From assembly GCF_003332305.1 (NCBI RefSeq), contig NZ_QOIO01000007.1:1-64000 (forward strand): 64,000 nucleotides of DNA, in the 5' to 3' direction. Positions within the stretch are counted from its first letter, which is position 1. Each line of letters opens with the position of its first letter. Shown piece after piece: positions 1 to 64,000 of this stretch. The DNA comes from Microvirga aerophila (GTDB lineage: Bacteria > Pseudomonadota > Alphaproteobacteria > Rhizobiales > Beijerinckiaceae). The notes under the pieces are model-generated. The model did not search any database, had not been told where the DNA came from, and was given only the letters and a program-made list of their open reading frames with translations. A program made the translations under genes and the position numbers.

Positions 1-1
1 T

Positions 2-778
2 GAAACTGTCGATCACGAGTATCGCATTGTTCGGCCCGATGGCAGCATGCGTCGGATCCATGCCACAGTGTTTGCCATCTTTGACCAGCATGGAAGGGTT
101 CGGCGGGTGGCCGGCATTGCCCGGGATGTCACGCAACATGACGGCTCGATGGTGTACCTGGTGGACACTGATGAAACCTCCCGACGTGAGCTGTCGCTTC
201 GGCTTCAGGAGGCAGGCTACCAAGTGAACAGGTTCGTATCCGCCCAAGCCTTCCTCGACGTCGCACCCGTGGTGGTGCCAGGCTGCGTGGTGCTGAGAAT
301 TCACGGGTCCGACCCCGACGAACTGATGTTACCCAGAGGGCTGAAGGGACGTCGCTTGGCCTTGCCAATTATCGTTGTCGGCGAAGCCGGCGGCAATGTG
401 TTGTTTGGGGTTCAGGCCATGAAGGCGGGAGCGGCCGATTTCTTAGATGTGCCGTATCGTCCAGACCAATTGATGGAGGCGGTGGCGTCTGCGCTTGCGT
501 CGATCCAGGACCGGGTGGAACGGGATCGGGCAGCGGACTTCGTGCGCGCGGGCATCGCCGCTTTGTCTGTCCGTGAGCGGGAGGTGCTGGATGGGCTGCT
601 GGCTGGCGGCACCAACAAGACGATTGCCCGAGACCTCGGGATCAGCCCCCGCACGGTTGAGGCTCACCGGGCCCGCATCATGGAGCGCCTAGGGGCACAA
701 AGCCTGCCTGAGCTGGTGCAGGTTGCCATGGCGGCGGGCTTGCAGGCGTCGGGTCGCTCCGATAACGGCACTCGCTGA
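2..778 (+). CDS. PAS / atypical receiver / LuxR-HTH regulator, 5' partial
   Basis: The frame is open from base 2, so the gene begins outside the window. The first 45 or so residues read as the end of a PAS/PAC domain (HEYRIVRPDGSMRRIHA, then VRRVAGIARDVTQ). A FixJ-like receiver starts around MVYLVDTDE, followed by a C-terminal LuxR/FixJ helix-turn-helix (LSVREREVLDGLLAG, NKTIARDLGISPRTVEAHRA). The receiver is unusual. The position that normally holds the phospho-accepting Asp (GCVVxDxRMP in FixJ) reads GCVVLRIHG, so Asp is replaced by Arg, and the usual KP pair near the end reads VP. Phosphorylation-independent control is therefore likely (inference). An internal ATG near 149 could start a receiver-HTH protein alone, but the PAS part is in frame and looks fused. 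Targets are unknown. Confidence 0.8.
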   Translation, partial: ETVDHEYRIVRPDGSMRRIHATVFAIFDQHGRVRRVAGIARDVTQHDGSMVYLVDTDETSRRELSLRLQEAGYQVNRFVSAQAFLDVAPVVVPGCVVLRIHGSDPDELMLPRGLKGRRLALPIIVVGEAGGNVLFGVQAMKAGAADFLDVPYRPDQLMEAVASALASIQDRVERDRAADFVRAGIAALSVREREVLDGLLAGGTNKTIARDLGISPRTVEAHRARIMERLGAQSLPELVQVAMAAGLQASGRSDNGTR

Positions 779-992
779 TCATCCTGAGCAAGGCACGGTG
801 TTTGAAGCCGCGGGTCTACGGCGAAGCCCGACTGCACGCGCCGCAAACGAATGTCTTGTTATGGCACTGAGCCGAAGTAAGCCGAACTTCCGCATAGGTG
901 GGATAAGCGGACCTTCATCCAATCCGCTCAACGTTACACATTGACCCGATCCGGACATTCCATGGATCGCCAACTGACACGTTCGGTCGAGT

Positions 993-2930
993 TCACTCCG
1001 GCATGCCCAGCTTGCGCCATGCCGCGTAGATCCGCGACCGCTGGGCCACGTAGGCCGGATGATCGGATTGTTCCAGGGCCTTGTAGCGGGTCAGCGTCAT
1101 CCCGGGCACGGCCCGCAGCCATCTCACCATCGGTTCACGCGCTTCCGCTTCGCGCCCCGTGAACACGTAGGCCGCCGCCAGCCAGCCATATGAGCTCGGA
1201 AAGCCCGGATCGGCATCGATTGCCTGCTGGATTGTCTCGACGGCGGCCTCGTCCTGCCCCAGGTGCAGTTGTGCCCCGCCGATGTACAGCAGCCAGTACA
1301 CCAGGAACGGATCGCGCGGGCTGAGGCGGATGCCTTGCCGCACGTACCCTTCCGTCTTCTCTGGTTGGCCGAGGAGAGCATAGTTCCACCCCATCTCGGT
1401 GTAGGGGACGGCCAGGTTGCGGTTCAGGCTCACGGCCCGCTCGGCCGCCGCAATGGCCTCCGCGCTACGCCGCTGTGCCCGACGCAGCAGCGCCTTGTAC
1501 TGGTGAGCCGCGGCATCGTCGGGCTTTAGGACAATGGCCTGGGCGATCAGTTCGTCAGCCTTCTGCAACGGGTCCGCAGGCGCATCCGTCCAGCGGTTGA
1601 GCACGTCCCGGATGTGCGTGAAGCCTAGGCCCGTGAGAGCAATGACCACGTGGGGATCCACCTTCAGGGCCTCCTCGAACAGGCGTCGCGCCGCCGCATT
1701 GTTATCCCTCGTCTGGCTCGCGTAGATCAGCGCCCAGCCGCGCATAGCCAAATCCGTCGAATCGGGATTGACGGGGCGCTCCCGCTGGCCGCGGCGGCTC
1801 TCAATGTCAATGAGCTTGACCCTGAGCGCGGAGGCAATCCCCGCCGTGATCTCGTTCTGCATCTCGATCAGGTCGGCGCGCGGACGGTCGAACCGCTCCG
1901 CCCATAGGTGAGCCCCTGTCTCGGCGTCGATGAGCTGGGCATTGACCCGCACTAGGCTGCTGCTGCGTCGGACGCTGCCCTCGAGCACGTAGCGCACGCT
2001 GAGGTCGCGGCCGATCTGCCGGATGTCGACGGGCTTGTTCTTGTAGGTGAAGGCGGTATTGCGCGCGATGACGAAGCTGCCGTCGATGCGTGACAGGTCC
2101 GCCGTGAGGTCCTCCGTGAGGCCGTCGGCGAAGTACTCTTGGTCCGGGTCGCCGCTCAAATTGTCAAAGGGGAGCACGACTAGGGACAGGCGGGATGCGG
2201 TGCGGCTCGGATCGGCTCCCACGGTGTTCGGTGCCGCTGCTGCGACAGGGGTGGTGGATGGCTTAGACGGGCCTTGGTTCCTGGCAAGAAAGAAACCGGT
2301 GCCGCCGAGAACTACGAGGGCTACCGCCGCGGCGACAGGAACGAGCCAGCGCCGCCTGTCTGGTGCCTCGGACGAGGCGTTAGCCGTGTAGGCGTCGAAG
2401 TGAACCCGATAGCACCGGACCGGCCGGGCGATGTTGCGCACGCTCTGCTCCCCCAGGTCCTCGAACTCGACGGGCAGCCGGTCACGAACCTGATCACGAA
2501 TCGAGCGCGAGACGCAGATGCCGCCAACATCAGCCAAGGCTTGCAGGCGCGCGGCGATGTTGACGCCGTCACCCAGGACATCGCCATCCTCGATGACCAC
2601 GTCGCCCAGATTGATGCCGATCCGGAACCGGATGCGGTGCTCCTCCGGGAACGATGTCTCGCGACTAGCCATGGCGAGCTGGAGCTCGGCCGCGCAGCGC
2701 ACGGCCTCGACGGGACTGGCGAATTCGACCAGCAGGCCATCACCCATGGTCTTGACGAGCCGCCCGCCATGCCGGGCGATGGCCGGGTCGATTAGGGCTC
2801 GGCGGGACGCCTTTAGGCGTGCGATCGTACCCTCCTCGTCGAGCCCGATCAGCCGCGAGTAGCCCGCCACATCAGCGCACACGATGGTCACCAGCTTGCG
2901 CTCCATTGAGCGCTCCATGAAGCGGTTCAA
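993..2930 (-). CDS. Class III adenylate/guanylate cyclase with TolB-like and TPR domains
   Basis: 645 residues. The N-terminal cyclase domain (about 10-175) keeps the metal-binding aspartates (CADVAGYS and KTMGDG) and the catalytic Asn/Arg pair (GDGVNIAARLQ), so cyclic nucleotide synthesis from ATP is plausible. One membrane segment follows near 193-215 (LVPVAAAVALVVLGGTGFF). Next comes a TolB-N-like domain (LVVLPFDNLSGDPDQEYFADGL), then TPR repeats to the C-terminus. This cyclase-TM-TolB-TPR layout is a common multicopy family in Hyphomicrobiales. The cyclase faces the cytoplasm and the TPR part is probably periplasmic (inference). It is divergent from the truncated paralogue at 3321. The start at 2930 has another Met four codons later. 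Confidence 0.9.
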   Translation of the reverse strand: MNRFMERSMERKLVTIVCADVAGYSRLIGLDEEGTIARLKASRRALIDPAIARHGGRLVKTMGDGLLVEFASPVEAVRCAAELQLAMASRETSFPEEHRIRFRIGINLGDVVIEDGDVLGDGVNIAARLQALADVGGICVSRSIRDQVRDRLPVEFEDLGEQSVRNIARPVRCYRVHFDAYTANASSEAPDRRRWLVPVAAAVALVVLGGTGFFLARNQGPSKPSTTPVAAAAPNTVGADPSRTASRLSLVVLPFDNLSGDPDQEYFADGLTEDLTADLSRIDGSFVIARNTAFTYKNKPVDIRQIGRDLSVRYVLEGSVRRSSSLVRVNAQLIDAETGAHLWAERFDRPRADLIEMQNEITAGIASALRVKLIDIESRRGQRERPVNPDSTDLAMRGWALIYASQTRDNNAAARRLFEEALKVDPHVVIALTGLGFTHIRDVLNRWTDAPADPLQKADELIAQAIVLKPDDAAAHQYKALLRRAQRRSAEAIAAAERAVSLNRNLAVPYTEMGWNYALLGQPEKTEGYVRQGIRLSPRDPFLVYWLLYIGGAQLHLGQDEAAVETIQQAIDADPGFPSSYGWLAAAYVFTGREAEAREPMVRWLRAVPGMTLTRYKALEQSDHPAYVAQRSRIYAAWRKLGMPE

Positions 2931-3320
2931 CCTAACGTCTGAAGCCTACCCCCAGGGCATCGGCGGGGGAAGCCATTGCCCGCGCTGCGACCTGCGAACA
3001 AATCGGAGCATACGTCGCAAGCTCACTGTCCGAACGGCAGGTCTTGGCACCTCTCGGACGTAGGCCCAGAGTCTGCTCTCACGACGAACATCGGACGCTC
3101 CTGGAGGTCGAGAGATCGGCAGAGGATGACCCTGAGCCGACTTTGGCGCTGAGGCAGCATAGGTCACGATCCCCCTAAGATGGTCGACCGTCAGACCGTC
3201 GCCTCCAGAATGTCCCGATGGTATCATGATCGGGCTGTGTGACGACGGTCGCTTGGTCAAGGACCAAGCGGTCCACTGACACCGACTTCAGCCGGCAGAT
3301 CTCCTGAAGGAGAAGCAGCC
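2931..3320. other. Intergenic region between two divergent cyclase genes
   Basis: 390 bases with no credible gene. It must hold the promoters of both cyclase genes. A ribosome-binding site (AAGGAGAAGCAGCC) lies directly before the ATG at 3321. It also contains one copy of a 20-base motif that recurs at 5403. The ORF on the minus strand here has no recognisable protein character. Confidence 0.6.
3114..3133 (+). repeat. Dispersed 20-base motif, copy 1
   Basis: GATCGGCAGAGGATGACCCT here matches the copy at 5403-5422 in 19 of 20 bases, and similarity continues weakly on both sides. Both copies lie in non-coding DNA beside cyclase or oxidoreductase genes. It may be a remnant of a dispersed intergenic element; its function is unknown. 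Confidence 0.5.
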
Positions 3321-3685
3321 ATGGCGACAGCATGGGTTGAGCGGCGGTTGGCAGCGATCCTGGCCGCCCACGTCGTCGGGTACTCTCACCTCGTGGAACA
3401 AGACGAGGCGGGCACCCTGGCGGCCCTAAAGACGCTCCGCCGCGAGGTCATTGATCCGCTCCTGGCCGAGCATCATGGGCGCATCGTCAAGTTGATGGGT
3501 GATGGGGCGCTCGCAGAGTTTGGTTCGGTCGTTGACGCTGTGGCCTGCGCGGTCGCCGTGCAGAAGGGTGTGGCGGATCAGCAAGACAGCGTCCCATCCG
3601 AGCGCCGCATCGTCTTCCGCATCGGGATCAACCTCGGTGACGTTGTGGTCGAGGGCGATGATCTGCTGGGCGATGGCGTCAACAT
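3321..3685 (+). pseudogene. Truncated class III cyclase (N-terminal fragment)
   Basis: About 121 residues align with the cyclase domain of the intact neighbour at 993-2930: WVERRLAAILAAHVVGYS, KLMGDGALAEF, RIGINLGDVVVEGDDLLGDGVN. The first catalytic metal-binding Asp is His here (AAHVVGYS against CADVAGYS). The gene stops being cyclase after GDGVN, exactly where the inverted repeat of the IS6 element begins at 3686. The frame then runs five codons into the element to a stop at 3701. The rest of the cyclase, the TolB-like and the TPR domains are absent from the far side of the element. Upstream sequence and RBS are intact, so a short protein may still be made, but catalysis is not possible. 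Confidence 0.85.
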
Positions 3686-4498
3686 GGCACCGTTGCATTA
3701 ACCGTGGTCGTGTAGCGAGGGATAGCCAATCGAAGAATCGTTCTGTTGTCTCTGTTCAAGCGCCGCCGTTTTCCCGTCGCGATCATCCTGCTGTGCGTGC
3801 GCTGGTACTGCAAGTACGGGATCAGCTATCGCGATCTCGCCGAAATGATGTCCGAGCGCGGGGTCAGCGTCAATCCAAGCACGATCTTTCGTTGGGTCCA
3901 GCGCTATGCCCCAGAGATTGAGAAGCGGGTGCGACCATACCAGGGGCATCGTTCAGGCTCATGGCGGGTGGATGAGACCTATGTACGAGTTGGCGGACGC
4001 TGGCAATACTTGTTTCGAGCGGTTGATAAACATGGTCGGCTGATTGCCTTCATGCTGTCCAATCGGCGGGATGCTGGAGCGGCTTATCGCTTCCTGCGCA
4101 AAGCTCTAAAGGCCATGAGCGGCTATCCTCCCTCATCCATCACGACCGACAAATTGGCTTCGTATCCAAAGGCCATCCGGCGCTTGCAGGGCGAAGGGCT
4201 GCTATCGAAGAATGTTGAACACCGCACCTCGAAATATTTGAATAACATCATTGAGGCAGATCACGGCGCGTTCAAGCGGATAATTCGGCCGACGCGCGGC
4301 TTCCAAACGATGAAAACCGCCGCCGCGACCCTGACGGGTTTTGAAACAATGCGCATGATCCGCCGCGGTCACTGCATCCAGCGGAAGCGTCAGGCGACAG
4401 GCGAAGTCCGTCTCGTCAATCAGCTCTTCGGTCTTGCAGCCTGAATGACCCGCTCGACGGCGTTCGCTATGCCCCTTTCAAGTTGCTGCAATAGTGCC
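3686..4498 (+). mobile_element. IS6-family insertion sequence, complete, no target duplication
   Basis: 813 bp, bounded by imperfect terminal inverted repeats. The left end begins GGCACCGTTGCATTAACC and the right end read inward begins GGCACTATTGCAGCAAC, both matching the IS6/IS26 end consensus (GGCACTGTTGCAAA). It carries one transposase gene. The 8 bases outside each end (gtcaacat and cccctgaa) do not match, so there is no target-site duplication. Each flank is half of a different gene. This is what an IS6-type adjacent deletion, or recombination between two copies, leaves behind. Confidence 0.9.
3746..4444 (+). CDS. IS6-family transposase
   Basis: 232 residues, full length for the family. 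A short N-terminal helix-turn-helix (ISYRDLAEMMSERGVSV, STIFRWVQRY) precedes a DDE catalytic domain with D76 (WRVDETYV), D135 (ITTDKLASY) and E170 (NNIIEADHG) in place, followed by the usual FKRIIRPTRGFQ stretch. The start used is TTG (LSLFKRRRFP). Expected to carry out replicative transposition and cointegrate formation. No frameshift is seen, so it is probably active. Confidence 0.93.
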   Translation: MSLFKRRRFPVAIILLCVRWYCKYGISYRDLAEMMSERGVSVNPSTIFRWVQRYAPEIEKRVRPYQGHRSGSWRVDETYVRVGGRWQYLFRAVDKHGRLIAFMLSNRRDAGAAYRFLRKALKAMSGYPPSSITTDKLASYPKAIRRLQGEGLLSKNVEHRTSKYLNNIIEADHGAFKRIIRPTRGFQTMKTAAATLTGFETMRMIRRGHCIQRKRQATGEVRLVNQLFGLAA

Positions 4499-5244
4499 CC
4501 CCTGAAAGGGCTGGCTCGGGCGTGGAAGGGCGTGTTGGTGACTACGACCAGCCGGACACCCTGGCCCAAGCCTATTCCGGCCTCGACCGCCTGCTTCTGA
4601 TCCCCACCTCAGATCAGCGTCCCGGCAAGCGGGGTGAGCAGAACGTTGCGGCCATCAAGGCAGCCATCGCGGCAGGCGTGAAGCACATCATCTTCATGTC
4701 GGCCGCTGGCACACGTGAGCAGGAGGAGCCGAACATCGGCGCCTCCTACTGGGTGGGCGAGCAGTACCTGATCAAGAATGCTCCTCGCTGGACCATCCTT
4801 CGCATGAACTACTATGCCGAGGCGCTTGCCATGGAGGTGGCCTCTGCTGTGGGATCGGGAGCGCTCACCGGGGTTGCCGAGAACCGCGTGGCATTTGTCA
4901 CCCGCGATGACATCGCTGCTGCGGCAGCGGGCATCCTGCTCGGTCAGGGACACGCGGGCGCGATCTACAACGCCACGGGTGACAGGGCCTACACAGGTGC
5001 GGAGCGGGCCGCCCTGATCTCTGAGATCACTGGCAAGCCACTTGGCTTTGTCGCGGTCCCGGCGGATGCGCTGCGAGGAGGAATGGCGAAGGCAGGACTA
5101 CCGGAGAGTGTCATCAACACGTGGGTGAGCATCCAGAACGACTTTGCGGCGGGAGCATTCGACATCGTGACAGGCGACGTGGAACGTCTCGCAGGCCGCG
5201 CCCCGAAGTCGCTTCGTGACGCACTGTCGCCAGCACTGCGCTGA
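4499..5244 (+). pseudogene. NmrA/QorB-type NAD(P)-binding oxidoreductase, N-terminus lost
   Basis: The 240-codon frame from GTG 4522 encodes most of an atypical short-chain dehydrogenase of the NmrA/QOR2 type (EGRVGDYDQPDTLAQAYSG, LDRLLLIPTS, GVKHIIFMSAAG, ILRMNYYAEAL). Family members are about 285 residues and start with a GxxGxxG dinucleotide-binding loop. That loop and the first 45 or so residues are missing because the IS6 element ends at 4498. The frame continues back only nine codons to a stop inside the element end. A shortened protein could be translated but should not bind NAD(P)H normally. Confidence 0.82.
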
Positions 5245-5250
5245 GGTCCG

Positions 5251-5280
5251 GAGGCAGGCCGGAGAATTCCGGCCTGCCTC
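5251..5280 (+). terminator. Strong hairpin after the NmrA-type gene
   Basis: A perfect 13-bp stem (GAGGCAGGCCGGA paired with TCCGGCCTGCCTC) with a four-base loop starts 7 bases after the stop at 5244. There is no clear T-run, so it may end transcription weakly or protect the mRNA 3' end. Confidence 0.65.
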
Positions 5281-5402
5281 ATCATGCACTTGCCAGCTCC
5301 ATTATGGATTTGGCCTGTCTACCGGTAACGTCAAGAAATGGCACTTTTCGGAAGTAAGACGAATGTCAGGGCAGGAACAGCGGACGTTCCTGAGGAGGAG
5401 GG

Positions 5403-5422
5403 GATCGGCAGAGAATGACCCT
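5403..5422 (+). repeat. Dispersed 20-base motif, copy 2
   Basis: GATCGGCAGAGAATGACCCT, 19 of 20 bases identical to the copy at 3114-3133. It lies in the 216-base gap between the NmrA-type gene and the deacylase gene, a gap with no gene of its own. Confidence 0.5.
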
Positions 5423-5460
5423 TTGCAGACCTTTGATATCACCCCCCGCGCTGACACCTC

Positions 5461-7062
5461 TCACGACAGAACTGGAAGCATGCGACCGGGTTGAGCTCCA
5501 GTCGGCGCACCGTCTTGGATGATGGCTTCGCCATTGACCCAGACATGGCTGATGCCAACAGGCATCAGCGTAGGTTCGTCGAAGGTGGCGCGGTCCGCGA
5601 CACTCTCTTCGAAGAGAACGATGTCGGCCATCATGTCCGGCCGGACCAATCCGCGATCCAGAAGCGAAAAGCGTTGCGCGGCAATCGACGTCATGCGCCG
5701 TACGGCATCCTCGAGGGAAAACCAGCCCTTGTCGCGACGCAACGGGCCAACGATCCGAGGGAAGGTGCCGAAGGCACGCGGGTGCGGTTTCGTGCCGGGG
5801 CGAGGCAGGCCGTCCGACCCGACCATGTGCAGACGATGGCAACAGGCCGCATGCAGATCGCTCTCGTCTAGCTGAAAAAGAATGACGCCTGTTTGCCCAT
5901 CATCCTCTTCGACAAGGCGAATGAGAAGGTCGTAGGGTGCAGTCGTCTCGCGCTCGGCCGCCGCTCGCATGCTCAGGCCCTCAAGATGCTTGAGCCCGGG
6001 GTTGTTGACGCCCGAAATGCGCACATTGTCCCAGCCGATCAGGGAAAGTTTGCTCTGGCCATGGAAAGCCGGGCCGCCATTCTCGACCCAGCGGCGCAGG
6101 ACAGGCCCAATTTCGGGATCGCGCAGCCTCTGCTTGAGCTGATCGAGGCCGCCTTCGAGCGCGGCTGGGGGAAGAAGCTGCAGGAGATAGGTGCTGCCGG
6201 CCGGATAGGGGTACATATCGAAGCTGATGTCGATCCCTTCCTTCCGTGCGGCTTCGAGAGCTTCCAGAGTGCGAGGAATCTGCCCCCAGTTGGGTCGCCC
6301 AGCCGATTGAAGATGCGAGAGGAGACCAGCCGCACCGGACAGCCGGAGAATCTCGATGAACTCTTCGATCGCGGGCACGAGCTGGTCTTCATAGCTGCGC
6401 ACATGCGCGGTCATCAGCCGTCCGCGCGCCTTCACTACCTTCGCTAGCGCCACCAGCTCGTCGAGATCGGCGAAGGCGCTCGGGGGATAGACCAGCCCGA
6501 GAGAGAGGCCGATGGCACCCTGCTCAAGCTGCCGATCGAGCAGGCTCTCCATGGCCGCAATCTCGTCTGGTGTCGGCGGGCGCCGGTCATAGCCCATGAC
6601 TGCCAGCCGCAGGGCTGCGTGGCCGACTAGCGAGACGACATTAATGGCGACGCCTTGATGAAGACGCTCACGATAGTCCGAGAAGTCATCGAAGATCTCC
6701 TCAGGCGCCAATTGCCCGAGCAGTCCCGCGAAATGCTTGCGCAGGTCCTCCCGGGATCGTTCCCGAGCCGGATAAAGAGAGAAGCTGCAGTTGCCGACGA
6801 CCACAGTGGTGACGCCCTGTAGCGCCTTTTCAGGTCGGTTCGGTTCGCGAATGCAGATCAGATCGTCATGGCAATGAGCATCGATGAACCCCGGCGCAAG
6901 ATAGCGGTCCTGGGCATTGATGATGGTCGTCTTTGTTCCTGCTGCGAGATGCGAGCCAACGGCGGCGATCCGTCCGTCTACCACATGCACGTCACCCCGA
7001 AACCAGGGAGATCCTGTTCCGTCAATGATCCGGGCGTTCCGGATAAGCCAGTTCTGCGTCAT
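5461..7062 (-). CDS. N-acyl-D-amino-acid deacylase (D-aminoacylase) family
   Basis: 533 residues, an amidohydrolase-superfamily TIM-barrel enzyme. Family members hydrolyse N-acyl-D-amino acids to the D-amino acid and a carboxylate. Visible metal and catalytic features are HxH in DAHCHDD (61-67), the metal-bridging Cys92 (GNCSF), His220 (MTAHVRS), His250 (LLSHLQS) and the Asp in GSDGLP (417). The first two His positions after the barrel start agree with the known D-aminoacylase pattern. It is the last gene of a minus-strand block that starts with the peptide importer. The neighbouring D-threonine aldolase/D-serine dehydratase homologue supports D-amino-acid catabolism. The 253-base gap upstream holds nothing I can identify. 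Confidence 0.9.
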   Translation of the reverse strand: MTQNWLIRNARIIDGTGSPWFRGDVHVVDGRIAAVGSHLAAGTKTTIINAQDRYLAPGFIDAHCHDDLICIREPNRPEKALQGVTTVVVGNCSFSLYPARERSREDLRKHFAGLLGQLAPEEIFDDFSDYRERLHQGVAINVVSLVGHAALRLAVMGYDRRPPTPDEIAAMESLLDRQLEQGAIGLSLGLVYPPSAFADLDELVALAKVVKARGRLMTAHVRSYEDQLVPAIEEFIEILRLSGAAGLLSHLQSAGRPNWGQIPRTLEALEAARKEGIDISFDMYPYPAGSTYLLQLLPPAALEGGLDQLKQRLRDPEIGPVLRRWVENGGPAFHGQSKLSLIGWDNVRISGVNNPGLKHLEGLSMRAAAERETTAPYDLLIRLVEEDDGQTGVILFQLDESDLHAACCHRLHMVGSDGLPRPGTKPHPRAFGTFPRIVGPLRRDKGWFSLEDAVRRMTSIAAQRFSLLDRGLVRPDMMADIVLFEESVADRATFDEPTLMPVGISHVWVNGEAIIQDGAPTGAQPGRMLPVLS

Positions 7063-7315
7063 TGTATCCTCGATAGCACAAAAGGGGAGTGTGGTCCTAA
7101 CGTTTCAGCCTCTGGCCTTGCCTATCGGGAGGGGCATGTATTCGGCGAAACCCGTGATTTTTCAGCAACCGGCCAGCCGCGAAAAACGCGCTAACGTCGC
7201 GCCCGACCAACCTAGTCCAGACCTCGCGCCGGTCGGCATCGGATTGGCGTTGGGGCGCGGGATACCACGATGGGATCTCCAGACAACGCGTCGGACCAGG
7301 GCAGGTGGAGACACG

Positions 7316-8377
7316 TCAGGCAACCTTGCCGCGCGCGGCGACGGGAACCGTGCCGACGACGTCATCGCCGCGCACGAGCGTCACCTCGTCGAAGAGATTT
7401 GACACGGGGCAGGCGTGGTTGGGAATGATGCGGACCATATCGCCGACCCGGGGCTTTGCCGTCGAGCGTGTCAGATCGACGGTGCCGTGCTCCTCGCTCA
7501 AGGAGGCAATCACGGCGTCGGGGTATTCGACGATGCGGCCGAAGCCCTGAAGGCCCAAAGTGTCGCTGGTGAGCGTCTTCGAGCCTGCATCGAGGATTGC
7601 ACGCGTGTTGGTCGGGCGCGACACCACAGTCGCGAGAACCGACAGGGCGCAGTCCTCAAAGCCGCCGACGCCCTCATGAACCTGGAACCGGTCAAGATAG
7701 ATGTAGGTGCCGGGACGGTACTCGGTGGCCGCACCGTTTTCGCCGCTGTGCCAGAGGTCCGGCGTCCCGCCCGTCGAGACGATCTCCGGCGCAAGGCCGG
7801 CTTCCCTTAATAGAACGGTGGCGCGTGCGAGCCACGCATTCGCCTGCGCTGTTGCGCCTTTGGCTGGATAGGTCATTAAGCCAGCAAAGCGCAGTCCGTC
7901 GGACGCATTGATGTAACGAGCAAGGGCAAGCGCCTCCTCGGGCGTCTGCACGCCTGCCCGCGCTCCGCCCGTGTCACATTCCACAAGCACGGGGAGGGTG
8001 ATGCCGGATTCAGAGAATGTTCGCGAATATCCGTCGATGGTGGTGATACTGTCTGCAGTAACCTTGAGAGCCGCGCGCTTGGCGAGCGCCAGAAGGCGTT
8101 TCAACTTGGGCTCACCGAGAAAGTTGTAGGGCAGAAGAATGTCCCTAAGACCGGCGTCGACCATCACTTCGGCCTCGCCGATTTTCTGGCAGGTAATCCC
8201 GATGGCGCCGAGCTCCATCTGCCTCTTGGCAAATTGCGGCAGTTTGTGCGTCTTGATGTGGGGGCGCAGCTTCACGCCGTTCGCATCGGCATAATCCTGA
8301 GCGCGTTTCAAATTGACTTCAACGCGGTCGATGTCGATCAGGACGACAGGGGTATCGAGTTCATGAATCTTGGCCAT
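7316..8377 (-). CDS. PLP-dependent D-threonine aldolase / D-serine dehydratase-like enzyme
   Basis: 353 residues, fold-type III (alanine racemase N-terminal barrel) plus the D-Ser dehydratase-like C-terminal domain. The Schiff-base lysine is in RPHIKTHK (about residue 42). The C-terminal metal site HxC is present (NHACP, about 321-323), typical of eukaryotic-type D-serine dehydratase and D-threonine aldolase. The reaction is either cleavage of D-3-hydroxyamino acids to glycine and an aldehyde or deamination of D-serine; sequence alone does not decide. Context with a D-aminoacylase and a peptide importer fits removal of D-amino acids released from imported compounds. Confidence 0.88.
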   Translation of the reverse strand: MAKIHELDTPVVLIDIDRVEVNLKRAQDYADANGVKLRPHIKTHKLPQFAKRQMELGAIGITCQKIGEAEVMVDAGLRDILLPYNFLGEPKLKRLLALAKRAALKVTADSITTIDGYSRTFSESGITLPVLVECDTGGARAGVQTPEEALALARYINASDGLRFAGLMTYPAKGATAQANAWLARATVLLREAGLAPEIVSTGGTPDLWHSGENGAATEYRPGTYIYLDRFQVHEGVGGFEDCALSVLATVVSRPTNTRAILDAGSKTLTSDTLGLQGFGRIVEYPDAVIASLSEEHGTVDLTRSTAKPRVGDMVRIIPNHACPVSNLFDEVTLVRGDDVVGTVPVAARGKVA

Positions 8378-8389
8378 CGGGAATTCCTC

Positions 8390-8542
8390 TCACGAGATCG
8401 CTCGGACGAAGGGCAGGTTGCCGGCCGTGAGGCCGCCAACCACCGGCAGGGCGACTCCCGTAATTCGGGCCGCCAAAGGCGATGCGAGAAATACTGCCGC
8501 ATTCGCCACGTCGACGGGCTCTACAATGCGGCCGAGAGGGTA
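8390..8542 (-). pseudogene. C-terminal remnant of a short-chain dehydrogenase/reductase
   Basis: About 50 codons read [19 protein letters not shown] then [18 protein letters not shown], the standard end of a classical SDR (the GR..EP.DVA..V.FLAS......TG..L.VDGG block). No Rossmann start, catalytic Ser or YxxxK is found upstream; the next gene, an ABC ATPase, begins its own stop at 8653. It ends 13 bases before the aldolase gene. This is the tail of a dehydrogenase gene lost by deletion, probably once part of the same catabolic operon. Confidence 0.75.
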
Positions 8543-8652
8543 TGGGCGGGGACCTTCTCCAGCAGGCGAGAAGCCTTCCTGACCCGATGGTCTCACGCTT
8601 TGGTCGCGAGGATCGCTTAGGGCCATCCTATGAGCGACGTGACCACAGGGTA

Positions 8653-9666
8653 TCACAAGAGGTTCTCCTGGTTTTCGAACTCACGTTGTCCGGCGAGTTC
8701 TGCCTGCCGGATACACGCAACGCTGTGGTCTCGTGAGACGTCCTCCCGCGGGGGCACGATTTCCGCGCAGGCCTGTACGGCATAGGGACAGCGCGTGCGG
8801 AACACGCAGCCTGAAGGTGGGTTGAGCGGGCTCGGGATATCACCTTTTAGAATAATGCGATCACGCTTGGCGCGGGGATCGGCAACAGGCACAGCCGACA
8901 GAAGCACCTGGGTATAGGGATGACGTGGATTGGCATAGACCTCCTGGGCGGGTCCCATCTCCATGATACGCCCGAGGTAGAGAACAACGATATCATCGCA
9001 AAGATACTCGACGACTGACAGGTCGTGCGAAATGAACACCATCGTCAAACCGAGCTGCTGCTGCAACTCTTGCATCAGGTTCAGTACCTGCGCCTGAACG
9101 GATACGTCGAGGGCGGACACCGGTTCGTCGGCGATGATCAGTTCGGGCTCCACGGCGAGTGCGCGGGCGATACCGATGCGCTGACGCTGGCCCCCGGAGA
9201 ATTCGTGCGGATAGCGACGCGCGTGCTCCGGCCTTAAGCCGACGCGGCCAAGCAACTGCGCTATGCGCTCCTCGCGTGCTGCGCCCCTGGCAAGGCGGTG
9301 GGTGTCGATGGCCTCGCCGATGATGTCTCCGACGCGCATGCGCGGATTGAGGCTGGAATAGGGGTCCTGAAAGATGATCTGCAGGCGCCTACGATAGGCG
9401 CGCAGCTCCTTTTCCGACAGCTTGAACAGGTCGACGCCATCGAAAATGGCCTCGCCCCCGGATGGTTCTATGAGCCGGAGAATGCAGCGCCCAGCTGTCG
9501 TCTTGCCTGAACCCGACTCTCCCACAATGCCGAGGATGCAGCCACGACGCACGTCGAAAGAGACGTCCGACAAGGCACGCACAGTGCCGCTGCTGGTCGG
9601 AAACTGTTTCTCGAGGTTACGAACCGACAAAAGGGCGCCGTCGTTAGGTTCACTCGCGTTGGTCAT
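8653..9666 (-). CDS. Oligopeptide/dipeptide ABC transporter ATPase, OppF/DppF type
   Basis: 337 residues from the ATG at 9666, which overlaps the stop of the upstream ATPase gene as ATGA. It has Walker [11 protein letters not shown]-loop [10 protein letters not shown], signature [14 protein letters not shown], Walker B LIIADEP with SALDVS, and the C-terminal oligopeptide/dipeptide extension with cysteines ([17 protein letters not shown]). It powers peptide uptake together with the OppD-type partner encoded just upstream. An alternative start seven codons earlier is less likely because of the coupled overlap. Confidence 0.93.
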
Positions 9667-10715
9667 AGGTCGTCGTACCTCCAGCACCGCGACAGGTGAT
9701 CTTCGGACACGGGGATAAGCGGTGGCAGCTCACGACAGCGGTCCACGACCAACGGGCAGCGCGGGGCAAAAGCACAGCCCGTCGGCAGGTCGAGTGCGCT
9801 CGGGACGTTGCCTGGGATGGCGTTTAGCAGGCGTCGGCCACCCCCCTCGGTACGGTCGCGCCGCACATCCGGGATGCAGGCGAGGAGGCCGCGTGTATAG
9901 GGGTGGCGCGGACGTTCGAAAACGTTGAGCACCAGTCCTTGCTCGACCACCCGGCCTGCATACATCACGACGACCTCGTGAGCGATCTCGGCCACAACGC
10001 CGAGATTGTGCGTGATGAACAGGATGCTCATGCCGATCTCCTTCTGGAGACGGCGCAACAAATCCAGGATCTGGGCTTGGATGGTGACGTCGAGGGCGGT
10101 CGTCGGTTCGTCGGCAATGAGCAGCGAAGGGTTGCACGAAAGCGCGAGGGCGATCATGACGCGCTGGCGCATGCCGCCCGACATTTCGTGCGGGTATTGA
10201 TCGAGCCGGCGCTCCGGCGCCGGAATCTCGACGAGTTCCAGCATGCGCTTGGCCCTGACTCTTGCCTCGTCCCGGGACACAGACTCATGCAGGAGGATCA
10301 TTTCCATGATCTGATCGCCGACGGTAAATAGCGGGTTCAGGCTCGTCATCGGTTCCTGAAAAATCATCGCAATCTCGCGGCCCCTGATGGCACGCATGCG
10401 CTTTTCGGGCAGCTGCGCGAGGTCGACCACGTCGCCTCCGCGCAACCGGTAGAGCACACGGCCGCCGACGATGCGGCCTGGATGGGCGAGCAGCCGCATG
10501 ATCGTGAGGCTCGTCACCGACTTTCCCGATCCCGATTCGCCGACGACCGCGAGCGTTTGCCCCCGGCTCAGCGAAAAGCTGACGCCATCGACCGATTTCA
10601 CTGTACTAGCGCCCTGAATAAAATAGGTCTGCAGGTCCTCGACCTTGAGCTGAACGTGAGGAGGGAGCGCCAGAGCGGCACCGGTCCCCACTCCTGAGGA
10701 AGCTGTTATAACCAT
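9663..10715 (-). CDS. Oligopeptide/dipeptide ABC transporter ATPase, OppD/DppD type
   Basis: 350 residues. Walker [14 protein letters not shown]-loop [12 protein letters not shown], signature [14 protein letters not shown], Walker [15 protein letters not shown] and the C-terminal cysteine-containing OppD tail ([17 protein letters not shown]) are visible. Second ATPase of the heterodimeric peptide importer; the gene starts 3 bases after the permease stop. Confidence 0.93.
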
Positions 10716-10718
10716 CGC

Positions 10719-11585
10719 TCAGAGATCCTTTCTCAGGCGCGGGTCGAGAAGATCGCGCAGGCCATCGCCAACGAGTTGCAGCGACAACACGGCGAGCACA
10801 ATGGCAATCCCCGGAAATAGAGTCATCCAGTCTGCACTTCCTACATATTGCCGGCCAGCAGCGATCATGGTGCCCCAGGTCGGGACCTCCGGGCTCACGC
10901 CGACTCCGAGGAAGGACAGGCTCGCCTCTGCCAGCATGGCGTAGGCGAAGATGAAGGTCGCCTGCACGAGAATAGGCGAAACGAGATTGCGCAGGACGTG
11001 GCGGAGCATGATCCGCCACGTTGGAACACCGAGAGCCCTCGCGGCCTCAATGTAGGGCAGTTCGCGGATGATGAGTGTGGATGCGCGTACGATGCGGGCG
11101 AGGCGCGGTGCATAGACGATGCCGAGTGCGACAATGACCGTAGCCAGGGAGGGGCCAAGTGCAGCGACGAGCGAGATCGCCAGCAGGATGTCCGGAAAAG
11201 CCATCATGGCATCGATGATCCGCGCGACAATCCCGTCAGCCTTACGGAAAAAGCCCGCAACGAGGCCGAGCGTGATACCAATGGCAGCCGCGAGCAAGGT
11301 CGCGGCTGCCCCGACAAGAAGCGACAATTGTCCCGCATAAATCGTCCGGCTGAAGATGTCGCGGCCGAATTCGTCGGTGCCGAACCACCACCGCCCGCTC
11401 GGTGGTTGCAAGCGGTTGACCACCGAGAGCCTGTTAGGAGCATAGGGCGCGATCAGCGGGGCCAGCACCGCGAAAACAGTGATAGCTCCAAGCACGACCA
11501 AACCGATCAGGAGTGATTTGCGCTGGAAGACGAGGCTCACGAGGCCTGGACGCCCAGCAATCGCAGGAGACGAGGTGACAGCCAT
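10719..11585 (-). CDS. Dipeptide ABC transporter permease, DppC type
   Basis: 288 residues with an N-terminal cytoplasmic segment, a first membrane helix (LIGLVVLGAITVFAVLAPLIAPYAP), the DppC N-terminal motif WWFGTDEFGRDIFSRTIYG-like, and the inner-membrane component EAA loop (EAARALGVPTWRIMLRHVL). It forms the translocation pore with the DppB-type partner. Its start codon overlaps the preceding stop (TGATG), indicating translational coupling. Confidence 0.92.
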   Translation of the reverse strand: MAVTSSPAIAGRPGLVSLVFQRKSLLIGLVVLGAITVFAVLAPLIAPYAPNRLSVVNRLQPPSGRWWFGTDEFGRDIFSRTIYAGQLSLLVGAAATLLAAAIGITLGLVAGFFRKADGIVARIIDAMMAFPDILLAISLVAALGPSLATVIVALGIVYAPRLARIVRASTLIIRELPYIEAARALGVPTWRIMLRHVLRNLVSPILVQATFIFAYAMLAEASLSFLGVGVSPEVPTWGTMIAAGRQYVGSADWMTLFPGIAIVLAVLSLQLVGDGLRDLLDPRLRKDL

Positions 11586-12526
11586 CAGTAACGCACCCGT
11601 GGGTCGACGACCAAATAAAGCATGTCGATGACAAAGTTGATCAGCACATAGAGGGCTGCGATGACGAGAAGCGCGCCCTGAATGACAGGATAATCCCGGC
11701 GCAGCACGGCGGAAACGACGAGATTGCCGACACCCGGCAGACTGAAGACGGTTTCGGTTACGACGGCGCCGGAAACGAGAAGCGCCGCCGTTAGGCCGAT
11801 CACGGTTAGCACCGGGATGAGTGCGTTCTTGAAGGCGTGCTTCATCACGACTTGAAACTCACCCATGCCTTTCGAGCGAGCCGTTCTGACATAGTCATCG
11901 TTGAGCACGTCGAGCATAGACGCCCGCGTGAAGCGGGTGATTAGCGCTGAACTTACGATTCCGAGCGTTGTTGCGGGCAGAATGAGGTGGGACAGCCGTA
12001 CTATGAAGGAGGCATCGGGGCCGCCGTAGCCCGACACGGGGAACCAGCTGAACCGGACGGCAAAGACCTGGATGAATATAAGGCCAAGCCAGAAGCTCGG
12101 GATGCTCGCGGCAAGCATGGCAAGCGTCGTGGCGACTTGATCGAACAATGAGCCGCGCTTGTAGGCCGCCAGAATACCCACCGGCAGCGCGATGGCGCTA
12201 GCGATCAGGATCGAGAACAGGGTCAGGAAGAACGTGGGCTCGGCGCGTTCGGCAAGGGCGCTGAGCACGGGCATGTTGAGGAAGATCGACTGGCCAAGGT
12301 CGCCTCGAAGCAATTGGCCGAGAAAGTAGAGATATTGAAGGATGAGAGGCCGGTCGAGCCCCAATTTCTCGCGCAAAGTTGCGATGTCGGCGGCTGTTGC
12401 GTCGGGCCCCAGCATGACGGCGGCGGGATCGCCGGGAGCGACGCGCACTATGACGAAGACGATCGTCACGACTGTGAACATCACTGCAATCATGCCGAGG
12501 AAGCGCCGGATCACGTAGCGGGTCAT
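11585..12526 (-). CDS. Dipeptide ABC transporter permease, DppB type
   Basis: 313 residues with the DppB/OppB start (YVIRRFLGMIAVMFTVVTIVFVIVRVAPGDPA), LGLDRPLILQYLYFLGQLLRGDLG, and the EAA loop (YVRTARSKGMGEFQVVMKHAF). About six membrane helices are expected. It follows the substrate-binding protein gene after a strong intergenic hairpin, which may reduce permease mRNA relative to the binding protein. Confidence 0.93.
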   Translation of the reverse strand: MTRYVIRRFLGMIAVMFTVVTIVFVIVRVAPGDPAAVMLGPDATAADIATLREKLGLDRPLILQYLYFLGQLLRGDLGQSIFLNMPVLSALAERAEPTFFLTLFSILIASAIALPVGILAAYKRGSLFDQVATTLAMLAASIPSFWLGLIFIQVFAVRFSWFPVSGYGGPDASFIVRLSHLILPATTLGIVSSALITRFTRASMLDVLNDDYVRTARSKGMGEFQVVMKHAFKNALIPVLTVIGLTAALLVSGAVVTETVFSLPGVGNLVVSAVLRRDYPVIQGALLVIAALYVLINFVIDMLYLVVDPRVRY

Positions 12527-12550
12527 GGCTGCCAGGCTCCTGATTGTGCA

Positions 12551-12587
12551 GGGAGGTGGGCGGCGTTTCAGACGCCGCCCACCTCCC
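12551..12587 (-). terminator. 16-bp perfect hairpin between binding-protein and permease genes
   Basis: GGGAGGTGGGCGGCGT and ACGCCGCCCACCTCCC pair perfectly around a five-base loop in the 66-base gap inside the importer operon. There is no T-run. Such hairpins after periplasmic binding-protein genes commonly stabilise that part of the mRNA or partly stop transcription so that the binding protein is made in excess; which applies here is inference. Confidence 0.7.
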
Positions 12588-12592
12588 TCATG

Positions 12593-14125
12593 TTACTGCT
12601 TCAAGGATGCGTTCCAGAAATAAGGCCATGGTGACGCGGTGAAGCCCTGAAGTCGCGGAGACTTTGCCGTAAGGGCGTTGAAGTCGCCGACCTTGTAGAA
12701 GGGCACTTCCTCGTAGATCAGCTTCTGGATGTCGGCCCAGATCGCGATGCGCTTCTTCTGATCCATCTCGGTGTTGAATGCTGTCAGAAGCTTGTTCTTG
12801 GTCTCGCTCGCCCACCAGCCTGGGTAGGTGTCCGGCAGAGGCGCGATGAGCGCCGGCTCGGGCAGGAAGGGGCTGTGCGTGATGAAGATATCCCACACGG
12901 CCGGCTCAGCGCGACGCTGAACGAGCGTTGCCCAATCCACGACCTGCAGGTCCACCTTGAAGCCCGCCGCTTTCAGATATTCGGCTGCAACCTGTGCCAT
13001 CTTGTAATGGAATTCATACTGGCGGCTCGTCAGGATGCGGATTGGCGACCCGTCATAGCCGGCCTTCTTGGCGAGGGCGGCCGCCTTGTCGGCATCGCCC
13101 TGGTTGTAGGCTTCCGTACCGACTTCCGTGCGCCAGACATAACTCTTCGGGTACATGGCGCCGTCGACCGAGTAGAATTCCGGCTTACCGAAGGCCGCCG
13201 CCAGCATGTCCTCCGCGTTGAGGGCCGCCTGGACGGCCTTGCGAAGGTCCAGCTTGGTCATCATTCCCTGCTTGTTGTTCATGATGAACATGGCCCAACC
13301 AAAGGATTCGAGCATCAACGGCTCAGTCTTCGACTGACCCCTTAGACGATCGTAGGCCTCGACCGGCAGCAGGTCGGCATAGTCGAACTGGCCGGCGAGC
13401 GCACCCTCGACGCGGGTATTGGCATCCGGGACGGGTACAAAGCGGATCTCATCGAGATACTGCTTGCGGGCCCCGCCGAATCCGTTGGGTTCACCTTCCC
13501 GCGGCTTGTAGCCATCGAAGCGCACGAGCTGAATGTATTGATCGGCTTTGCGCTCCTTCAACCGATAGGGACCAGTGCCAATGACCTCCTTGATGGGATT
13601 TTCCATGTGATCGGCCGGCATTACGACTGCAGCCGAATTGTTGAACGCGAGCAGGGCCGTCAGGGCTGCGAAGGGCTCCTTGAGGGTCAGGCGTACCGTG
13701 TTGTCGTCGATAGCCTCGATTGCCTGGATGTTGCCGGCGACCAGCTTGCCGCGCGAGGCGAGATCGGTCCAGCGCTTGAGCGATGCCACCACGTCTTTCG
13801 CGGTCATCGGCTGACTGTTGTGGAATGTCACCCCCTGACGCAGCGGGATGGTATAGACCTTGCCGTCGGCCGAGACTTCCGGGAGCTTTTCAGCCAGGAG
13901 CGGCGTCAGTTCCCAGTTCTTGTCGAAGGTGTAGAGCGTCTCGTAAAAGTGCTGCGTGATCATGCCAAGCAGATCGCCCGCGGAGACCATAGGATCGAGC
14001 GTGTTGGGCTCGCCGATCGTTGCGACCGTTGCGGCGCCTCCACGCTGCTGCGCTTCGGCAGGCTGCATGCTGCCGAAGGTCAAGGCGGCGACGGCCGCAC
14101 CGACATAACGTAATGTTCTCAACAT
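12593..14125 (-). CDS. Extracellular solute-binding protein, family 5 (peptide/dipeptide)
   Basis: 510 residues from ATG 14125, which has a good RBS (GAGGGAGGAAAG, 7-9 bases upstream). A signal peptide is clear (MLRTLRYVGAAVAALTFGSM, cleavage near AEAQQ). The mature protein has SBP family 5 motifs (TIGEPNTLDPMVSAGD, LLAEKLPEVSADGKVYTIPL, LRQGVTFHNSQPMTAKDV). It is the periplasmic capture component for the DppBC/OppDF-type importer. The frame extends 39 codons further upstream, but that part looks like a shadow without protein character. Confidence 0.93.
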   Translation of the reverse strand: MLRTLRYVGAAVAALTFGSMQPAEAQQRGGAATVATIGEPNTLDPMVSAGDLLGMITQHFYETLYTFDKNWELTPLLAEKLPEVSADGKVYTIPLRQGVTFHNSQPMTAKDVVASLKRWTDLASRGKLVAGNIQAIEAIDDNTVRLTLKEPFAALTALLAFNNSAAVVMPADHMENPIKEVIGTGPYRLKERKADQYIQLVRFDGYKPREGEPNGFGGARKQYLDEIRFVPVPDANTRVEGALAGQFDYADLLPVEAYDRLRGQSKTEPLMLESFGWAMFIMNNKQGMMTKLDLRKAVQAALNAEDMLAAAFGKPEFYSVDGAMYPKSYVWRTEVGTEAYNQGDADKAAALAKKAGYDGSPIRILTSRQYEFHYKMAQVAAEYLKAAGFKVDLQVVDWATLVQRRAEPAVWDIFITHSPFLPEPALIAPLPDTYPGWWASETKNKLLTAFNTEMDQKKRIAIWADIQKLIYEEVPFYKVGDFNALTAKSPRLQGFTASPWPYFWNASLKQ

Positions 14126-14162
14126 CCCTACTTTCCTCCCTCTTGCATTCACGTGGGCCACC

Positions 14163-14924
14163 TCAGCGCGCACGCGCCAAGCTCTTGACGACATGCGCCA
14201 GCTGATCGACCACAGCGGCGGTAATCCGCTCGCCCTTGTCAACGCTTGCGCTCGACGGGTCGCCGACCACGCCAGTGCCGTCGGACATGTCCTTCATGCT
14301 GCGGAACAGGGCTCCGCGGGCCGGCAGGATCATGTCGGCATTGGCCCAGCCGTAGGTTTCAACATAGCTCATTCCGGAAATGAGTTCTCGCTGTACGCTC
14401 TCGGGCGCGGTCAGCAGCATGAGAGACGTCTCGAACTCACATGCATGATTAATGCCGGCGAAGCCGGATTCTCGAATGGCGCTCAGCTCCTTGGCGGCGA
14501 GACGCCACCACGTCAGCATGGCAATGCGGCAGTCCCGGTGTTTGGCTCCGAAGCTCTCCAACAGAACCTGGCCGATGGCTTGGTTGCCGCCGTGACTGTT
14601 GAATAGGACGATGTTTCGAAATCCGTGCCTGACCACGGATTCGAGGATGTCGCCGACGTAGAGTAGGAAGGTTTCGTGCCGGACGGACAGCGTGCCGGCG
14701 AAATCCATGTGGTGCTCAGAGCAGCAGATCTTGACCTGTGGCAGGATGAGCACCTCCTCGCCGAGCCGCTCCTCGAGTACCCGCAGGAAGTGGTCGCCGA
14801 TGCAGGCATCAGTTTCAAGAGGCAGGTGCGGTCCATGCTGCTCGATGGCCGCCACGTTGAGCACCACTGGAATGTTGCGGTCGAGCGCCGCGATTTTGTT
14901 GGTGGTGAATTTTTCCCAGCGCAT
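14163..14924 (-). CDS. Creatininase-family amidohydrolase
   Basis: 253 residues from ATG 14924 (RBS-like GAGGAG 10 bases upstream). Family motifs: NVAAIEQHGPHLPLETD with metal ligands Glu and His, ICCSEHHMDFAGTLSVR, LFNSHGGNQ, and the catalytic region HACEFETSLML. The family hydrolyses cyclic amides and similar C-N bonds (creatinine, mycofactocin peptide, formamidopyrimidines). The substrate here is unknown, but the location directly upstream of the importer binding protein suggests an imported amide or cyclic dipeptide-like compound (inference). The frame is open for another 95 codons upstream without creatininase similarity. Confidence 0.88.
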   Translation of the reverse strand: MRWEKFTTNKIAALDRNIPVVLNVAAIEQHGPHLPLETDACIGDHFLRVLEERLGEEVLILPQVKICCSEHHMDFAGTLSVRHETFLLYVGDILESVVRHGFRNIVLFNSHGGNQAIGQVLLESFGAKHRDCRIAMLTWWRLAAKELSAIRESGFAGINHACEFETSLMLLTAPESVQRELISGMSYVETYGWANADMILPARGALFRSMKDMSDGTGVVGDPSSASVDKGERITAAVVDQLAHVVKSLARAR

Positions 14925-15571
14925 GGGCCGTCGGCTCCTCTTGATCCTGCTTCGACCAGGGAAATGACGCGTTCTGCGACGCGGAACATTGCAATTGCCT
15001 CCTCGTCGAGGCGCACACCGAGACCTGGTCCGTCGGTGGGAATGCGCACGTAGGGTGCCTCGAAGGTGAGCGGTATCGCAAAAACATCGTGCTTGCGGAT
15101 CATACGTCCAAATATGTCGCCGGGCCATACGCAACTGCGCGCTCCCGCCGACTGGTGGACGTACATCGCCTCGAGAATGCCAAGATCGATCTCCGAGCCG
15201 TGCCAGCAATAGGTGTTGGCGGTCGAGGCGATATGATCCAGCGCCTGTGCCGTCGCCTCATAGACATGTTCTGCAACCGCCCGACCTGTCTTGTCCAGCT
15301 CCTGCCGCTCGGCGGTGATATACATGCGCCCGAGGGCATAGTCCTGGGCGAGGCGTATCTTGAAGTCCGTGAACCCATCACAGCCCATACGCCGGGCAAA
15401 GCGGATGATCGTTGGCTCGCTGACCTCCGCCTGCGCCGCAAGGCTCTTGGTACTGATCCCCGTCGCCGCTTCGACGTTGGAGAGGATTATATTCGCGACG
15501 TTGCGCTCGGCACGGCTCATTTCAGGTGCCAAGAGGCGCATGGTATCGATCAGACTACTCACTTGGCGCAC
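14513..15571 (-). pseudogene. Chimera: MurR/RpiR regulator N-terminus joined to an enolase-superfamily C-terminus
   Basis: Codons 1 to about 117 are an RpiR-type DNA-binding domain (APEMSRAERNVANIILSN, SLAAQAEVSEPTIIRFARRM, GCDGFTDFKIRLAQD). A sugar-phosphate SIS domain should follow. Instead codons from about 120 (near 15214) read YCWHGSEIDLGILEAMYVHQ, then IPLTFEAPYVRIPTDGPGLG and VRLDEEAIAMF, the typical C-terminal end of a mandelate racemase/muconate cycloisomerase-type enzyme. Recognisable sequence ends near 14954. The frame then stays open to 14513 through the creatininase gene in another frame, which is probably not meaningful. An in-frame deletion that fused two neighbouring genes is the simplest explanation. 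Whether the HTH is still expressed and binds DNA is open. Confidence 0.75.
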
Positions 15572-15687
15572 CGCGGCTTTGTCCCTTGAGAGTCTCGGAG
15601 GGCTTATGTTTCATAGACATGTGACGAAGGTAACGGAAGGCCGGTTCTTGGAAACCTGTTCGATGCTCCAGCACGGCAATCATACCC

Positions 15688-16491
15688 TTATATAATTGTG
15701 CCTGAGAGTTCGTTGGCACTTGCGACGAGGCGCGTGAGCAAGACTTCGCGCGCATCGGTCTCGGTATTGACCGGGATAGTGAAGCATAGGGTGGCAACGG
15801 CGGCACCCGAGCGGTTCCGGATCGGGGCCGCGAGACAACAGGTGAAGCTATCCGCCAAGCCTTTCGTCAAAAAGTAACCATCTGCGCGGGCCTGCGTTAC
15901 GTCTGATAGGAAGCTGCTCAGCTCTAGGAGCCGGCCGTCCGGAAGCTGAAAATCTCCTGCCGGCACGAAGTTCTCGATTTCCTCGGAACTCATGTGATCG
16001 AGCAATAGTCGACCGGAGGCCGTCCATGGGATCGGAACCTCAATGCCTATATCGGTGGTGATGCGGAACAGACCAGTCCCATCCCGTTGGTCGATCACGA
16101 CGTACTTGCGTCCCTTCAGGGCGCAGAGCTGTGCCGTCGCACCGGTTTCCGCAACCAGCTGGTCGAGTGTCTCCCTGCACCGGCGGTAAAATGGATTTGC
16201 ATCTGCGTAGGCGCGCCCGAACAGATGTGATGTCTTCCCGAAATAAACGTGTCCCTCCGCACCGACGCTCTCTAGGATGTCCGCCTCAATCAGCCTGTTG
16301 ACGATCTCATAAGTGGTGGAGCGCGGCGCATTGATGAGGTGTGCAATATCGCCGATGCGGGTCGGCGCCCGCTGATGGAGAAGAGTCTCAAGAAGATCGA
16401 TGACACGGTCGATTCCGCGCTGCCGCTCACGCGCCGCCGGGGCAGATAAATGTGGTGTGTTCTTCAGTGGGCGGCGAGTCAGGTCATCCAT
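15688..16491 (-). CDS. IclR-family transcriptional regulator
   Basis: 267 residues. An N-terminal winged helix (GIDRVIDLLETLLHQRAPTR, IGDIAHLINAPRSTTYEIVN) is followed by the IclR effector domain (ETGATAQLCALKGRKYVVID, IPWTASGRLLLDHMS, CLAAPIRNRSGAAVATLCF). RBS AAAGG lies 7 bases before the ATG. It is divergent from the amino acid importer operon starting at 16611, with a 119-base shared promoter region. Local control of that operon, and perhaps of the peptide-utilisation block behind it, is the likely role. The effector is unknown. Confidence 0.92.
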   Translation of the reverse strand: MDDLTRRPLKNTPHLSAPAARERQRGIDRVIDLLETLLHQRAPTRIGDIAHLINAPRSTTYEIVNRLIEADILESVGAEGHVYFGKTSHLFGRAYADANPFYRRCRETLDQLVAETGATAQLCALKGRKYVVIDQRDGTGLFRITTDIGIEVPIPWTASGRLLLDHMSSEEIENFVPAGDFQLPDGRLLELSSFLSDVTQARADGYFLTKGLADSFTCCLAAPIRNRSGAAVATLCFTIPVNTETDAREVLLTRLVASANELSGTII

Positions 16492-16610
16492 TCAAGAACC
16501 TTTCAGGGCCGGAATTGAGCCCTTGCACCAAAACCTTAACAGGCCTAGCGTTGCGATGTCCGAAATACAAGACTGCTATCTGATATATTGGACACAACCA
16601 GGGGAAGGCA

Positions 16611-17462
16611 ATGTCGAAGAGCATCAGCAGAATTTTGATGGGACTAGGCGCGCTTGTCATGGCCGTAGGTGCAATCGATGCAGTTCAGGCACAGACTTCG
16701 AGTAAGCTTCAGGAGGTGCTTCAGCGCGGGAAGCTCATCGTCGGAACTGGAAGCACGAATCCCCCTTGGCACTTCCGCGATGAGAAGGGCCAGCTGGCCG
16801 GCTTCGACATCGACATTGCTAAGATCATCGCTAAGGGCCTGTTCAACGATACGAACAAGATTGAGTTCGTGACGCAGGCATCGGACGCGCGCATTCCGAA
16901 CATTACGACGGGAAAGGTCGATATCACCTGCCAGTTCATGACCGTCACGGCTGCGCGGGCTCAGCAGGTCGCATTCACGCTTCCTTATTACCGCGAGGGC
17001 GTCGGCCTGCTACTCCTGAAGGGTGGCTCTTACGCGAACTACGACGCGCTGAAAGCCGCTGGAGATAAAGTTACGATTGCAGTGCTACAGAACGTGTATG
17101 CAGAGGAAATGGTTCATCAGGCTCTGCCGGAGGCCAAGGTCGACCAATATGACAGCGTTGACCTGATCTATCAGGCTCTCAATTCGAAGCGCGCCGACGC
17201 CGCTGCGACCGACATGTCGTCCCTGCGCTGGTTCATGAAGCAGAATGCCGGTCGTTATCAGGATGCCGGCTACGCCTGGAATCCCCAGACCTATTCCTGC
17301 GCCGTCAAGCTGGGCGATCCGGATTGGCTCAACTTCGTCAACATCGCCCTGCGTGAGGCAATGCTGGGCGTCGAGTTCAGCGAGTACAAAGCATCGTTCG
17401 AACGGTGGTTCGGGGAGGCGCCTCCTGAGCCGAAGATCGGCTTCCCGAGTGAATTGCGCTAA
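16611..17462 (+). CDS. Polar amino acid ABC transporter substrate-binding protein
   Basis: 283 residues, SBP family 3. Signal peptide MSKSISRILMGLGALVMAV ending near AVQAQ. Mature part has KLIVGTGSTNPPWHFRDE, LAGFDIDIAKIIAKGLF, and the ligand-site region KVDITCQFMTVTAARAQQ. Strong RBS (GGGGAAGG) before the ATG. First gene of a four-gene import operon plus a RidA gene. Its divergence from IclR suggests control by that regulator. Confidence 0.93.
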   Translation: MSKSISRILMGLGALVMAVGAIDAVQAQTSSKLQEVLQRGKLIVGTGSTNPPWHFRDEKGQLAGFDIDIAKIIAKGLFNDTNKIEFVTQASDARIPNITTGKVDITCQFMTVTAARAQQVAFTLPYYREGVGLLLLKGGSYANYDALKAAGDKVTIAVLQNVYAEEMVHQALPEAKVDQYDSVDLIYQALNSKRADAAATDMSSLRWFMKQNAGRYQDAGYAWNPQTYSCAVKLGDPDWLNFVNIALREAMLGVEFSEYKASFERWFGEAPPEPKIGFPSELR

Positions 17463-17482
17463 GGCGGCAAGAGCGTACGGAT

Positions 17483-18142
17483 ATGGGCTATACGCTCAAC
17501 TTTGCGGTGATCTGGGCGAACCTCGACAAACTCCTGTCGGGGCTCGCCCTGGGTCTTGGCCTCGCCCTCGGGGCGGTAGCCATGGGAACTGTGATCGGTC
17601 TGATTGGCGGGTTTGCGAGCGTCGGCCCGTCCAAGCTTGGGCGGAGGATTGCGGGGGCCTATGTGACGGTGATCCGAAACCTGCCGATCCTCGTCATCGT
17701 GCTTCTGGCCTACTTCGCCCTTCCCGAGTACGGGATCAGGCTGGATAAAGTTCAGAGCTTCGTCGCCTCACTTGCCATCTATGCCGGTGCGTATTTGACC
17801 GAGGTGTTCCGCGCCGGTCTTGTTTCAGTGCCGAAGGGTGTTGTCGAGGCTGGGCGCGCCATTGGCCTGACCCGCTTTCAGATCAGCCTTTATGTCGTCA
17901 TGCCGATCATGCTGCGAAATGCACTTCCTGCGCTCGGCAGCACCTTCATCTCGCTGTTCAAGGATACGTCCATTGCCGCCGCGATCGCCATTCCGGAGCT
18001 GACATTCCAGGCGCGCAAGATCAATGTGGAGAGTTTCCGGGTCGTCGAGACGTGGATCGTGGCAAGCGGCCTCTATATCGCCACCTGTCTCGTCATTGCA
18101 GCTGGCCTGCGAAGCCTTGAGCGCCGATTTCCTAAATTCTGA
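17483..18142 (+). CDS. Amino acid ABC transporter permease, HisM/GlnP type
   Basis: 219 residues with the membrane pattern of polar amino acid permeases (GLALGLGLALGAVAMGTVIG), RNLPILVIVLLAYFALP, and the EAA motif region (VEAGRAIGLTRFQISLYVVMP). It lies 20 bases after the binding-protein gene and is paired with the second permease at 18160. Confidence 0.92.
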   Translation: MGYTLNFAVIWANLDKLLSGLALGLGLALGAVAMGTVIGLIGGFASVGPSKLGRRIAGAYVTVIRNLPILVIVLLAYFALPEYGIRLDKVQSFVASLAIYAGAYLTEVFRAGLVSVPKGVVEAGRAIGLTRFQISLYVVMPIMLRNALPALGSTFISLFKDTSIAAAIAIPELTFQARKINVESFRVVETWIVASGLYIATCLVIAAGLRSLERRFPKF

Positions 18143-18159
18143 GGCTGGAGAAGGGCGGC

Positions 18160-18813
18160 ATGGAGACATTCTTCAGTGAGTTGTGGATAGCCAGGGACGC
18201 CCTGATGGAGGGCTTCGTTCGGACCATCGAGGCGTCCGTCGTTTCAATTCTGATCGGGACGGCTTTGGGCCTGCTCATCGGCATTGTTCTCGTTTACGGG
18301 CCACTGGTCGTTCGGCTCTTATGCCGGGCCTACGTGGACGTGATGCGAGGTACGCCGGTGCTCGTGCTCATCCTTGCCTCCTTCTACATCCCGTCTGTCG
18401 TGGGCCTGCACCTCAGTGCCTTTCAAGCCGGGCTCCTGGCCCTGATCTTGTTCTGTGGAGCGCATATCGGCGAGATCGTTCGAGGAGCTCTCCAATCGAT
18501 TCCACCGGGTCAAACGGAGGCTGCGCGCAGCATCGGCCTGACGTTCCCGCAGATCCTGACCTATGTGCTCCTGCCTCAGGCGCTTCGCTCGATCTTGCCG
18601 ACCTGGATCAACACCGGCGCAGAACTCGTGAAGGCATCGACGCTTCTGTCTGTCATCGGCGTGGGCGAATTGCTGCTGAAGACACAGGAGATCGTCGGCC
18701 GCAACTTCATGACGCTCGATTTCTATCTCTTCGCAGGCCTTCTTTATCTGCTGGTCAATCTCGGAATTGAGCAGGCCGGCAAGGCACTCGAGCGGCGTGT
18801 CGCCGTTCGTTAA
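18160..18813 (+). CDS. Amino acid ABC transporter permease, HisQ type
   Basis: 217 residues, same family as the previous gene: [38 protein letters not shown], and the EAA motif ([21 protein letters not shown]). RBS GGAGAAGGG lies before the ATG. The stop overlaps the ATPase start by one base. Confidence 0.92.
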
Positions 18814-19589
18814 TGGAGCTTCATGTGCGTCCTCTTCTGCAGATTCAGACATTGCACAAGCGATTCCATGATGTCGAGGTCCTCAAGGGTGTCAACCTGG
18901 AGGTCCGCGAGCGGGAAGTTGTATCAATCATTGGATCGAGCGGGTCTGGCAAGACTACCCTATTGCGGTGCGTGAACCTGCTGGAGGAGTTCGACAGCGG
19001 CCAGATTCTGCTCGACGGAGAATCGATCGGCTACCGCATTGGTGGCGACCGCCGCCGCCGGTTGTCCGATCGGGCGTTGTCACGACAAAGATCCATGACC
19101 GGCATGGTCTTCCAGAGTTTCAACCTCTTTCCGCACCTGACAGCCGCCGGAAACATCATGCTCGGTTTGAGAAAGGTGCGTCGTCTCCCGAAGGACGAGG
19201 CGCGATCCATCGCTGAGAAGTGGCTTGGCCGTGTCGGTCTCTCTCAGCGTGCTGATCATTACCCGAGCCAATTGTCCGGGGGGCAGCAGCAGCGCGTTGC
19301 CATTGCCCGCGCGTTGGCGATGAACCCAAAGCTTGTCCTGCTTGACGAAATTACCTCGGCACTGGACCCGGAACTGGTTCAGGAGGTCCTTCTCACGGTC
19401 AAGAGTCTCGCAGAGGAAGGATCCACACTTTTGATCGTCACCCATGAGATGCGGTTTGCGCGCGATGTCTCGCACCGAGTTGTGTTTATGGAGCAGGGAC
19501 AGATCGCAGAGCAGGGACCTCCGGCGGAGATCTTTGGTAATCCCAAGAGTCCCCGCCTGGCAGAGTTTCTGCGCAGTGCGCGTAGCTGA
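18813..19589 (+). CDS. Amino acid ABC transporter ATPase, GlnQ/HisP type
   Basis: 258 residues. Walker [17 protein letters not shown]-loop [13 protein letters not shown], signature [16 protein letters not shown], Walker [16 protein letters not shown]-loop IVTHEM. The usual Pro after the catalytic Glu (DEPTSALDP) is Ile here, a tolerated variant. Energises the importer made of the two preceding permeases. Confidence 0.93.
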
Positions 19590-19631
19590 TCCGTCGAAGG
19601 CAATGTCTAGAAATTTGAGGAGGCACCATTC

Positions 19632-20093
19632 ATGACCCCTGAAGAGAAGCTCACATCACTCGGTCTCGTGCTGCCGGAGGTTCCGGTGCCCGTAGCGAAT
19701 TATGTGCCCTATCGCTGGGCCGGAAATCTGCTGTATCTCTCGGGTCAGGGGCCCAAGCGCACAGACGGCACCTATCGTCCGGGTCGCCTAGGGCGCAATG
19801 CAACCATTGAAGAGGCCTATGAGGAGGCCCGCCTGACAGGGCTTAACCTGCTGGCGGTCGCAAAATCGGCTTTGGGTGAGCTCAGTCGCATCGAAGCCGT
19901 GATCAAGCTGCTCGGAATGGTCAATGCCGAACCGGACTTCTCCGATCACCCCAAGGTCATCAACGGCTGCTCAGATCTGCTGGTCGAGGTGCTGGGTGAT
20001 GCTGGGCGGCACGCCCGCTCGGCGGTCGGCATGGGCTCGCTGCCCAATCGCATGACCGTTGAAATCGAAGCCATCCTTCTCGTCCGCGACTGA
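19632..20093 (+). CDS. RidA (YjgF/YER057c) family protein
   Basis: 153 residues, the longer RidA subgroup starting LPEVPVPVANYVPYRWAG and LLYLSGQGP. Family members hydrolyse reactive enamine/imine intermediates made by PLP enzymes acting on Ser or Thr, or take part in catabolic pathways. Strong RBS (GAGGAGG) upstream. It follows the importer by 42 bases and is probably in the same operon. A link to the PLP-dependent D-amino-acid enzyme at 7316 is attractive but inferred. Confidence 0.9.
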   Translation: MTPEEKLTSLGLVLPEVPVPVANYVPYRWAGNLLYLSGQGPKRTDGTYRPGRLGRNATIEEAYEEARLTGLNLLAVAKSALGELSRIEAVIKLLGMVNAEPDFSDHPKVINGCSDLLVEVLGDAGRHARSAVGMGSLPNRMTVEIEAILLVRD

Positions 20094-20105
20094 ACGAAGA
20101 GAAGC

Positions 20106-20978
20106 AGGCGGACGCTCGGTGAAGTGGTTGTGCTGGAGACGGTCCTCGCCGGCGGTCTCTGGCGCTCCCAGGCAGATCTGAGCCAGCTAGAAAATGCAAT
20201 CCTCAATCTGGCAGTGAACGCCCGCGATGCATGCTGGATAGCGGCAAACTCACCATCGAAACCGCTAAGCCTGTCTGGACGAGGCCTATGTCGAGGTATT
20301 GGCCGAGCCGGTCCTAGCCGGGCAGCATGTGCTCGTGGTCGTCTCAGACACCGGAACCGGAATGGACAAGGCCACGATGGAGAAGGTGTTCGAGCCGTTC
20401 TTCACCGCCAAGGAAGCTGGCAAGGGAACATGGCTGGGACTGAGCCAGGTGTACGGCTTCGTTCGTCAGTCCAATGGGCATATCCGGATCTACAGCGAAC
20501 TGGGCGAAGGTACGACGATCAAGATCTATCTGACCCGCCTGATCGGCTCTGATGGAGAACCTGCTGAGATGCCGGCAAAGAGCTCCGCAATGCTGAGAGG
20601 CGCGGGCGAGACCATTCTGGTTGTGAAGACGAGCCCGATCTATGAACGTACACCACCGAGGCCCTGCGGGATCTCGGATAGCGTGTCCTCGAGGCTGGCG
20701 ACGCTCGCGAGGCGCTGGAGATATTTGAGCGGCATCCGGAGATCGAACTCCTTCCTACTGATGTCGTTCTGACCGGAGAAATGAATGGGCGTGCCCTTTC
20801 GGATGAGGTTTGCCGGCGCAGGCCAGAGGTGCCAGTTCTGTTCACCACGGGCTATACCTCGAACGCCAATGTCCACCATAGTCGCCTCGACCCTGGAATG
20901 CATCTGATCGGGAAGCCCTTCACCTATGCCGAACTAGCCTACAAGGTTAGGCGCATGCTCGATGGAGATCAGTGCTAA
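20106..20978 (+). pseudogene. Decayed hybrid histidine kinase (ATPase domain and receiver remnants)
   Basis: Three frames carry consecutive pieces of one kinase. Near 20106-20230 is RRTLGEVVVLETVLAGGLW with LENAILNLAVNARDA (N box). A shift leads to 20299-20560 with VVVSDTGTGMDKATMEKVFE, PFFTAKEAGKGTWLGLSQV (G boxes) and GTTIKIYLTR. A second shift leads to 20781-20978, the end of a receiver domain (RRPEVPVLFTTGYTSNA, LIGKPFTYAELAYKVRRML). The dimerisation domain with the phospho-His and the receiver Asp are absent. It starts 13 bases after the RidA stop. Non-functional. Confidence 0.85.
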
Positions 20979-21240
20979 TCGCCTCTGGTCTTTGAGCGAA
21001 TGTCCTGAAATTGCACGCCTGAGACCTAAGCTCGAAGGCAGCAATCCTCATCGAACCGGACGTTCTGAAAACGCACTGAATCTCGGTTTGTGACCCATCG
21101 CAAACCTTCAAGAAGTGTAAGTTCCGTGGTTCTGATCCTTCGCAACTGGCACGCTTCAGTTGTGGAGCCTCATGCCCGTATTGTCCGAGAATATCCTCGC
21201 TTGGGCGAATTCCGCCCTGCTGTTGTAAGCTTCTTTCTAG
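20979..21240. other. Non-coding gap with no identifiable content
   Basis: 262 bases between the kinase remnant and the IS5 fragment. No gene, tRNA or clear repeat is seen. Confidence 0.5.
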
Positions 21241-21602
21241 AGGCTGTTATGGACCCGGCTTGAGGTCATCGCCGTTGAGGCGAGATGACCTCTGCTCGCA
21301 AACCTTACCCCTCTGATGTGTCTGATGAGGAATGGGCGCTGGTGGCGCCCTATCTGACGCTTCTGCCCGAAGACGCCAGCCAGAGAGAGCGCTCCCTGCG
21401 CGAGGTGTTCAACGGCCTGCGCTACATCATCAAGACGGGTGCGCCCTGGCGCTGGATGCCCAACGACCTGCCGCCCAGGGCCGCCGTCTACCAGCAGGCG
21501 CAGCGCTGGCTGAAGGCGGGTTGCTTCGAGGGAGCTGGCGCACGACCTTCGCGCGGTCCTGCGTTTGGCCGCTGGGCGGGATGAGGAGCCCTCGGCTGCT
21601 AC
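21241..21602 (+). mobile_element. IS5-family element fragment, transposase N-terminus, frameshifted
   Basis: From ATG 21285 the frame encodes the N-terminal DUF4096 region of an IS5-type transposase (PYPSDVSDEEWALVAPYL, LREVFNGLRYIIKTGAPWRW, MPNDLPPRAAVYQQAQRWL). At GCFEG the frame shifts: another frame continues ELAHDLRAVLRLAAGRDE EPSAAT up to about 21600, where sequence of an opposite-strand IS6 transposase begins. The DDE catalytic domain is missing. The left end is probably near GAGGCTGTTATGG at 21241; no right end is present. Dead element. Confidence 0.82.
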
Positions 21603-22020
21603 CTTACGCAGGAACCGCTTTGCAGCAGCCAAGTTGCGGCGTTCGCTGAACCAGAACTCAACCGTGTCGCCATGGCTGTCGATTGCGCGGTAGAGATACA
21701 TCCACCGCCCGCGGACTTTGATATAGGTCTCGTCCACGTGCCATCTCCGGCTGACGGCTCGCTTGCGCCGGTTGAACTGCTCGAGCAGCATCGGGGCGTA
21801 GTGGATCGTCCAGCGATGGATGGTGGCATGATCCACTGTCACGCCTCGTTCGGCCATCATCTCTTCCAGATTGCGCAGGCTCAGGCCATAGGCCAGGTAC
21901 CACCGCACGCACAGAAGGATCACTGAGCGATCGAAATGACGGCCTTTGAACACAACGCACCTCCGGAGCTTCTCGGAGGCGTAGGCCAAACTCAGTTACC
22001 GGACGGTTTGCGACAGTTCC
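21600..22020 (-). mobile_element. IS6-family element fragment, N-terminal half of transposase
   Basis: On the minus strand from about 21989 to 21600 the frame encodes the first 130 residues of an IS6 transposase distinct from the two intact copies in the window (GRHFDRSVILLCVRWYLAYG, WHVDETYIKVRGRWMYLYRA, ERRNLAAAKRFLRKV). The first catalytic Asp is present; the second Asp and the Glu are lost where the IS5 fragment joins. The element's left end, read inward, is GGAACTGTCGCAAACC near 22020. The remaining 120 codons of the long open frame are IS5 sequence read backwards. Confidence 0.83.
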
Positions 22021-22517
22021 CCCGAAGATGGAGCGTGAAGCTACAGCCTGCAAATTGAGAGCAACAGAAAGGCTTCCTCACTGTGTTGGCCGGAGTGAGG
22101 AGGCCCTGCGGTTTATGAGAGCTTGAAGGCCTGACGCGGCTCTCGGCAGGGCAAAAGCTCGGGCTCGAAGTAGTTTCAGCCAGATCGAACAAAAATGGTG
22201 CCCTCCGCTCTCCCGGATAGGGAGGGAAGTAGCGGGACCGTTTCTGTTCCAGAGGAAGACGAACGGTGATACTGGCCACTGCAAAGCTTGAGGCGGATTA
22301 TGAAGAATGCCCAGGAACGGCTTGAAGCAGGCCGTATCTCGTGCCCCCGCTCATCATAAGCGCGGTGGCGATTGCAAGACGGCGTCGCTTGGCTCGTGCC
22401 AGAGCGATATCTCAGCACATCGGACAACTGAGCGAAAACGGCGGCTGCGGTCGTACATGATCTCTCAACACTTTTGCTTAAAGCTGAGTAATCCGCCAGC
22501 CCTGAGGGACTTTGGCA
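22021..22517. other. Long non-coding stretch before the transglycosylase gene
   Basis: About 500 bases with only weak open frames on both strands and no similarity I can recognise. Possibly decayed coding sequence beside the IS fragments. Only the last bases (GAGGGACTTTGGCA, a ribosome-binding site) can be assigned. Confidence 0.5.
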
Positions 22518-23396
22518 ATGTTCAGTTTGCGTCACCTTGCGTATGCGACTGCTTTCCTATTCTTGTTCCCGAGCTCAGGTTCCGCAAAACCTGATTTTAA
22601 CGTAGCCGAGATCGACGTTGATCAACAACTGGCGTCGCTTCCATTTCCTCCCAACATCGAGCTGATCTCGACATCTGACATTCTGGAGGTTGTTTCTTCC
22701 TCCCGTGTCCTGCGGGCTCGAACCGCGCATCTACCTGCGATCGTGGAGGAGGCTGCAGTTCAAGGGGTGCCGCCGGCCCTGGTTGACGCGGTGGTGCGGA
22801 TCGAGAGCCGGTACGATCCTACCGCTGTTGGCCGCGTCGGCGAGATCGGCCTCATGCAGGTGCGACCGAAGACTGCGGCGCTGCTGGGCTTTCGGGGCTT
22901 ACCGGCCGACCTGACGGAGCCTCGGACCAACCTGCGCTTTGGCGTGGGTTATCTGGCCAAAGCGTGGCGGTTGGCCGGTGGCGACCTCTGTCGCGCTCTG
23001 ATGAAGTACCGCGCCGGCCATCGATCCGAAACGATGAGTGCCCTCAGCGTCGAATACTGCCGACGGGCATGGCTGCACCTTGCCGCTGTCAGGACCGAGC
23101 TCGGCACCCCAACAGAGGCCCTTGCGACCCCATCGATCCGCACGCCAAAACATGCCGCTCAGTTCAGTCGCACCGTGAACCGTACCGCCACGACCGCCTT
23201 TCAGCGCCGGCATCGTATCAGCCTCAACAAGCGGGGGCGCGGTGTTGCCGTGGCCAACATAGCTCGGATCACAACCGCTCGAGTCCGAATGGCAACACCC
23301 GGGAAACACCGCACGATACGGCTTGCTGACCAAGCCTCTCCCCAGCCCCTCAAACGCCAACCGAGAGCATCGAGAACTTGGATTGCATTCCGCTAA
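22518..23396 (+). CDS. Lytic transglycosylase (SLT domain) family protein
   Basis: 292 residues from ATG 22518 (GAGGG upstream). A signal peptide (HLAYATAFLFLFPSSGSA) precedes the SLT lysozyme-like domain at about 75-180: catalytic Glu in VVRIESRYDPTAVG, then EIGLMQVRPKTAALLGF, TNLRFGVGYLAKAW and the last part CRALMKYRAGH. The C-terminal 100 residues are basic, Arg/Thr rich and low in similarity (about 30% of the protein). Cleaves peptidoglycan glycan strands in the periplasm. Stands alone among remnants; intact. Confidence 0.88.
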   Translation: MFSLRHLAYATAFLFLFPSSGSAKPDFNVAEIDVDQQLASLPFPPNIELISTSDILEVVSSSRVLRARTAHLPAIVEEAAVQGVPPALVDAVVRIESRYDPTAVGRVGEIGLMQVRPKTAALLGFRGLPADLTEPRTNLRFGVGYLAKAWRLAGGDLCRALMKYRAGHRSETMSALSVEYCRRAWLHLAAVRTELGTPTEALATPSIRTPKHAAQFSRTVNRTATTAFQRRHRISLNKRGRGVAVANIARITTARVRMATPGKHRTIRLADQASPQPLKRQPRASRTWIAFR

Positions 23397-23530
23397 GCTA
23401 GCCGAATGCTCAGCCATGGCATCAAGTCCGGGAACGCAACCTTGAGCGTGCATATCTGTTGACCTGACGAGGTCTCTGACAGGAGAGCCCCCATGACCCG
23501 GCCGAGGATTTGCCGCGAGCGTTCGTCGCA

Positions 23531-24832
23531 ATGAGTATAATCGACCGTCGTTTGAATCCGGGCGGCAAGAGTCTGTCCAATCGCCAGCGATTTCTGCGCC
23601 GGGCCAAGGCTCTTGTGCAACGTGCCGTGCGGGATGGCTCCAGTGAGCGGGGCATCAGCGACCTGGAGCAAAGCGGCGAGATCGCCATTCCAGCCGAAGG
23701 AGTGCGCGAGCCGCGGTTTCGGCGCGCGGCAACAGGTGGGGTGCGAGACCACGTTCTGCCTGGAAACAGACGGTTTGTCGAAGGCGACACGATCGAACGT
23801 GGGTCGGGCGGCCCAGAAGGCTCGCCTTCGGCAGGGAGCGATAGCGGAGGAGAGGACGAGTTTCGCTTCGTCCTCAGCCGTGAGGAGTTCCTCGACCTTT
23901 TCCTTGAGGATCTCGAGCTTCCGGATCTCGCCAAGCGGCGCCTCGCGACGTCGGAGGCACAGGGCTTCAGACGGGCAGGCTACTCCGCCACGGGCTCCCC
24001 GGTGAACCTTGCCCTGCTGCGCACGATGCGCCATGCGCTGGCCCGGCGCATTGCCATGAAGCGCCCCAAGAGGCGTGACCTGGTGCAACTCGAACAGGAG
24101 ATCCGGCTTCTTGAGCATCAGGGCGGATCTAACAACCGGCTGGCCCTGCTGCGGGAAGAACTGACGCAATTGCAGCAGCGCACGCGCAGGATCCCTTATG
24201 TCGACCCGGTGGATCTGCGCTATCGCCGGTTGGAGCCGGCCCCAAGACCCATCGCTCAAGCCGTCATGTTCTGCTTGATGGATGTATCTGGCTCCATGTC
24301 CGAACACATGAAGGACCTGGCCAAACGCTTCTACATGCTGCTCTATATCTTCCTGACGCGACGGTATCAGCACGTGGAGATCGTCTTCATCCGCCACACG
24401 CATGAAGCCAAAGAGGTGGATGAGCAGACCTTCTTCCACAGCCCTGAGACGGGCGGCACGGTGGTGTCGTCCGCCCTGCTTGAGATGCAGCGGATCGTGG
24501 CGGAGCGGTATTCGCTGCAGGACTGGAACATCTACGCGGCTCAGGCATCGGATGGGGACAATTCTCCAGACGACAACAGCGCCTGCGCTGCCCTTTTGAC
24601 CGACGCTATCCTGCCCCTGTGCCAGTACTTCGCTTACCTTGAGGTTGGGACTGAGGAGAACAGAGCGCCGGCTGGCTTCATCAAGCACCGGTCCGCCCTC
24701 TGGCAGACTTACGGGCCGTTGCGGGATCAGGGTGCCCTTGCAATGCGCAGGGTCACTCATCGCCGAGAGATCTACCCCGTGTTCCGCGAGCTGTTCCGCC
24801 GCGGGGGCCTTGAGGAGGCAGGGGCGCCATGA
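23531..24832 (+). CDS. yeaH: YeaH/YhbH family protein (DUF444)
   Basis: 433 residues from ATG 23531, chosen because family members begin with xxIIDRRLNPxxKSxxNRQRF; a TTG seven codons earlier is possible. Features: GKSLSNRQRFLRRAKALVQ, a charged middle region, and a von Willebrand-like core with a MIDAS-type DxSxS motif (MDVSGSMSEHMKDLAK) and ETGGTVVSSALLEM. The protein is usually encoded between prkA and spoVR in a starvation/stress operon. Here the start of spoVR follows with an ATGA overlap but breaks off after 29 codons, and no prkA precedes it in the window. Confidence 0.88.
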   Translation: MSIIDRRLNPGGKSLSNRQRFLRRAKALVQRAVRDGSSERGISDLEQSGEIAIPAEGVREPRFRRAATGGVRDHVLPGNRRFVEGDTIERGSGGPEGSPSAGSDSGGEDEFRFVLSREEFLDLFLEDLELPDLAKRRLATSEAQGFRRAGYSATGSPVNLALLRTMRHALARRIAMKRPKRRDLVQLEQEIRLLEHQGGSNNRLALLREELTQLQQRTRRIPYVDPVDLRYRRLEPAPRPIAQAVMFCLMDVSGSMSEHMKDLAKRFYMLLYIFLTRRYQHVEIVFIRHTHEAKEVDEQTFFHSPETGGTVVSSALLEMQRIVAERYSLQDWNIYAAQASDGDNSPDDNSACAALLTDAILPLCQYFAYLEVGTEENRAPAGFIKHRSALWQTYGPLRDQGALAMRRVTHRREIYPVFRELFRRGGLEEAGAP

Positions 24833-24918
24833 GCATATCCACACATAACCGCCTCCTCTATGAAGGATCCGATTGGGACTTTGGAATGCTCCAGCGGAAG
24901 AAGGCAACCCCGTCATGA
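24829..24918 (+). pseudogene. spoVR: spoVR stump, first 29 codons only
   Basis: The ATG overlaps the yeaH stop (ATGA). The reading MSISTHNRLLYEGSDWDFGM then LQRKKATPS stop matches the start of SpoVR proteins (GSDWDFxxLQRIY). After LQR the similarity ends abruptly. SpoVR proteins are about 500 residues, so over 90% is gone. No IS end is obvious at the break. Confidence 0.75.
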
Positions 24919-25113
24919 TCGGAAGTGGGCTGATGGCCTGCACCCCGACGAAGAGGGCTGAGATGATGCTGTTAGGCATCGTTAACTTGAGCCCGCAAGG
25001 GCTGTCTGGGGTCAAGATCCTACAGCCTTAGCGATCCAAAACCGGTATCGTGCCGTGGTCCGAAAACTCAGGGGAGCAAAAGCTACGCCTTTAAGCTGAT
25101 GGTGCCGCTAGCA
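24919..25113. other. Non-coding gap after the spoVR stump
   Basis: 195 bases with no recognisable content. The long minus-strand frame over this area and yeaH is an antisense shadow. Confidence 0.4.
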
Positions 25114-25335
25114 TTAAGCTTGCTCTTCTGACCTTGTCGGCGCCCCGGCTGAAGCAGCTTGACCGACTGGTTGATCGCTGCGTCCTGCTTCACTGACGTT
25201 GTCGCCGCCGATTTCGCGTTCTGACTGCTTCCAGTGTTCCCGCGCACGTCCCTCTGGACAGCCTTGCTCTCTCCAGATCTCCAAGGCGCGGAGCCTGATC
25301 CTTTCCTCTCGGATTCGCTCCTCCCGATCGGGCAT
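25114..25335 (-). CDS. DUF2934 family small protein
   Basis: 73 residues from ATG 25335. The core EERIRLRALEIWREQGCPEG then RAREHWKQSEREI is the DUF2934 signature (RIRxRAYxLWExxGxPxGxxxxHWxxAE). The tail is Ser/Gly/Ala rich and probably disordered. The family is widespread in Hyphomicrobiales and of unknown function. The open frame extends far upstream but only this part is conserved. No clear RBS is seen. Confidence 0.7.
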   Translation of the reverse strand: MPDREERIREERIRLRALEIWREQGCPEGRAREHWKQSEREIGGDNVSEAGRSDQPVGQAASAGAPTRSEEQA

Positions 25336-25609
25336 CGTTGGCTCATCGCGTTGGTGATACGGGCCACAGTTTCGATACACTCGCCTGTCCTTGATAATTG
25401 CTCGAGCTGAAGGTAGTTCGGATTGCGCCGTCGACAATCCGATTGCGGCGGCGTTTTGGAGGTAGCAAGCACCTCGGAACGGTGACACGCGAACGTGCTT
25501 GTATCTGAGCTCTGCCGACCTGTCGCGAAGCCCGCCGTGGATCAGCCTCGCCCCGGGGCACCATCTGTATGATACTGTTGCTGCAGGCATACCCGGACAG
25601 GAGGCGCCC

Positions 25610-25837
25610 ATGACACGGGACGAGTTGGCGGGCAAGCTGCACCGCCTTGACCCAGGAGCAAGTCTGATCGTGGAAGGGGATGTGCTGACGCGCCTTTTCG
25701 ATGTGGTTAAGCTGTCGCAGGCCTCTCCTGAGGCCCTCAAGTCCATCTCGGATTTTGCACTTGCGCATGACTGCACGTTCTCGTTCGACCGGCAGGTTGG
25801 TGCAGCACCATGCTTCGAGAAAAACGATATCCTCTAG
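25610..25837 (+). CDS. Small hypothetical protein
   Basis: 75 residues from ATG 25610 with an excellent RBS (GGACAGGAGGCGCCC). Reads MTRDELAGKLHRLDPGASL, then IVEGDVLTRLFDV. No family recognised; composition is that of a real globular protein (mixed charged helices, no low complexity). The standalone gene lies in the remnant-rich zone. Confidence 0.6.
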   Translation: MTRDELAGKLHRLDPGASLIVEGDVLTRLFDVVKLSQASPEALKSISDFALAHDCTFSFDRQVGAAPCFEKNDIL

Positions 25838-25975
25838 GACAGGAGCAAAGAAAACAGTCGCGACGGTAAAGTTCCGACGTTGTCGAGATATTTTTATGCG
25901 CCCCATGAAGGAATAAGTCTGCCGATACCTGCGTTAGCTGATCCTGGAACAGCACCATACAGGCAGGATAATCTT

Positions 25976-26131
25976 ATGGAACGCATGCGATCTCCACAAC
26001 ATGTTCACGGTAGCACTGCAGGTCATGCGAATACTGCTTGCACTGGTCCATCGTTCCAGCGTGCATCGATCCTTTTTGTTGCCTCTCTCGGTTTATTCAT
26101 TGGAGCAAGCCTTCTGCTGGCCAGCCTGTGA
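25976..26131 (+). CDS. Putative small single-pass membrane protein
   Basis: 51 residues from ATG 25976, preceded by AGGATAATCTT (a plausible RBS). The C-terminal half is one hydrophobic helix (ASILFVASLGLFIGASLLLA). No family recognised. Could be chance; the frame also extends upstream to 25880. Confidence 0.35.
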   Translation: MERMRSPQHVHGSTAGHANTACTGPSFQRASILFVASLGLFIGASLLLASL

Positions 26132-26251
26132 TGGACCGCGCCGCGAGGTATTTCGGAACGGCACCGCCAACTTTACCAAGTAAAGGTCGTTTTCTCCTGT
26201 TTTCAGATCTTCCCCGATGGGTCCAAGCAAGTGAAAGAACGTTACTGCCGT

Positions 26252-26290
26252 ATCAGCGAGTCGTAGGTTCGAGCCCTACATCACCCACCA
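26252..26290 (+). tRNA. 3' fragment of a tRNA-Lys gene (probable attachment-site scar)
   Basis: The 39 bases from ATCAGCG to CACCCACCA contain a perfect T arm (GTAGG, loop TTCGAGC, CCTAC), a 3' acceptor strand ATCACCC and ACCA. They match, but for one base as I recall it, the 3' half of alphaproteobacterial tRNA-Lys(CTT). The 70 bases upstream do not supply GGGTGAT, a D arm or an anticodon arm, so no full cloverleaf forms. A 3' tRNA end without its 5' half is the usual trace of tyrosine-integrase insertion. No integrase gene is in this window. Confidence 0.72.
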
Positions 26291-26389
26291 ATCTTTTCAA
26301 TAATTTACCTATCGCTTGCGTCGAGCCTGCTTCCCAGAAAGCCGGATTGGGAAGCGTATGAGAAGCAAGCACTGCTAGCGAGCGATTTT

Positions 26390-27325
26390 CTAGCCTCCAG
26401 CAGCGCTAAACAGGTGCTCCCGAATTGAGCCCTCTTTCATCTCGATCGAGAAGCCCGGCCGTTGAGGCGGCATATAAGCTGCATTCCGGATCACGCAGGG
26501 ATCGACGAAGTGCTCGTGCAGGTGGTCCACATACTCGATCACCCGCTCGTCCTTGGTGCCCGACACGCACAGATAATCAATCATCGACAGGTGCTGGACA
26601 TACTCGCACAGGCCGACGCCACCCGCATGGGGCCAGACAGGCAAGTTGAACTTGGCTGCCATCACCAGCACCGCCAGTACTTCGTTCAGGCCGCCGAGCC
26701 GGCAAGCATCGATCTGCACGATGTCGATGGCGCCCCGCGTGATGAACTGCTTGAACAGGATGCGGTTCTGGCACATCTCGCCGGTTGCGACCTTCATGGG
26801 TGCAATGGCCTCACGGATCTTGCGGTGACCCTCCACATCGTCGGGACTGGTCGGCTCCTCAATAAAGTAGGGCTGGGCGAATTGCAGTTGCCTCAACCAA
26901 GCGATGGCCTGATCCACCTCCCAGACCTGGTTGGCATCGATCATCATCTTCACATCCGGACCGATCACATCGCGGCAGATGCGCAGGCGGCGCATGTCGT
27001 CCTCGACATCGCGGCCCACCTTCATCTTGATGTGCCGGAACCCAGCCGCGACTGCGTCGAAGGCAAGCCGGGCGAGCTTCTCGTCACTGTAGCCGAGCCA
27101 GCCAGCCGAGGTAGTGTAGCAGGCATAACCCTCCCGCTGCAGGATCGCCTTCCGCTCAGCCTTGCCGACCTCGGCCCGGCGGAAGAGCTCCAGCGCCTCC
27201 TCAGGCGTGATTGCATCGGTGATATAGCGAAAGTCGATCACCCGGACGAGCTCCTCAGGGCTCATGTCCGCAACCGGCGTTGTCAAATTAACTGAGAGCG
27301 GGCGCACTGAGGGAAACTCGATCAC
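26390..27325 (-). pseudogene. L-fuconate dehydratase-like enolase superfamily enzyme, N-terminus lost to an IS
   Basis: The fucD-like part runs from about 27275 (ADMSPEELVRVIDFRYITD) to 26390. The barrel keeps its active-site residues: KxK in HIKMKVG, metal ligands Asp (MMIDANQVW), Glu (FIEEPTSP) and Glu (VATGEMCQN), and His in WPHAGGVGLCEY. FucD proteins are about 430-440 residues; about 120 N-terminal residues forming the substrate-covering domain are missing because the IS6 element begins at 27276. The 311-codon frame uses a GTG inside the IS end. The product could fold as a barrel but should lack substrate specificity. Normal reaction: L-fuconate to 2-keto-3-deoxy-L-fuconate. Confidence 0.85.
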
Positions 27326-28088
27326 CGAATGGACTTAAGCGGCAGTGCTGACTGCGGACTTCCACTCCGCCATGGCATTGAGGCGGTGAAGATGGGTAGC
27401 AAGGGCAGAGCGGCGGGAGTGGGGTGGGACGAAGAGGTTGCGAACTGCTGAGAAGATACTGACGAACTTCTGCAGGCCTCCGGGAGATCGAAACCCTTGC
27501 ATTGCTTGCTCTCGCCGTCGCAACGGCAGATGCGAGTTCTCCGCGCGATTGTTGAGCCCTTTGTGTTGCCGATGCTCAATTGCCGGCATGACCTGCCGTC
27601 GGGCGGCAGCATACGAGCCGAGCTTGTCGGTGATCATCCGTCGCGGTGGACACCCCTGCTTCTTCAGCAGACGCTTGAGCAAGCGCTTGGCCGCTTTGGT
27701 GTTGCGGCGAGCCTGGACGATCTCATCAAGGACATAGCCGTCCTGATCCACCGCCCGCCACAGCCAGTGCGTCTCGCCAGCAATGGTGATCACGACTTCG
27801 TCGAGGTGCCAGATATCGCGGCGGCTCGGCCTCTTGCGCCTGAGGCGGCGAGCGTATTCAGGTCCGAACTTTAGAGCCCATCGGCGTACCGTCTCATAGG
27901 AAACCACGATACCGCGCTCGAGCAGCATCTCCTCAACCAAGCGTAGACTCAGCGGAAACCGAAAGTAGAGCCAAACGGCATGAGCGATGATCTCGGGCGG
28001 GAAACGGTGGCGCTTGTAGCTGATGGGATGGGTCATGCTGCGGCTCTTAGCTCATAAGCCGCTGACCAAAAGTTACCGTGACATCACC
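27276..28088 (-). mobile_element. IS6-family insertion sequence, complete, no target duplication
   Basis: 813 bp. The ends read inward are GGCGTTGTCAAATTAACT (27276) and GGTGATGTCACGGTAACT (28088), matching at 13 of 18 positions. The flanking 8-mers (ccgcaacc and ggtcgagc) differ, so no target duplication exists. Left flank is an fucD gene without its front; right flank is a sensor kinase without its front. It is a different IS6 subgroup from the element at 3686 but has the same length and the same half-gene/half-gene setting. Confidence 0.85.
27335..28036 (-). CDS. IS6-family transposase
   Basis: 233 residues, full length. HTH region (SLRLVEEMLLERGIVVSYET, VRRWALKFG), DDE residues D79 (WHLDEVVIT), D137 (MITDKLGSY) and E166 (NNRAENSH), then RRREQAMQGFRSPG. 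Intact and probably active. Confidence 0.93.
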   Translation of the reverse strand: MTHPISYKRHRFPPEIIAHAVWLYFRFPLSLRLVEEMLLERGIVVSYETVRRWALKFGPEYARRLRRKRPSRRDIWHLDEVVITIAGETHWLWRAVDQDGYVLDEIVQARRNTKAAKRLLKRLLKKQGCPPRRMITDKLGSYAAARRQVMPAIEHRQHKGLNNRAENSHLPLRRREQAMQGFRSPGGLQKFVSIFSAVRNLFVPPHSRRSALATHLHRLNAMAEWKSAVSTAA

Positions 28089-29067
28089 GGTCGAGCAGGT
28101 GGTCACCATCGACGGCGAGGCCGGACAGCGCGCATTCAGCCTCGCGGTCGCGGTGGATCACAAGCAGGTCGTGGAGTTGCGGGAGGCGTTCGGCTGGGAC
28201 GTTGTGCGCGTCCTTGCACCCATTGCGGCTGTCCTTGTCCTGTTCGCCTGCTTGCAGGTCTGGCTCGGCCTTCGTCCATTGCGAACGGTGAACCAACAGC
28301 TGAACGACGTTCAGACGGGGCGGATGCGGCGCATGACCCGGCGTTTTCCGAAAGAAATCGCCCCCCTCGTCGACAGCATCAACAAGCTGCTCGACCGCCA
28401 GGAGAACCTCGTTCGAAAAGCGCGCGACCGCGCCGGAGCGTTGGCCCACGGCCTCAAGACGCCTCTCACCATTCTGGGCAACGAAGTGCGACGTCTCGAG
28501 CAACGGGGCATGCGCGATGAGGCGGAACGATTGCACGAGCAACTAGGCGCAATCCGCGGTCATGTGGACCGTGAGGTTGCGCGGGCGCGCACTAGCGGCG
28601 CCTCGGTGGGTTGCGGCGCCTATACGGCGGTGGACGCCACCGTCGCGCGGCTTCTGAGGCTTCTGCAGCATATGCCGCGAGGGGGTGATCTTGTCTGGGA
28701 GACCCAGGTTCCGCCGGATCTGAGCGTCGAGATGGATCCGCACGATTTTGGCGAGGTGATGGGCAACCTGCTCGACAATGCGCGCAAGTGGGCGAAAAAC
28801 AACGTCGCCGTTCGGGTGGACACGATGGGCGAGAAAGCCCGCATCACCATTGAGGACGATGGTCCGGGTTTCAAAGGCATGCGGCCGGAGCGCGGTATGA
28901 CAGGTCGTTCCGACACGACCTCCAGCGGCCTTGGACTCGGCATCGTCGAGGACATCCTGGCCGAGTATGAAACCACGTTGGACATTCAAGGCAGCGGGCG
29001 GTGCAGTGTCTCGTTCGAGATTCACGTCTGTCCAGAGATGCCTGTCCTGGCCGATAGGGCTGCTTAG
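28078..29067 (+). pseudogene. PhoQ-like sensor histidine kinase, N-terminus lost to an IS
   Basis: Genuine kinase sequence starts at 28089, directly after the IS end; the GTG used by the frame lies inside the IS. What remains is the end of the sensor domain, one membrane helix (VLAPIAAVLVLFACLQVWLG), a HAMP segment, the phospho-His box (LAHGLKTPLTIL), the N box (MGNLLDNARKWA) and G boxes (IEDDGPGF, GLGLGIVEDIL). The first membrane helix and most of the periplasmic sensor are missing, and no response regulator gene is adjacent. It may be expressed as an unregulated kinase, but is most likely dead. Confidence 0.8.
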
Positions 29068-29183
29068 ACGCGGGATCAGATCCGGCGAGGGCTGGGTATT
29101 CCGGGTCTATCCATCTCAGGCCGTCTTGCGCATCGGGCGATCAGCCCGCAAGCTGGATCAGGATCGATCTCAGCGGCTGTGTC

Positions 29184-30389
29184 ATGACTTTGTTCTATGA
29201 CCGACGGGCCCAGGAATTCGGAACCCGCGTCCGGCTCTTTCCTCAAGCGCCGTTTCTGGCCGGCTTCGCCGAGCCGGAGGTGGTCTGGTTGTCGCCTGCC
29301 GCAGGAAGCGTCGGGCCTGGCCCGTCCGATGACCGAATGTACGTGGTGGACGCCATAGACAAGCGCGAGCCGTACCAGTTTCCCTATCTCCCGCCTTATC
29401 GCGGACCCGCAAGGCCCCCGGTGCTCCCCGATGCGGAGGGCCACTTCGCGCATCTTCCAGTCACGTCCCGCGACTTTCTTGCGGTCCACATGTACGGGTC
29501 TGTTCGGAGGGTTTTGGATATCTTCGAGAGCTACCTCGGCGACAGGATCGAATGGCAGTTCGGCCAGCATTTCCGGCGGCTTGAGATCATTCCCCTCATC
29601 GACTGGGACAATGCGCAATCAGGGTTCGGCTATATCGAATTCGGGCGGAGCATAGCGGAAGACGGCACCGCTCTGCCCTATGGTCTCAACTTCGACGTGA
29701 TCGCCCACGAGATCGGTCACTCGATCCTGTTCTCGCTCATGGGGCTGCCCGAGAGCGGTCAGATGACAATCGAGTTCCGGGCGTTTCATGAGGCATCCGC
29801 CGATGTGGCGGCTCTGATCGCCGTGATGCATTTCGATACGGTGCTGGATCGCCTGCTGCGCGCCTGTCGCGGCAACATCTATGTCCTCAACGAGCTCAAT
29901 CGCCTCGGCGAGGTGGCGGATACGAAGCAGATCCGCCTCGCGAGCAACGGCACGCGCATGTCGGACGTGGGAGCGGAGCCGCATGACATGTCCCGGCCTC
30001 TCACGGGGGCGTGTTTCGATATCATCACATACATCTATGCCTGCGAGCTCGCCGACCGGGGCCTTGTTCCGCGCGAACTCTGGGCGCAGGCCTACGAGAC
30101 GAATATCTCCGGCATACAATCCGAACGCGTCTCGCAGGCCTTCGCGCGCAGCTACGCCAATCGGCATTTCGCCTTCAAGGCCGCTCTCGCATCCGCGCGC
30201 GACCTCTTCGGCCGCTATCTCGTGTCCGCCTGGCAAGACCTTTCGCCGGATCAATTGAGCTTCGGCAGTGTTGCGGGCGCGTTGCTGGACGCCGACCGAC
30301 GTATTTCGAGAGGCCGTCACCATGACGAAATCTGCGAGATCTTCCGGTGGAGAAGGATCGATGTCCCCATCCGGGCACTTCAGGTTTAA
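29184..30389 (+). CDS. Putative gluzincin zinc metallopeptidase
   Basis: 401 residues. A HEIGHS zinc motif occurs after NFDVIAHEIGHSILF and, about 30 residues on, FHEASADVAALI supplies the third ligand (Glu) in an ExxxD arrangement like thermolysin-type gluzincins. DNAQSGFGYIEFG before it resembles the M4/M36 substrate-strand region. There is no signal peptide, so it seems cytoplasmic. The specific peptidase family is not recognised. The gene converges on, and overlaps by 4 bases, the last gene of the YcaO-TfuA operon; a role in trimming a modified product is possible but inferred from position only. No clear RBS is seen. Confidence 0.7.
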   Translation: MTLFYDRRAQEFGTRVRLFPQAPFLAGFAEPEVVWLSPAAGSVGPGPSDDRMYVVDAIDKREPYQFPYLPPYRGPARPPVLPDAEGHFAHLPVTSRDFLAVHMYGSVRRVLDIFESYLGDRIEWQFGQHFRRLEIIPLIDWDNAQSGFGYIEFGRSIAEDGTALPYGLNFDVIAHEIGHSILFSLMGLPESGQMTIEFRAFHEASADVAALIAVMHFDTVLDRLLRACRGNIYVLNELNRLGEVADTKQIRLASNGTRMSDVGAEPHDMSRPLTGACFDIITYIYACELADRGLVPRELWAQAYETNISGIQSERVSQAFARSYANRHFAFKAALASARDLFGRYLVSAWQDLSPDQLSFGSVAGALLDADRRISRGRHHDEICEIFRWRRIDVPIRALQV

Positions 30390-30958
30390 TGTCGTGGTTG
30401 CGCGTCCCGGTGATCCGGCGCATCGGCGGGTTCCTGCCGGTTGCCGGGTGGCTCCGCATTCCCTTGGTCCTGAGGCTCCAAATCGTTGAGAGCCACAAGC
30501 CCTCTGACGACTGTGCCCGGAGCAAGGTGTTCGATGCGCAGGTTGAGCGTGACCAAGAAGGATTTAGCCCGCACGGGGCGATCGATTTCAAGGGCTACGG
30601 CTTCATCCCCTTCGTTACAACCACTAATCTCCGGGATGCAGCCGCACTGGCTGAAGGCGCCATCGACTCCTCCGAAGGGCCGATCGGCTCTGCGATCGGC
30701 GGGTGCAAGCCTGAGTTCGTTCCAGTATTGCTCGTATTGGGGGTATAACGACCGCTCCATTGGGCCGAGAACCCCCTCGATCCGTGCCGAGACTTGCCCG
30801 TTTCGCCCTCTCTCGCAGGCCGGTTCGAACGTCTGGATGAGAAGGTGCCTTGCCGTGAAAGGGTCGGCGTCAGCTGGACGGGGGATCAGGACAGTGACGT
30901 CATTCAACGCGCTGTCTTGATCGAGCCTTCCAACGAAACCGCCCAAAACGGATGCCAT
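30386..30958 (-). CDS. Hypothetical protein, fifth gene of the YcaO-TfuA operon
   Basis: 190 residues. I do not recognise a family. It is likely real because ATG 30958 has a good RBS (GGAGATGTTGCA) and follows the previous stop by 18 bases in the same direction. The protein shows alternating hydrophobic strands (VTLNLRIEHLAPGTVVRGLV), a cysteine-containing stretch FSQCGCIPEISGCN near 107-120, and a charged Pro/Asp/Arg-rich C-terminal 30 residues that look disordered. No signal peptide. Candidate substrate or partner of the upstream enzymes. Overlaps the convergent metallopeptidase gene by 4 bases. Confidence 0.6.
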   Translation of the reverse strand: MASVLGGFVGRLDQDSALNDVTVLIPRPADADPFTARHLLIQTFEPACERGRNGQVSARIEGVLGPMERSLYPQYEQYWNELRLAPADRRADRPFGGVDGAFSQCGCIPEISGCNEGDEAVALEIDRPVRAKSFLVTLNLRIEHLAPGTVVRGLVALNDLEPQDQGNAEPPGNRQEPADAPDHRDAQPRH

Positions 30959-30976
30959 TGCAACATCTCCATCCGA

Positions 30977-31423
30977 TCATTCGATCAGCTTGCCGCCGCG
31001 GTGCGCCATCTGCCACGCGATAGAATAGGCGACCGGTTGCTTTGCGGCGTTGAAGTTCCGTTTGAGGATCAGTTCCTCGAACGTGTCGCCGAATGCCTGG
31101 AACTGGATGGTGGCATCGAGCTTGTCGACTTCCCAACTGAGATAGGGCGAGTTCCAACCGCAGCTGCCGTTCGCCTGGGTTCCCGGCGCTTCGACGAGCA
31201 CAACCATCGGCTCGGGCAACGTGTAGCAATGCCCTTGATAGCAGTACCCGTAAACGAGAACGAGCGATCGATTTTGGGTTAGGGGTGACGGAAGGAAGTA
31301 GACCGTCACCTCATCTGTCGTCAGATGATAGAAGGGGACGCCATACAGGGTGATCCTCGACGGGCGGTATCCCATCGTCTGCGGATGAGGTCGATTTTGG
31401 GTAACTTCGAGGAGATCAGTCAT
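30977..31423 (-). CDS. Hypothetical protein, fourth gene of the YcaO-TfuA operon
   Basis: 148 residues, no family recognised. ATG 31423 has an RBS (AAGGAGCGGCTCC) and lies 27 bases after the tfuA stop. The sequence looks beta rich (ITLYGVPFYHLTTDEVTVYF), with an unusual aromatic/cysteine block YGYCYQGHCYTLPEP near residue 58 and GSCGWNSPYLSW near 88. C-terminus ends GGKLIE. No signal peptide. Position directly behind tfuA makes it the leading candidate for the protein that YcaO and TfuA act on, or for a binding partner; neither is shown. Confidence 0.65.
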   Translation of the reverse strand: MTDLLEVTQNRPHPQTMGYRPSRITLYGVPFYHLTTDEVTVYFLPSPLTQNRSLVLVYGYCYQGHCYTLPEPMVVLVEAPGTQANGSCGWNSPYLSWEVDKLDATIQFQAFGDTFEELILKRNFNAAKQPVAYSIAWQMAHRGGKLIE

Positions 31424-31450
31424 GGAGCCGCTCCTTCGTCCTGAATAGTG

Positions 31451-32842
31451 TCATGGGAAGTTGTTGCGGTCGTCAAGACTGAGAGCCGGGGGTGTAATAC
31501 CTTTTTGGGTGCTGTGCTGCCTATAGTAATACTCTCGAAGGAGAGCGCGGCTCATTGTTGACGGATCATCGTAGCCCAGTCGCGCCGCAAGCTGTTCGGG
31601 TCGGACGGTAAAGAGCCGACCCGGCGCCAACTCGCGACAGAACCACGCCTGAAGGTCTGCCGGTGAGATGCCGCCCGTGTGCGTTGCCACAGAGTCCTTG
31701 CCCATCTCCTCAAGGGCGCGCTTCTTGGCCTCCGCCCGTGCGGCCAATGCGTGAAGCCATCCACGCGATCGCAGGGTGTTGAGCAGCGCGGCCCTGATAG
31801 CCTCATCGGAGAGATCCACAACCTGCCTCACGAGAGCCTCCTCCCTGAGGAAGGCTTCAAGTTCCATCTCGTTGAGCCTGCTTTCCCGAAGGGTCCTGCT
31901 CAAGCCCGCTCCAAGTTCGCGCAGCCAATCCCGCAGGACGTTTTCCAACACATCGTCCGTGGGAGCCAAGCCTCGACGCTTGGCTTCGTGAAGGGCAAGA
32001 GCCCGGCTGAGGGCTTCCCGGCGGATTCTTGCATGGTCGCGGGGAAGCAGACGAAGCTCATCCAGCACGTCCTCGATCAGAAGCAAGCCGTCGCCTTCCG
32101 ATGACAGGGCCCTCGCCGCAGCCCGGTCGCGCTCCCATGCCTCCGTGCGCTCGAATGCAAAACCCGGCATGAATGGAGCAGGATCGGGCGCCATGAATTG
32201 CCGAATTGCCGTCAGCATCGCAACTGCATCGAGCCTTTTGCGATTGACGCGCCCGGTTGGAAGCCAATCTTCCAGAGCCGTCAGTTCCCGCGCATCGGCT
32301 CCCGCAATTCGACTCTGTCGAATGAGATCCGGCCAGTGACGATCGGCATAGAACGTCGCCTTGCCGTGATCGAGAAGCTGGCCACGCGTTTCATCGCCGA
32401 TCAGGTCTGCGGCGCAGGCTGCATCGAGGGTGGCGCGGATATCCACCATCGCGTCGCTGAGCGGGATGTAGCCGAGTTCCGCGGGGCCGTGTTCGACCGC
32501 CACCTCGTCGTCGTCCTCGATCCGACCGATTTTCAAGTCCTCGAAGATTGTCCCGACCCCGACCATGCCGAAATCCGCCAGTTCCGCAGCCCTCAAGGCT
32601 CCCATGCTGGCGGCCCCGAACACGTGGATGCCCGCCTGAAGCGCCCACAGGATTTCCTTGTGCCTGACGGCCGGAACGTTTCGAAAGAAGCCGTCGATGA
32701 GCCCGATGGCGCGAAGACCAGGGGTTGTTTCAACGGCTCGCAGAATATCGCCATGTGCTGCCGGAGGCCGGCACACCGCCTCCACATGTTCCTGGACTTC
32801 GGCCGCTGAGATCGTCGGGCCGCAGAAGACCACGATGGTCAT
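31451..32842 (-). CDS. TfuA-domain protein
   Basis: 463 residues. The TfuA domain covers about 45-170: LIDGFFRNVPAVRHKEILWA, GIHVFGAASMGALRAAEL, MVGVGTIFEDLKIGRIEDDD, VAVEHGP. A long, charged, helical C-terminal region without assignment follows. TfuA partners of YcaO enzymes are known in trifolitoxin biosynthesis and in thioamidation (thiopeptide-like peptides and methyl-CoM reductase), where they are thought to deliver sulfur. ATG overlaps the ycaO stop (ATGA), so the two are translationally coupled. The usual short TfuA is about 230-250 residues, so this one carries a large extra C-terminal half. Confidence 0.88.
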   Translation of the reverse strand: MTIVVFCGPTISAAEVQEHVEAVCRPPAAHGDILRAVETTPGLRAIGLIDGFFRNVPAVRHKEILWALQAGIHVFGAASMGALRAAELADFGMVGVGTIFEDLKIGRIEDDDEVAVEHGPAELGYIPLSDAMVDIRATLDAACAADLIGDETRGQLLDHGKATFYADRHWPDLIRQSRIAGADARELTALEDWLPTGRVNRKRLDAVAMLTAIRQFMAPDPAPFMPGFAFERTEAWERDRAAARALSSEGDGLLLIEDVLDELRLLPRDHARIRREALSRALALHEAKRRGLAPTDDVLENVLRDWLRELGAGLSRTLRESRLNEMELEAFLREEALVRQVVDLSDEAIRAALLNTLRSRGWLHALAARAEAKKRALEEMGKDSVATHTGGISPADLQAWFCRELAPGRLFTVRPEQLAARLGYDDPSTMSRALLREYYYRQHSTQKGITPPALSLDDRNNFP

Positions 32843-34113
32843 CGCATCTTCTCCAGATGTCTCCGGGCCCGCGACCCCGGGATGATATGGGGGCTGGGCG
32901 GCCCCTCGAGTCCGGGTATGACGACACGCGCAACGGCAAAGGGGGCGTCGGCCGGTGACAGGTCCAGAACCACGATCTCGCTGAGGCCCGCCGATCGAAG
33001 CTGCGTCGCGATATGGGAGAGATCCTCATCGATCGTCTCGAAAGTGCAATGGGGGACATTGTCGAAGCGGCAGGCAGAGGAACTGGAAGCGAGACGGCCA
33101 CGCCACTCGGCAAGTTGGCCCGGATCGTCCATCCGGTGGTAGAAATCCGGCCCCACCTCGTCCCGTGTCCCGGCGATGACGGTGGCGCGAGACTGGGCTG
33201 CTTCGAGAAGGGCCCTCACGAGCGCGATGCCCCTGTCGGGATGGCAGCCATGACCTTCCGCCGGCAGAGGCATGACCCCGGGACCTCCATCGCGTTCCAT
33301 GATGTGACATCGAAAGGCCGCGATACCGATGTCGGAGGTCAGGTCCCAGACCGCGCAGAGGAGTCCCGCGGTCTTGATGCGGTCGATCACCAGAAGAGCG
33401 TCGTCATCATCGACCGATGCGAGATCCAGCCGCCGGGCATCAAGGGCAGTGTGGTCCAAGCCGAATAAAATGTGACAATCCCGTTCGATCACCTCGCAGG
33501 CGGCGTGCACGAGCGCCTCGGCCCGATTGTTCCCGGACGCGAGCCCGTTCGTGCTCGCCAAAAAATATCCGCTGCCTGCGGGGGACGGAAGGGTGAAGTT
33601 TACATGCGCGATCTCGTAGGGGAGCAGACAGGGCGCATCGTCCTCAAGGTGGCGGCCCTCGATCCACAGGGTTTTCGTGTCGTCGGAAAAGTCCACGCCG
33701 GTGCGACGTGAAAGACGCCCCACATCGAGAAGCCGATAGCCTTTCTGGCGGAGCTCCCGTGCGTCGGCCCAGAGCAGTGGGCCATGCAGGCGTTCGGCGT
33801 GGAAGGTTTCGACGGCTTCCATGATGGCCGAAACCTTGGCGGCCGCGCGGGTCATGCCCTTGCCCTGGAAAACCGCGTTTGATCGCGCGTTCGGGCGCAC
33901 TGCCACCGCAACCGGCAGACCGATTACGTCCAGGCCGGTGATGTCGGCGACCCGCGTGATCTCCATGGAGGCGAGAAGGGGCTGCAATCGCGTTAGGGTT
34001 TCCTCGGGCTCGATGGCGCGATGAGCGCCGCGCCGAAAAGTCTTGGGTGTGGCAGTCCCGTTGGTCGGGAAAGACGCTGGCCAACTCTCGACGGAAGGGT
34101 TGGGGCCTGCCAT
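32839..34113 (-). CDS. YcaO-domain ATP-dependent enzyme
   Basis: 424 residues from ATG 34113, 4 bases after the stop of the upstream regulator. YcaO hallmarks: AFRRG-like start (KTFRRGAHRAIEPEETL), ITRVADITGLDVIGLPVAVA, the nucleotide-binding Glu cluster SAIMEAVETFHAERL, STNGLASGNNRAEALVHAAC with EVIERD, and a VARVVIPGLEG end. YcaO enzymes activate an amide carbonyl with ATP. The azoline-type C-terminal PxPxP is absent (ends RARRHLEKMR), as in TfuA-paired YcaOs that form thioamides. The frame is open further upstream, but that is antisense of the regulator gene. Confidence 0.9.
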   Translation of the reverse strand: MAGPNPSVESWPASFPTNGTATPKTFRRGAHRAIEPEETLTRLQPLLASMEITRVADITGLDVIGLPVAVAVRPNARSNAVFQGKGMTRAAAKVSAIMEAVETFHAERLHGPLLWADARELRQKGYRLLDVGRLSRRTGVDFSDDTKTLWIEGRHLEDDAPCLLPYEIAHVNFTLPSPAGSGYFLASTNGLASGNNRAEALVHAACEVIERDCHILFGLDHTALDARRLDLASVDDDDALLVIDRIKTAGLLCAVWDLTSDIGIAAFRCHIMERDGGPGVMPLPAEGHGCHPDRGIALVRALLEAAQSRATVIAGTRDEVGPDFYHRMDDPGQLAEWRGRLASSSSACRFDNVPHCTFETIDEDLSHIATQLRSAGLSEIVVLDLSPADAPFAVARVVIPGLEGPPSPHIIPGSRARRHLEKMR

Positions 34114-34117
34114 GCGA

Positions 34118-37100
34118 TCACCGCAGCCGATCCAGGACACGGGTTGCCCGGTTCCGGTCCTGGGTTGCGGCGGCTTCCGGCAAGGATCCAATCGCGCCCT
34201 TGAGGAGGGTGGAGCCGGCGGAGCGCTCGCCGCTTTGCGCCAGCAAGGCCGTCTTGCTTGTCGCGGCGCGGAGGAACAGCGAATGGGCGGATTGCGCGGA
34301 GGCAACCGCGAGAGCCTTATCGAAGGCCGCGAGGGCATCGGCGGTCCGCCCGAGGGCCAAGAGAAGCTCGCCTCGCCGGCGGTGAAGTTCAGCGGACCAA
34401 TACTGGAGGCCTGTCTCCTCGGCGATTGCGACCGCTTCGTCGATGACGTCGAGACCGCGTGCGTGCTCTCCCGCGAGGCCATGAACATCGGCCAGCATTT
34501 CAAGATAGGCCGGAAAGTCCTCTTGCGTGCCGATCATTCTCTGGGTCGCGAGCCCATGCTCGATCAGGTCGCTTCCGCCTGCCGGATTCCCAGCAAAAGC
34601 CATGGCCCACCCGCCGAAGATTTCCGCCTTGGCCTCGACGTCTCGAAATCCCAGCCCCCGCGCGAGTCGGTTCATGCGCCGTGCCCTGTCGGCCACTCTT
34701 TCCACATCGCCGAAGTAATGAAGCAGGTTGATTTCAGCTTCTTCGAAATGGCTCCGGCTCGCCAAGTGATCGAGTTGAGCCGCGTGACGGGCGCATGACT
34801 TGATGACCGCGGCTGCCCGGCTTGGAAAGCCTTGAATCCAGAGCGAGAGCGCCTTCTCGCCGAGGGCGCAGACCTTGGGGTCGTGCCCGCCGTACAGAAT
34901 GGCGTCGGTACCATGTTCAGCGGCGTCGTAAAGGTCGAGGCCCTCGCGGATATGCTCGCAGCAATGCTTCTGCTCTCCCAGCATGAAGAGCGTTGCCCAC
35001 TGGCAGTGATGAGCCTGCAACTTCAGATGCGGATCGGAGATGCTGAGGGCAACGTGCGACAGCCGATCAGCCCGCTGCCGCATGATTGTGAAGTCGGGCG
35101 CGGTCCGCCACCAGCCCCAGTGCGCCGTGAAATGGCGCGAATCCGGAGACATGCCTTCGCACAGGGAAACCGCCCCCTGGTAGTTATCCTGGACCTCGGG
35201 CGCGCCCGGTCCGGCGGTGGTGATGAGCAGTGGTCCCAAGGCCAGGCGGATGTCCAGCTCGGTCTCGTCCCGCTGCGGGCCTGGGGCCAACTCGGCGCAC
35301 AGGGCAAGGGCCCGTTGCAGCAGGTGGACCGCCTCGACATTCGCAGGCCGCAAGGCCGCGTTTTGGCCGGCGATCCGCAGTTTCGCTATCGCCTCGCGCG
35401 GGAGCCCGGCCTCTGCCAGATGGCGAGCGAGAATCTCGGACGCCGCTTCCGACGAGTCTTGGAAATCGGCTTCGAGAACTTCCGCGATGCGTTGGTGGAC
35501 CGCCTGTCTTCGGGCCTTCAGCATGCTGTCATAGGCGCAGACCTGCAGGAGCGCATGCCGGAAGGCGAAGACCGGCTGGGGCAGGTGCGCGTCGAAGGTC
35601 AGAAGACCTTGGGTGATCAGCCGTCTCACTTCCTTTCCAAGAGTAGCGGCATCCAGATCGGCTGCCTTTTGAAGCAGGATGAGGGAGAAGGAGCGTCCGA
35701 TTGCGCTGGCGATTTGCGCGACTTGCTTGCCTCGTCCCGACTGATCGAGGCGCGCGGTTAACATGTCCGACAATGTTCGTGGAATTTCCACGGCCCATTC
35801 CGACCGCTGATCAGGGCTATCCGCAGTTGCGGATGCCAGCACCGTCCGCGTCAGCTCTTCGAGGAAGAACGGATTGCCCTCCGCGCGATCGACGATATGT
35901 CGGACCTGCTCGCGGGGCAGATCCACTGGTCCTGCCATATGCCCAACGAGCATTGCCGCGGCGGCCTCGGATAGCGGTGCGAGCTCGATCCGAGTAATAG
36001 CCTCCGGGTCGACGTCGCGAAGAAACGGACCAGACCTTGTCGTGACAATCATTAACACTGGAAGTTCGGCGAGACGGTCCATCAGGCGTCGCAGGAGCTC
36101 CAGGGACGTCGGATCAATCCATTGTGCGTCCTCGACAATGATGAGCATGGGGCCGCGCGCTGACAATCGCGCCGTAAACTCCAGCAGTGCCGAAAAGGTG
36201 TCCTCCTTGAGTTGTTCCGGTGTGGACGGCGGAGGCGCCTCATGACTCGATGGGACATGTGGCAGGAGGTTTGCGAAGTATGGGGCCGCCTCAGGATAGG
36301 GCGGTACTGCTTCCGCCAGGAGCCGGTTGAGACGAGCCTCAGGGATGCTCGGATATTTGTCGGGCCGCATCAGCAGCACTCGCTCGAGCAATGCGGCGAC
36401 AGGATACAGCGGGGTGGCCATGTGGAGCGGCGAGCATTGAAACACCCAAGCATAAGTCGCCTCGTCGGCGAGACTTGCGCGGACGGAGGCGGCGAGCCGC
36501 GACTTGCCAAGTCCAGCTTCTCCCGTCACGACAACGGCCTGTCCCCGCCCGTGTCTGGCGGAATCCCACCGGTCGAGAATGAGCGATACCTCGGCATCGC
36601 GTGACAGAAGCGGGGTATCTGTTCCGGATCGCGCTCCTTCGAAACGGGACTTCTGCCTGCGCTCGCGCAGGGCCGCGAAAGCCTGTTGAGGCTGGGAAAA
36701 GCCTGCGAGCGCCAGCGCCCGCCCTGGCCCGAAGCGGAAGAGGGTGCCGACTAGACTGCGGGTGGATTCCGCGACGAGAACCGTGTTCGGGGCCGCTGCG
36801 GCCTGGAGGCGGCTTGCTAGGTGAGGGGCGATCCCCACGACCTCGCGACGGCCATGGCCGTCGCCGGATAATTCGCCGGCGACTACCCGTCCGGTCGCAA
36901 TCCCCACGCGGACGTGAAGCTTGACGCCTGCGCCCTTGATAGTGGGGGACAGCTCGCCGCAGCGCGCCGTGATGGCCAACCCTGCGCGTATGGCCCGCTC
37001 GGCTCCGTTCTCATAGGTGATGGGATAGCCGAAAAAGGCCATCCCGCCGTCGCCGGCATAAAGATTGACCCTCCCGCCGTATTCCTCGACCGCCGCGGTG

Positions 37101-37258
37101 CACACCTGGTGAAAGGCCTGGAGGATTTCACGCAGCTCCTCGGGATCGAGTCTCTCCGCGAGCGGGGTCGATCCGACGAGGTCATAGGCGAGGGCCGTGA
37201 CCTGCCGTCGTTCGACGAGGCCCGTCAGCCGGCGTTCTGGCTCATGAGGGCGTGCCAT
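34118..37258 (-). CDS. Class III cyclase-like / AAA ATPase / TPR regulatory protein
   Basis: 1046 residues. A cyclase homology domain comes first (20-200), with metal Asp26 (ALAYDLVGS) and Asp70 (LYAGDGG). The transition-state Asn normally in TPNLAARLQ is His146 (APHLASRLQ), so cyclase activity is doubtful. An AAA/STAND-type ATPase follows: Walker A GEAGLGKSRLA (246-255) and Walker B MLIIVEDAQWID. The C-terminal 500 residues are TPR-like helical repeats. Such proteins act as large sensor-regulators. It is the first gene of the ycaO-tfuA operon and is separated by only 4 bases from ycaO, suggesting it senses a signal for, or controls, that system (inference). Confidence 0.88.
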   Translation of the reverse strand: MARPHEPERRLTGLVERRQVTALAYDLVGSTPLAERLDPEELREILQAFHQVCTAAVEEYGGRVNLYAGDGGMAFFGYPITYENGAERAIRAGLAITARCGELSPTIKGAGVKLHVRVGIATGRVVAGELSGDGHGRREVVGIAPHLASRLQAAAAPNTVLVAESTRSLVGTLFRFGPGRALALAGFSQPQQAFAALRERRQKSRFEGARSGTDTPLLSRDAEVSLILDRWDSARHGRGQAVVVTGEAGLGKSRLAASVRASLADEATYAWVFQCSPLHMATPLYPVAALLERVLLMRPDKYPSIPEARLNRLLAEAVPPYPEAAPYFANLLPHVPSSHEAPPPSTPEQLKEDTFSALLEFTARLSARGPMLIIVEDAQWIDPTSLELLRRLMDRLAELPVLMIVTTRSGPFLRDVDPEAITRIELAPLSEAAAAMLVGHMAGPVDLPREQVRHIVDRAEGNPFFLEELTRTVLASATADSPDQRSEWAVEIPRTLSDMLTARLDQSGRGKQVAQIASAIGRSFSLILLQKAADLDAATLGKEVRRLITQGLLTFDAHLPQPVFAFRHALLQVCAYDSMLKARRQAVHQRIAEVLEADFQDSSEAASEILARHLAEAGLPREAIAKLRIAGQNAALRPANVEAVHLLQRALALCAELAPGPQRDETELDIRLALGPLLITTAGPGAPEVQDNYQGAVSLCEGMSPDSRHFTAHWGWWRTAPDFTIMRQRADRLSHVALSISDPHLKLQAHHCQWATLFMLGEQKHCCEHIREGLDLYDAAEHGTDAILYGGHDPKVCALGEKALSLWIQGFPSRAAAVIKSCARHAAQLDHLASRSHFEEAEINLLHYFGDVERVADRARRMNRLARGLGFRDVEAKAEIFGGWAMAFAGNPAGGSDLIEHGLATQRMIGTQEDFPAYLEMLADVHGLAGEHARGLDVIDEAVAIAEETGLQYWSAELHRRRGELLLALGRTADALAAFDKALAVASAQSAHSLFLRAATSKTALLAQSGERSAGSTLLKGAIGSLPEAAATQDRNRATRVLDRLR

Positions 37259-37318
37259 ATCTGCCTCTTCGATCCGAAGAGTATCATGGCCGGTCGAGGT
37301 TGGGCGAGGGCCTAGGTC

Positions 37319-39697
37319 TCAGGCGGTGGCTGATTTGGGCCTGCTTTCGATCTCCGCCATCAGGTCGTCCGCCATCTCCTGAAGCCGGTGGCGATCGGCT
37401 TCGGAGAATTGACGAGGTTCCGTGTCGATGACGCACAGAGAGCCGACGACCAGCCCGGCCGAAGTTCGCAGGGGAGCGCCGGCGTAGAAGCGGATGCCCT
37501 TTTCGAGCACGAGCGGGTTGTCGGCGAAGCGGTCGTCCTTGGTCACGTCCTCGGACACCATCACGCCCTCCGCCGCAACCACATGGCCGCAGATGGATTC
37601 TTCACGGGGGCTTTGACGGGCCGCAGCGGGATCAGCCGACGCGCTTGGTGCGGCGGGCAGGGGTTGGTGCTCGTCCTCCATCAGCGACACGAGGGCGATG
37701 GGAGCGTCGAACGCTTGAGCCACCCTTTTGGCCACTGCGTCGAACTGATTGCCGCGCGCCGACGTGAGGCCGAGTTCGCGCAGCGCAGCAAGCCGCTCGT
37801 GCTCGTTGTCCAGAACTGGCGGAGCCGTCTCGCCGACGGCCATCTCGTGGGACACCCACGCATTCACCTGATTCACACAGGCGTCGAGGGAAACCATCAC
37901 CGCGTCGGCCCCCATCTGCCGTGTCGTGTCCTCCATCTGACCGGTGTGAGACGGCAGGTTCCAGCAGCATACGATGAGCTTCAGGTGTGGTGCGCGCCGC
38001 CGCAGGCGGCGGCAGATATAGCGGGCGAACACCTGCGGCTGAGGATGGAGATAAGACAAGCAGACAACTTCCACACCGGAGATGTCGAGCTGCCCCAAAG
38101 CGCCTTCCGTGACGGAGATCGGGGGCAGCACCCGCGCGCCGATATCCTTCTCCTCCAGCACCTGCGCCAGCATTTCGGCGGCGGCCCGGTCGAGTTCCGT
38201 GCGGCCGGCAATGCACAGAACCGGCGTGCCCGACGTGCGGGGCAGGACTTGGCCGGAATCTTCCGCGTCGTCCGCATCGTCCGCTTTCGGTTCCTTTTCG
38301 CGGACGTGATCCGCCACCTCCTGCACCACGCAGGTGGCGGTGGTCGCCACCTGACGGCGGTAATTGGTGTCCGTCGTGCTGCGCTGACGGTCGTTCTCGG
38401 CCAGGCGGAGGGCCGGCAGGCCTACGTGGTCGTAGAACTCGCGGGAGGAATGCTCGTCCACATAGTCCTCCGCCATCTCGACGGCCTCTTCCAGGTTCCC
38501 GGCAAGAAGACGTTGGTAGAGCCGCTCCTCGGGAGCCAGAACGGGATCGCTGCCGAGGAGGACGCCGAGGAACTCGAGACGCGGCACATAGCGGCCGATC
38601 ACCACGAGACAGACCGTGAGCGGCGTCGCCAGGAACAATCCGACGGGTCCCCACAGGGTGGTCCAGAAGATCGCCGCCATGATGATCGCAAGGGATGAGA
38701 GGCCTGTGCTGGAGCCGTAAAGCCACGGCTCGACCACATTGTTGCTGATGAGCTCGGCCAAAAGAAACAGACCAACGACCCACAGCAGCATCGACCAGCC
38801 GGGATCCACCGCGAAGGCGAGCGCTATGGGAAAGAGCGCGGCCAGGAACGGGCCCAGATAGGGCACGAAGCGGAGCACGGCTGCAAGCAGCCCCCAAAGC
38901 ACGGCGTTGGGAACGCCGATGAAGTAAAGGGCAAGGCCAATCGGCACGCCGTAGGTCAGGTTCACCACAAGCTGCATCAGGAGATAGCGGCTCACGCGGC
39001 TGGCCGCGTCGTTGAGCGCCTGCGTGCTCTTCTGGAGGTCGCCCGCTCCCGCAAGCTTGATGAAGCGGTCTCGTAGGTCTTCACGCTCAAGCAGAACGAA
39101 GATCACGAAGATGATCACGAGTCCCGCCGTAGCGAGCGGCGCAAGGAGCGGACCCACGACAGTCTGGATGATTTCCAGGGGCTTGGCCTCGGCGCGTTCA
39201 AGCCTGACGGTGACGGGCTCCTGTGGGGCGGTGCCGCCGCCCAGGGTCCGGCTGGGCTGCTCCTGGGGCTTATCTTCCCCGGAGATTTCCTTGCTGAGGT
39301 CCTGGATCGTCGTCGTGACCCGGTCCACGACCCCGCCCCCCGGGGCAGAGCTCTGCAGGGAGCGAATCTTTTCCGTGATGGTGGTCTGATAACTTGGCAG
39401 ATTGTTGGCGAGCTGGACGACCTGGCGCCCGACCACATAGGCAACCCCGCCGATCAGGATGAACGCGAGGGTCACCGCGACCAGCACGGCCGCGATCCGC
39501 GGAAGCTTCAGCCGTCTGAGCCAGTTCACAAGAGGCGTCAGCGCAAAGCTGAGCAGAATGGCCAGGGCGAACGGGATGAAAATATCGCGGCCGAAATAGA
39601 GCCCGCCAATCGCCAGGACGATGCCGCCTGCGGTAAGGATCGGGGAATGGGCAGTAGGCGAAGCCGGCTGCACCGGAGGCGGGGCCGGGTCGGCCAT
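37319..39697 (-). CDS. AI-2E/PerM family permease fused to a B12-binding-like and a GAF domain
   Basis: 792 residues from ATG 39697 (RBS GGAAGG); a TTG 12 codons earlier is possible. Residues 1 to about 400 are a PerM/AI-2E exporter-like permease with eight helices (LAIGGLYFGRDIFIPFALAI, LRFVPYLGPFLAALFPIALAF, ISNNVVEPWLYGSSTGLSSL). About 500-620 resembles the B12-binding flavodoxin-like fold without the cobalamin His (TPVLCIAGRTELDRAAAEML, VEVVCLSYLHPQPQVFARYI). The last 150 residues are a GAF domain (IALVSLMEDEHQPLP, GIRFYAGAPLRTSAGLVVGS, LCVID). The substrate is unknown; the cytoplasmic part probably senses a ligand. Confidence 0.85.
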   Translation of the reverse strand: MADPAPPPVQPASPTAHSPILTAGGIVLAIGGLYFGRDIFIPFALAILLSFALTPLVNWLRRLKLPRIAAVLVAVTLAFILIGGVAYVVGRQVVQLANNLPSYQTTITEKIRSLQSSAPGGGVVDRVTTTIQDLSKEISGEDKPQEQPSRTLGGGTAPQEPVTVRLERAEAKPLEIIQTVVGPLLAPLATAGLVIIFVIFVLLEREDLRDRFIKLAGAGDLQKSTQALNDAASRVSRYLLMQLVVNLTYGVPIGLALYFIGVPNAVLWGLLAAVLRFVPYLGPFLAALFPIALAFAVDPGWSMLLWVVGLFLLAELISNNVVEPWLYGSSTGLSSLAIIMAAIFWTTLWGPVGLFLATPLTVCLVVIGRYVPRLEFLGVLLGSDPVLAPEERLYQRLLAGNLEEAVEMAEDYVDEHSSREFYDHVGLPALRLAENDRQRSTTDTNYRRQVATTATCVVQEVADHVREKEPKADDADDAEDSGQVLPRTSGTPVLCIAGRTELDRAAAEMLAQVLEEKDIGARVLPPISVTEGALGQLDISGVEVVCLSYLHPQPQVFARYICRRLRRRAPHLKLIVCCWNLPSHTGQMEDTTRQMGADAVMVSLDACVNQVNAWVSHEMAVGETAPPVLDNEHERLAALRELGLTSARGNQFDAVAKRVAQAFDAPIALVSLMEDEHQPLPAAPSASADPAAARQSPREESICGHVVAAEGVMVSEDVTKDDRFADNPLVLEKGIRFYAGAPLRTSAGLVVGSLCVIDTEPRQFSEADRHRLQEMADDLMAEIESRPKSATA

Positions 39698-39823
39698 ATG
39701 GGTAACCTTCCAGTCAAGTTTACTGGAAGACAACTCGACACCCGCCTGTTGGATCCTGACCGTTTAAGGCCTTGACCGTTCCTGAGAGGCTGGTTCACCA
39801 AGGAGAAGCGTCTACGCAGCCCT

Positions 39824-39854
39824 CATCCATCGAGACGCTTCGCTCCTCAGGATG
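39824..39854. repeat. Palindromic intergenic element, weak
   Basis: CATCCATCGAGACGCTTCGCTCCTCAGGATG type sequence: short CATCC/GGATG ends around an imperfect inner dyad, of the kind scattered between genes in Hyphomicrobiales. It lies in the 198-base gap between the permease-fusion and phosphatase genes, a gap with no gene. Confidence 0.4.
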
Positions 39855-39895
39855 GTGTCGCGCTTTATGTGGGCACTGAGGCAAGCTCCGCCGGG

Positions 39896-41188
39896 CTAGG
39901 TCCCTTCCTTGTCAGGGCCGTGCTGCGAGCCGCGCGCAGCGGGTTCGACGACGACGCTCGGCGGTGTTGTTCCTGGCCCTGTCTCAAGAATGTCCTTCAG
40001 CTCGCCTTGTGAGACCGCCTCCACGGTCTCTCCCTTCGTGGAGCGCTCGATGCGCCGCGTCGTCGGCTGTGCCGTCCCGCCGGCATCGGCAGCTTTCTCG
40101 CTCTTGACCTCCGATATGGTCTCCGGCGGGACAAGGCCGAGCTTCACTGCGTGCTCCGCCATTGCGACGCTGTCGGCCGCCAGCAACAGGGTGCTGCCGA
40201 CCCGGGCAACGGCCTTGGCCAGCTCTTCGATCTCCGTGACCCGCGAGGAGCTGCGCGAAACGTTCCTGATATAGACCGCCAGCACCCGGCCCGGATGCTC
40301 ATCGACGATCTGCCGGTAGATCTCGGGATCGTGCTGCCCGCTGTCGCCGATGAGAATGAACGGCAGGTCCTTGTAGAGCGCCAGCATGTTGTGGATCAGC
40401 TCGCGCTTATGGTCTTCGGCCTTGCGGGGCAGGGGGCTCTTCCACGAGACGCCCCATTCCCGCAGAAACAGGATTGGGCCCACCGGGATGGCATGGAGCC
40501 TGAAGAACTCCTCGAGCACATCGTAAATGCCCCACGGCGCCCGCGAGACGTAGAGCATGGGGTTTTCCTGCTGGCCGGACGCCCCATCATGGAGTGCGCG
40601 GTACAAGGCCCCGACGCCCGGGAAGGCGATGCGGCTCTCGGCATCCTGAACGAAAAGCCGCCAGAGCATCTTGAGCTTGTTGGCGACCCCGGTGCGCATG
40701 ACGGTGTCGTCGATGTCGCTGATGACCACATACCGGCAGCTGGGAGGAGGAATGAAGATTTGAGCCTGGGCCTGAACCGGTTGCGGCTGCTCCAGCGACA
40801 ACTCCATCGTATGCCACGGGCGATCGGTTGCCGGCGCATCGACCGGGGACAAATGGACCCTGAAATACCCATCCCGGTCGGTGGTGAAGGCTTCTTCCGC
40901 ACCATAGAACCGCGCTGTCACGACCGCGCCCGGCACGGCGCGGCGCACGATGCGCCGGCTGATGTCGCGCATGTTTTCGAGAAGGTCTCGCCGCTCTGCT
41001 CCCGGATCGGCCTGCGACTGGCGGAACACCCGGCCGATCAAGAAAACCTCATCCCTGGACCCGTATCCGCGATAGGGTTCGAGAACCACGCCCCTCTCGC
41101 CCTGCGCCCTCCGGACAGGCCGGCCGGCAACGCGCAGGATGCCGACGAGCGCGTCCCTCAGGTTCGTCATGATGCGGCTGAGACCCAT
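39896..41188 (-). CDS. APP1-like phosphatidate phosphatase (HAD-type, DUF2183)
   Basis: 430 residues from ATG 41188. The catalytic HAD motif DIDDTVMRTGV (DxDxT) is at the start of the APP1 domain, followed by YVSRAPWGIYDVLEEFF, LREWGVSWKSPLPRKAEDHK and LIGDSGQHDPEIYRQI. The N-terminal 150 residues form a beta-rich domain (GRVFRQSQADPG, GYFRVHLSP). Yeast App1 dephosphorylates phosphatidate; bacterial homologues are uncharacterised. No signal peptide. The C-terminal 80 residues are low complexity. The frame extends 59 codons further without similarity. Confidence 0.85.
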   Translation of the reverse strand: MGLSRIMTNLRDALVGILRVAGRPVRRAQGERGVVLEPYRGYGSRDEVFLIGRVFRQSQADPGAERRDLLENMRDISRRIVRRAVPGAVVTARFYGAEEAFTTDRDGYFRVHLSPVDAPATDRPWHTMELSLEQPQPVQAQAQIFIPPPSCRYVVISDIDDTVMRTGVANKLKMLWRLFVQDAESRIAFPGVGALYRALHDGASGQQENPMLYVSRAPWGIYDVLEEFFRLHAIPVGPILFLREWGVSWKSPLPRKAEDHKRELIHNMLALYKDLPFILIGDSGQHDPEIYRQIVDEHPGRVLAVYIRNVSRSSSRVTEIEELAKAVARVGSTLLLAADSVAMAEHAVKLGLVPPETISEVKSEKAADAGGTAQPTTRRIERSTKGETVEAVSQGELKDILETGPGTTPPSVVVEPAARGSQHGPDKEGT

Positions 41189-41486
41189 CACGTTCGCTTC
41201 GCGCCGATGCGCTGTTTTCCGGTTAATTCCATGCGCCGATCCCAGAGCCGGCTCTATCGCCGCCTCCACGGCACAACGACGCGGCCCGCATGATGGTTCA
41301 GACGAGGGCCGGGCCGAGGCGCAATCTCTGCCGATGCCGACGCCGCACCATTCGGTCGGCGCCACGGTGATTGGGGTCTGGGACTATGTCGCTGGAGGCG
41401 GCGCGGTTTTGGGTGTATCGGTCCAGTCGGCCGTGCACGAGCCCTTCACGCTCGCCTAAGGCATCTATCGCGGCCTGTCTCCCCAC
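41189..41486. other. Non-coding gap
   Basis: Nearly 300 bases between the APP1-like gene start and the palindrome at 41487. No gene or RNA recognised; holds the promoter of the APP1-like gene. Confidence 0.4.
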
Positions 41487-41525
41487 GGTCATCCCGGGGC
41501 CGCGAGAGCGGAACCCGGGATGACC
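41487..41525. repeat. Palindrome GGTCATCCCGGG...CCCGGGATGACC
   Basis: A perfect 12-bp stem around a 15-base loop, starting 16 bases beyond the stop of the importer binding-protein gene (minus strand). There is no T-run. A related hairpin sits after the L,D-transpeptidase gene at 52490. It behaves like a family of intergenic palindromes that serve as 3' mRNA ends. Confidence 0.75.
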
Positions 41526-41540
41526 GATGCATTGGCAGCC

Positions 41541-42563
41541 TTAGCTTGACGCTTTCTTGACGAAGCGGTCGTCGAATGTCGCCGCGAGGTCGATCTTGGC
41601 GTCCTTCAGTTCCGGGTCGAGCTGCTTGAGCATGTCCATGACGCTCGTCATTCCGTCCGGCGGTACGATGCCGGTGCGGGAATAGCTCTCAAGGGAGTTC
41701 TGCACCGCCTTGATGTAGAGCGCCTTGTCGCCCAGGTGATATTCGGGCGGGACCGTGTCGGCGACGTCTTCCGGCTTGGCCGTCTGGAGACACTTGAGCG
41801 ACTTCACGAAGGCGTTAACGAGGCGCTGGGTCGTCACCGGGTTGGCGTCGATGAAATCCTTCTTGCTGTAGAGCGTCGCGGCCGGGTTGGAGCCGCCGAA
41901 CAGCGCCCGCGTGCCGGCTTCCGTACGGGTGTCGATGAGCACCACGATGTCCCCGTCGGATTCTAGCTTGGCGATCACGGGATCGAGGTGCGAAATGATG
42001 TCGATCTCGCCCTTCTGCATGGCGGCCACGCCGCTCGCGCCCGAACCGACGCCGATGATGGCAGCGTCCGAGGGCTTCAGTCCCGCTTTCACCATGGCGT
42101 ACTGCGCCATGAGCGCAGTGGACGAGCCCGGGGCCGTCACGCCGATTTTGAGGCCCTTGAAATCGGCTGCGGACTTGATCTTGTCCGCCTTGTCCTTCTT
42201 GACGGCGATCACGATGGCCGGGAAGCGGCCGAGCTCCGTGATGGCGCGAACGTCCTGGCCCTTCGCCTGCATGCGGATCGTGTGCTCGTAAGCGCCCGTC
42301 ACCACGTCGACCGATCCGCCGATCAGCGCCTGGAGCGACTTGGCTCCGCCGCCGAAATCGTTGATCTCGACCTCGAGGCCCTCCTCCTTGAAGTAGCCCT
42401 TCCTCTCGGCGATCGTCAGCGGCAGGTAATAAAGCAGCGGCTTGCCGCCGACGCCCAGCGTCACCTTGCTCTTCTCGGGCTTGGCCTGGGCGAAGGCGTT
42501 CGGAGCAATGCCCGCAGCCAGGGCGGCCGCGCCTGTTCCGATGAGAAATGTACGGCGTTCCAT
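41541..42563 (-). CDS. NitT/TauT-type ABC transporter substrate-binding protein
   Basis: 340 residues with a Tat-like or Sec signal (MERRTFLIGTGAAALAAGIA, AFAQA cleavage). Mature part has SsuA/THI5-like features: GVGGKPLLYYLPLTIAERKG, YFKEEGLEVEINDFGGG and SLQALIGGSVDVVTGAYEH. It binds a sulfonate, nitrate, pyrimidine precursor or similar ligand; which one cannot be told. Promoter-proximal order is reversed here: ATPase (44216) first, permease, then binding protein. Confidence 0.9.
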   Translation of the reverse strand: MERRTFLIGTGAAALAAGIAPNAFAQAKPEKSKVTLGVGGKPLLYYLPLTIAERKGYFKEEGLEVEINDFGGGAKSLQALIGGSVDVVTGAYEHTIRMQAKGQDVRAITELGRFPAIVIAVKKDKADKIKSAADFKGLKIGVTAPGSSTALMAQYAMVKAGLKPSDAAIIGVGSGASGVAAMQKGEIDIISHLDPVIAKLESDGDIVVLIDTRTEAGTRALFGGSNPAATLYSKKDFIDANPVTTQRLVNAFVKSLKCLQTAKPEDVADTVPPEYHLGDKALYIKAVQNSLESYSRTGIVPPDGMTSVMDMLKQLDPELKDAKIDLAATFDDRFVKKASS

Positions 42564-42609
42564 CCTAATCTCCCTGCTTGGATGCAGTGTTGTGGCAGCG
42601 AAGGATTGC

Positions 42610-43401
42610 CTAACCCTGCCCGTTTGTCGATGGGGCCGGACGCCAGACCAGCAGTCGCCTTTCGATGAATGTCACGACCATGTCGATGAGGATCACGAAG
42701 ACGGACAAGATCACCATGCCGGCAAAGACGCCGGTGACGTCGAACACGCTTTCCGCCTCGTGGATCTTGTAACCGAGCCCCGCCGAGGACCCCAGGTACT
42801 CGCCCACCACCGCGCCCACGAGGGCAAAGCCCACCGAGGTGTGCAGGGACGAGAACATCCAGGTCAGCGCGGCGGGCCAATAGACGTGGCGCAGGAGCTG
42901 GCGCTCGTTCATGCCGAGCATCCTGGCATTGGCGAGCACCACCGGGTTCACCTCGCGCACGCCCTGGTACACGTTGAAGAACACGATGAAGAAGACCAGC
43001 GTAAATCCAAGGGCCACCTTCGACCAGATGCCGAGGCCGAACCACAGGGCGAAGATCGGCGCGAGCACCACGCGGGGCAGGGCATTGGCGGCCTTGATGT
43101 ATGGATCGAACACGGCGGCGAGCAATGCCCGCCGGGCGAACAGGAACCCGAACAGGATACCGCCGCCGGCCCCGAATGCGAAAGCCAGGATCGTCTCCAG
43201 AAGCGTGATGCCGAGATGCCGCCAGATCTCGCCGGAGGCGAACTCCTTCCAGACCCGCGCCAGCACCTCGATGGGAGTCGAGAAGAAGAACTGCGTCTGT
43301 CTGGTGGGAGCCAGAATCGGGTAGGCGGTCAGGACATGCCACAGGACCAGAAAGCCAATGCCCACCGCGATCTGAAGGAGGGTCAGCTTCAACCGCTTCA
43401 T
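42610..43401 (-). CDS. NitT/TauT-type ABC transporter permease
   Basis: 263 residues, about six membrane helices, with the SsuC/TauC EAA-like motif (VVLANARMLGMNERQLLRHVY) and WPAALTWMFSSLHTSVGFAL. Overlaps the ATPase stop (ATGA, 43398-43401). Forms the pore of the importer with the preceding gene. Confidence 0.92.
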   Translation of the reverse strand: MKRLKLTLLQIAVGIGFLVLWHVLTAYPILAPTRQTQFFFSTPIEVLARVWKEFASGEIWRHLGITLLETILAFAFGAGGGILFGFLFARRALLAAVFDPYIKAANALPRVVLAPIFALWFGLGIWSKVALGFTLVFFIVFFNVYQGVREVNPVVLANARMLGMNERQLLRHVYWPAALTWMFSSLHTSVGFALVGAVVGEYLGSSAGLGYKIHEAESVFDVTGVFAGMVILSVFVILIDMVVTFIERRLLVWRPAPSTNGQG

Positions 43402-44216
43402 GCTGAGGCTCCTTCTCCCTGGGCGTAGGCCTTCTGCACTTCGGTGCGTAGGCTTGCCCAGATTTCCTTGTGGATGTGATGGAAGGCCGGGTCGAGGCGC
43501 ACCTCGGCGATGTCGCGCGGGCGCGGCAGCGTGACCGGGAACTCGCCGATGATGCCGGCGGCGGGGCCGGCCGACATGACAACCACTCGGTCGGCGAGGG
43601 AGATCGCCTCCTCCAGATCGTGGGTGACGAAGAGCACGGCCTTGCGATTGGCGGCCCAGAGATCGAGCAGCAGGTTGCCCATGATCTGCCGGGTCTGCGC
43701 GTCGAGAGGGCCGAAAGGTTCGTCCATCAGAAGAATTTCAGGGTCCCGGATCAGCATCTGGGCCAGGGCGACGCGCTTTCTCTGCCCGCCCGAGAGCATG
43801 TGCGGATAGCGATCGACGAAGGCGGCCAGACCCAACCGGCGCAGCCACTCGCGCGCCTTCTGGTCTGCCTCCCTGCGGCTCACGCCTTTCGGCTCCAGGG
43901 CGACGGCGACGTTCTGAAGCGCTGTCTTCCACGGCATCAGCGCGTCCTGCTGGAAGAGATACCCCGCCCTGGCATTGAGGCCGAGGAGCGGCGCGCCGAA
44001 GATCTCCACTTGACCGTCGGAGGGCTTGAGCAGTCCCGCGGACGCGTTGAGCAGGGTGGACTTGCCGCAGCCGGTCGGTCCCACGATGGCAATGAACTCG
44101 CCGGGCTTCGCCGCAAGGTCGATGGCCTGCACAGCCGTGTAGCCGCTGCCCCCGTCCCCGAAGGTGATGGCGACGTTGCGAAGCGAAACGGCTGGAGGAG
44201 TCGTTGCTGTGGACAT
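43398..44216 (-). CDS. NitT/TauT-type ABC transporter ATPase
   Basis: 272 residues from ATG 44216 (MSTATTPPAVSLRNVAITFG). Walker A GPTGCGKSTLLN, Q-loop LFQQDALMPWKTAL, signature LSGGQRKRVALAQML, Walker B ILLMDEPFGPLDAQT, H-loop FVTHDLEEA. The frame extends 46 codons upstream without similarity. No strong RBS is seen, so the start is less certain than the product. Confidence 0.9.
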   Translation of the reverse strand: MSTATTPPAVSLRNVAITFGDGGSGYTAVQAIDLAAKPGEFIAIVGPTGCGKSTLLNASAGLLKPSDGQVEIFGAPLLGLNARAGYLFQQDALMPWKTALQNVAVALEPKGVSRREADQKAREWLRRLGLAAFVDRYPHMLSGGQRKRVALAQMLIRDPEILLMDEPFGPLDAQTRQIMGNLLLDLWAANRKAVLFVTHDLEEAISLADRVVVMSAGPAAGIIGEFPVTLPRPRDIAEVRLDPAFHHIHKEIWASLRTEVQKAYAQGEGASA

Positions 44217-44423
44217 GGGGCTGGACGTTTCCCGCGCCTGTCTGCGGCGCTTGGAACTCATCCTACGGTCTCGCTCCCCGATGGCAAGAGCCACGGTCCG
44301 GCAAGGCGTCTTCTGCCGATCGTCCGCCGCTTCCAATGCGAGCGGAGACTCCACCAGCGATCATCGACGCCGCGCGATGCCGCGCGGCGGAAATACTGCT
44401 AGATCCGAGCGCAACGGCTCGTT

Positions 44424-44741
44424 TTAGGCCTTCACGGCCTCTGCCGGTTGAGCGGCTGGGCGGGGGCTGGTGCCGGGACCACGCCCAGGGCCACCACGTC
44501 CGCCGCCGGCAAAACGCGGCTTCGGCTTGGGAGCCGCGATCAGCCCGTCCCGGATGGCCTGCTTGCGAGCCAGCTTCCTTGCGCGGCGGACGGCTTCGCC
44601 CTTCTCGCGCATCTTCTTTTCCGATGGCTTCTCGTAGGCTCTTCTCTGCTTCATCTCGCGGAGGATGCCTTCACGTTGCATCTTCTTCTTGAGAACCCGG
44701 AGGGCCTGATCGACGTTGTTGTCGCGTACGAGAACTTGCAA
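44424..44741 (-). CDS. rpsU: 30S ribosomal protein bS21
   Basis: 105 residues from TTG 44741. The start is chosen because family members begin [15 protein letters not shown] and TTG-CAA-GTT-CTC directly follows a strong RBS (GGAAGGAAAGAA). Core [19 protein letters not shown] and [20 protein letters not shown] is canonical. The C-terminal 35 residues are a Gly/Pro/Arg-rich extension typical of alphaproteobacteria. Binds the small subunit near the 16S 3' end and helps mRNA selection. Confidence 0.95.
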
Positions 44742-44846
44742 ATTCTTTCCTTCCAAGGACTGTCAGAAACACTGCGAACAAATGCGTGCGTTGGAGTTTT
44801 ATAGCCGAATGCCCGCACGCGGCTGGCCACTTACTCAAAGGCGAAA

Positions 44847-44868
44847 GGCCGCGCCCGTGGGCACGGCC
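44847..44868 (-). terminator. Terminator of cspA
   Basis: On the minus strand a GC-rich 9-bp stem (GGCCGTGCC with GGGCGCGGCC, one G-T pair) is followed by TTTCGCCTTT, 40 bases after the cspA stop. Looks like an intrinsic terminator. Confidence 0.75.
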
Positions 44869-44909
44869 TCGAATCAATGGCGCGAAAGGGGCGCGCCAGA
44901 TCGTCTGGC

Positions 44910-45119
44910 TTAGGCCGTCTGAATGTTGTTGACGGCGATCTTGCCCGAGCGGCGGTCTTCAGCCGTGTCGAAAGCCACCTTCTGGCCTTCGACGAGGCCG
45001 CGCATGCCAGCGCGCTCAAGAGCGGTCGCATGGACGAACACGTCCTTGTCGCCGTTGTCAGGCTGGATGAAGCCGAAGCCTTTTTGATCGTTGTAGAACT
45101 TAACGGTGCCCGTATTCAT
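44910..45119 (-). CDS. cspA: Cold-shock domain protein
   Basis: 69 residues, one cold-shock domain with RNP1 KGFGFIQP and RNP2 DVFVHATAL. An RNA chaperone that melts secondary structure. A single-domain CspA-type gene, immediately after a 379-base spacer that probably includes a long 5' leader, as is usual for cold-shock genes. Confidence 0.95.
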   Translation of the reverse strand: MNTGTVKFYNDQKGFGFIQPDNGDKDVFVHATALERAGMRGLVEGQKVAFDTAEDRRSGKIAVNNIQTA

Positions 45120-45498
45120 GGGGTAATCCTTAGCAATGCGTCAGTGCACGTGAGGGCGAAGCCACGCAGTAAGCGTGACCGCGAACTCGGTTCGTCGATG
45201 TTTGGGAGAGCGTCTGAACGTGCGCCTGGCATGCCAAGGCGTAACGGCCCGATTGTTCGGCCAAAGTCGATTTTCGGACCTTGCCCGCCAAGAATGGCTT
45301 TTGCAAGGCTTAATCCGAGAAAAGGTGTTCGTGCGCCCTGAGCCTCCGCCGCTACCCTCAAAGGACGCGCAAAGCGGCGTTTCGTCAAAATTCTTTGGAA
45401 TCTCGGGCGAAGGGCATGGTCCTCAAGCGCGACCTTATGATCCTGGACGTGGAGCGGCGTTCCCCTAGAACCATCGGGAGAACCGTGGAGAGACGATC
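45120..45498. other. Divergent promoter region of cspA and hemolysin III gene
   Basis: 379 bases with no gene. It should hold the cspA promoter and leader. The sequence CGCCTGGCATGCCAAGGCG near 45220 forms an imperfect dyad. The minus-strand open frame over this area is not protein-like. Confidence 0.5.
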
Positions 45499-46143
45499 TT
45501 GAGGTGGGATTACGACAAAGGGGAGATCCTGGCCGACGGCATCGTTCACGGATTGGGCATCGTATTCGGGGTTGTCGCCGTCACCGCGCTGTTCCTTGCC
45601 ACCGCCCGGACGGTCGGGCCCTGGGAACTGACGTCGGTTCTGATCTATGGCGGCGGCCTGCTGACGGTGCTGACCGTTTCAGCGCTTTACAATCTCTGGC
45701 CCGTCTCTCCGGTCAAATGGATGCTGCGCCGGTTCGACCATTCGGCCATCTACCTTCTGATCGCCGGAACCTATACGCCCTTCATCACCCAAATGAAGGC
45801 AAGCGCCGAGGCAATGGCCATGTTGGCTTGCATTTGGACCATGTCCTTGGTGGGAATCGTCCTGAAGCTGCGCTTCCCAGGTCGGTTCGATCGGGTCTCG
45901 ATCGGCCTCTATCTCCTTTCAGGCTGGAGCGGAATCGTCGTGTTCGAATCCCTGTTCGGTACGTTGCCCAGCTCCACCTTTTGGCTCCTTGCGGCAGGCG
46001 GCATCTTCTACACGACCGGCGTGATCTTTCATCTTTGGGAGCGCCTGCGCTTCCAGAATGCGATCTGGCACGCCTTCGTGCTCATCGCGGCCGCCTGTCA
46101 CTATGGAGCGGTGCTCGATTGCATGGTGCTCGCGCGCGCATGA
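45499..46143 (+). CDS. Hemolysin III / YqfA family membrane protein
   Basis: 214 residues, seven predicted membrane helices of the PAQR/HlyIII family: GIVHGLGIVFGVVAVTALFL, ALYNLWPVSPVKWMLRRFDH, SAIYLLIAGTYTPF, and IWHAFVLIAAACHYGAVL near the end. The family's conserved His residues (HG, FDH, WHxFV, CHY) are present. TTG start at 45499, preceded by GTGGAGAGACGA. Function in bacteria unclear despite the name. Confidence 0.9.
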   Translation: MRWDYDKGEILADGIVHGLGIVFGVVAVTALFLATARTVGPWELTSVLIYGGGLLTVLTVSALYNLWPVSPVKWMLRRFDHSAIYLLIAGTYTPFITQMKASAEAMAMLACIWTMSLVGIVLKLRFPGRFDRVSIGLYLLSGWSGIVVFESLFGTLPSSTFWLLAAGGIFYTTGVIFHLWERLRFQNAIWHAFVLIAAACHYGAVLDCMVLARA

Positions 46144-46223
46144 CCGCATCGCGCCCGACGAGGAACGATGGGCGCGACTTCAATGTTCAGAGCGCTGGTA
46201 AACGGAAGGGCTGGCGGAGATCG

Positions 46224-46394
46224 TCAGCTGATCCCGTCCTGGTTCTTTTCGCAGTCCCGCCTGGGGGTCTGCTGAGGGGCTGATCTCTGCTGTTGCTGGG
46301 CCAGGACGGCGTCGTCGGAGGTGTTCGCCGCGAAGGTCGGCGTCGCGGCCGTAGCGGCGGTCATCAGGATGGCGAGGGAGAGTGCACGCAGCAT
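46224..46394 (-). CDS. Small secreted hypothetical protein
   Basis: 56 residues from ATG 46394 with RBS GGAAGGACAGACA. A signal peptide (MLRALSLAILMTAATAATPT, FAA cleavage) is followed by 33 Gln/Asp-rich residues with one Cys. No family recognised; the exported short peptide is plausible. Confidence 0.55.
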   Translation of the reverse strand: MLRALSLAILMTAATAATPTFAANTSDDAVLAQQQQRSAPQQTPRRDCEKNQDGIS

Positions 46395-46580
46395 TGTCTG
46401 TCCTTCCATGGGCCTATTGCCTGAATGCTAACGTCCCCGAGGCAGGATGACCAGGGATCAGTCTCGTAACTTTTCGGTCAATGGGTTCGGTGGATGCCTG
46501 TTCAGGTTCCGGAGAGGGAACGGGCCATACCCGCAGAGGGTTATTCCTACCGAAACTGAGCCATTGCCCTGGGAGGCTTT

Positions 46581-47330
46581 ATGCGACTGGACCCACGCAG
46601 AAAAGCGAGCTGGGTCGGTATTCTGTTCGCCCCGATGCTGGCGTTCACGTCACTTCACGCCGCAGAAGACGCGTCAGGACCACCACTGCCGCCCCCACGG
46701 CCCGACCGGACCCCGGCCCCAATGGAGCCCCAGGCCAACCAGGGGGCATCCACCGCTCCAACTCAAACGGACGCGGAATCGGAGGAGAGCGCCAAGGCCG
46801 CGCGGGAATGCGCCGACCGTCTCACGAAACTTGGTGTACGTTTCGAGACGCGGCCCGCCGTTCAGGAGAACGCGTGCAGCATCAAGGGGCCAGTCCTTGT
46901 CTCGTCGCTGCCGGATGACGTTGCGGTTTCGCCTGCCTCCCTCATGACGTGTTCGGCTGCGGAAAGCCTTGCCAAATGGACCCGCGAGGTCCTTCTCGCC
47001 GAGGCGGATCGGCATTTCCAGACCAAGCCGACCAAGATTCTCATCGGGACCTCCTACCAGTGCCGCAATCAGCGTTCCGGGGCGAAGCTGAGTGAACACG
47101 CCTTTGGGAACGGTCTCGACATCATGGGCTTCGAATTCGCCAAGCGCTCGGCGCTGACCATCGGAACACATGCGGACGGTTCGCCGGAAGCCGCCTTCCA
47201 GGCAGCCGTTCGGGCTGGGGCCTGCCCGATCTTCACGACGGTGCTCGGGCCTGGCTCCGATGCGGCCCATGGGGATCACCTTCACGTCGATATGCGCGAA
47301 CGCAAAGGTGATTACCGCATCTGCCAATAG
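46581..47330 (+). CDS. Extensin-like domain protein
   Basis: 249 residues. A signal-like N-terminus (GILFAPMLAFTSLHA) and a Pro-rich linker (PLPPPRPDRTPAPMEPQ) precede the extensin-like C-terminal domain (PF06904): AVSPASLMTCSAAESLAKW, SYQCRNQRSGAKLSEHAFGN, GLDIMGF and AAHGDHLHVDMRER. His and Asp residues resemble those of LAS-type peptidases (SEHxxGxxxD, DHxHVD), suggesting peptidoglycan hydrolysis. Precedes an L,D-transpeptidase gene, so a cell-envelope role is likely. Confidence 0.88.
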   Translation: MRLDPRRKASWVGILFAPMLAFTSLHAAEDASGPPLPPPRPDRTPAPMEPQANQGASTAPTQTDAESEESAKAARECADRLTKLGVRFETRPAVQENACSIKGPVLVSSLPDDVAVSPASLMTCSAAESLAKWTREVLLAEADRHFQTKPTKILIGTSYQCRNQRSGAKLSEHAFGNGLDIMGFEFAKRSALTIGTHADGSPEAAFQAAVRAGACPIFTTVLGPGSDAAHGDHLHVDMRERKGDYRICQ

Positions 47331-47393
47331 GAATTCTGGAACAGGGAGCAGGTCTCGTCCCTTGTCTGATCACCGGTTTCGATGGAGAGCAGA

Positions 47394-48380
47394 ATGAGGG
47401 TATGGGCGATTGCGGTTCTCGGCGCGTGGAGTTTGGTTGGGACTGCTCTTGCGGCTCCTCCACCGAAGGGTCTCGAACGGGACGCGGTGAACAACACCGA
47501 TCTCGCCGCCAAGGAGGAGGGGGGCGTCAGCCCGGCATTGATCAAGGCGCAGGTGCTCCTCGATCGCGCCCGCTTCTCGCCAGGGGTGATCGACGGCCGC
47601 AAGGGCGAGAATGTGCAGAACGCTCTCAAAGCCTTCGAGAAGGCCCGTCAGTTGAAGGTCGACGGCGAGCTCGACGACGAGGTGTGGGCCAAGCTGAATG
47701 AGACGTCGCAGGATCCGGCCCTCGTCGAATACACGATCGCCGAGGAGGACGTGAAAGGCCCCTTCGCCAAGGAGATCCCGGATAAGCTGGAGGATCAGGC
47801 CGACCTCGAACGTCTGGCCTATACGAGCCCCGAGGAGCTCTTGGCCGAGAAATTCCATATGGACGAGGATCTGCTGAAGGCTCTCAATCTGGGCAAGAGC
47901 TTCGACAGCGCGGGAACGTCCATCGTGGTGGCCAACGTCATGGCCAAGCGCGAGGGGCACGAGCAGAAGGTGGCCAAGATCGAAATCAGCAAGAGCGAGC
48001 ACGTCCTGCGCGCCCTTGCGGAGGATGGGTCGACCATCGGTGTGTATCCGGCCTCCATCGGCAGTGAGGAAAAGCCTGCACCCTCAGGAACCCATACGGT
48101 TCGCGCTATCGCTCCGAACCCGACCTATACCTACAATCCCGAATATGCCTTCAAGGGCGTGAAGGCGAAGGAGAAGTTCGTGATCAAGCCTGGCCCCAAC
48201 AATCCCGTCGGCTCCACGTGGATCGATCTCTCCGTCGAGTCGTTCGGCATTCATGGGACGCCCGAGCCTGCGAAAGTCGGCAAGGCCTATTCGCAGGGTT
48301 GCGTGCGGTTGACCAATTGGGACGTCGCTGAACTCGCCAAGATGGTCAAGAAAGGCACCACCGTCGCCTTCCTCGACTGA
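47394..48380 (+). CDS. L,D-transpeptidase (YkuD) with peptidoglycan-binding domain
   Basis: 328 residues from ATG 47394 (RBS GGAG 6 bases upstream). Signal peptide MRVWAIAVLGAWSLVGTALA. A PG_binding_1-like helical domain (LIKAQVLLDRARFSPGVIDG) is followed by the YkuD domain with HGTPEPAKVGKAYSQGCVRL, giving the His and catalytic Cys (SQGCVRLT). Makes 3-3 peptidoglycan crosslinks or attaches lipoproteins in the periplasm. Confidence 0.92.
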   Translation: MRVWAIAVLGAWSLVGTALAAPPPKGLERDAVNNTDLAAKEEGGVSPALIKAQVLLDRARFSPGVIDGRKGENVQNALKAFEKARQLKVDGELDDEVWAKLNETSQDPALVEYTIAEEDVKGPFAKEIPDKLEDQADLERLAYTSPEELLAEKFHMDEDLLKALNLGKSFDSAGTSIVVANVMAKREGHEQKVAKIEISKSEHVLRALAEDGSTIGVYPASIGSEEKPAPSGTHTVRAIAPNPTYTYNPEYAFKGVKAKEKFVIKPGPNNPVGSTWIDLSVESFGIHGTPEPAKVGKAYSQGCVRLTNWDVAELAKMVKKGTTVAFLD

Positions 48381-48430
48381 GGCGGTTGCCCGCTCTCCGC
48401 ACTGGCCTATGACAGGCCATGAATGACCGG

Positions 48431-48452
48431 CTGACCGGCGCGAACCGGTCAG
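48431..48452. terminator. Hairpin between convergent genes
   Basis: CTGACCGG and CCGGTCAG pair around six bases, 50 bases after the L,D-transpeptidase stop and overlapping the stop of the minus-strand gene at 48449. Probably a shared, bidirectional mRNA end; no T-run. Confidence 0.5.
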
Positions 48453-48724
48453 TCGTCGTTCGACGAGTTCAGTTCGCTTGGCTTCAGGCCTTCGTCCACT
48501 TCCGTATCGTGCATCCGCACGAGCCATTCCATCTGCTCTTGCACGAAACCCGGATCACTGTGGAACCGCATGGCGCAGGCTACGAGGAAGATGGCGATCT
48601 CAGGGAGGTCCTCGTCTCCCAGATCAGGCAGGACCAGCTCCAACTCGGTCATGTTGCTGGCCGTCACGATGGCCGCCTCCGTCGGCGGAATGGTCACGGC
48701 CGGTGCTTTCATATCGTTCGTCAT
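48449..48724 (-). CDS. Small hypothetical protein
   Basis: 91 residues from ATG 48724. Acidic, helical, Met/Glu rich (ELELVLPDLGDEDLPEIAIF, RFHSDPGFVQEQMEWL). No family recognised. No signal peptide. Soluble. Confidence 0.55.
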   Translation of the reverse strand: MTNDMKAPAVTIPPTEAAIVTASNMTELELVLPDLGDEDLPEIAIFLVACAMRFHSDPGFVQEQMEWLVRMHDTEVDEGLKPSELNSSNDD

Positions 48725-48879
48725 CGTTCGGGTACCCTTTAGTCTCACGCGCCGAAAAATCACTTTAGAGATAGGGCAGGGGCTATAAAAGACGACGTCG
48801 AGGCGTTCGTGAGAGCCAGCCCTCAGGCTGCTTCAATATCGCGGGTTGCGACAACGAACATGGTTGCTCACTCCCTCCG

Positions 48880-49698
48880 TCAATGGGGTCTCAGGAAACG
48901 TGCGGTTGCCTGCGCGACGGCCCGCGCTCGTTCCACGGGCAGCATGTGGGTCTCCTTTTCAAAGAGCTTCAGTTGTGCCGCCGGGATCATGTCGGCCGTT
49001 TCCCGATAGGCCTCTATGTCGAAGAACTGGTCGCGGGTTCCGCCGACGATCAGGGCACGGGCGCGGATACGCCCGAGCCTCGAGCGGTCTCCTCCGAAAT
49101 CCTCCTCCGCAACCGCTGCGAGGCCCCGCACGATCGTCTCCGGATCGCTCATCTTTTTGTGAAGGTGGAGGCGCTCCTGTCGGAGGCGCAGCCGGATGAG
49201 CCAGTTGAACCACGGGCGACGGAACACTGTGCCAAACTCGCTCATAAGGCCGGGGAGATCGCCCTGCCAAGCGCATTCCAGCTGCCGATTGATGCTATGA
49301 CGGCCCTCGGTCGAGAAACGATGCGCGCTGACCATCAGGATCAGCCGCTCGACGAGATCGGGATGATCGGCCGCAAGACGCATCGCCACGAACCCGCCGA
49401 AGGAGATCCCCATCAAGGCGGCGGGGCCGATTTCGGAACGGATGATTTCGGCGAAATCCCTCGCGATCGTTTCGACATCGTAGCCAGCCGGTGGGGCGGG
49501 GTCGTAACCGAAGATGTAGAGCGGCCTGCCGGACGGCAGGATTCGGGCGATCCGCTTGGCGTCGCGAACGGTCCGAGCCGGAGTAGGACGCCGCACGAAT
49601 GCCTGTCCACCGTTGAGCACGACAATGGGATTCGGACCGTCGCCGATTTTCACATAGGGAATTCTGTTCAGGAACAGACCTGTTTGAGCGTCTTTCAT
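48880..49698 (-). CDS. Alpha/beta hydrolase
   Basis: 272 residues. Nucleophile elbow GISFGGF, catalytic Asp region VGGTRDQFFD and His in ETHMLPVERA support a hydrolase fold. It lacks a signal peptide. The strand-order and length match esterase-like members of the Abhydrolase_6 group; the substrate is unknown. Confidence 0.85.
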   Translation of the reverse strand: MKDAQTGLFLNRIPYVKIGDGPNPIVVLNGGQAFVRRPTPARTVRDAKRIARILPSGRPLYIFGYDPAPPAGYDVETIARDFAEIIRSEIGPAALMGISFGGFVAMRLAADHPDLVERLILMVSAHRFSTEGRHSINRQLECAWQGDLPGLMSEFGTVFRRPWFNWLIRLRLRQERLHLHKKMSDPETIVRGLAAVAEEDFGGDRSRLGRIRARALIVGGTRDQFFDIEAYRETADMIPAAQLKLFEKETHMLPVERARAVAQATARFLRPH

Positions 49699-50011
49699 GA
49701 GTCGAGTTCTTGCCGGAGCAGCAGGCCCTTCGGGATGAACCGGAGTACGCTTCTGAGCGATCGGCGTGTCTTGCTGCGAGGAGAAGTAAAAAGCTGCTCT
49801 AGGGCGCGGGCTTTGAAAGCTCGCGCATCGACGCTCGCACCAAGACGTCGGACTGGTGTCGAAAAGAACAGCGATGTGAGCCGACGGACGCGGAAGGGCG
49901 GCGGCGGCTTGGCCCGGCGGTTGGCTTTTTAGAACCTGTCGTGCCTGCGGTCAACTGCCGCAACCGCGCTGGGCGGGACCCCGGTCGCGGCAATGGGCTA
50001 CGCCCCTTCAC
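49699..50011. other. Non-coding gap
   Basis: 313 bases between the hydrolase start and the EAL gene stop. Several short open frames but none with protein character or RBS. Holds the hydrolase promoter. Confidence 0.4.
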
Positions 50012-50767
50012 TCATGCGGGAAACGTGATGCCCGGAAGCCTCTCGACGGCAGGTCTTGCAAACAGGAACCCCTGGAAGAGTTCGATCCCGGCATCGCGGA
50101 GCACCGAGAATTCGGCCTGCGTCTCGATGCCTTCGGCGATCACTGTGATATCGAGGGCGCGAGCCATCGTCAGGATGCCGGCAATGATCGCCTGTCGTGC
50201 GGCAGAGTCCGCGATTCCGCGAATAATCTCTATGTCGATCTTGAGGATGTCCGGCTGGAAACTCGCCAGGAGGTTCAGGCCGGCATAGCCTGCCCCGAAA
50301 TCGTCGATTGCCGTGATGAAGCCGAGGCGCTTGTACTCGGCTACAATCCGGGCGACGTGGCCCGTATCCGCCATCCGCTCGTTTTCGGTGAATTCGAACA
50401 TGATGCGGCTCGTGTCGAAGCCAACACGCCGCGCCGATTCGAGCGACGTTCGGATGCAAGCGGCAGGCTCATAGACGGCATTCGGCATGAAGTTGATGGA
50501 GAGACGCGCGCTGCCGTCGTCCGGGAACAGCATGCCGGCCAGTTCGATGGCTTTGACCCGACAGGCCTGATCGAACTTATACCGCCCGGCATCGTCCACT
50601 TGGCTCAGGATCTGGCCAGCGGACTGGCCGTCGGTGCCCCGGACAAGCGCCTCGTAACCCCAGACGGTCTTTCGGTCGATGTCGATGATTGGGTGAAACG
50701 CCATCGTGAATGCGAACGGGAGAGGCTCGCCGCCCCGACAGCCATGGCACTTCATCCTCGCATCCAT
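50012..50767 (-). CDS. EAL-domain cyclic-di-GMP phosphodiesterase
   Basis: 251 residues from ATG 50767, a stand-alone EAL domain. Catalytic signature residues are present: Glu in YEALVRG, Asn in LSINFMPNA, Glu in MFEFTEN, two Asp in AIDDFGAGYAG, Lys in ILKIDIEI and Glu in IAEGIET. It should cleave c-di-GMP to pGpG. The N-terminus CHGC (residues 6-9) might bind a metal. No sensor domain is attached. Soluble. Confidence 0.9.
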   Translation of the reverse strand: MDARMKCHGCRGGEPLPFAFTMAFHPIIDIDRKTVWGYEALVRGTDGQSAGQILSQVDDAGRYKFDQACRVKAIELAGMLFPDDGSARLSINFMPNAVYEPAACIRTSLESARRVGFDTSRIMFEFTENERMADTGHVARIVAEYKRLGFITAIDDFGAGYAGLNLLASFQPDILKIDIEIIRGIADSAARQAIIAGILTMARALDITVIAEGIETQAEFSVLRDAGIELFQGFLFARPAVERLPGITFPA

Positions 50768-51042
50768 AGCCACCACCTCCAATCGCGCCCGGATCCTCAC
50801 GGAACCAATGCGCGAGGTCCGACTAGATATTCATCATGACCCGCGCTGCCGCAACGGATCGTTCACTCGAGGCAGCAGGATAGTCATTGCGTGGTTAAAG
50901 TTATCGATCAGGGACCTCCCGCCGGGAGGACGCTCACCCCTACGGGTGACATTGACAAATCCGACTCTGGGGCAAATCCTGCCGCCGGGCACGTCTGCGA
51001 GAGCAGGCGATGGGGCGTTTCCTTGCAACCGGAGGCGCTCGC

Positions 51043-51987
51043 ATGACTGATGGTCGAACGGCTTTCCCATCATCCGACGGAACGGTGTTCCTGACGGATG
51101 GCGGTCTCGAAACAACCCTGCGGTTCCTAAGAGGGATCGATCTTCCGTGTTTCGCCGCATTCCCGCTTCTGCTCAACGATGATGGCAGGCGGGAACTCGC
51201 AAGCTATTTCGAGCCGTATATCCGGACAGCCCAGGAACGGAAGGTGGGCTTCATCCTGGACACGCCTACATGGCGCGCCAACCCCGACTGGGGCGCAAAA
51301 CTCGGTTATTCGACGCAAGCGATTGCGGACATCAACCGACAGGCAGTCGCGTGGGCCAAAGCGCTTCGTGACGAGAATGCCGAAGGCGAGGCGCCCATCG
51401 TGATCAACGGGGCCATCGGGCCGCGCGGCGATGGCTACCGCCCGGGCGATCTTATGACCGCCGAACAGGCGCAGGACTATCATTCGATTCAGGTCAACGC
51501 GTTTCGCGACGCACGCGTCGACATGGTGACGGCGGTTACCATGAACTATGCGGAGGAGGCGATAGGTGTCGCCAACGCGGCGCAGGCCGCGGGCATTCCG
51601 GTGGTGATCTCGTTCACGGTCGAAACGGATGGTCGGCTCGCGTCCGGCGAGACGCTTCAATCTGCCATCGAGCGCACGGACCATGCGACCGGGAGCGCGC
51701 CTGTCTACTACATGATCAACTGCGCGCACCCGACCCATTTCGAGAGCGTCCTATCGGGCAATGACGCGTGGATCCAGCGCCTCGGCGGCGTGAGGGCGAA
51801 TGCATCGACCAAGAGCCATGCGGAGTTGGACGAGGCGACGGAGCTCGATCCAGGCGATCCCGTTGATCTGGGGCGGCGATACCGCGGCTTGCGGGAGCGG
51901 ATCGGCACCCTGTCCGTGCTCGGCGGCTGCTGCGGGACCGATCACCGGCACATCGCGGCCATCTGCGACGCGTGCCTGCCTGCGTGA
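51043..51987 (+). CDS. Homocysteine S-methyltransferase family protein
   Basis: 314 residues from ATG 51043 (GGAGG 7 bases upstream). TIM barrel with the Zn-Cys sites NCAHP and GGCCGTDHRHI, LTDGGLETTL at the start and VINGAIGPRGDGY. Transfers a methyl group from S-methylmethionine or a similar donor to homocysteine. Monocistronic. No methionine-related riboswitch was spotted upstream. Confidence 0.9.
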   Translation: MTDGRTAFPSSDGTVFLTDGGLETTLRFLRGIDLPCFAAFPLLLNDDGRRELASYFEPYIRTAQERKVGFILDTPTWRANPDWGAKLGYSTQAIADINRQAVAWAKALRDENAEGEAPIVINGAIGPRGDGYRPGDLMTAEQAQDYHSIQVNAFRDARVDMVTAVTMNYAEEAIGVANAAQAAGIPVVISFTVETDGRLASGETLQSAIERTDHATGSAPVYYMINCAHPTHFESVLSGNDAWIQRLGGVRANASTKSHAELDEATELDPGDPVDLGRRYRGLRERIGTLSVLGGCCGTDHRHIAAICDACLPA

Positions 51988-51999
51988 TCGGGACTGCTT

Positions 52000-52395
52000 T
52001 TATGCTCCGTCGGCTCGCGGCGGAGAGGCTGGATAGGCAGGTTCGCCCTTATGCCTGTCCCAGGGCCAGCGTCCCTCGATTTCCACCTCAAGCGAGAAGC
52101 TCAGGAAAGTTCGGATCAGAACGATGCCGCCCAGAACGGCAAGGCTTTCAAGAGTCTGATCGATGGCAACCGTGTTGATGATGTCCGCAGCCACGAGGAA
52201 CTCGAGACCAAGAAGGATGGCTCTTCCAAGATTGGATCGGAAAAGGATGAAGGCATCGTCCCACGATGCTCCCCGCAACACCTGCCACAAGGCCGCGACG
52301 GTGGCGCCGACCGTGCCGAGAACGATGATCGCAATGCCGCCGATCTCGACGGATCGGATTGTCAATCTCAGCGCCGGGAGCAGCCATTCGTCCAT
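52000..52395 (-). CDS. DUF1622 family membrane protein
   Basis: 131 residues from ATG 52395 (RBS GGAAGGA). Three hydrophobic segments: IGGIAIIVLGTVGATVAAL, LGRAILLGLEFLVAADIIN, LAVLGGIVLIRTFLSFSLE. The C-terminus is charged (RWPWDRHKGEP). Family function unknown. Confidence 0.85.
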   Translation of the reverse strand: MDEWLLPALRLTIRSVEIGGIAIIVLGTVGATVAALWQVLRGASWDDAFILFRSNLGRAILLGLEFLVAADIINTVAIDQTLESLAVLGGIVLIRTFLSFSLEVEIEGRWPWDRHKGEPAYPASPPRADGA

Positions 52396-52489
52396 GAGCA
52401 ATCCTTCCCATACAGGATCAACTAGGGCGGTGGGATACAACCCACTATAGGCACGGGTACAAGGCGGCGGCAGGGAAAACGAGGGCAAG

Positions 52490-52527
52490 GCGTCATCCCA
52501 GACGCCGAAGGCGCTCCGGGATGACGC
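52490..52527. repeat. Palindrome GCGTCATCCC...GGGATGACGC
   Basis: A 10-bp outer stem and an inner GACGCC-GAA-GGCGCT stem, starting 19 bases beyond the stop of the L,D-transpeptidase gene on the minus strand. Related to the palindrome at 41487 (shared GTCATCCC/GGGATGAC). Probably a mRNA 3' end/intergenic repeat. Confidence 0.7.
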
Positions 52528-52546
52528 GGATCAAGGAGTTGCGCCG

Positions 52547-53299
52547 CTACCGCCAAATCACCCGTGGGAGTTCAGCGACCTCCTCTTCGGGCTCATTGAA
52601 GAAGCGGCGGTTTCCGTTCAGCACGACCACCGGAGATCCGACCGGAACGCGGTTGTACAGGTCGATCACGTCTTGGTTGAACATGCGGATGCAGCCACTC
52701 GACACGGCTTGTCCGATGGACCACGGCTCGGTGGTGCCGTGGATGCGGTACATGGTGTCCCGGCCCCCATCGTAGAGATAGAGCGCGCGCGCACCCAAGG
52801 GGTTCCTGAGTCCGCCTTCCATGCCGCCCGCCCAGGGGCGATTGCGCTCCGGCTCGCGTCTGATCATATCGGCGGTGGGGGTCCAGCGCGGCCACTCGGC
52901 CTTGCGTCCAACCCGGGCGCGGCCGCTCCAGGCCAGGCCTTCATTGCCGACGCCAATGCCATAGCGCATGGCGCGCCCGTTCTCGCGCACCAGGTAGAGA
53001 AAGCGCGCATCCGTATCGACCACGATCGTGCCGGGCTCCTCGCGGCCTTGATAGGCGACCTCGCGACGGAGGAACTGCGGATCGACCTCGGAAATGTCCG
53101 TGGCCGGAAGGGCGTATCGCTCATCGGGACGCGGTCCATACATGGCTGCATAGGTCGGATCGATTCGCGGCCTGAGGTTTTGCTCAGGGGCCTGCGAGGT
53201 CGAGACGCACGCGGCCAACGCGAAAGGAAGCAGGATCGCACCCAGTCGGAACAGCTTTTGCAGACGGGAACGGTTCAAGGCCGGGTCGGAAGCAGACAT
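52547..53299 (-). CDS. L,D-transpeptidase, lipoprotein
   Basis: 250 residues from ATG 53299; an upstream Met (53341) is possible. Lipobox LPFALAAC gives a lipoprotein signal peptide. The YkuD domain has HGTTEPWSIGQAVSSGCIRM with the catalytic His and Cys. ErfK/YbiS-type enzyme. One of two L,D-transpeptidases in the window, with separate anchoring (lipoprotein against soluble). Confidence 0.9.
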   Translation of the reverse strand: MSASDPALNRSRLQKLFRLGAILLPFALAACVSTSQAPEQNLRPRIDPTYAAMYGPRPDERYALPATDISEVDPQFLRREVAYQGREEPGTIVVDTDARFLYLVRENGRAMRYGIGVGNEGLAWSGRARVGRKAEWPRWTPTADMIRREPERNRPWAGGMEGGLRNPLGARALYLYDGGRDTMYRIHGTTEPWSIGQAVSSGCIRMFNQDVIDLYNRVPVGSPVVVLNGNRRFFNEPEEEVAELPRVIWR

Positions 53300-53544
53300 C
53301 AGTTGGGACTCGCGGTTTCTGGTTTTTGAAGGCTTCGCCATCGATGGGAGTTGAGGAAAGTCAGAAAGCTCAGCCGTGGCCGGATAGTGGATCATCAATG
53401 GCTGAAATGTGGCAAGGTTCCGGCGGTGCCTTGCCGGTCACAGTTTTGTTATGGCCGAATTCAGGCGTAGCTCGTTACTGACGTGCCCTTGATAATGTGA
53501 AACAAGGCTCGCTCAACCTGCCCGCATAGAAAAGTCGGTCCCTT

Positions 53545-54120
53545 ATGAAATCCTCCATCTCTCTTTTGACCATCTGCGGAATCTCGGAGCTGCCTGATCA
53601 AGGTGCGCGATCCGTCACCCATGTGCTGTCGATCCTGGATCCCGACCATCCCGACCCGGAGGCCTTCCAGGCCTACGATCCCCACCACCGGACGGTCCTT
53701 CGCTTCCATGACATCATCGAGCCCCTTCCGGGGATGATCCTGCCGGAGCCGGAGCATGTACGGGCCGTGCTGCAATTCGGCGAGGACGTGGCGCAGAACC
53801 CATCCTCGAAGGCCGAGGGGCATCTGCTGGTTCATTGTCATATGGGTGTCTCGCGTTCGACCGCCGCAATGGCCACTCTGATGCTGCAATCGGAGCCGGA
53901 GGAGAGCGAGGACCGGATCATGGAGCGTCTGGCCGAGATCCGGCCTCAGGCATGGCCGAATTCCCTCATGATCGGGTTCGCGGACGATCTTCTGTCGCGC
54001 AACGGCCGTCTGGTGGATGCCCTGCGGCGGCATTACGCCAGGCAGGTCCAGCGCGACCCCAAGATGGCTCGGTTGATGCGGGAGCTCGGCCGCGGGCGGG
54101 AAGTGGAGATGGCGGTCTAA
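53545..54120 (+). CDS. Dual-specificity/tyrosine phosphatase-like protein
   Basis: 191 residues. The active-site P-loop HCxxGxSRS is present (LLVHCHMGVSRSTAAMA), and an upstream Asp (HDIIEPLPG) may be the general acid. No signal peptide. Targets unknown. It lies convergent with hmrR, with a 4-base gap. Confidence 0.88.
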   Translation: MKSSISLLTICGISELPDQGARSVTHVLSILDPDHPDPEAFQAYDPHHRTVLRFHDIIEPLPGMILPEPEHVRAVLQFGEDVAQNPSSKAEGHLLVHCHMGVSRSTAAMATLMLQSEPEESEDRIMERLAEIRPQAWPNSLMIGFADDLLSRNGRLVDALRRHYARQVQRDPKMARLMRELGRGREVEMAV

Positions 54121-54124
54121 GCGC

Positions 54125-54580
54125 TCACGGGCGAAGGCGCTCCTTCGCAAGTCCGAATTTGGGAGCAGCTCGCGACGAGGCATGGCGCGTCTCGCCGCTG
54201 GCCAGCTCCTCGATGATCGGGCAATCGGGCCTGCCGTCGCCATGACAGTTGTTCGCCAGATGCTTGAGGGTTCCGGCCATCTCCTGAAGCTCTGCGATCT
54301 TGCGCTCCAGCACATCCACATGGGCGAGCGCCATGCGCTTTACGTCCATGCTGGCGCGCTCGCGATCTCGCCAGAGGGAGACGAGATCGGCGATCTGCTC
54401 CACCGAGAACCCGAGATCCCGCGCGCGGCGGATGAAGCGAAGCGTGTGGACATCGTTGTCTGAATAGACCCGGTACCCGGCTTCCGTCCGCACGGTTTTC
54501 GGGATCAGACCGATGGACTCGTAGTACCGGATCATCTTGGCTGAAACGCCAGACGCCTCGGCTGCCTGACCGATATTCAT
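54125..54580 (-). CDS. hmrR: Copper-responsive MerR-family regulator (CueR/HmrR)
   Basis: 151 residues. MerR N-terminal HTH ([29 protein letters not shown]), coiled coil, and the copper-binding loop [11 protein letters not shown] with both conserved cysteines. Activates the copper exporter promoter on Cu(I) binding. Start overlaps the copA stop (ATGA). It is co-transcribed with copA, giving autoregulation, and the operator at 57149 matches its family. Confidence 0.93.
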
Positions 54581-57108
54581 GCCGTTTTCTCCGTGAGTTG
54601 GTGCCTGGGATCAGGTTCAGCCTTTGCCCCGATGGGAGCCTCGAACCGTCGCAACCGGAGCGCATTGCCAACGACGAACACGCTGGACAACGCCATGGCG
54701 CCGGCCGCCAGGATGGGCGACAGCAACATGCCGTTGACGGGATAAAGGACGCCAGCCGCCACTGGAATCAGCAGCGCGTTGTAGGCGAAGGCCCAGAACA
54801 GGTTTTGCCTGATATTGCGGATAGTCGCCTTTGACAGCGCGATCGCGTTGACGACGCCCCGGAGATCGCCGGACATAAGCACCACGTCGGCGCTTTCGAT
54901 GGCGATATCCGTCCCGGTGCCGATGGCAATGCCGATATCGGCTGCCGCGAGCGCCGGCGCATCGTTGATGCCATCACCCACGAAGGCGATCTTTCCCTGC
55001 CGGTCACGCAGGCCCTCGACGGCAGCCACCTTGCCGTCGGGCAGCACCTCCGCCTCGACCTGATCGATCCCGACCTGTCGGGCGATGGCCTCCGCCGTCC
55101 GGCGGTTGTCGCCGGTGATCATCGCCACCTTCAGGCCAAGCGCATGAAGAGCCGCGATGGCTTCCGGCGTCGATGGCTTGACCGGATCGGCGACTGCGAT
55201 GACCGCCGCCAGCCGCCCGTCGATCGCCACGTAGAGAGTGCTCTTGCCCTCCTGGCCGAGGCGCGCCGCCACCGGATCGAAGTCCGACACACTCAGCCCG
55301 AGCTTCCCCATGAAGCGATCAGCCCCGACATCGACCTTCTTGCCCTCGACCATGGCCGAAACGCCGAACCCGGGTATGGCCTCGAATTGGTCGGCAGAGG
55401 CGGGATGCTGGCCCTGCCGCTTGGCCGCTTCGACGATGGCTTCGGCGATCGGATGCTCGGAGCGACTTTCGACGGAGGCCACGAGGCGCAGGACTTCCGT
55501 CTTGGAGAAACCCTCCGCCGTGACGAAATCCGTGAGATCGGGCCGCCCCATGGTCAGCGTGCCGGTCTTGTCGAGAGCAACGACGCCCACTTCCTTCAGG
55601 CTTTGCAGAGCCTCGCCCTGGCGAAACAGCACGCCGAGTTCCGCCGCCCGGCCCGTGCCGACCATGATCGAGGTCGGGGTGGCCAGTCCCATGGCGCAGG
55701 GGCAGGCGATGATGAGCGCCGCGACCGCATTGACGATGGCGAAGCTCAAGGCTGGCTCCGGGCCGAAGACCAGCCAGACCAGGAAGGTGAGGGCGGCCGC
55801 CGCCATGACGGCAGGAACGAACCATGACGTGACCTTGTCCACGAGCGCCTGGATCGGCAGCTTCGACCCTTGGGCCTGCTCGACCATGCGGACGATGCTG
55901 GCCAGGACCGTGTCGGCCCCGATGCGCGTGGCCCGGAACGTGAAACTGCCGGTCTTGTTGATGGTCCCGCCCACAACTTGGGCTCCTTCGGCCTTAAGGA
56001 CCGGAACCGGCTCGCCCGTGATCATGGCTTCGTCCACGAAGGAGGATCCTTCGATCACCTCGCCGTCGACCGGCACTTTTTCACCGGGACGGACCTGAAC
56101 GAAATCCCGGACGCGGACCTCCTCCAGCGGGACTTCGAGGCTCTCGCCATCGCGGATCACCCGCGCGGTCTTGGCCTGAAGGCCGAGGAGGTGCTTGATC
56201 GCCTCGGATGTGCGCCCTTTGGCCTTGGCCTCCAAATACCGCCCCAGCAGGATCAGCGTCACGATAACGGCGGCGGCCTCGTAATAGACGTTGGCCGTGC
56301 CCTGCGGGAGCAGGCCCGGCGCTAAGGTTGCCGCTACCGAGTAGCCATAGGCGGCGCCCGTGCCCATCACTACGAGAGAATCCATGTCAGGCGCCCGGCG
56401 GATCAGGGACGGGACGCCCTTCCTGAAAAAGCGAAGCCCCGGCCCGAAGAGGACGATCGTCGTGAGGGCGAATTGCAGGTACCAGCTCTCTTGGTGGCCC
56501 AGGGTGGCCTGCACCCAGTCATGGATTGCCGGGACGAAGTGGGAGCCCATTTCGAGCGCGAAGACGGGAAGCGTCAGGACAAGTGCGATCAGCAGGGAGC
56601 GCCAGAGACTTGAAGTCTCCGCCTCTCGCGCTGCTTGCTGACGATCCGCGTGATCGTCTCCCTGGCGGATCTCCTGGGCTTCGTACCCGGTCGTCTCGAC
56701 GGCTGCGATCAGCCGGCGCACCGTGTCATGCCCGCCGAGGAAGCGCGCGGAGGCCCGTCCCGTGGCAAGGTTGACGCTGGCTTCGAGAACGCCTGGAACC
56801 CGCTTCAAGGCCTTTTCCACCCGCCCCACGCAGGAGGCGCAGGTCATGCCTTCGACGGCCAAATCGACTCTGTCGCTTTGGGGTTCGTAGCCGGCGCGAC
56901 GGATGGCTTCGTCGACCGCTTCGGGGGCTGCACCGGGTTGCGCAAGAGCCACCGTTGCGCGCCCGGTCGCCAGATTGACGTTGGCGGAAGCGACGCCCTC
57001 GACGGACCGAATGGCTTTTTCCACTCGGGCGACGCAGGAGGCGCAGCTCATGCCCTCGATTGGAATGTCGAAGGCCGGTTCCGCATCGGGGCGCTTGTAT
57101 TCAGCCAT
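54577..57108 (-). CDS. copA: Cu(I)-exporting P1B-type ATPase
   Basis: 843 residues. Two N-terminal heavy-metal-binding domains (EGMSCASC near 19-25 and EGMTCASC near 88), eight membrane helices including the CPC site ([12 protein letters not shown]), A-domain TGEPVP, phosphorylation [16 protein letters not shown], and the hinge [14 protein letters not shown]. Pumps Cu(I) from the cytosol to the periplasm. First gene of the copA-hmrR operon, preceded by a CueR-type operator. Confidence 0.95.
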
Positions 57109-57148
57109 GACGAATCTCCTGATTCAACATACTGGCCGATGGTGTGAT

Positions 57149-57167
57149 CCTTCCAATGATGGGAAGG
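57149..57167 (-). promoter_or_regulatory. CueR/HmrR operator in the copA promoter
   Basis: The dyad CCTTCC-AATGATG-GGAAGG (seven-base centre) lies 41 bases upstream of the copA ATG. On the minus strand TTGACC (57171-57166) overlaps it as a -35 element, as in cueR-type promoters with a long spacer. The -10 element is not obvious. Matches the known CCTTCCnnnnnnnGGAAGG site of copper MerR regulators. Confidence 0.85.
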
Positions 57168-57284
57168 TCAAGTCCTGAATACAAGCATTGGGACGCTGGC
57201 TCCCGCTGCCTTCATGGATGGCGGGACAGGGGATGCTCAGGCTGCGGTCGAACGGGAACGATGGGGATCGCTGGAGCGTGTAGT

Positions 57285-57413
57285 TCAGAGAACGACGAGT
57301 GAGACGTTTGCCACAAGCACGATCACGCCTAGGCCGAATTCCAGTCCGACCCAATCCAGGACGCGGGCGATGGTGTCCTCACCAGGACGTTTATAAGGAG
57401 CGTAATCAGTCAT
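57285..57413 (-). CDS. Putative small membrane protein
   Basis: 42 residues from ATG 57413, MTDYAPYKRPGEDTIARVLD then a hydrophobic tail FGLGVIVLVANVSLVVL. Looks like a single-pass tail-anchored peptide. No RBS visible and no family recognised. Confidence 0.35.
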   Translation of the reverse strand: MTDYAPYKRPGEDTIARVLDWVGLEFGLGVIVLVANVSLVVL

Positions 57414-57729
57414 GTTGTTACGACTTGTGTTCGACTCAGGTACCAAGCTTAAGCATTTCCCTATTAAGGTAAATAAGTCGTTAGCCAAACAGTAATTTAG
57501 TCTTAGGTACTATATAACGTACAACAGGCAGACGAAGTCAATTCGAATTCCGTTCGGGATATGACGTAACGTTTTGGGGTAACGACCTGAGAGCGCGGGT
57601 GCCGGAACCTTGACCAATCCTGTGTCATTGATCCGGCATGTTCTCACCATGTCCGGGCACGAGGTTCTGACTTGTGCCGCTCGGACTGGCCGCATAACTG
57701 TAATCCGTTTCTCAAGCCGGTAATGACCT
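57414..57729. other. AT-richer non-coding region
   Basis: 316 bases between the small membrane ORF and the nuclease-like gene. More AT rich than its surroundings near 57460-57540 (promoter-like). No gene or RNA recognised. Confidence 0.4.
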
Positions 57730-58542
57730 TTGAAGAACATCGATAAGCAGGGGCGGATCGTTCGAATCCTGACCTACAACGTGCACCGCTGGCTTGGGAC
57801 GGACAGAAAGGTCTCGCCCGCCCGCATTGCCGATGTCATTGCGTCCTGCGAGCCTGATATCGTTGCATTGCAGGAGGTAAGGGCCGGACGCATCCATGCC
57901 GGAGCGTCGGACCAAGCCGTCATGGTGGCGTCCAAGCTTGGCATGGACCTGCATTTTCAGCCGACGATCCGCATGCTTGGCGAACAGTACGGGATCGCCA
58001 TTCTGTCGCGTCATCCGTCCAATATCGTGAAGTCGGGGCGTCTGCCGACCCTTTCGACGCGACCGGCCTTTGAAAAGCGCTGCGCCTTGTGGGTTTCGGT
58101 CGATGTGGACGGGCATCGGGTTCAGGTGGTCAACGCTCACCTGTCCCTCCGTTCCGGCGAGCGTCGCACCCAGGCGGCCGCCCTGTTGGGACCGGACTGG
58201 ATCGGTCACCCGGACTGCGCTGACCCGGCCGTGCTTCTCGGGGACTTCAACGCGCCGCCCTATTCGAGATCGTATCGCCTTCTGTCCGATCAGATGCGGG
58301 ACGCGCAGGTGTCGAACCCTGCCGGGGAGCCCCAGTCGACTTTTCATACCCGAGCGCCGGTCCTTCGGCTCGACCATGTCTTCGTAACGAAGTCGGTTGA
58401 GGTGGTCGCCGCGGCGCCGGTCCGTAACACGCTCACCCGCGTCGCGTCGGACCACTTCCCCCTGTTGGCGGAACTACGCGTCCACAACACGACCGGCCTT
58501 GCCGCCTCCGAGGTGCTAACCCTCGAGGAGGAGCTGCTGTAA
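57730..58542 (+). CDS. Endonuclease/exonuclease/phosphatase family protein
   Basis: 270 residues, TTG start at 57730. EEP fold motifs: ILTYNVHRWLG, IVALQEVRAGR (Glu), VVNAHLSLRSGER, VLLGDFNAPPYS (Asp/Asn), LDHVFVT and ASDHFPLLAEL (Asp/His). A metal-dependent phosphodiesterase or phosphatase, substrate unknown. No signal peptide. Confidence 0.9.
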   Translation: MKNIDKQGRIVRILTYNVHRWLGTDRKVSPARIADVIASCEPDIVALQEVRAGRIHAGASDQAVMVASKLGMDLHFQPTIRMLGEQYGIAILSRHPSNIVKSGRLPTLSTRPAFEKRCALWVSVDVDGHRVQVVNAHLSLRSGERRTQAAALLGPDWIGHPDCADPAVLLGDFNAPPYSRSYRLLSDQMRDAQVSNPAGEPQSTFHTRAPVLRLDHVFVTKSVEVVAAAPVRNTLTRVASDHFPLLAELRVHNTTGLAASEVLTLEEELL

Positions 58543-58671
58543 CTCTTTTGCATTGATGCAAAGGCTCGATTTTCCCTGCACAAAAGCGAGCGTTGCCGCG
58601 TAATAATAATTATATTACGTTACGACAAATTGCAAAAGCTGGGGCGGCTACACAGGGGACAGGACACCTCC

Positions 58672-59285
58672 ATAAAGCTTTACTATACCCCTGGGGCCGG
58701 CTCCCTCGCGTCGCGGATCGTCGCCTGCGAGGCCGGTCTTCAGATCGATTACGACAAGGTCGATCTGAAGAATCAGACTACTGCGTCAGGGTGCTCCTTC
58801 AGCAAGATCAATCCGAAAGGGGGCGTTCCGGCGCTGAGCCTCAACAATGGCGAAGTCCTGACCGAAGCGTCGGTGGTGGTGCAGTTCCTGGCTGACCAAG
58901 CGCCCCATGCCCAATTGATCCTTTGGCGGGCTCCATGGACAGGTACCGGGTCCAGGAATGGCTCAATTTCATAAGCACCAAGCTTCACGGCAGTTTCATG
59001 CCGCTGTGGAGGCCCGCCAGCTCCGCGGCCGAGAGGCAGTCGAGCATCGATAACCTGTATCGGTTGTTCGGTTATCTGGATGGGCATTTGGCGGACCGAC
59101 CCTACCTCCTGGGCAAGCAGTTCACAGTTGCGGATGCCTATGGATTCACCGTCCTGAACTGGACGCATTTCCACCGGATCAGCCTCGCCAAACACCCCTG
59201 GCTTCTCGCCTACATGAAGCGCGTCGCCGCCCGGCCCGGCGTGAAGGAGGCAATGGGGGCGGAGGGCGTCAAAGCCCTGTGCTGA
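58672..59285 (+). pseudogene. Glutathione S-transferase, frameshifted and start-less
   Basis: The N-terminal thioredoxin-like domain reads KLYYTPGAGSLASRIVACEA and NPKGGVPALSLNNGEV, the C-terminal helical domain MDRYRVQEWLNFISTK and RPYLLGKQFTVADAYGFTVL. They lie in different frames, with the shift (one base lost) near 58905-58925. The expected start ATG before KLYY is ATA, and the usual PGACSLA active-site Cys is Gly. Most likely dead. Confidence 0.85.
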
Positions 59286-59397
59286 ACGACCTTCGGGCGC
59301 GTGAACGGGCTGAGAGCCTGCCTCTTGGCGCGAAGCCGCAGCCCTTGCCACCAGCAGTCTGGACGGCTAGGGAGCCGTGGCGCGGCGCCCTGATCAC

Positions 59398-60195
59398 ATG
59401 CTTCCACTTTCTGTCTTCATCATCGCCAAGAACGAGGCCGACCGGATAGGGGAGACCATCCGCGCGGTCCGCGACCTGACCGACGATCTCATCGTGATCG
59501 ATTCGGGCTCGACGGATGGGACGCAGGCGATTGCCGAGGAACTCGGAGCTCGCGTCATCTTCAACGAATGGCCCGGCTATGGTCCGCAGAAACGATTCGG
59601 AGAGGATCAGTGCCGCCATCCGTGGCTGCTCAACGTCGATGCGGACGAAGTCGTGCCCCCGAAGCTGGCGGTCGAAATCAGGGCCCTTTTCGCCGGGGGA
59701 GAGCCGCAGCGCCAGGCTTACCAGATAGGCATCGCGGAGATCTTTCCCGGAGAGGCGGCGCCTCATCCCTTGGCTTATACCCTTTGGCCGGTGCGGCTTT
59801 ATCGCAAGGATCATGGCCGGTACTCGCCGTCTCTGGTCCATGATCGGGTCGATCTGCAACCAGGCACAAGGATCGGCAAGCTGAAGGCGGTCATTCACCA
59901 CCGCTCCGTGCGCTCCCTTGGGGATCAGCTTGCCAAGCTCAACCGTTATTCCGATCAGCAGGCGGTGGATCTCGAAATCAGGCGCGTGTCCATTCCGACT
60001 TGGCGGGTGTTCTTCGAACTCCCTGCTGCGTTCATCAAGGCCTATATTGGGCGACGTCACGCCCTGCGAGGAACCTACGGCTTTCTTACGGCGATGAACT
60101 ACGCGATCTCAAGACACCTGCGGCTCGCCAAGCACTATGAGAAAAAGCGCCTGAACGCTCTGAAAAACGGCGCGAGTCGGAAAGATCGAAGCTGA
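59398..60195 (+). CDS. Glycosyltransferase family 2, WaaE/KdtX-like
   Basis: 265 residues from ATG 59398 (an ATG seven codons earlier is possible). GT-A motifs: SVFIIAKNEADRIGETIRAV, LIVIDSGSTDGTQAIAEEL, and DxD in LLNVDADEVVPP. RLYRKDHGRYSPSLVHDRVD and the amphipathic C-terminus match lipopolysaccharide core beta-1,4-glucosyltransferase homologues. Uses a nucleotide sugar at the inner membrane face. Confidence 0.88.
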   Translation: MLPLSVFIIAKNEADRIGETIRAVRDLTDDLIVIDSGSTDGTQAIAEELGARVIFNEWPGYGPQKRFGEDQCRHPWLLNVDADEVVPPKLAVEIRALFAGGEPQRQAYQIGIAEIFPGEAAPHPLAYTLWPVRLYRKDHGRYSPSLVHDRVDLQPGTRIGKLKAVIHHRSVRSLGDQLAKLNRYSDQQAVDLEIRRVSIPTWRVFFELPAAFIKAYIGRRHALRGTYGFLTAMNYAISRHLRLAKHYEKKRLNALKNGASRKDRS

Positions 60196-60364
60196 GCCAC
60201 GCAAAGAGCCCGAAGCAGAGGCCGCCGAGCGTTAGGATAATCGACAGGAGGAGCCGCTCGACGGGACCGGCTGGCCATCCGGCGACATAATTTTCTCGAA
60301 TCCGCTCCAGAGGACGTCCGGTCTTCGAAGCTGGGCGACGCTGACGAAAGTCTTGGTCCTGCAT
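60086..60364 (-). CDS. Putative small membrane protein
   Basis: 92 residues, one strong hydrophobic segment (ERLLLSIILTLGGLCFGLFAW) between basic ends. It overlaps the glycosyltransferase end by 110 bases on the other strand, which lowers confidence. No family recognised. Confidence 0.35.
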   Translation of the reverse strand: MQDQDFRQRRPASKTGRPLERIRENYVAGWPAGPVERLLLSIILTLGGLCFGLFAWLSFDLSDSRRFSERSGAFSHSAWRAAGVLRSRSSSP

Positions 60365-60444
60365 TCGGCTCTCCGTGAGAGTTTCTCAGGAAGCCAGACT
60401 AGGGCAACGCTTCGCAGCAGCGGCGTGCCGGGGCGCACAGCCCG

Positions 60445-60798
60445 TCAACAGGCGGCAATGACCTGGATTTCCAGGCGATACTTCGGGTCGGCGAGCTTCG
60501 CTTCCACGCAGACACGCGCCGGAGCTTGGCCGGGAACCACCCAGGCGTCCCAGACAGCATTCATCTCGCCGTATGCGGCCATATCGGCCAGCCATATAGT
60601 GGCGTGCAGGAGCCGGGACCTGTCGCTGCCAATCTCTCGAAGCGACTGATCGATCTGGTCGAGAATGTCTCTCGTCTGCTCGGAAACGCCCAGGTCCAGG
60701 CTCGTCTCGGGGACGTAACCGGAGAAATATGCGGTCTCACCAAGGATCACCAGATCGCTGTACCGGGCTGCAATGCCTATCCGATTGATTCCAGTCAC
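60445..60798 (-). CDS. RidA family protein
   Basis: 117 residues, YjgF/RidA fold: TAYFSGYVPETSLDLGVSEQ, DILDQIDQSLREIGSDRSRL, ATIWLADMAAYGEMNAVWDA and the ending PARVCVEAKLADPKYRLEI with the conserved Arg and Glu. Belongs to a different RidA subgroup from the one at 19632. Possibly deaminates enamine intermediates. Confidence 0.88.
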   Translation of the reverse strand: MTGINRIGIAARYSDLVILGETAYFSGYVPETSLDLGVSEQTRDILDQIDQSLREIGSDRSRLLHATIWLADMAAYGEMNAVWDAWVVPGQAPARVCVEAKLADPKYRLEIQVIAAC

Positions 60799-60997
60799 GA
60801 CGTAGGCCTCTCAAGCTAATGCGGAAGCAGACTGCTTAGCACATCGGCGCTCATGGTAACCGAGGTCGCGCCTATAGGCTCGGGCGGATATCGCCCAAAT
60901 CCCGCTGATCTAACTACATTCTCCCGAGGCTTTGTTTCTGCCCAAGACCGAAACGGGATTGACCGTGAAACACTGACAGCCTAATTACTCCGCCACC

Positions 60998-61088
60998 GGA
61001 GACGTGGCCGAGCGGCTGAAGGCACTCGTTTGCTAAATGAGCATACCCCAAAAGGGTATCGAGGGTTCGAATCCCTCCGTCTCCGCCA
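60998..61088 (+). tRNA. tRNA-Ser (anticodon GCT)
   Basis: Complete cloverleaf of 91 bases including the encoded CCA. Acceptor GGAGACG pairs with CGTCTCC, D arm GCCGAGCGGCTGAAGGC, anticodon loop TTTGCTAAA with GCT, a long class II variable arm (ATACCCCAAAAGGGTAT), and T arm GAGGGTTCGAATCCCTC. Reads AGC/AGU codons. Confidence 0.97.
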
Positions 61089-61434
61089 TTCAATTTCTCT
61101 ACCGATATCAGTAGCTTAGCTTGGCGCCCGTCAGGCGTTTTTGTAGCTGCATCGCGGTAACGGCTCTGTAGCAGGGAGCTGTGGACATCACTTCTCGCTC
61201 AGCGACGTCCTGCAGCATAACGGGGCGGTACCCGGTTCATGCAGCGTCTTCTGCGAAAATGGTGCTTCGCGGCTTTGCCGGCAGGCGCAAAAACACCAGC
61301 AGCCTCATATGGATCGGCTGCCTATGTTTGCTCATGCGCCTGACATAGGTTAATTACAGATGTTTGTTCCAGTACTATAAGTATTTTATCGTCAGACATT
61401 AATCTTGGGCTCTGACAGCTGAGAGATGCGAGTG
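61089..61434. other. Non-coding gap between tRNA-Ser and the Crp/Fnr-type gene
   Basis: 346 bases with no gene. AT-rich patch near 61360-61400 (TAAGTATTTTATC) could be a promoter. No RNA recognised. Confidence 0.4.
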
Positions 61435-61457
61435 CTCCCGCCTAAATAAAGCGGGAG
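61435..61457 (+). terminator. Hairpin upstream of the Crp/Fnr-type gene
   Basis: CTCCCGC and GCGGGAG pair (7 bp) around CTAAATAAA, directly in front of the regulator gene. No T-run. It may be a terminator or leader element that limits read-through into the gene. Confidence 0.5.
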
Positions 61458-61551
61458 GGCTGCCGTAGCCAGAACTTCACATCCAGAAGAAAATCCACTC
61501 ATCCGGAAGCTGGAGAGCATCTTCCCCCTCACAGATGACGAGCGGCAGGCG

Positions 61552-62211
61552 TTGAGAAACTTGCCAATGCAGATTGCAGTCATCAAGGAGGGGCAGGACG
61601 TCGTACGCGAGGGTGATCGTCCCTCTCGGTCCTGCCTGCTTTTGAGCGGCTTTGCCTGCGTGTACAAGGTTACCGGAGACGGCAAGCGCCAGATCGTGGG
61701 CTTCAGCATCCCAGGCGACATTCCCGACCTGCAGAGCCTGCACTTGAAGGTTCTGGACAACAGCGTCAGCACCCTCACCCCATGCCAAGTAGGGTTCATC
61801 ACCCACGACGCGCTGCGCGACATCTGCGAGCGCTATCCCCGGATCACCGTCGCCTTCTGGCGCGAGACTCTCGTCGACGCCGCGATCTTTCGCGAGTGGG
61901 TGACGAATGTTGGACGCCGCGACGCCTATAGTCGAATAGCCCATGTCCTGTGCGAGATGCTGGTGCGCCTGAAGGCGATTGGCCTGGCCGAGGATCACGC
62001 TTGTGACCTGCCGATCACCCAGGTCGAGTTCGCCGATGCGGTCGGGGTCTCGACGGTTCACGTCAACCGGGTGCTTCAGGATATGCGGGCCGATGGCCTG
62101 ATCGAGACGAAGGGCACGCAGGTGAGCGTTCCAGACCGGGAGAGGCTGAAGCATGTAGGTGATTTCGACCCGAGCTACCTTCACCTGGAACAAGATCAGG
62201 CCGCGGCATGA
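61552..62211 (+). CDS. Crp/Fnr-family transcriptional regulator
   Basis: 219 residues from ATG 61552: cyclic-nucleotide-binding-like beta barrel (GQDVVREGDRPSRSCLLLSG, QIVGFSIPGDIPDLQS) and C-terminal winged HTH (DLPITQVEFADAVGVSTVHV, NRVLQDMRADGLIE). Sensor cysteines of FNR are not evident. Family-like sequence continues upstream in frame (NPLIRKLESIFPLTDDERQA, from about 61492) back to a stop at 61447 with no ATG, GTG or TTG before it except TTG 61537. The true start is uncertain. The ORF overlaps the next gene by 4 bases (ATGA). Confidence 0.85.
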   Translation: MRNLPMQIAVIKEGQDVVREGDRPSRSCLLLSGFACVYKVTGDGKRQIVGFSIPGDIPDLQSLHLKVLDNSVSTLTPCQVGFITHDALRDICERYPRITVAFWRETLVDAAIFREWVTNVGRRDAYSRIAHVLCEMLVRLKAIGLAEDHACDLPITQVEFADAVGVSTVHVNRVLQDMRADGLIETKGTQVSVPDRERLKHVGDFDPSYLHLEQDQAAA

Positions 62212-62453
62212 CGCTCACCTTCCAGCCCGTGCGTGTTGTGACCGGCAGCGATGAAGAGGGCCTGCTGGTATTCGATGGGGAGCTGCGGCTTGCGGCGGTG
62301 CTGACTTACCTGAGCGAGCAGTACGACGGCATATCCGGCCATTGGTACCTGGAGGCCGGGTTTGGGCGTCTGGACAGGCCGGGCCACCCGACCTTCGCTG
62401 ATCTGGAAGAAGCCCAGAGGTGGATCAATCAGCATTTGGCAAAGGAAGTCTAA
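62208..62453 (+). CDS. Small hypothetical protein coupled to the Crp/Fnr-type gene
   Basis: 81 residues, ATG overlaps the regulator stop (ATGA). Beta/alpha mix (VTGSDEEGLLVFDGELRLAA, YDGISGHWYLEAGF, FADLEEAQRWINQHL). No family recognised. Coupling suggests a role with the regulator. Confidence 0.65.
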   Translation: MTLTFQPVRVVTGSDEEGLLVFDGELRLAAVLTYLSEQYDGISGHWYLEAGFGRLDRPGHPTFADLEEAQRWINQHLAKEV

Positions 62454-62621
62454 GGGCCTTTCTGCCTAAAGGCGCCTCTTCCCGTCCCATAACCGCCTTC
62501 TGCGGAATCCTTAGAATTCGGCGCACCTCTTTGGAGACTCCATCCGCCGCGGTGATATTGCTGCTCGACGTAGATCCATGAGGACAGCAACCTTCCTCCG
62601 GGAACGTCTCAGCAGAAGGTC

Positions 62622-62933
62622 TCAGCGGGAAGCGGACATGCCGGCGGCTTCCGGGACCGGGCTCTTGGTGAGGGTCATCTTGTTCTCGGTGCGGTCGCAC
62701 GAGACGGTCACGAAGCCGTCGGACGCATTGATCCGCACGGTCTGCAGATCGTCGCTGCTGACGAGAATGACGGGTTCCTCGTCCACTTCCTGCGATGCTT
62801 CGGCGATGATGGCCAGGCATTCGGTATAAGGCATCAGAGCCACCCGCGTGTTCGCCGTCTCAGCACGCGCGCCGGCGCTGGCCACGAGGACGCTCGAAAC
62901 AACCATCAGCAGAATCGCGGATAGAGAACGCAT
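62622..62933 (-). CDS. Small secreted hypothetical protein
   Basis: 103 residues from ATG 62933, RBS GGAGGAAAGG. Signal peptide MRSLSAILLMVVSSVLVASA (GARA cleavage). Mature part has two Cys (ECLAIIAEAS, VTVSCDRTEN). Periplasmic; no family recognised. Confidence 0.7.
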   Translation of the reverse strand: MRSLSAILLMVVSSVLVASAGARAETANTRVALMPYTECLAIIAEASQEVDEEPVILVSSDDLQTVRINASDGFVTVSCDRTENKMTLTKSPVPEAAGMSASR

Positions 62934-63086
62934 CGACCTTTCCTCCTGGCAGCCAGACATCAACACAACCCGGCTCCTATGGCTGTGTTATGCCGCACAT
63001 GAAGCAAACGTGCCGTTAGCGAAAGCCGTTCCTGCCGATGATGTCGCAGGACTATATGCACGTCGTTCGGCGACGGCCCCGGTCTC

Positions 63087-63362
63087 TCAGTCTACGAGGA
63101 GGGCGGCGTATTCCGGATGCCGGCTCGCATAGGCGGCCATGAAGGGACAGCGCGCATCCACCTTGCTGCCACGGTTGCGAAGGGTTTCGAAAACCCCCTC
63201 GGCCAGTTTCGAGCCAATCCCTTGTCCTGACAGCTCCTTGGGAACTTCCGTATGAGTCAATGCCACCTGGTCGCCGTCGACCCGGTAGTAGGCCACGGCG
63301 GTCTCGCCACCTAACGGGAGCTCGAAGCGCTGCGCTGCAGGATTGTCAACGACGTCGCTCAT
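63087..63362 (-). CDS. GNAT-like N-acetyltransferase (YidJ/NATD1 type)
   Basis: 91 residues from ATG 63362 with RBS GGAGAGGAG. Short GNAT domain: RFELPLGGETAVAYYRVDGD, THTEVPKELSGQGIGSKLAE (acetyl-CoA loop QGIGSKLA), DARCPFMAAYASRHPEY. This compact family is found widely; substrate unknown. Frame is open 130 codons further but only this part is conserved. Confidence 0.85.
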   Translation of the reverse strand: MSDVVDNPAAQRFELPLGGETAVAYYRVDGDQVALTHTEVPKELSGQGIGSKLAEGVFETLRNRGSKVDARCPFMAAYASRHPEYAALLVD

Positions 63363-63497
63363 TGCGCGGTCTCCTCTCCAGTCACCGGCATAAAGTGGGG
63401 CTATCGGCTCTTCGGGCGCAAGAGGCGTCATGGCGTGCTCCAGCGTTTCGTCCAGCGCCAAGGTGACCCAGCCGCGCAAAAGCCCTAGATAAAATCC

Positions 63498-64000
63498 ATG
63501 ACATGCCCGGAAGCCATAATCTTCGATCTGGACGGAACCTTGGTGGACAGCGCGCGCGACCTGCAGGACGCAACGAACGTCGTCCTGGCCGAAGAGGGGC
63601 TGAGATCGGTTGGGCTCGATGAGATCAAGTCCATGGTCGGCGATGGAGTCGCCAAGCTCGTCGAGCGCGCGGTTGCCGCAGCGGGCGGCGATCCTGGGCG
63701 CCTCCCTGTCCTGCTTCCCCGTTTCCTTGCAGTCTATGAGGCCAACGCCTCCCGCCATACCGTCACATATGCAGGTGTGCCGGAGACGCTGGCGGGGTTA
63801 AGGCGTTTGGGTCTCAAGCTGGCGCTTGTGACGAACAAGCCCTTCACGGCCACGGTTGAAATTCTCGGCGCGCTCAGCCTCAGGTCCTTTTTCGAGGTCG
63901 TCATCGGAGGAGATGCCCTGGCCGAGCGTAAGCCCCATCCGGCCCCTGTTCTGCTTGCCCTGAAGCAGCTTGGCGTCGAGCCGGAGGCAGCGATCATGAT
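63498..64000 (+). CDS. gph: Phosphoglycolate phosphatase-like HAD hydrolase, 3' partial
   Basis: Starts at ATG 63498 and runs open to the window end (167 codons). HAD motif I FDLDGTLVDSARDL, MVGDGVAKLVERAV, motif II LALVTNKPF, and the lysine of motif III RKPHPAPVLLAL. Length and motifs match Gph, which removes 2-phosphoglycolate made by oxidative metabolism or DNA repair. It is convergent with no other gene; motif IV lies just outside. Confidence 0.9.
   Translation, partial: MTCPEAIIFDLDGTLVDSARDLQDATNVVLAEEGLRSVGLDEIKSMVGDGVAKLVERAVAAAGGDPGRLPVLLPRFLAVYEANASRHTVTYAGVPETLAGLRRLGLKLALVTNKPFTATVEILGALSLRSFFEVVIGGDALAERKPHPAPVLLALKQLGVEPEAAIM

Follow-up and report, generated by a model that had tools for sequence, protein, structure and literature searches.

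A YcaO–TfuA gene cassette of Microvirga aerophila with a metallopeptidase, a cyclase and a proposed oversized peptide precursor

The window analysed here is a stretch of 64,000 nucleotides from Microvirga aerophila (contig NZ_QOIO01000007.1). Five ORFs lie on its minus strand exactly where an earlier note on this DNA had placed a single operon, and the gaps of 4, −4, 27 and 18 bases between them could be reproduced, the negative value being the 4-base overlap of ycaO and tfuA. They encode CYC (34118..37258, 1046 aa), a probable sensor or regulator made up of a cyclase, an AAA_16 (STAND-like) ATPase and a TPR-like part; YcaO (32839..34113, 424 aa), likely thioamide-forming as judged from its sequence; TfuA (31451..32842, 463 aa); a 148-aa protein, S148 (30977..31423), which we propose to be the precursor; and a 190-aa protein, S190 (30386..30958), found only in close relatives. 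The five-gene account is incomplete: a convergent sixth gene on the plus strand, MPEP (29184..30389, 401 aa), shares 4 bases with the S190 gene and is conserved as part of the system.

The adjacent YcaO (PF02624, 241.2 bits, cut-off 25.7) and TfuA (PF07812, 151.2 bits, cut-off 30) both score above their Pfam cut-offs and form what is likely a pair of the thioamidation type, as had been claimed. The closest solved chains agree with this, namely MJ1094 (6pe3, E 1.2e-26) for YcaO and 6xp8 (E 1.1e-34), the sole solved match, for TfuA. At the family level the best NCBIfam scores remain below the cut-offs, with TIGR03266 at 204.3 bits for YcaO (cut-off 365) and NF033432 at 199 bits for TfuA (cut-off 235.2). 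The C-terminus of YcaO lacks a PxPxP tail, and the extra C-terminal half of TfuA is real in the sense that TfuA models reach only residues 3–215; long TfuAs of ~440–460 aa are common among the relatives.

MPEP carries an HExxH zinc motif (HEIGH, 29706..29720, plus strand), a downstream Glu ligand and a predicted thermolysin fold, a combination typical of M4/M36-like gluzincins, and it is thus predicted to be a thermolysin-fold peptidase. In CYC, Guanylate_cyc (43.9 bits) and AAA_16 (85.3 bits) are recognized, while TPR_12 (26.8 bits) falls below its cut-off of 30.1. Among 64 CYC sequences the two metal aspartates are kept in 58 and 61, one arginine in 62 and the Walker lysine in 63. The lysine expected to specify the base and the asparagine expected to support the transition state, at the positions that we take to be residues ~66 and ~146 of the window CYC, are replaced in most of this set and have been lost from the window CYC, which keeps the metal aspartates; the cyclase activity of CYC is therefore uncertain.

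We now turn to the conservation of the cassette. The protein search with S148 returned 33 proteins at E up to 0.01 among 36 candidates, and an alignment, A1, was built from the window S148 and 32 homologues (33 rows; one 103-aa protein was omitted). A genome scan with A1 yielded 54 loci, chiefly from Microvirga, Rhizobium, Sinorhizobium and Ensifer, and CYC, YcaO, TfuA, MPEP and S148 were found by tblastn in all of them. The large cyclase-ATPase thus belongs to the system, as had been suggested. In 51 of the 54 loci MPEP sits between tfuA and the S148 gene and is read from their strand; in three Microvirga loci of window-like layout (L003, L004 and L005) it is instead found downstream in inverted orientation. 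Beyond the five families, ORF clustering gave no gene family in more than 11 of 55 loci; by this measure of general family recurrence, which is not specific to transporters, there is no fixed exporter neighbour.

In the family of the window, S148 was matched in 17 of 298 genomes, and 14 of the 16 other regions contain YcaO, TfuA, MPEP and S148, the remaining two being cut by contig ends. An MPEP alignment matched 21 genomes among 397 sampled from the order and 9 among 398 sampled from the phylum, two of the nine weakly, with some genomes shared between the two samples. YcaO and TfuA are present in 23 of 25 MPEP-found regions, and the other two are the weak matches. In addition, 124 plasmid records match MPEP, nearly all of them from Rhizobium and relatives, including S. 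meliloti Ak57 pSymB. It is important to note that all this sampling is biased towards loci resembling the queries.

The two small proteins fare differently in this comparison. Neither reaches any family cut-off, with no Pfam or NCBIfam model above cut-off for the window S148, in line with the earlier note, but S148 turns out to be a widespread family and hence escapes the objection that the small genes might be unconserved. S190 largely falls to that objection: the protein search gave only 4 homologues, and among the 54 scan loci its match is limited to the three with inverted MPEP (L057 and L058 correspond to the L005 genome and to the window). Of the five genes in the note, those for CYC, YcaO, TfuA and S148 accordingly recur together, and S190 joins them in three loci only. 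In the S190 homologues a CxCIPExxxC segment is invariant while the C-terminus is poorly conserved, and their profile is unrelated to that of S148. Such narrow conservation lends no support to S190 as a general substrate.

The AlphaFold2 model of S148 (mean pLDDT 80) shows a mostly confident beta domain at approximately residues 11–120, followed by a tail in which residues 129–142 and 144–148 have pLDDT below 50. Despite this predicted disorder, HRGGKL (H141–L146) is invariant in all 33 rows of A1, window included. The window tail, HRGGKLIE (30980..31003, minus strand), holds one unit only. Among 92 S148 proteins, at least two of which are second readings of one locus, 47 tails are of the AP(x)R type, 24 of the HR[GSN]G[KR]L type, 19 are arrays and 2 are other (L082 and L135, with neither a clear array nor an HRGGKL-type tail). 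The AP(x)R tails occur in Rhizobium, Sinorhizobium and relatives, mostly without the Gly unit, which is lost from most rhizobial tails. Judged by sequence, APHRGGRD (L008) and APHRNRE (L011) look intermediate between HRGGRL and APQRHRD. In a tree of 69 MPEP sequences the repeat and single types are largely apart, with three type changes, and the two other tails fall within the repeat type.

The arrays consist of about 3 to 11 tandem units of 5–7 residues. In the first set of loci the units are SGARV, SGAKV, SGSKV, SGSRV (10.6 copies), RGASV, GGGKV, SGANL, SGYSL, SSGASL, TGRAQM/L, TGRSMM, SAGAQLR and YSGGKA. We have also considered a second set of 20 regions, taken from high-scoring matches to a repeat-type MPEP in the family of genome G500, which is probably the Rhizobiaceae; S148 is present in 18 of these and an array in 16, the other two tails being degenerate (L211) and single (L222). 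Further units are RGMNA, ARGAN, SAGSFVR and GRSSG. Thermolysin favours certain residues, and ARGAN and GRSSG contain no such residue. A C-terminal array is found in 19 of 91 S148 proteins. Of the 1173 remaining ORFs from their loci that reach 100 aa, none has one once a masked run is excluded. In 35 arrays of relatives (score 9 or more), codons one period apart show 616 silent and 37 replacement differences in 1046 pairs. This ratio is biased, since protein similarity was the criterion for choosing arrays and the second set comes from the neighbourhood of the repeat type. Even so, this many silent changes mean that the arrays did not arise by recent duplication of DNA. The relatives of S148 thus have the near-identical C-terminal repeats of a repeated-core precursor family, and arrays with silent differences match, by analogy, the multi-core precursors known for RiPPs such as thiovarsolin.

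The cyclase gene largely changes together with the tail. CYC is present in 2 and absent from 13 repeat-type loci, whereas 47 single-tail loci have it and 1 does not; the rows in this comparison are not independent. In most repeat-type loci the neighbour of MPEP or S148 is instead another class III cyclase-TPR gene. For the 21 first-set loci with an array or other tail, 13 have this gene and 2 have CYC, four are cut by contig ends, and L124 and L127 have neither cyclase in the stretch read. It is also present in 17 of 17 second-set loci and on 4 of 4 plasmids. These cyclases give 1 to 20 matches per genome, yet when the cassette cyclase of L123 is used as query, the top hit adjoins the cassette in 11 of 13 genomes, L124 and L127 coming from the two where it does not; the 13 include the query's own genome and two in which only one match exists. 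The TPR of the L123 cyclase is above cut-off, that of the window CYC below. PycC models match the cyclase domains of both CYC (best E 6.8e-13) and the L123 protein (best E 2.2e-7), but no Pycsar effector was matched in the 7 proteins scanned. A cyclase belongs to the system in two architectures, and this is the main ground for a signalling reading.

These results are most simply explained by a RiPP-type system in which an oversized precursor is combined with a YcaO–TfuA modifier, a thermolysin-fold protease and a cyclase sensor or regulator. In this mechanism, S148 would be the precursor, the folded domain of the structural model serving as leader and the disordered C-terminal HRGGKLIE as core; the core would be present in one copy in the window and as an array in other lineages. 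YcaO and TfuA would thioamidate the core, both the chemistry and the site being inferred, MPEP would presumably cut the precursor, and CYC would probably act as sensor or regulator, possibly with a cyclic-nucleotide output. We put the chances about even that the cluster makes short sulfur-modified (thioamide) peptides from S148 with this division of labour. Several findings count against it, namely the many rhizobial tails without the Gly unit, the two other tails, the lineage without linked YcaO–TfuA described below, the lack of a fixed exporter neighbour, the units ARGAN and GRSSG and the TPR score of CYC below cut-off. It is the tandem tails of the relatives that make S148 look like an oversized RiPP precursor, and for the window protein, with its single unit, the RiPP reading rests on homology. 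The earlier note was right that a classical short leader-core peptide is absent, and its idea of a modified folded small protein holds insofar as S148 is the likely substrate; the likely site, however, is the disordered tail and not the folded domain, because the relatives carry their tandem arrays there.

An option that has to be weighed against this is that YcaO–TfuA thioamidates the folded domain of S148, for example at the glycine of its central YG[FY]x5C motif. The glycine–Cys spacing equals that of the McrA thioglycine site, FFG465FDLQDQC472 (M. acetivorans peptide sequence given in PMC5589413), the best NCBIfam models for YcaO and TfuA are the McrA-glycine thioamidation models, and a YcaO is capable of modifying a folded protein, uL16 (PMC13063428). 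Both models score below cut-off, though, and while the position is G in 85 of 92 S148 members, it is A, S or T in seven (L083, L084, L086, L088, L118, L129 and L135), with YcaO–TfuA linked in all of these but L083, where the contig ends. In the S148 model, moreover, G59 lies within a beta strand, and the tandem tails would be left unexplained. We therefore regard modification of the domain as unlikely. The repeats themselves could instead form a structural pentapeptide-repeat (beta-helix) tail, in which case S148 would stay uncut and serve as a scaffold or in signalling. L084 does match Pentapeptide PF00805 above cut-off (30.6 bits, cut-off 20.2), L124 comes near it (18.0 bits), and an NCBIfam pentapeptide model matches 4 of 80 members, but L132, L024 and the window S148 have no such Pfam match. 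The periods of homologous tails include 6 and 7 besides 5, which would break a five-residue helix, the units are near identical within one protein and differ between proteins, and the window tail is a single copy, all of which makes a beta-helix quite improbable.

The substrate of YcaO–TfuA might also be encoded elsewhere, with S148 as a recognition or carrier subunit. The domain of S148 is kept in rhizobia although the tail differs, as this would predict, and cassette versions without YcaO exist. However, ORF clustering at lengths of at least 50 and at least 60 aa gave no further family as widespread as the five, with the exception of the repeat-type cyclase-TPR gene and of frames that for the most part overlap genes of the cassette, as far as the examples show, and a carrier would be difficult to square with arrays whose differences are mostly silent. 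We give this option a similarly small chance.

It is important to point out that YcaO–TfuA is not always found with the rest of the cassette. R. etli CFN 42 p42c and three further Rhizobium plasmids (L192–L195; R. etli/R. leguminosarum) encode MPEP, the cyclase and an S148 whose SRSGG-type tail is degenerate, and locus L203 has the same three genes with Gly-rich repeats in S148; in all five, YcaO–TfuA is missing within about 5–7 kb of the cassette. Among the 20 MPEP-chosen genomes of the family of G500, TfuA is present in 19, the exception being G1062, the source of L203, which is 88% complete and gives no TfuA match anywhere. It carries the nearest kin of the plasmid lineage, at 68% identity. 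This lineage indicates that modification may not be indispensable, and the cassette may work here unmodified or be served in trans.

Conversely, TfuA occurs outside the cassette. It was found in 29 of 199 genomes of the order, at 35 places, 12 of them in cassettes with MPEP. S148 and MPEP are absent from all 20 of the other 23 places that were read (two fragments in G313 and one in G320 were left out). In four of the 20, a tandem-repeat protein other than S148 is encoded immediately upstream of ycaO, and here too the repeats differ mostly at silent positions, which means that repeats beside YcaO–TfuA are not confined to S148. These (GGFFEAS)n and (QSQAGV)n families (L177 4924–5346, L187 4766–5068, L182 8190–8894, L188 7996–8640), in loci without MPEP, are possibly other repeat-core precursors, to judge from the repeats.

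By analogy, thiovarsolin (var) of Actinobacteria is the nearest precedent for repeated YcaO–TfuA cores. It likewise has YcaO and TfuA, and its precursors range from non-repeating to repeating cores, but these are APR/GPR cores in a cluster described without a specific protease (PMC6511847), whereas the cassette described here has a thermolysin-fold protease, a cyclase and a proposed precursor of ~145–300 aa in which a folded domain is predicted. The McrA-glycine system of methanogens has a protein target and not a short peptide, as here (PMC5589413), but in our case YcaO and TfuA are below the family cut-offs and the proposed target is a C-terminal tail. E. coli YcaO, too, acts on a protein without a classical leader peptide, in that case without TfuA and at a site recognized in a folded ribosomal protein (PMC13063428). 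Oversized leader domains, as proposed for S148, are known from NHLP/Nif11 precursors, and the cyclase-ATPase part of the TOMM kinase/cyclase fusion (TIGR03903) resembles CYC (both PMC2887384), although the match (434.9 bits, cut-off 705.75) begins only at model position 283 and covers 283–1262 of 1267.

For the signalling reading, the relevant comparison is with the RRNPP systems of Bacillota, in which protease-released short peptides, sometimes duplicated per propeptide, are bound by TPR proteins (PMC11343458, PMC4147580). The present system differs in its Gram-negative hosts, its YcaO–TfuA and the cyclase beside the precursor. A Gram-negative circuit, where thioamidated repeat peptides cut by MPEP would be sensed by the TPR of the class III cyclase and turned into a cyclic-nucleotide signal, is a rather doubtful extension of the precursor account. 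It would be, just as tentatively, an alphaproteobacterial counterpart of RRNPP with a protease-resistant backbone.

Several surveys have come close to these loci. One excluded the TfuA-associated YcaO proteins, whose substrates were then unknown (PMC4603692), and a graspetide study mentions complex loci in which adenylate cyclases accompany YcaO and TfuA (PMC8939145). In PMC8120280, RiPPER was run at standard settings, Rhizobium was among the dominant proteobacterial TfuA clusters, and other peptides were named for TfuA clusters. RiPPER considers precursors of 20–120 residues (PMC6511847), which may be why other peptides were named. If the precursor account is true, the ~145–300-residue precursors fall outside that length range, and a large family of probably thioamidated peptides has been overlooked in legume symbionts and soil bacteria. 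The array repeats would then point directly to the peptide products, and the coupling to a thermolysin-fold protease and, in two architectures, to a class III cyclase would suggest a signalling role for thioamide peptides.

Finally, some flanking genes deserve mention. Small extra genes lie directly 3′ of S148 on Rhizobium plasmids (L192 8974–9312, L196 8690–9085), with no Pfam match. An AI-2E family transporter gene with a GAF domain adjoins the cassette in the window (37319–39733), and another lies ~3 kb from the cassette in R. johnstonii 3841 (L196 12200–14194); this proximity is perhaps chance. On the other side, an IS240-type DDE transposase (27335–28036) lies close to the cassette, beside a histidine-kinase-like ORF (28078–29067), possibly reflecting mobility or truncation.
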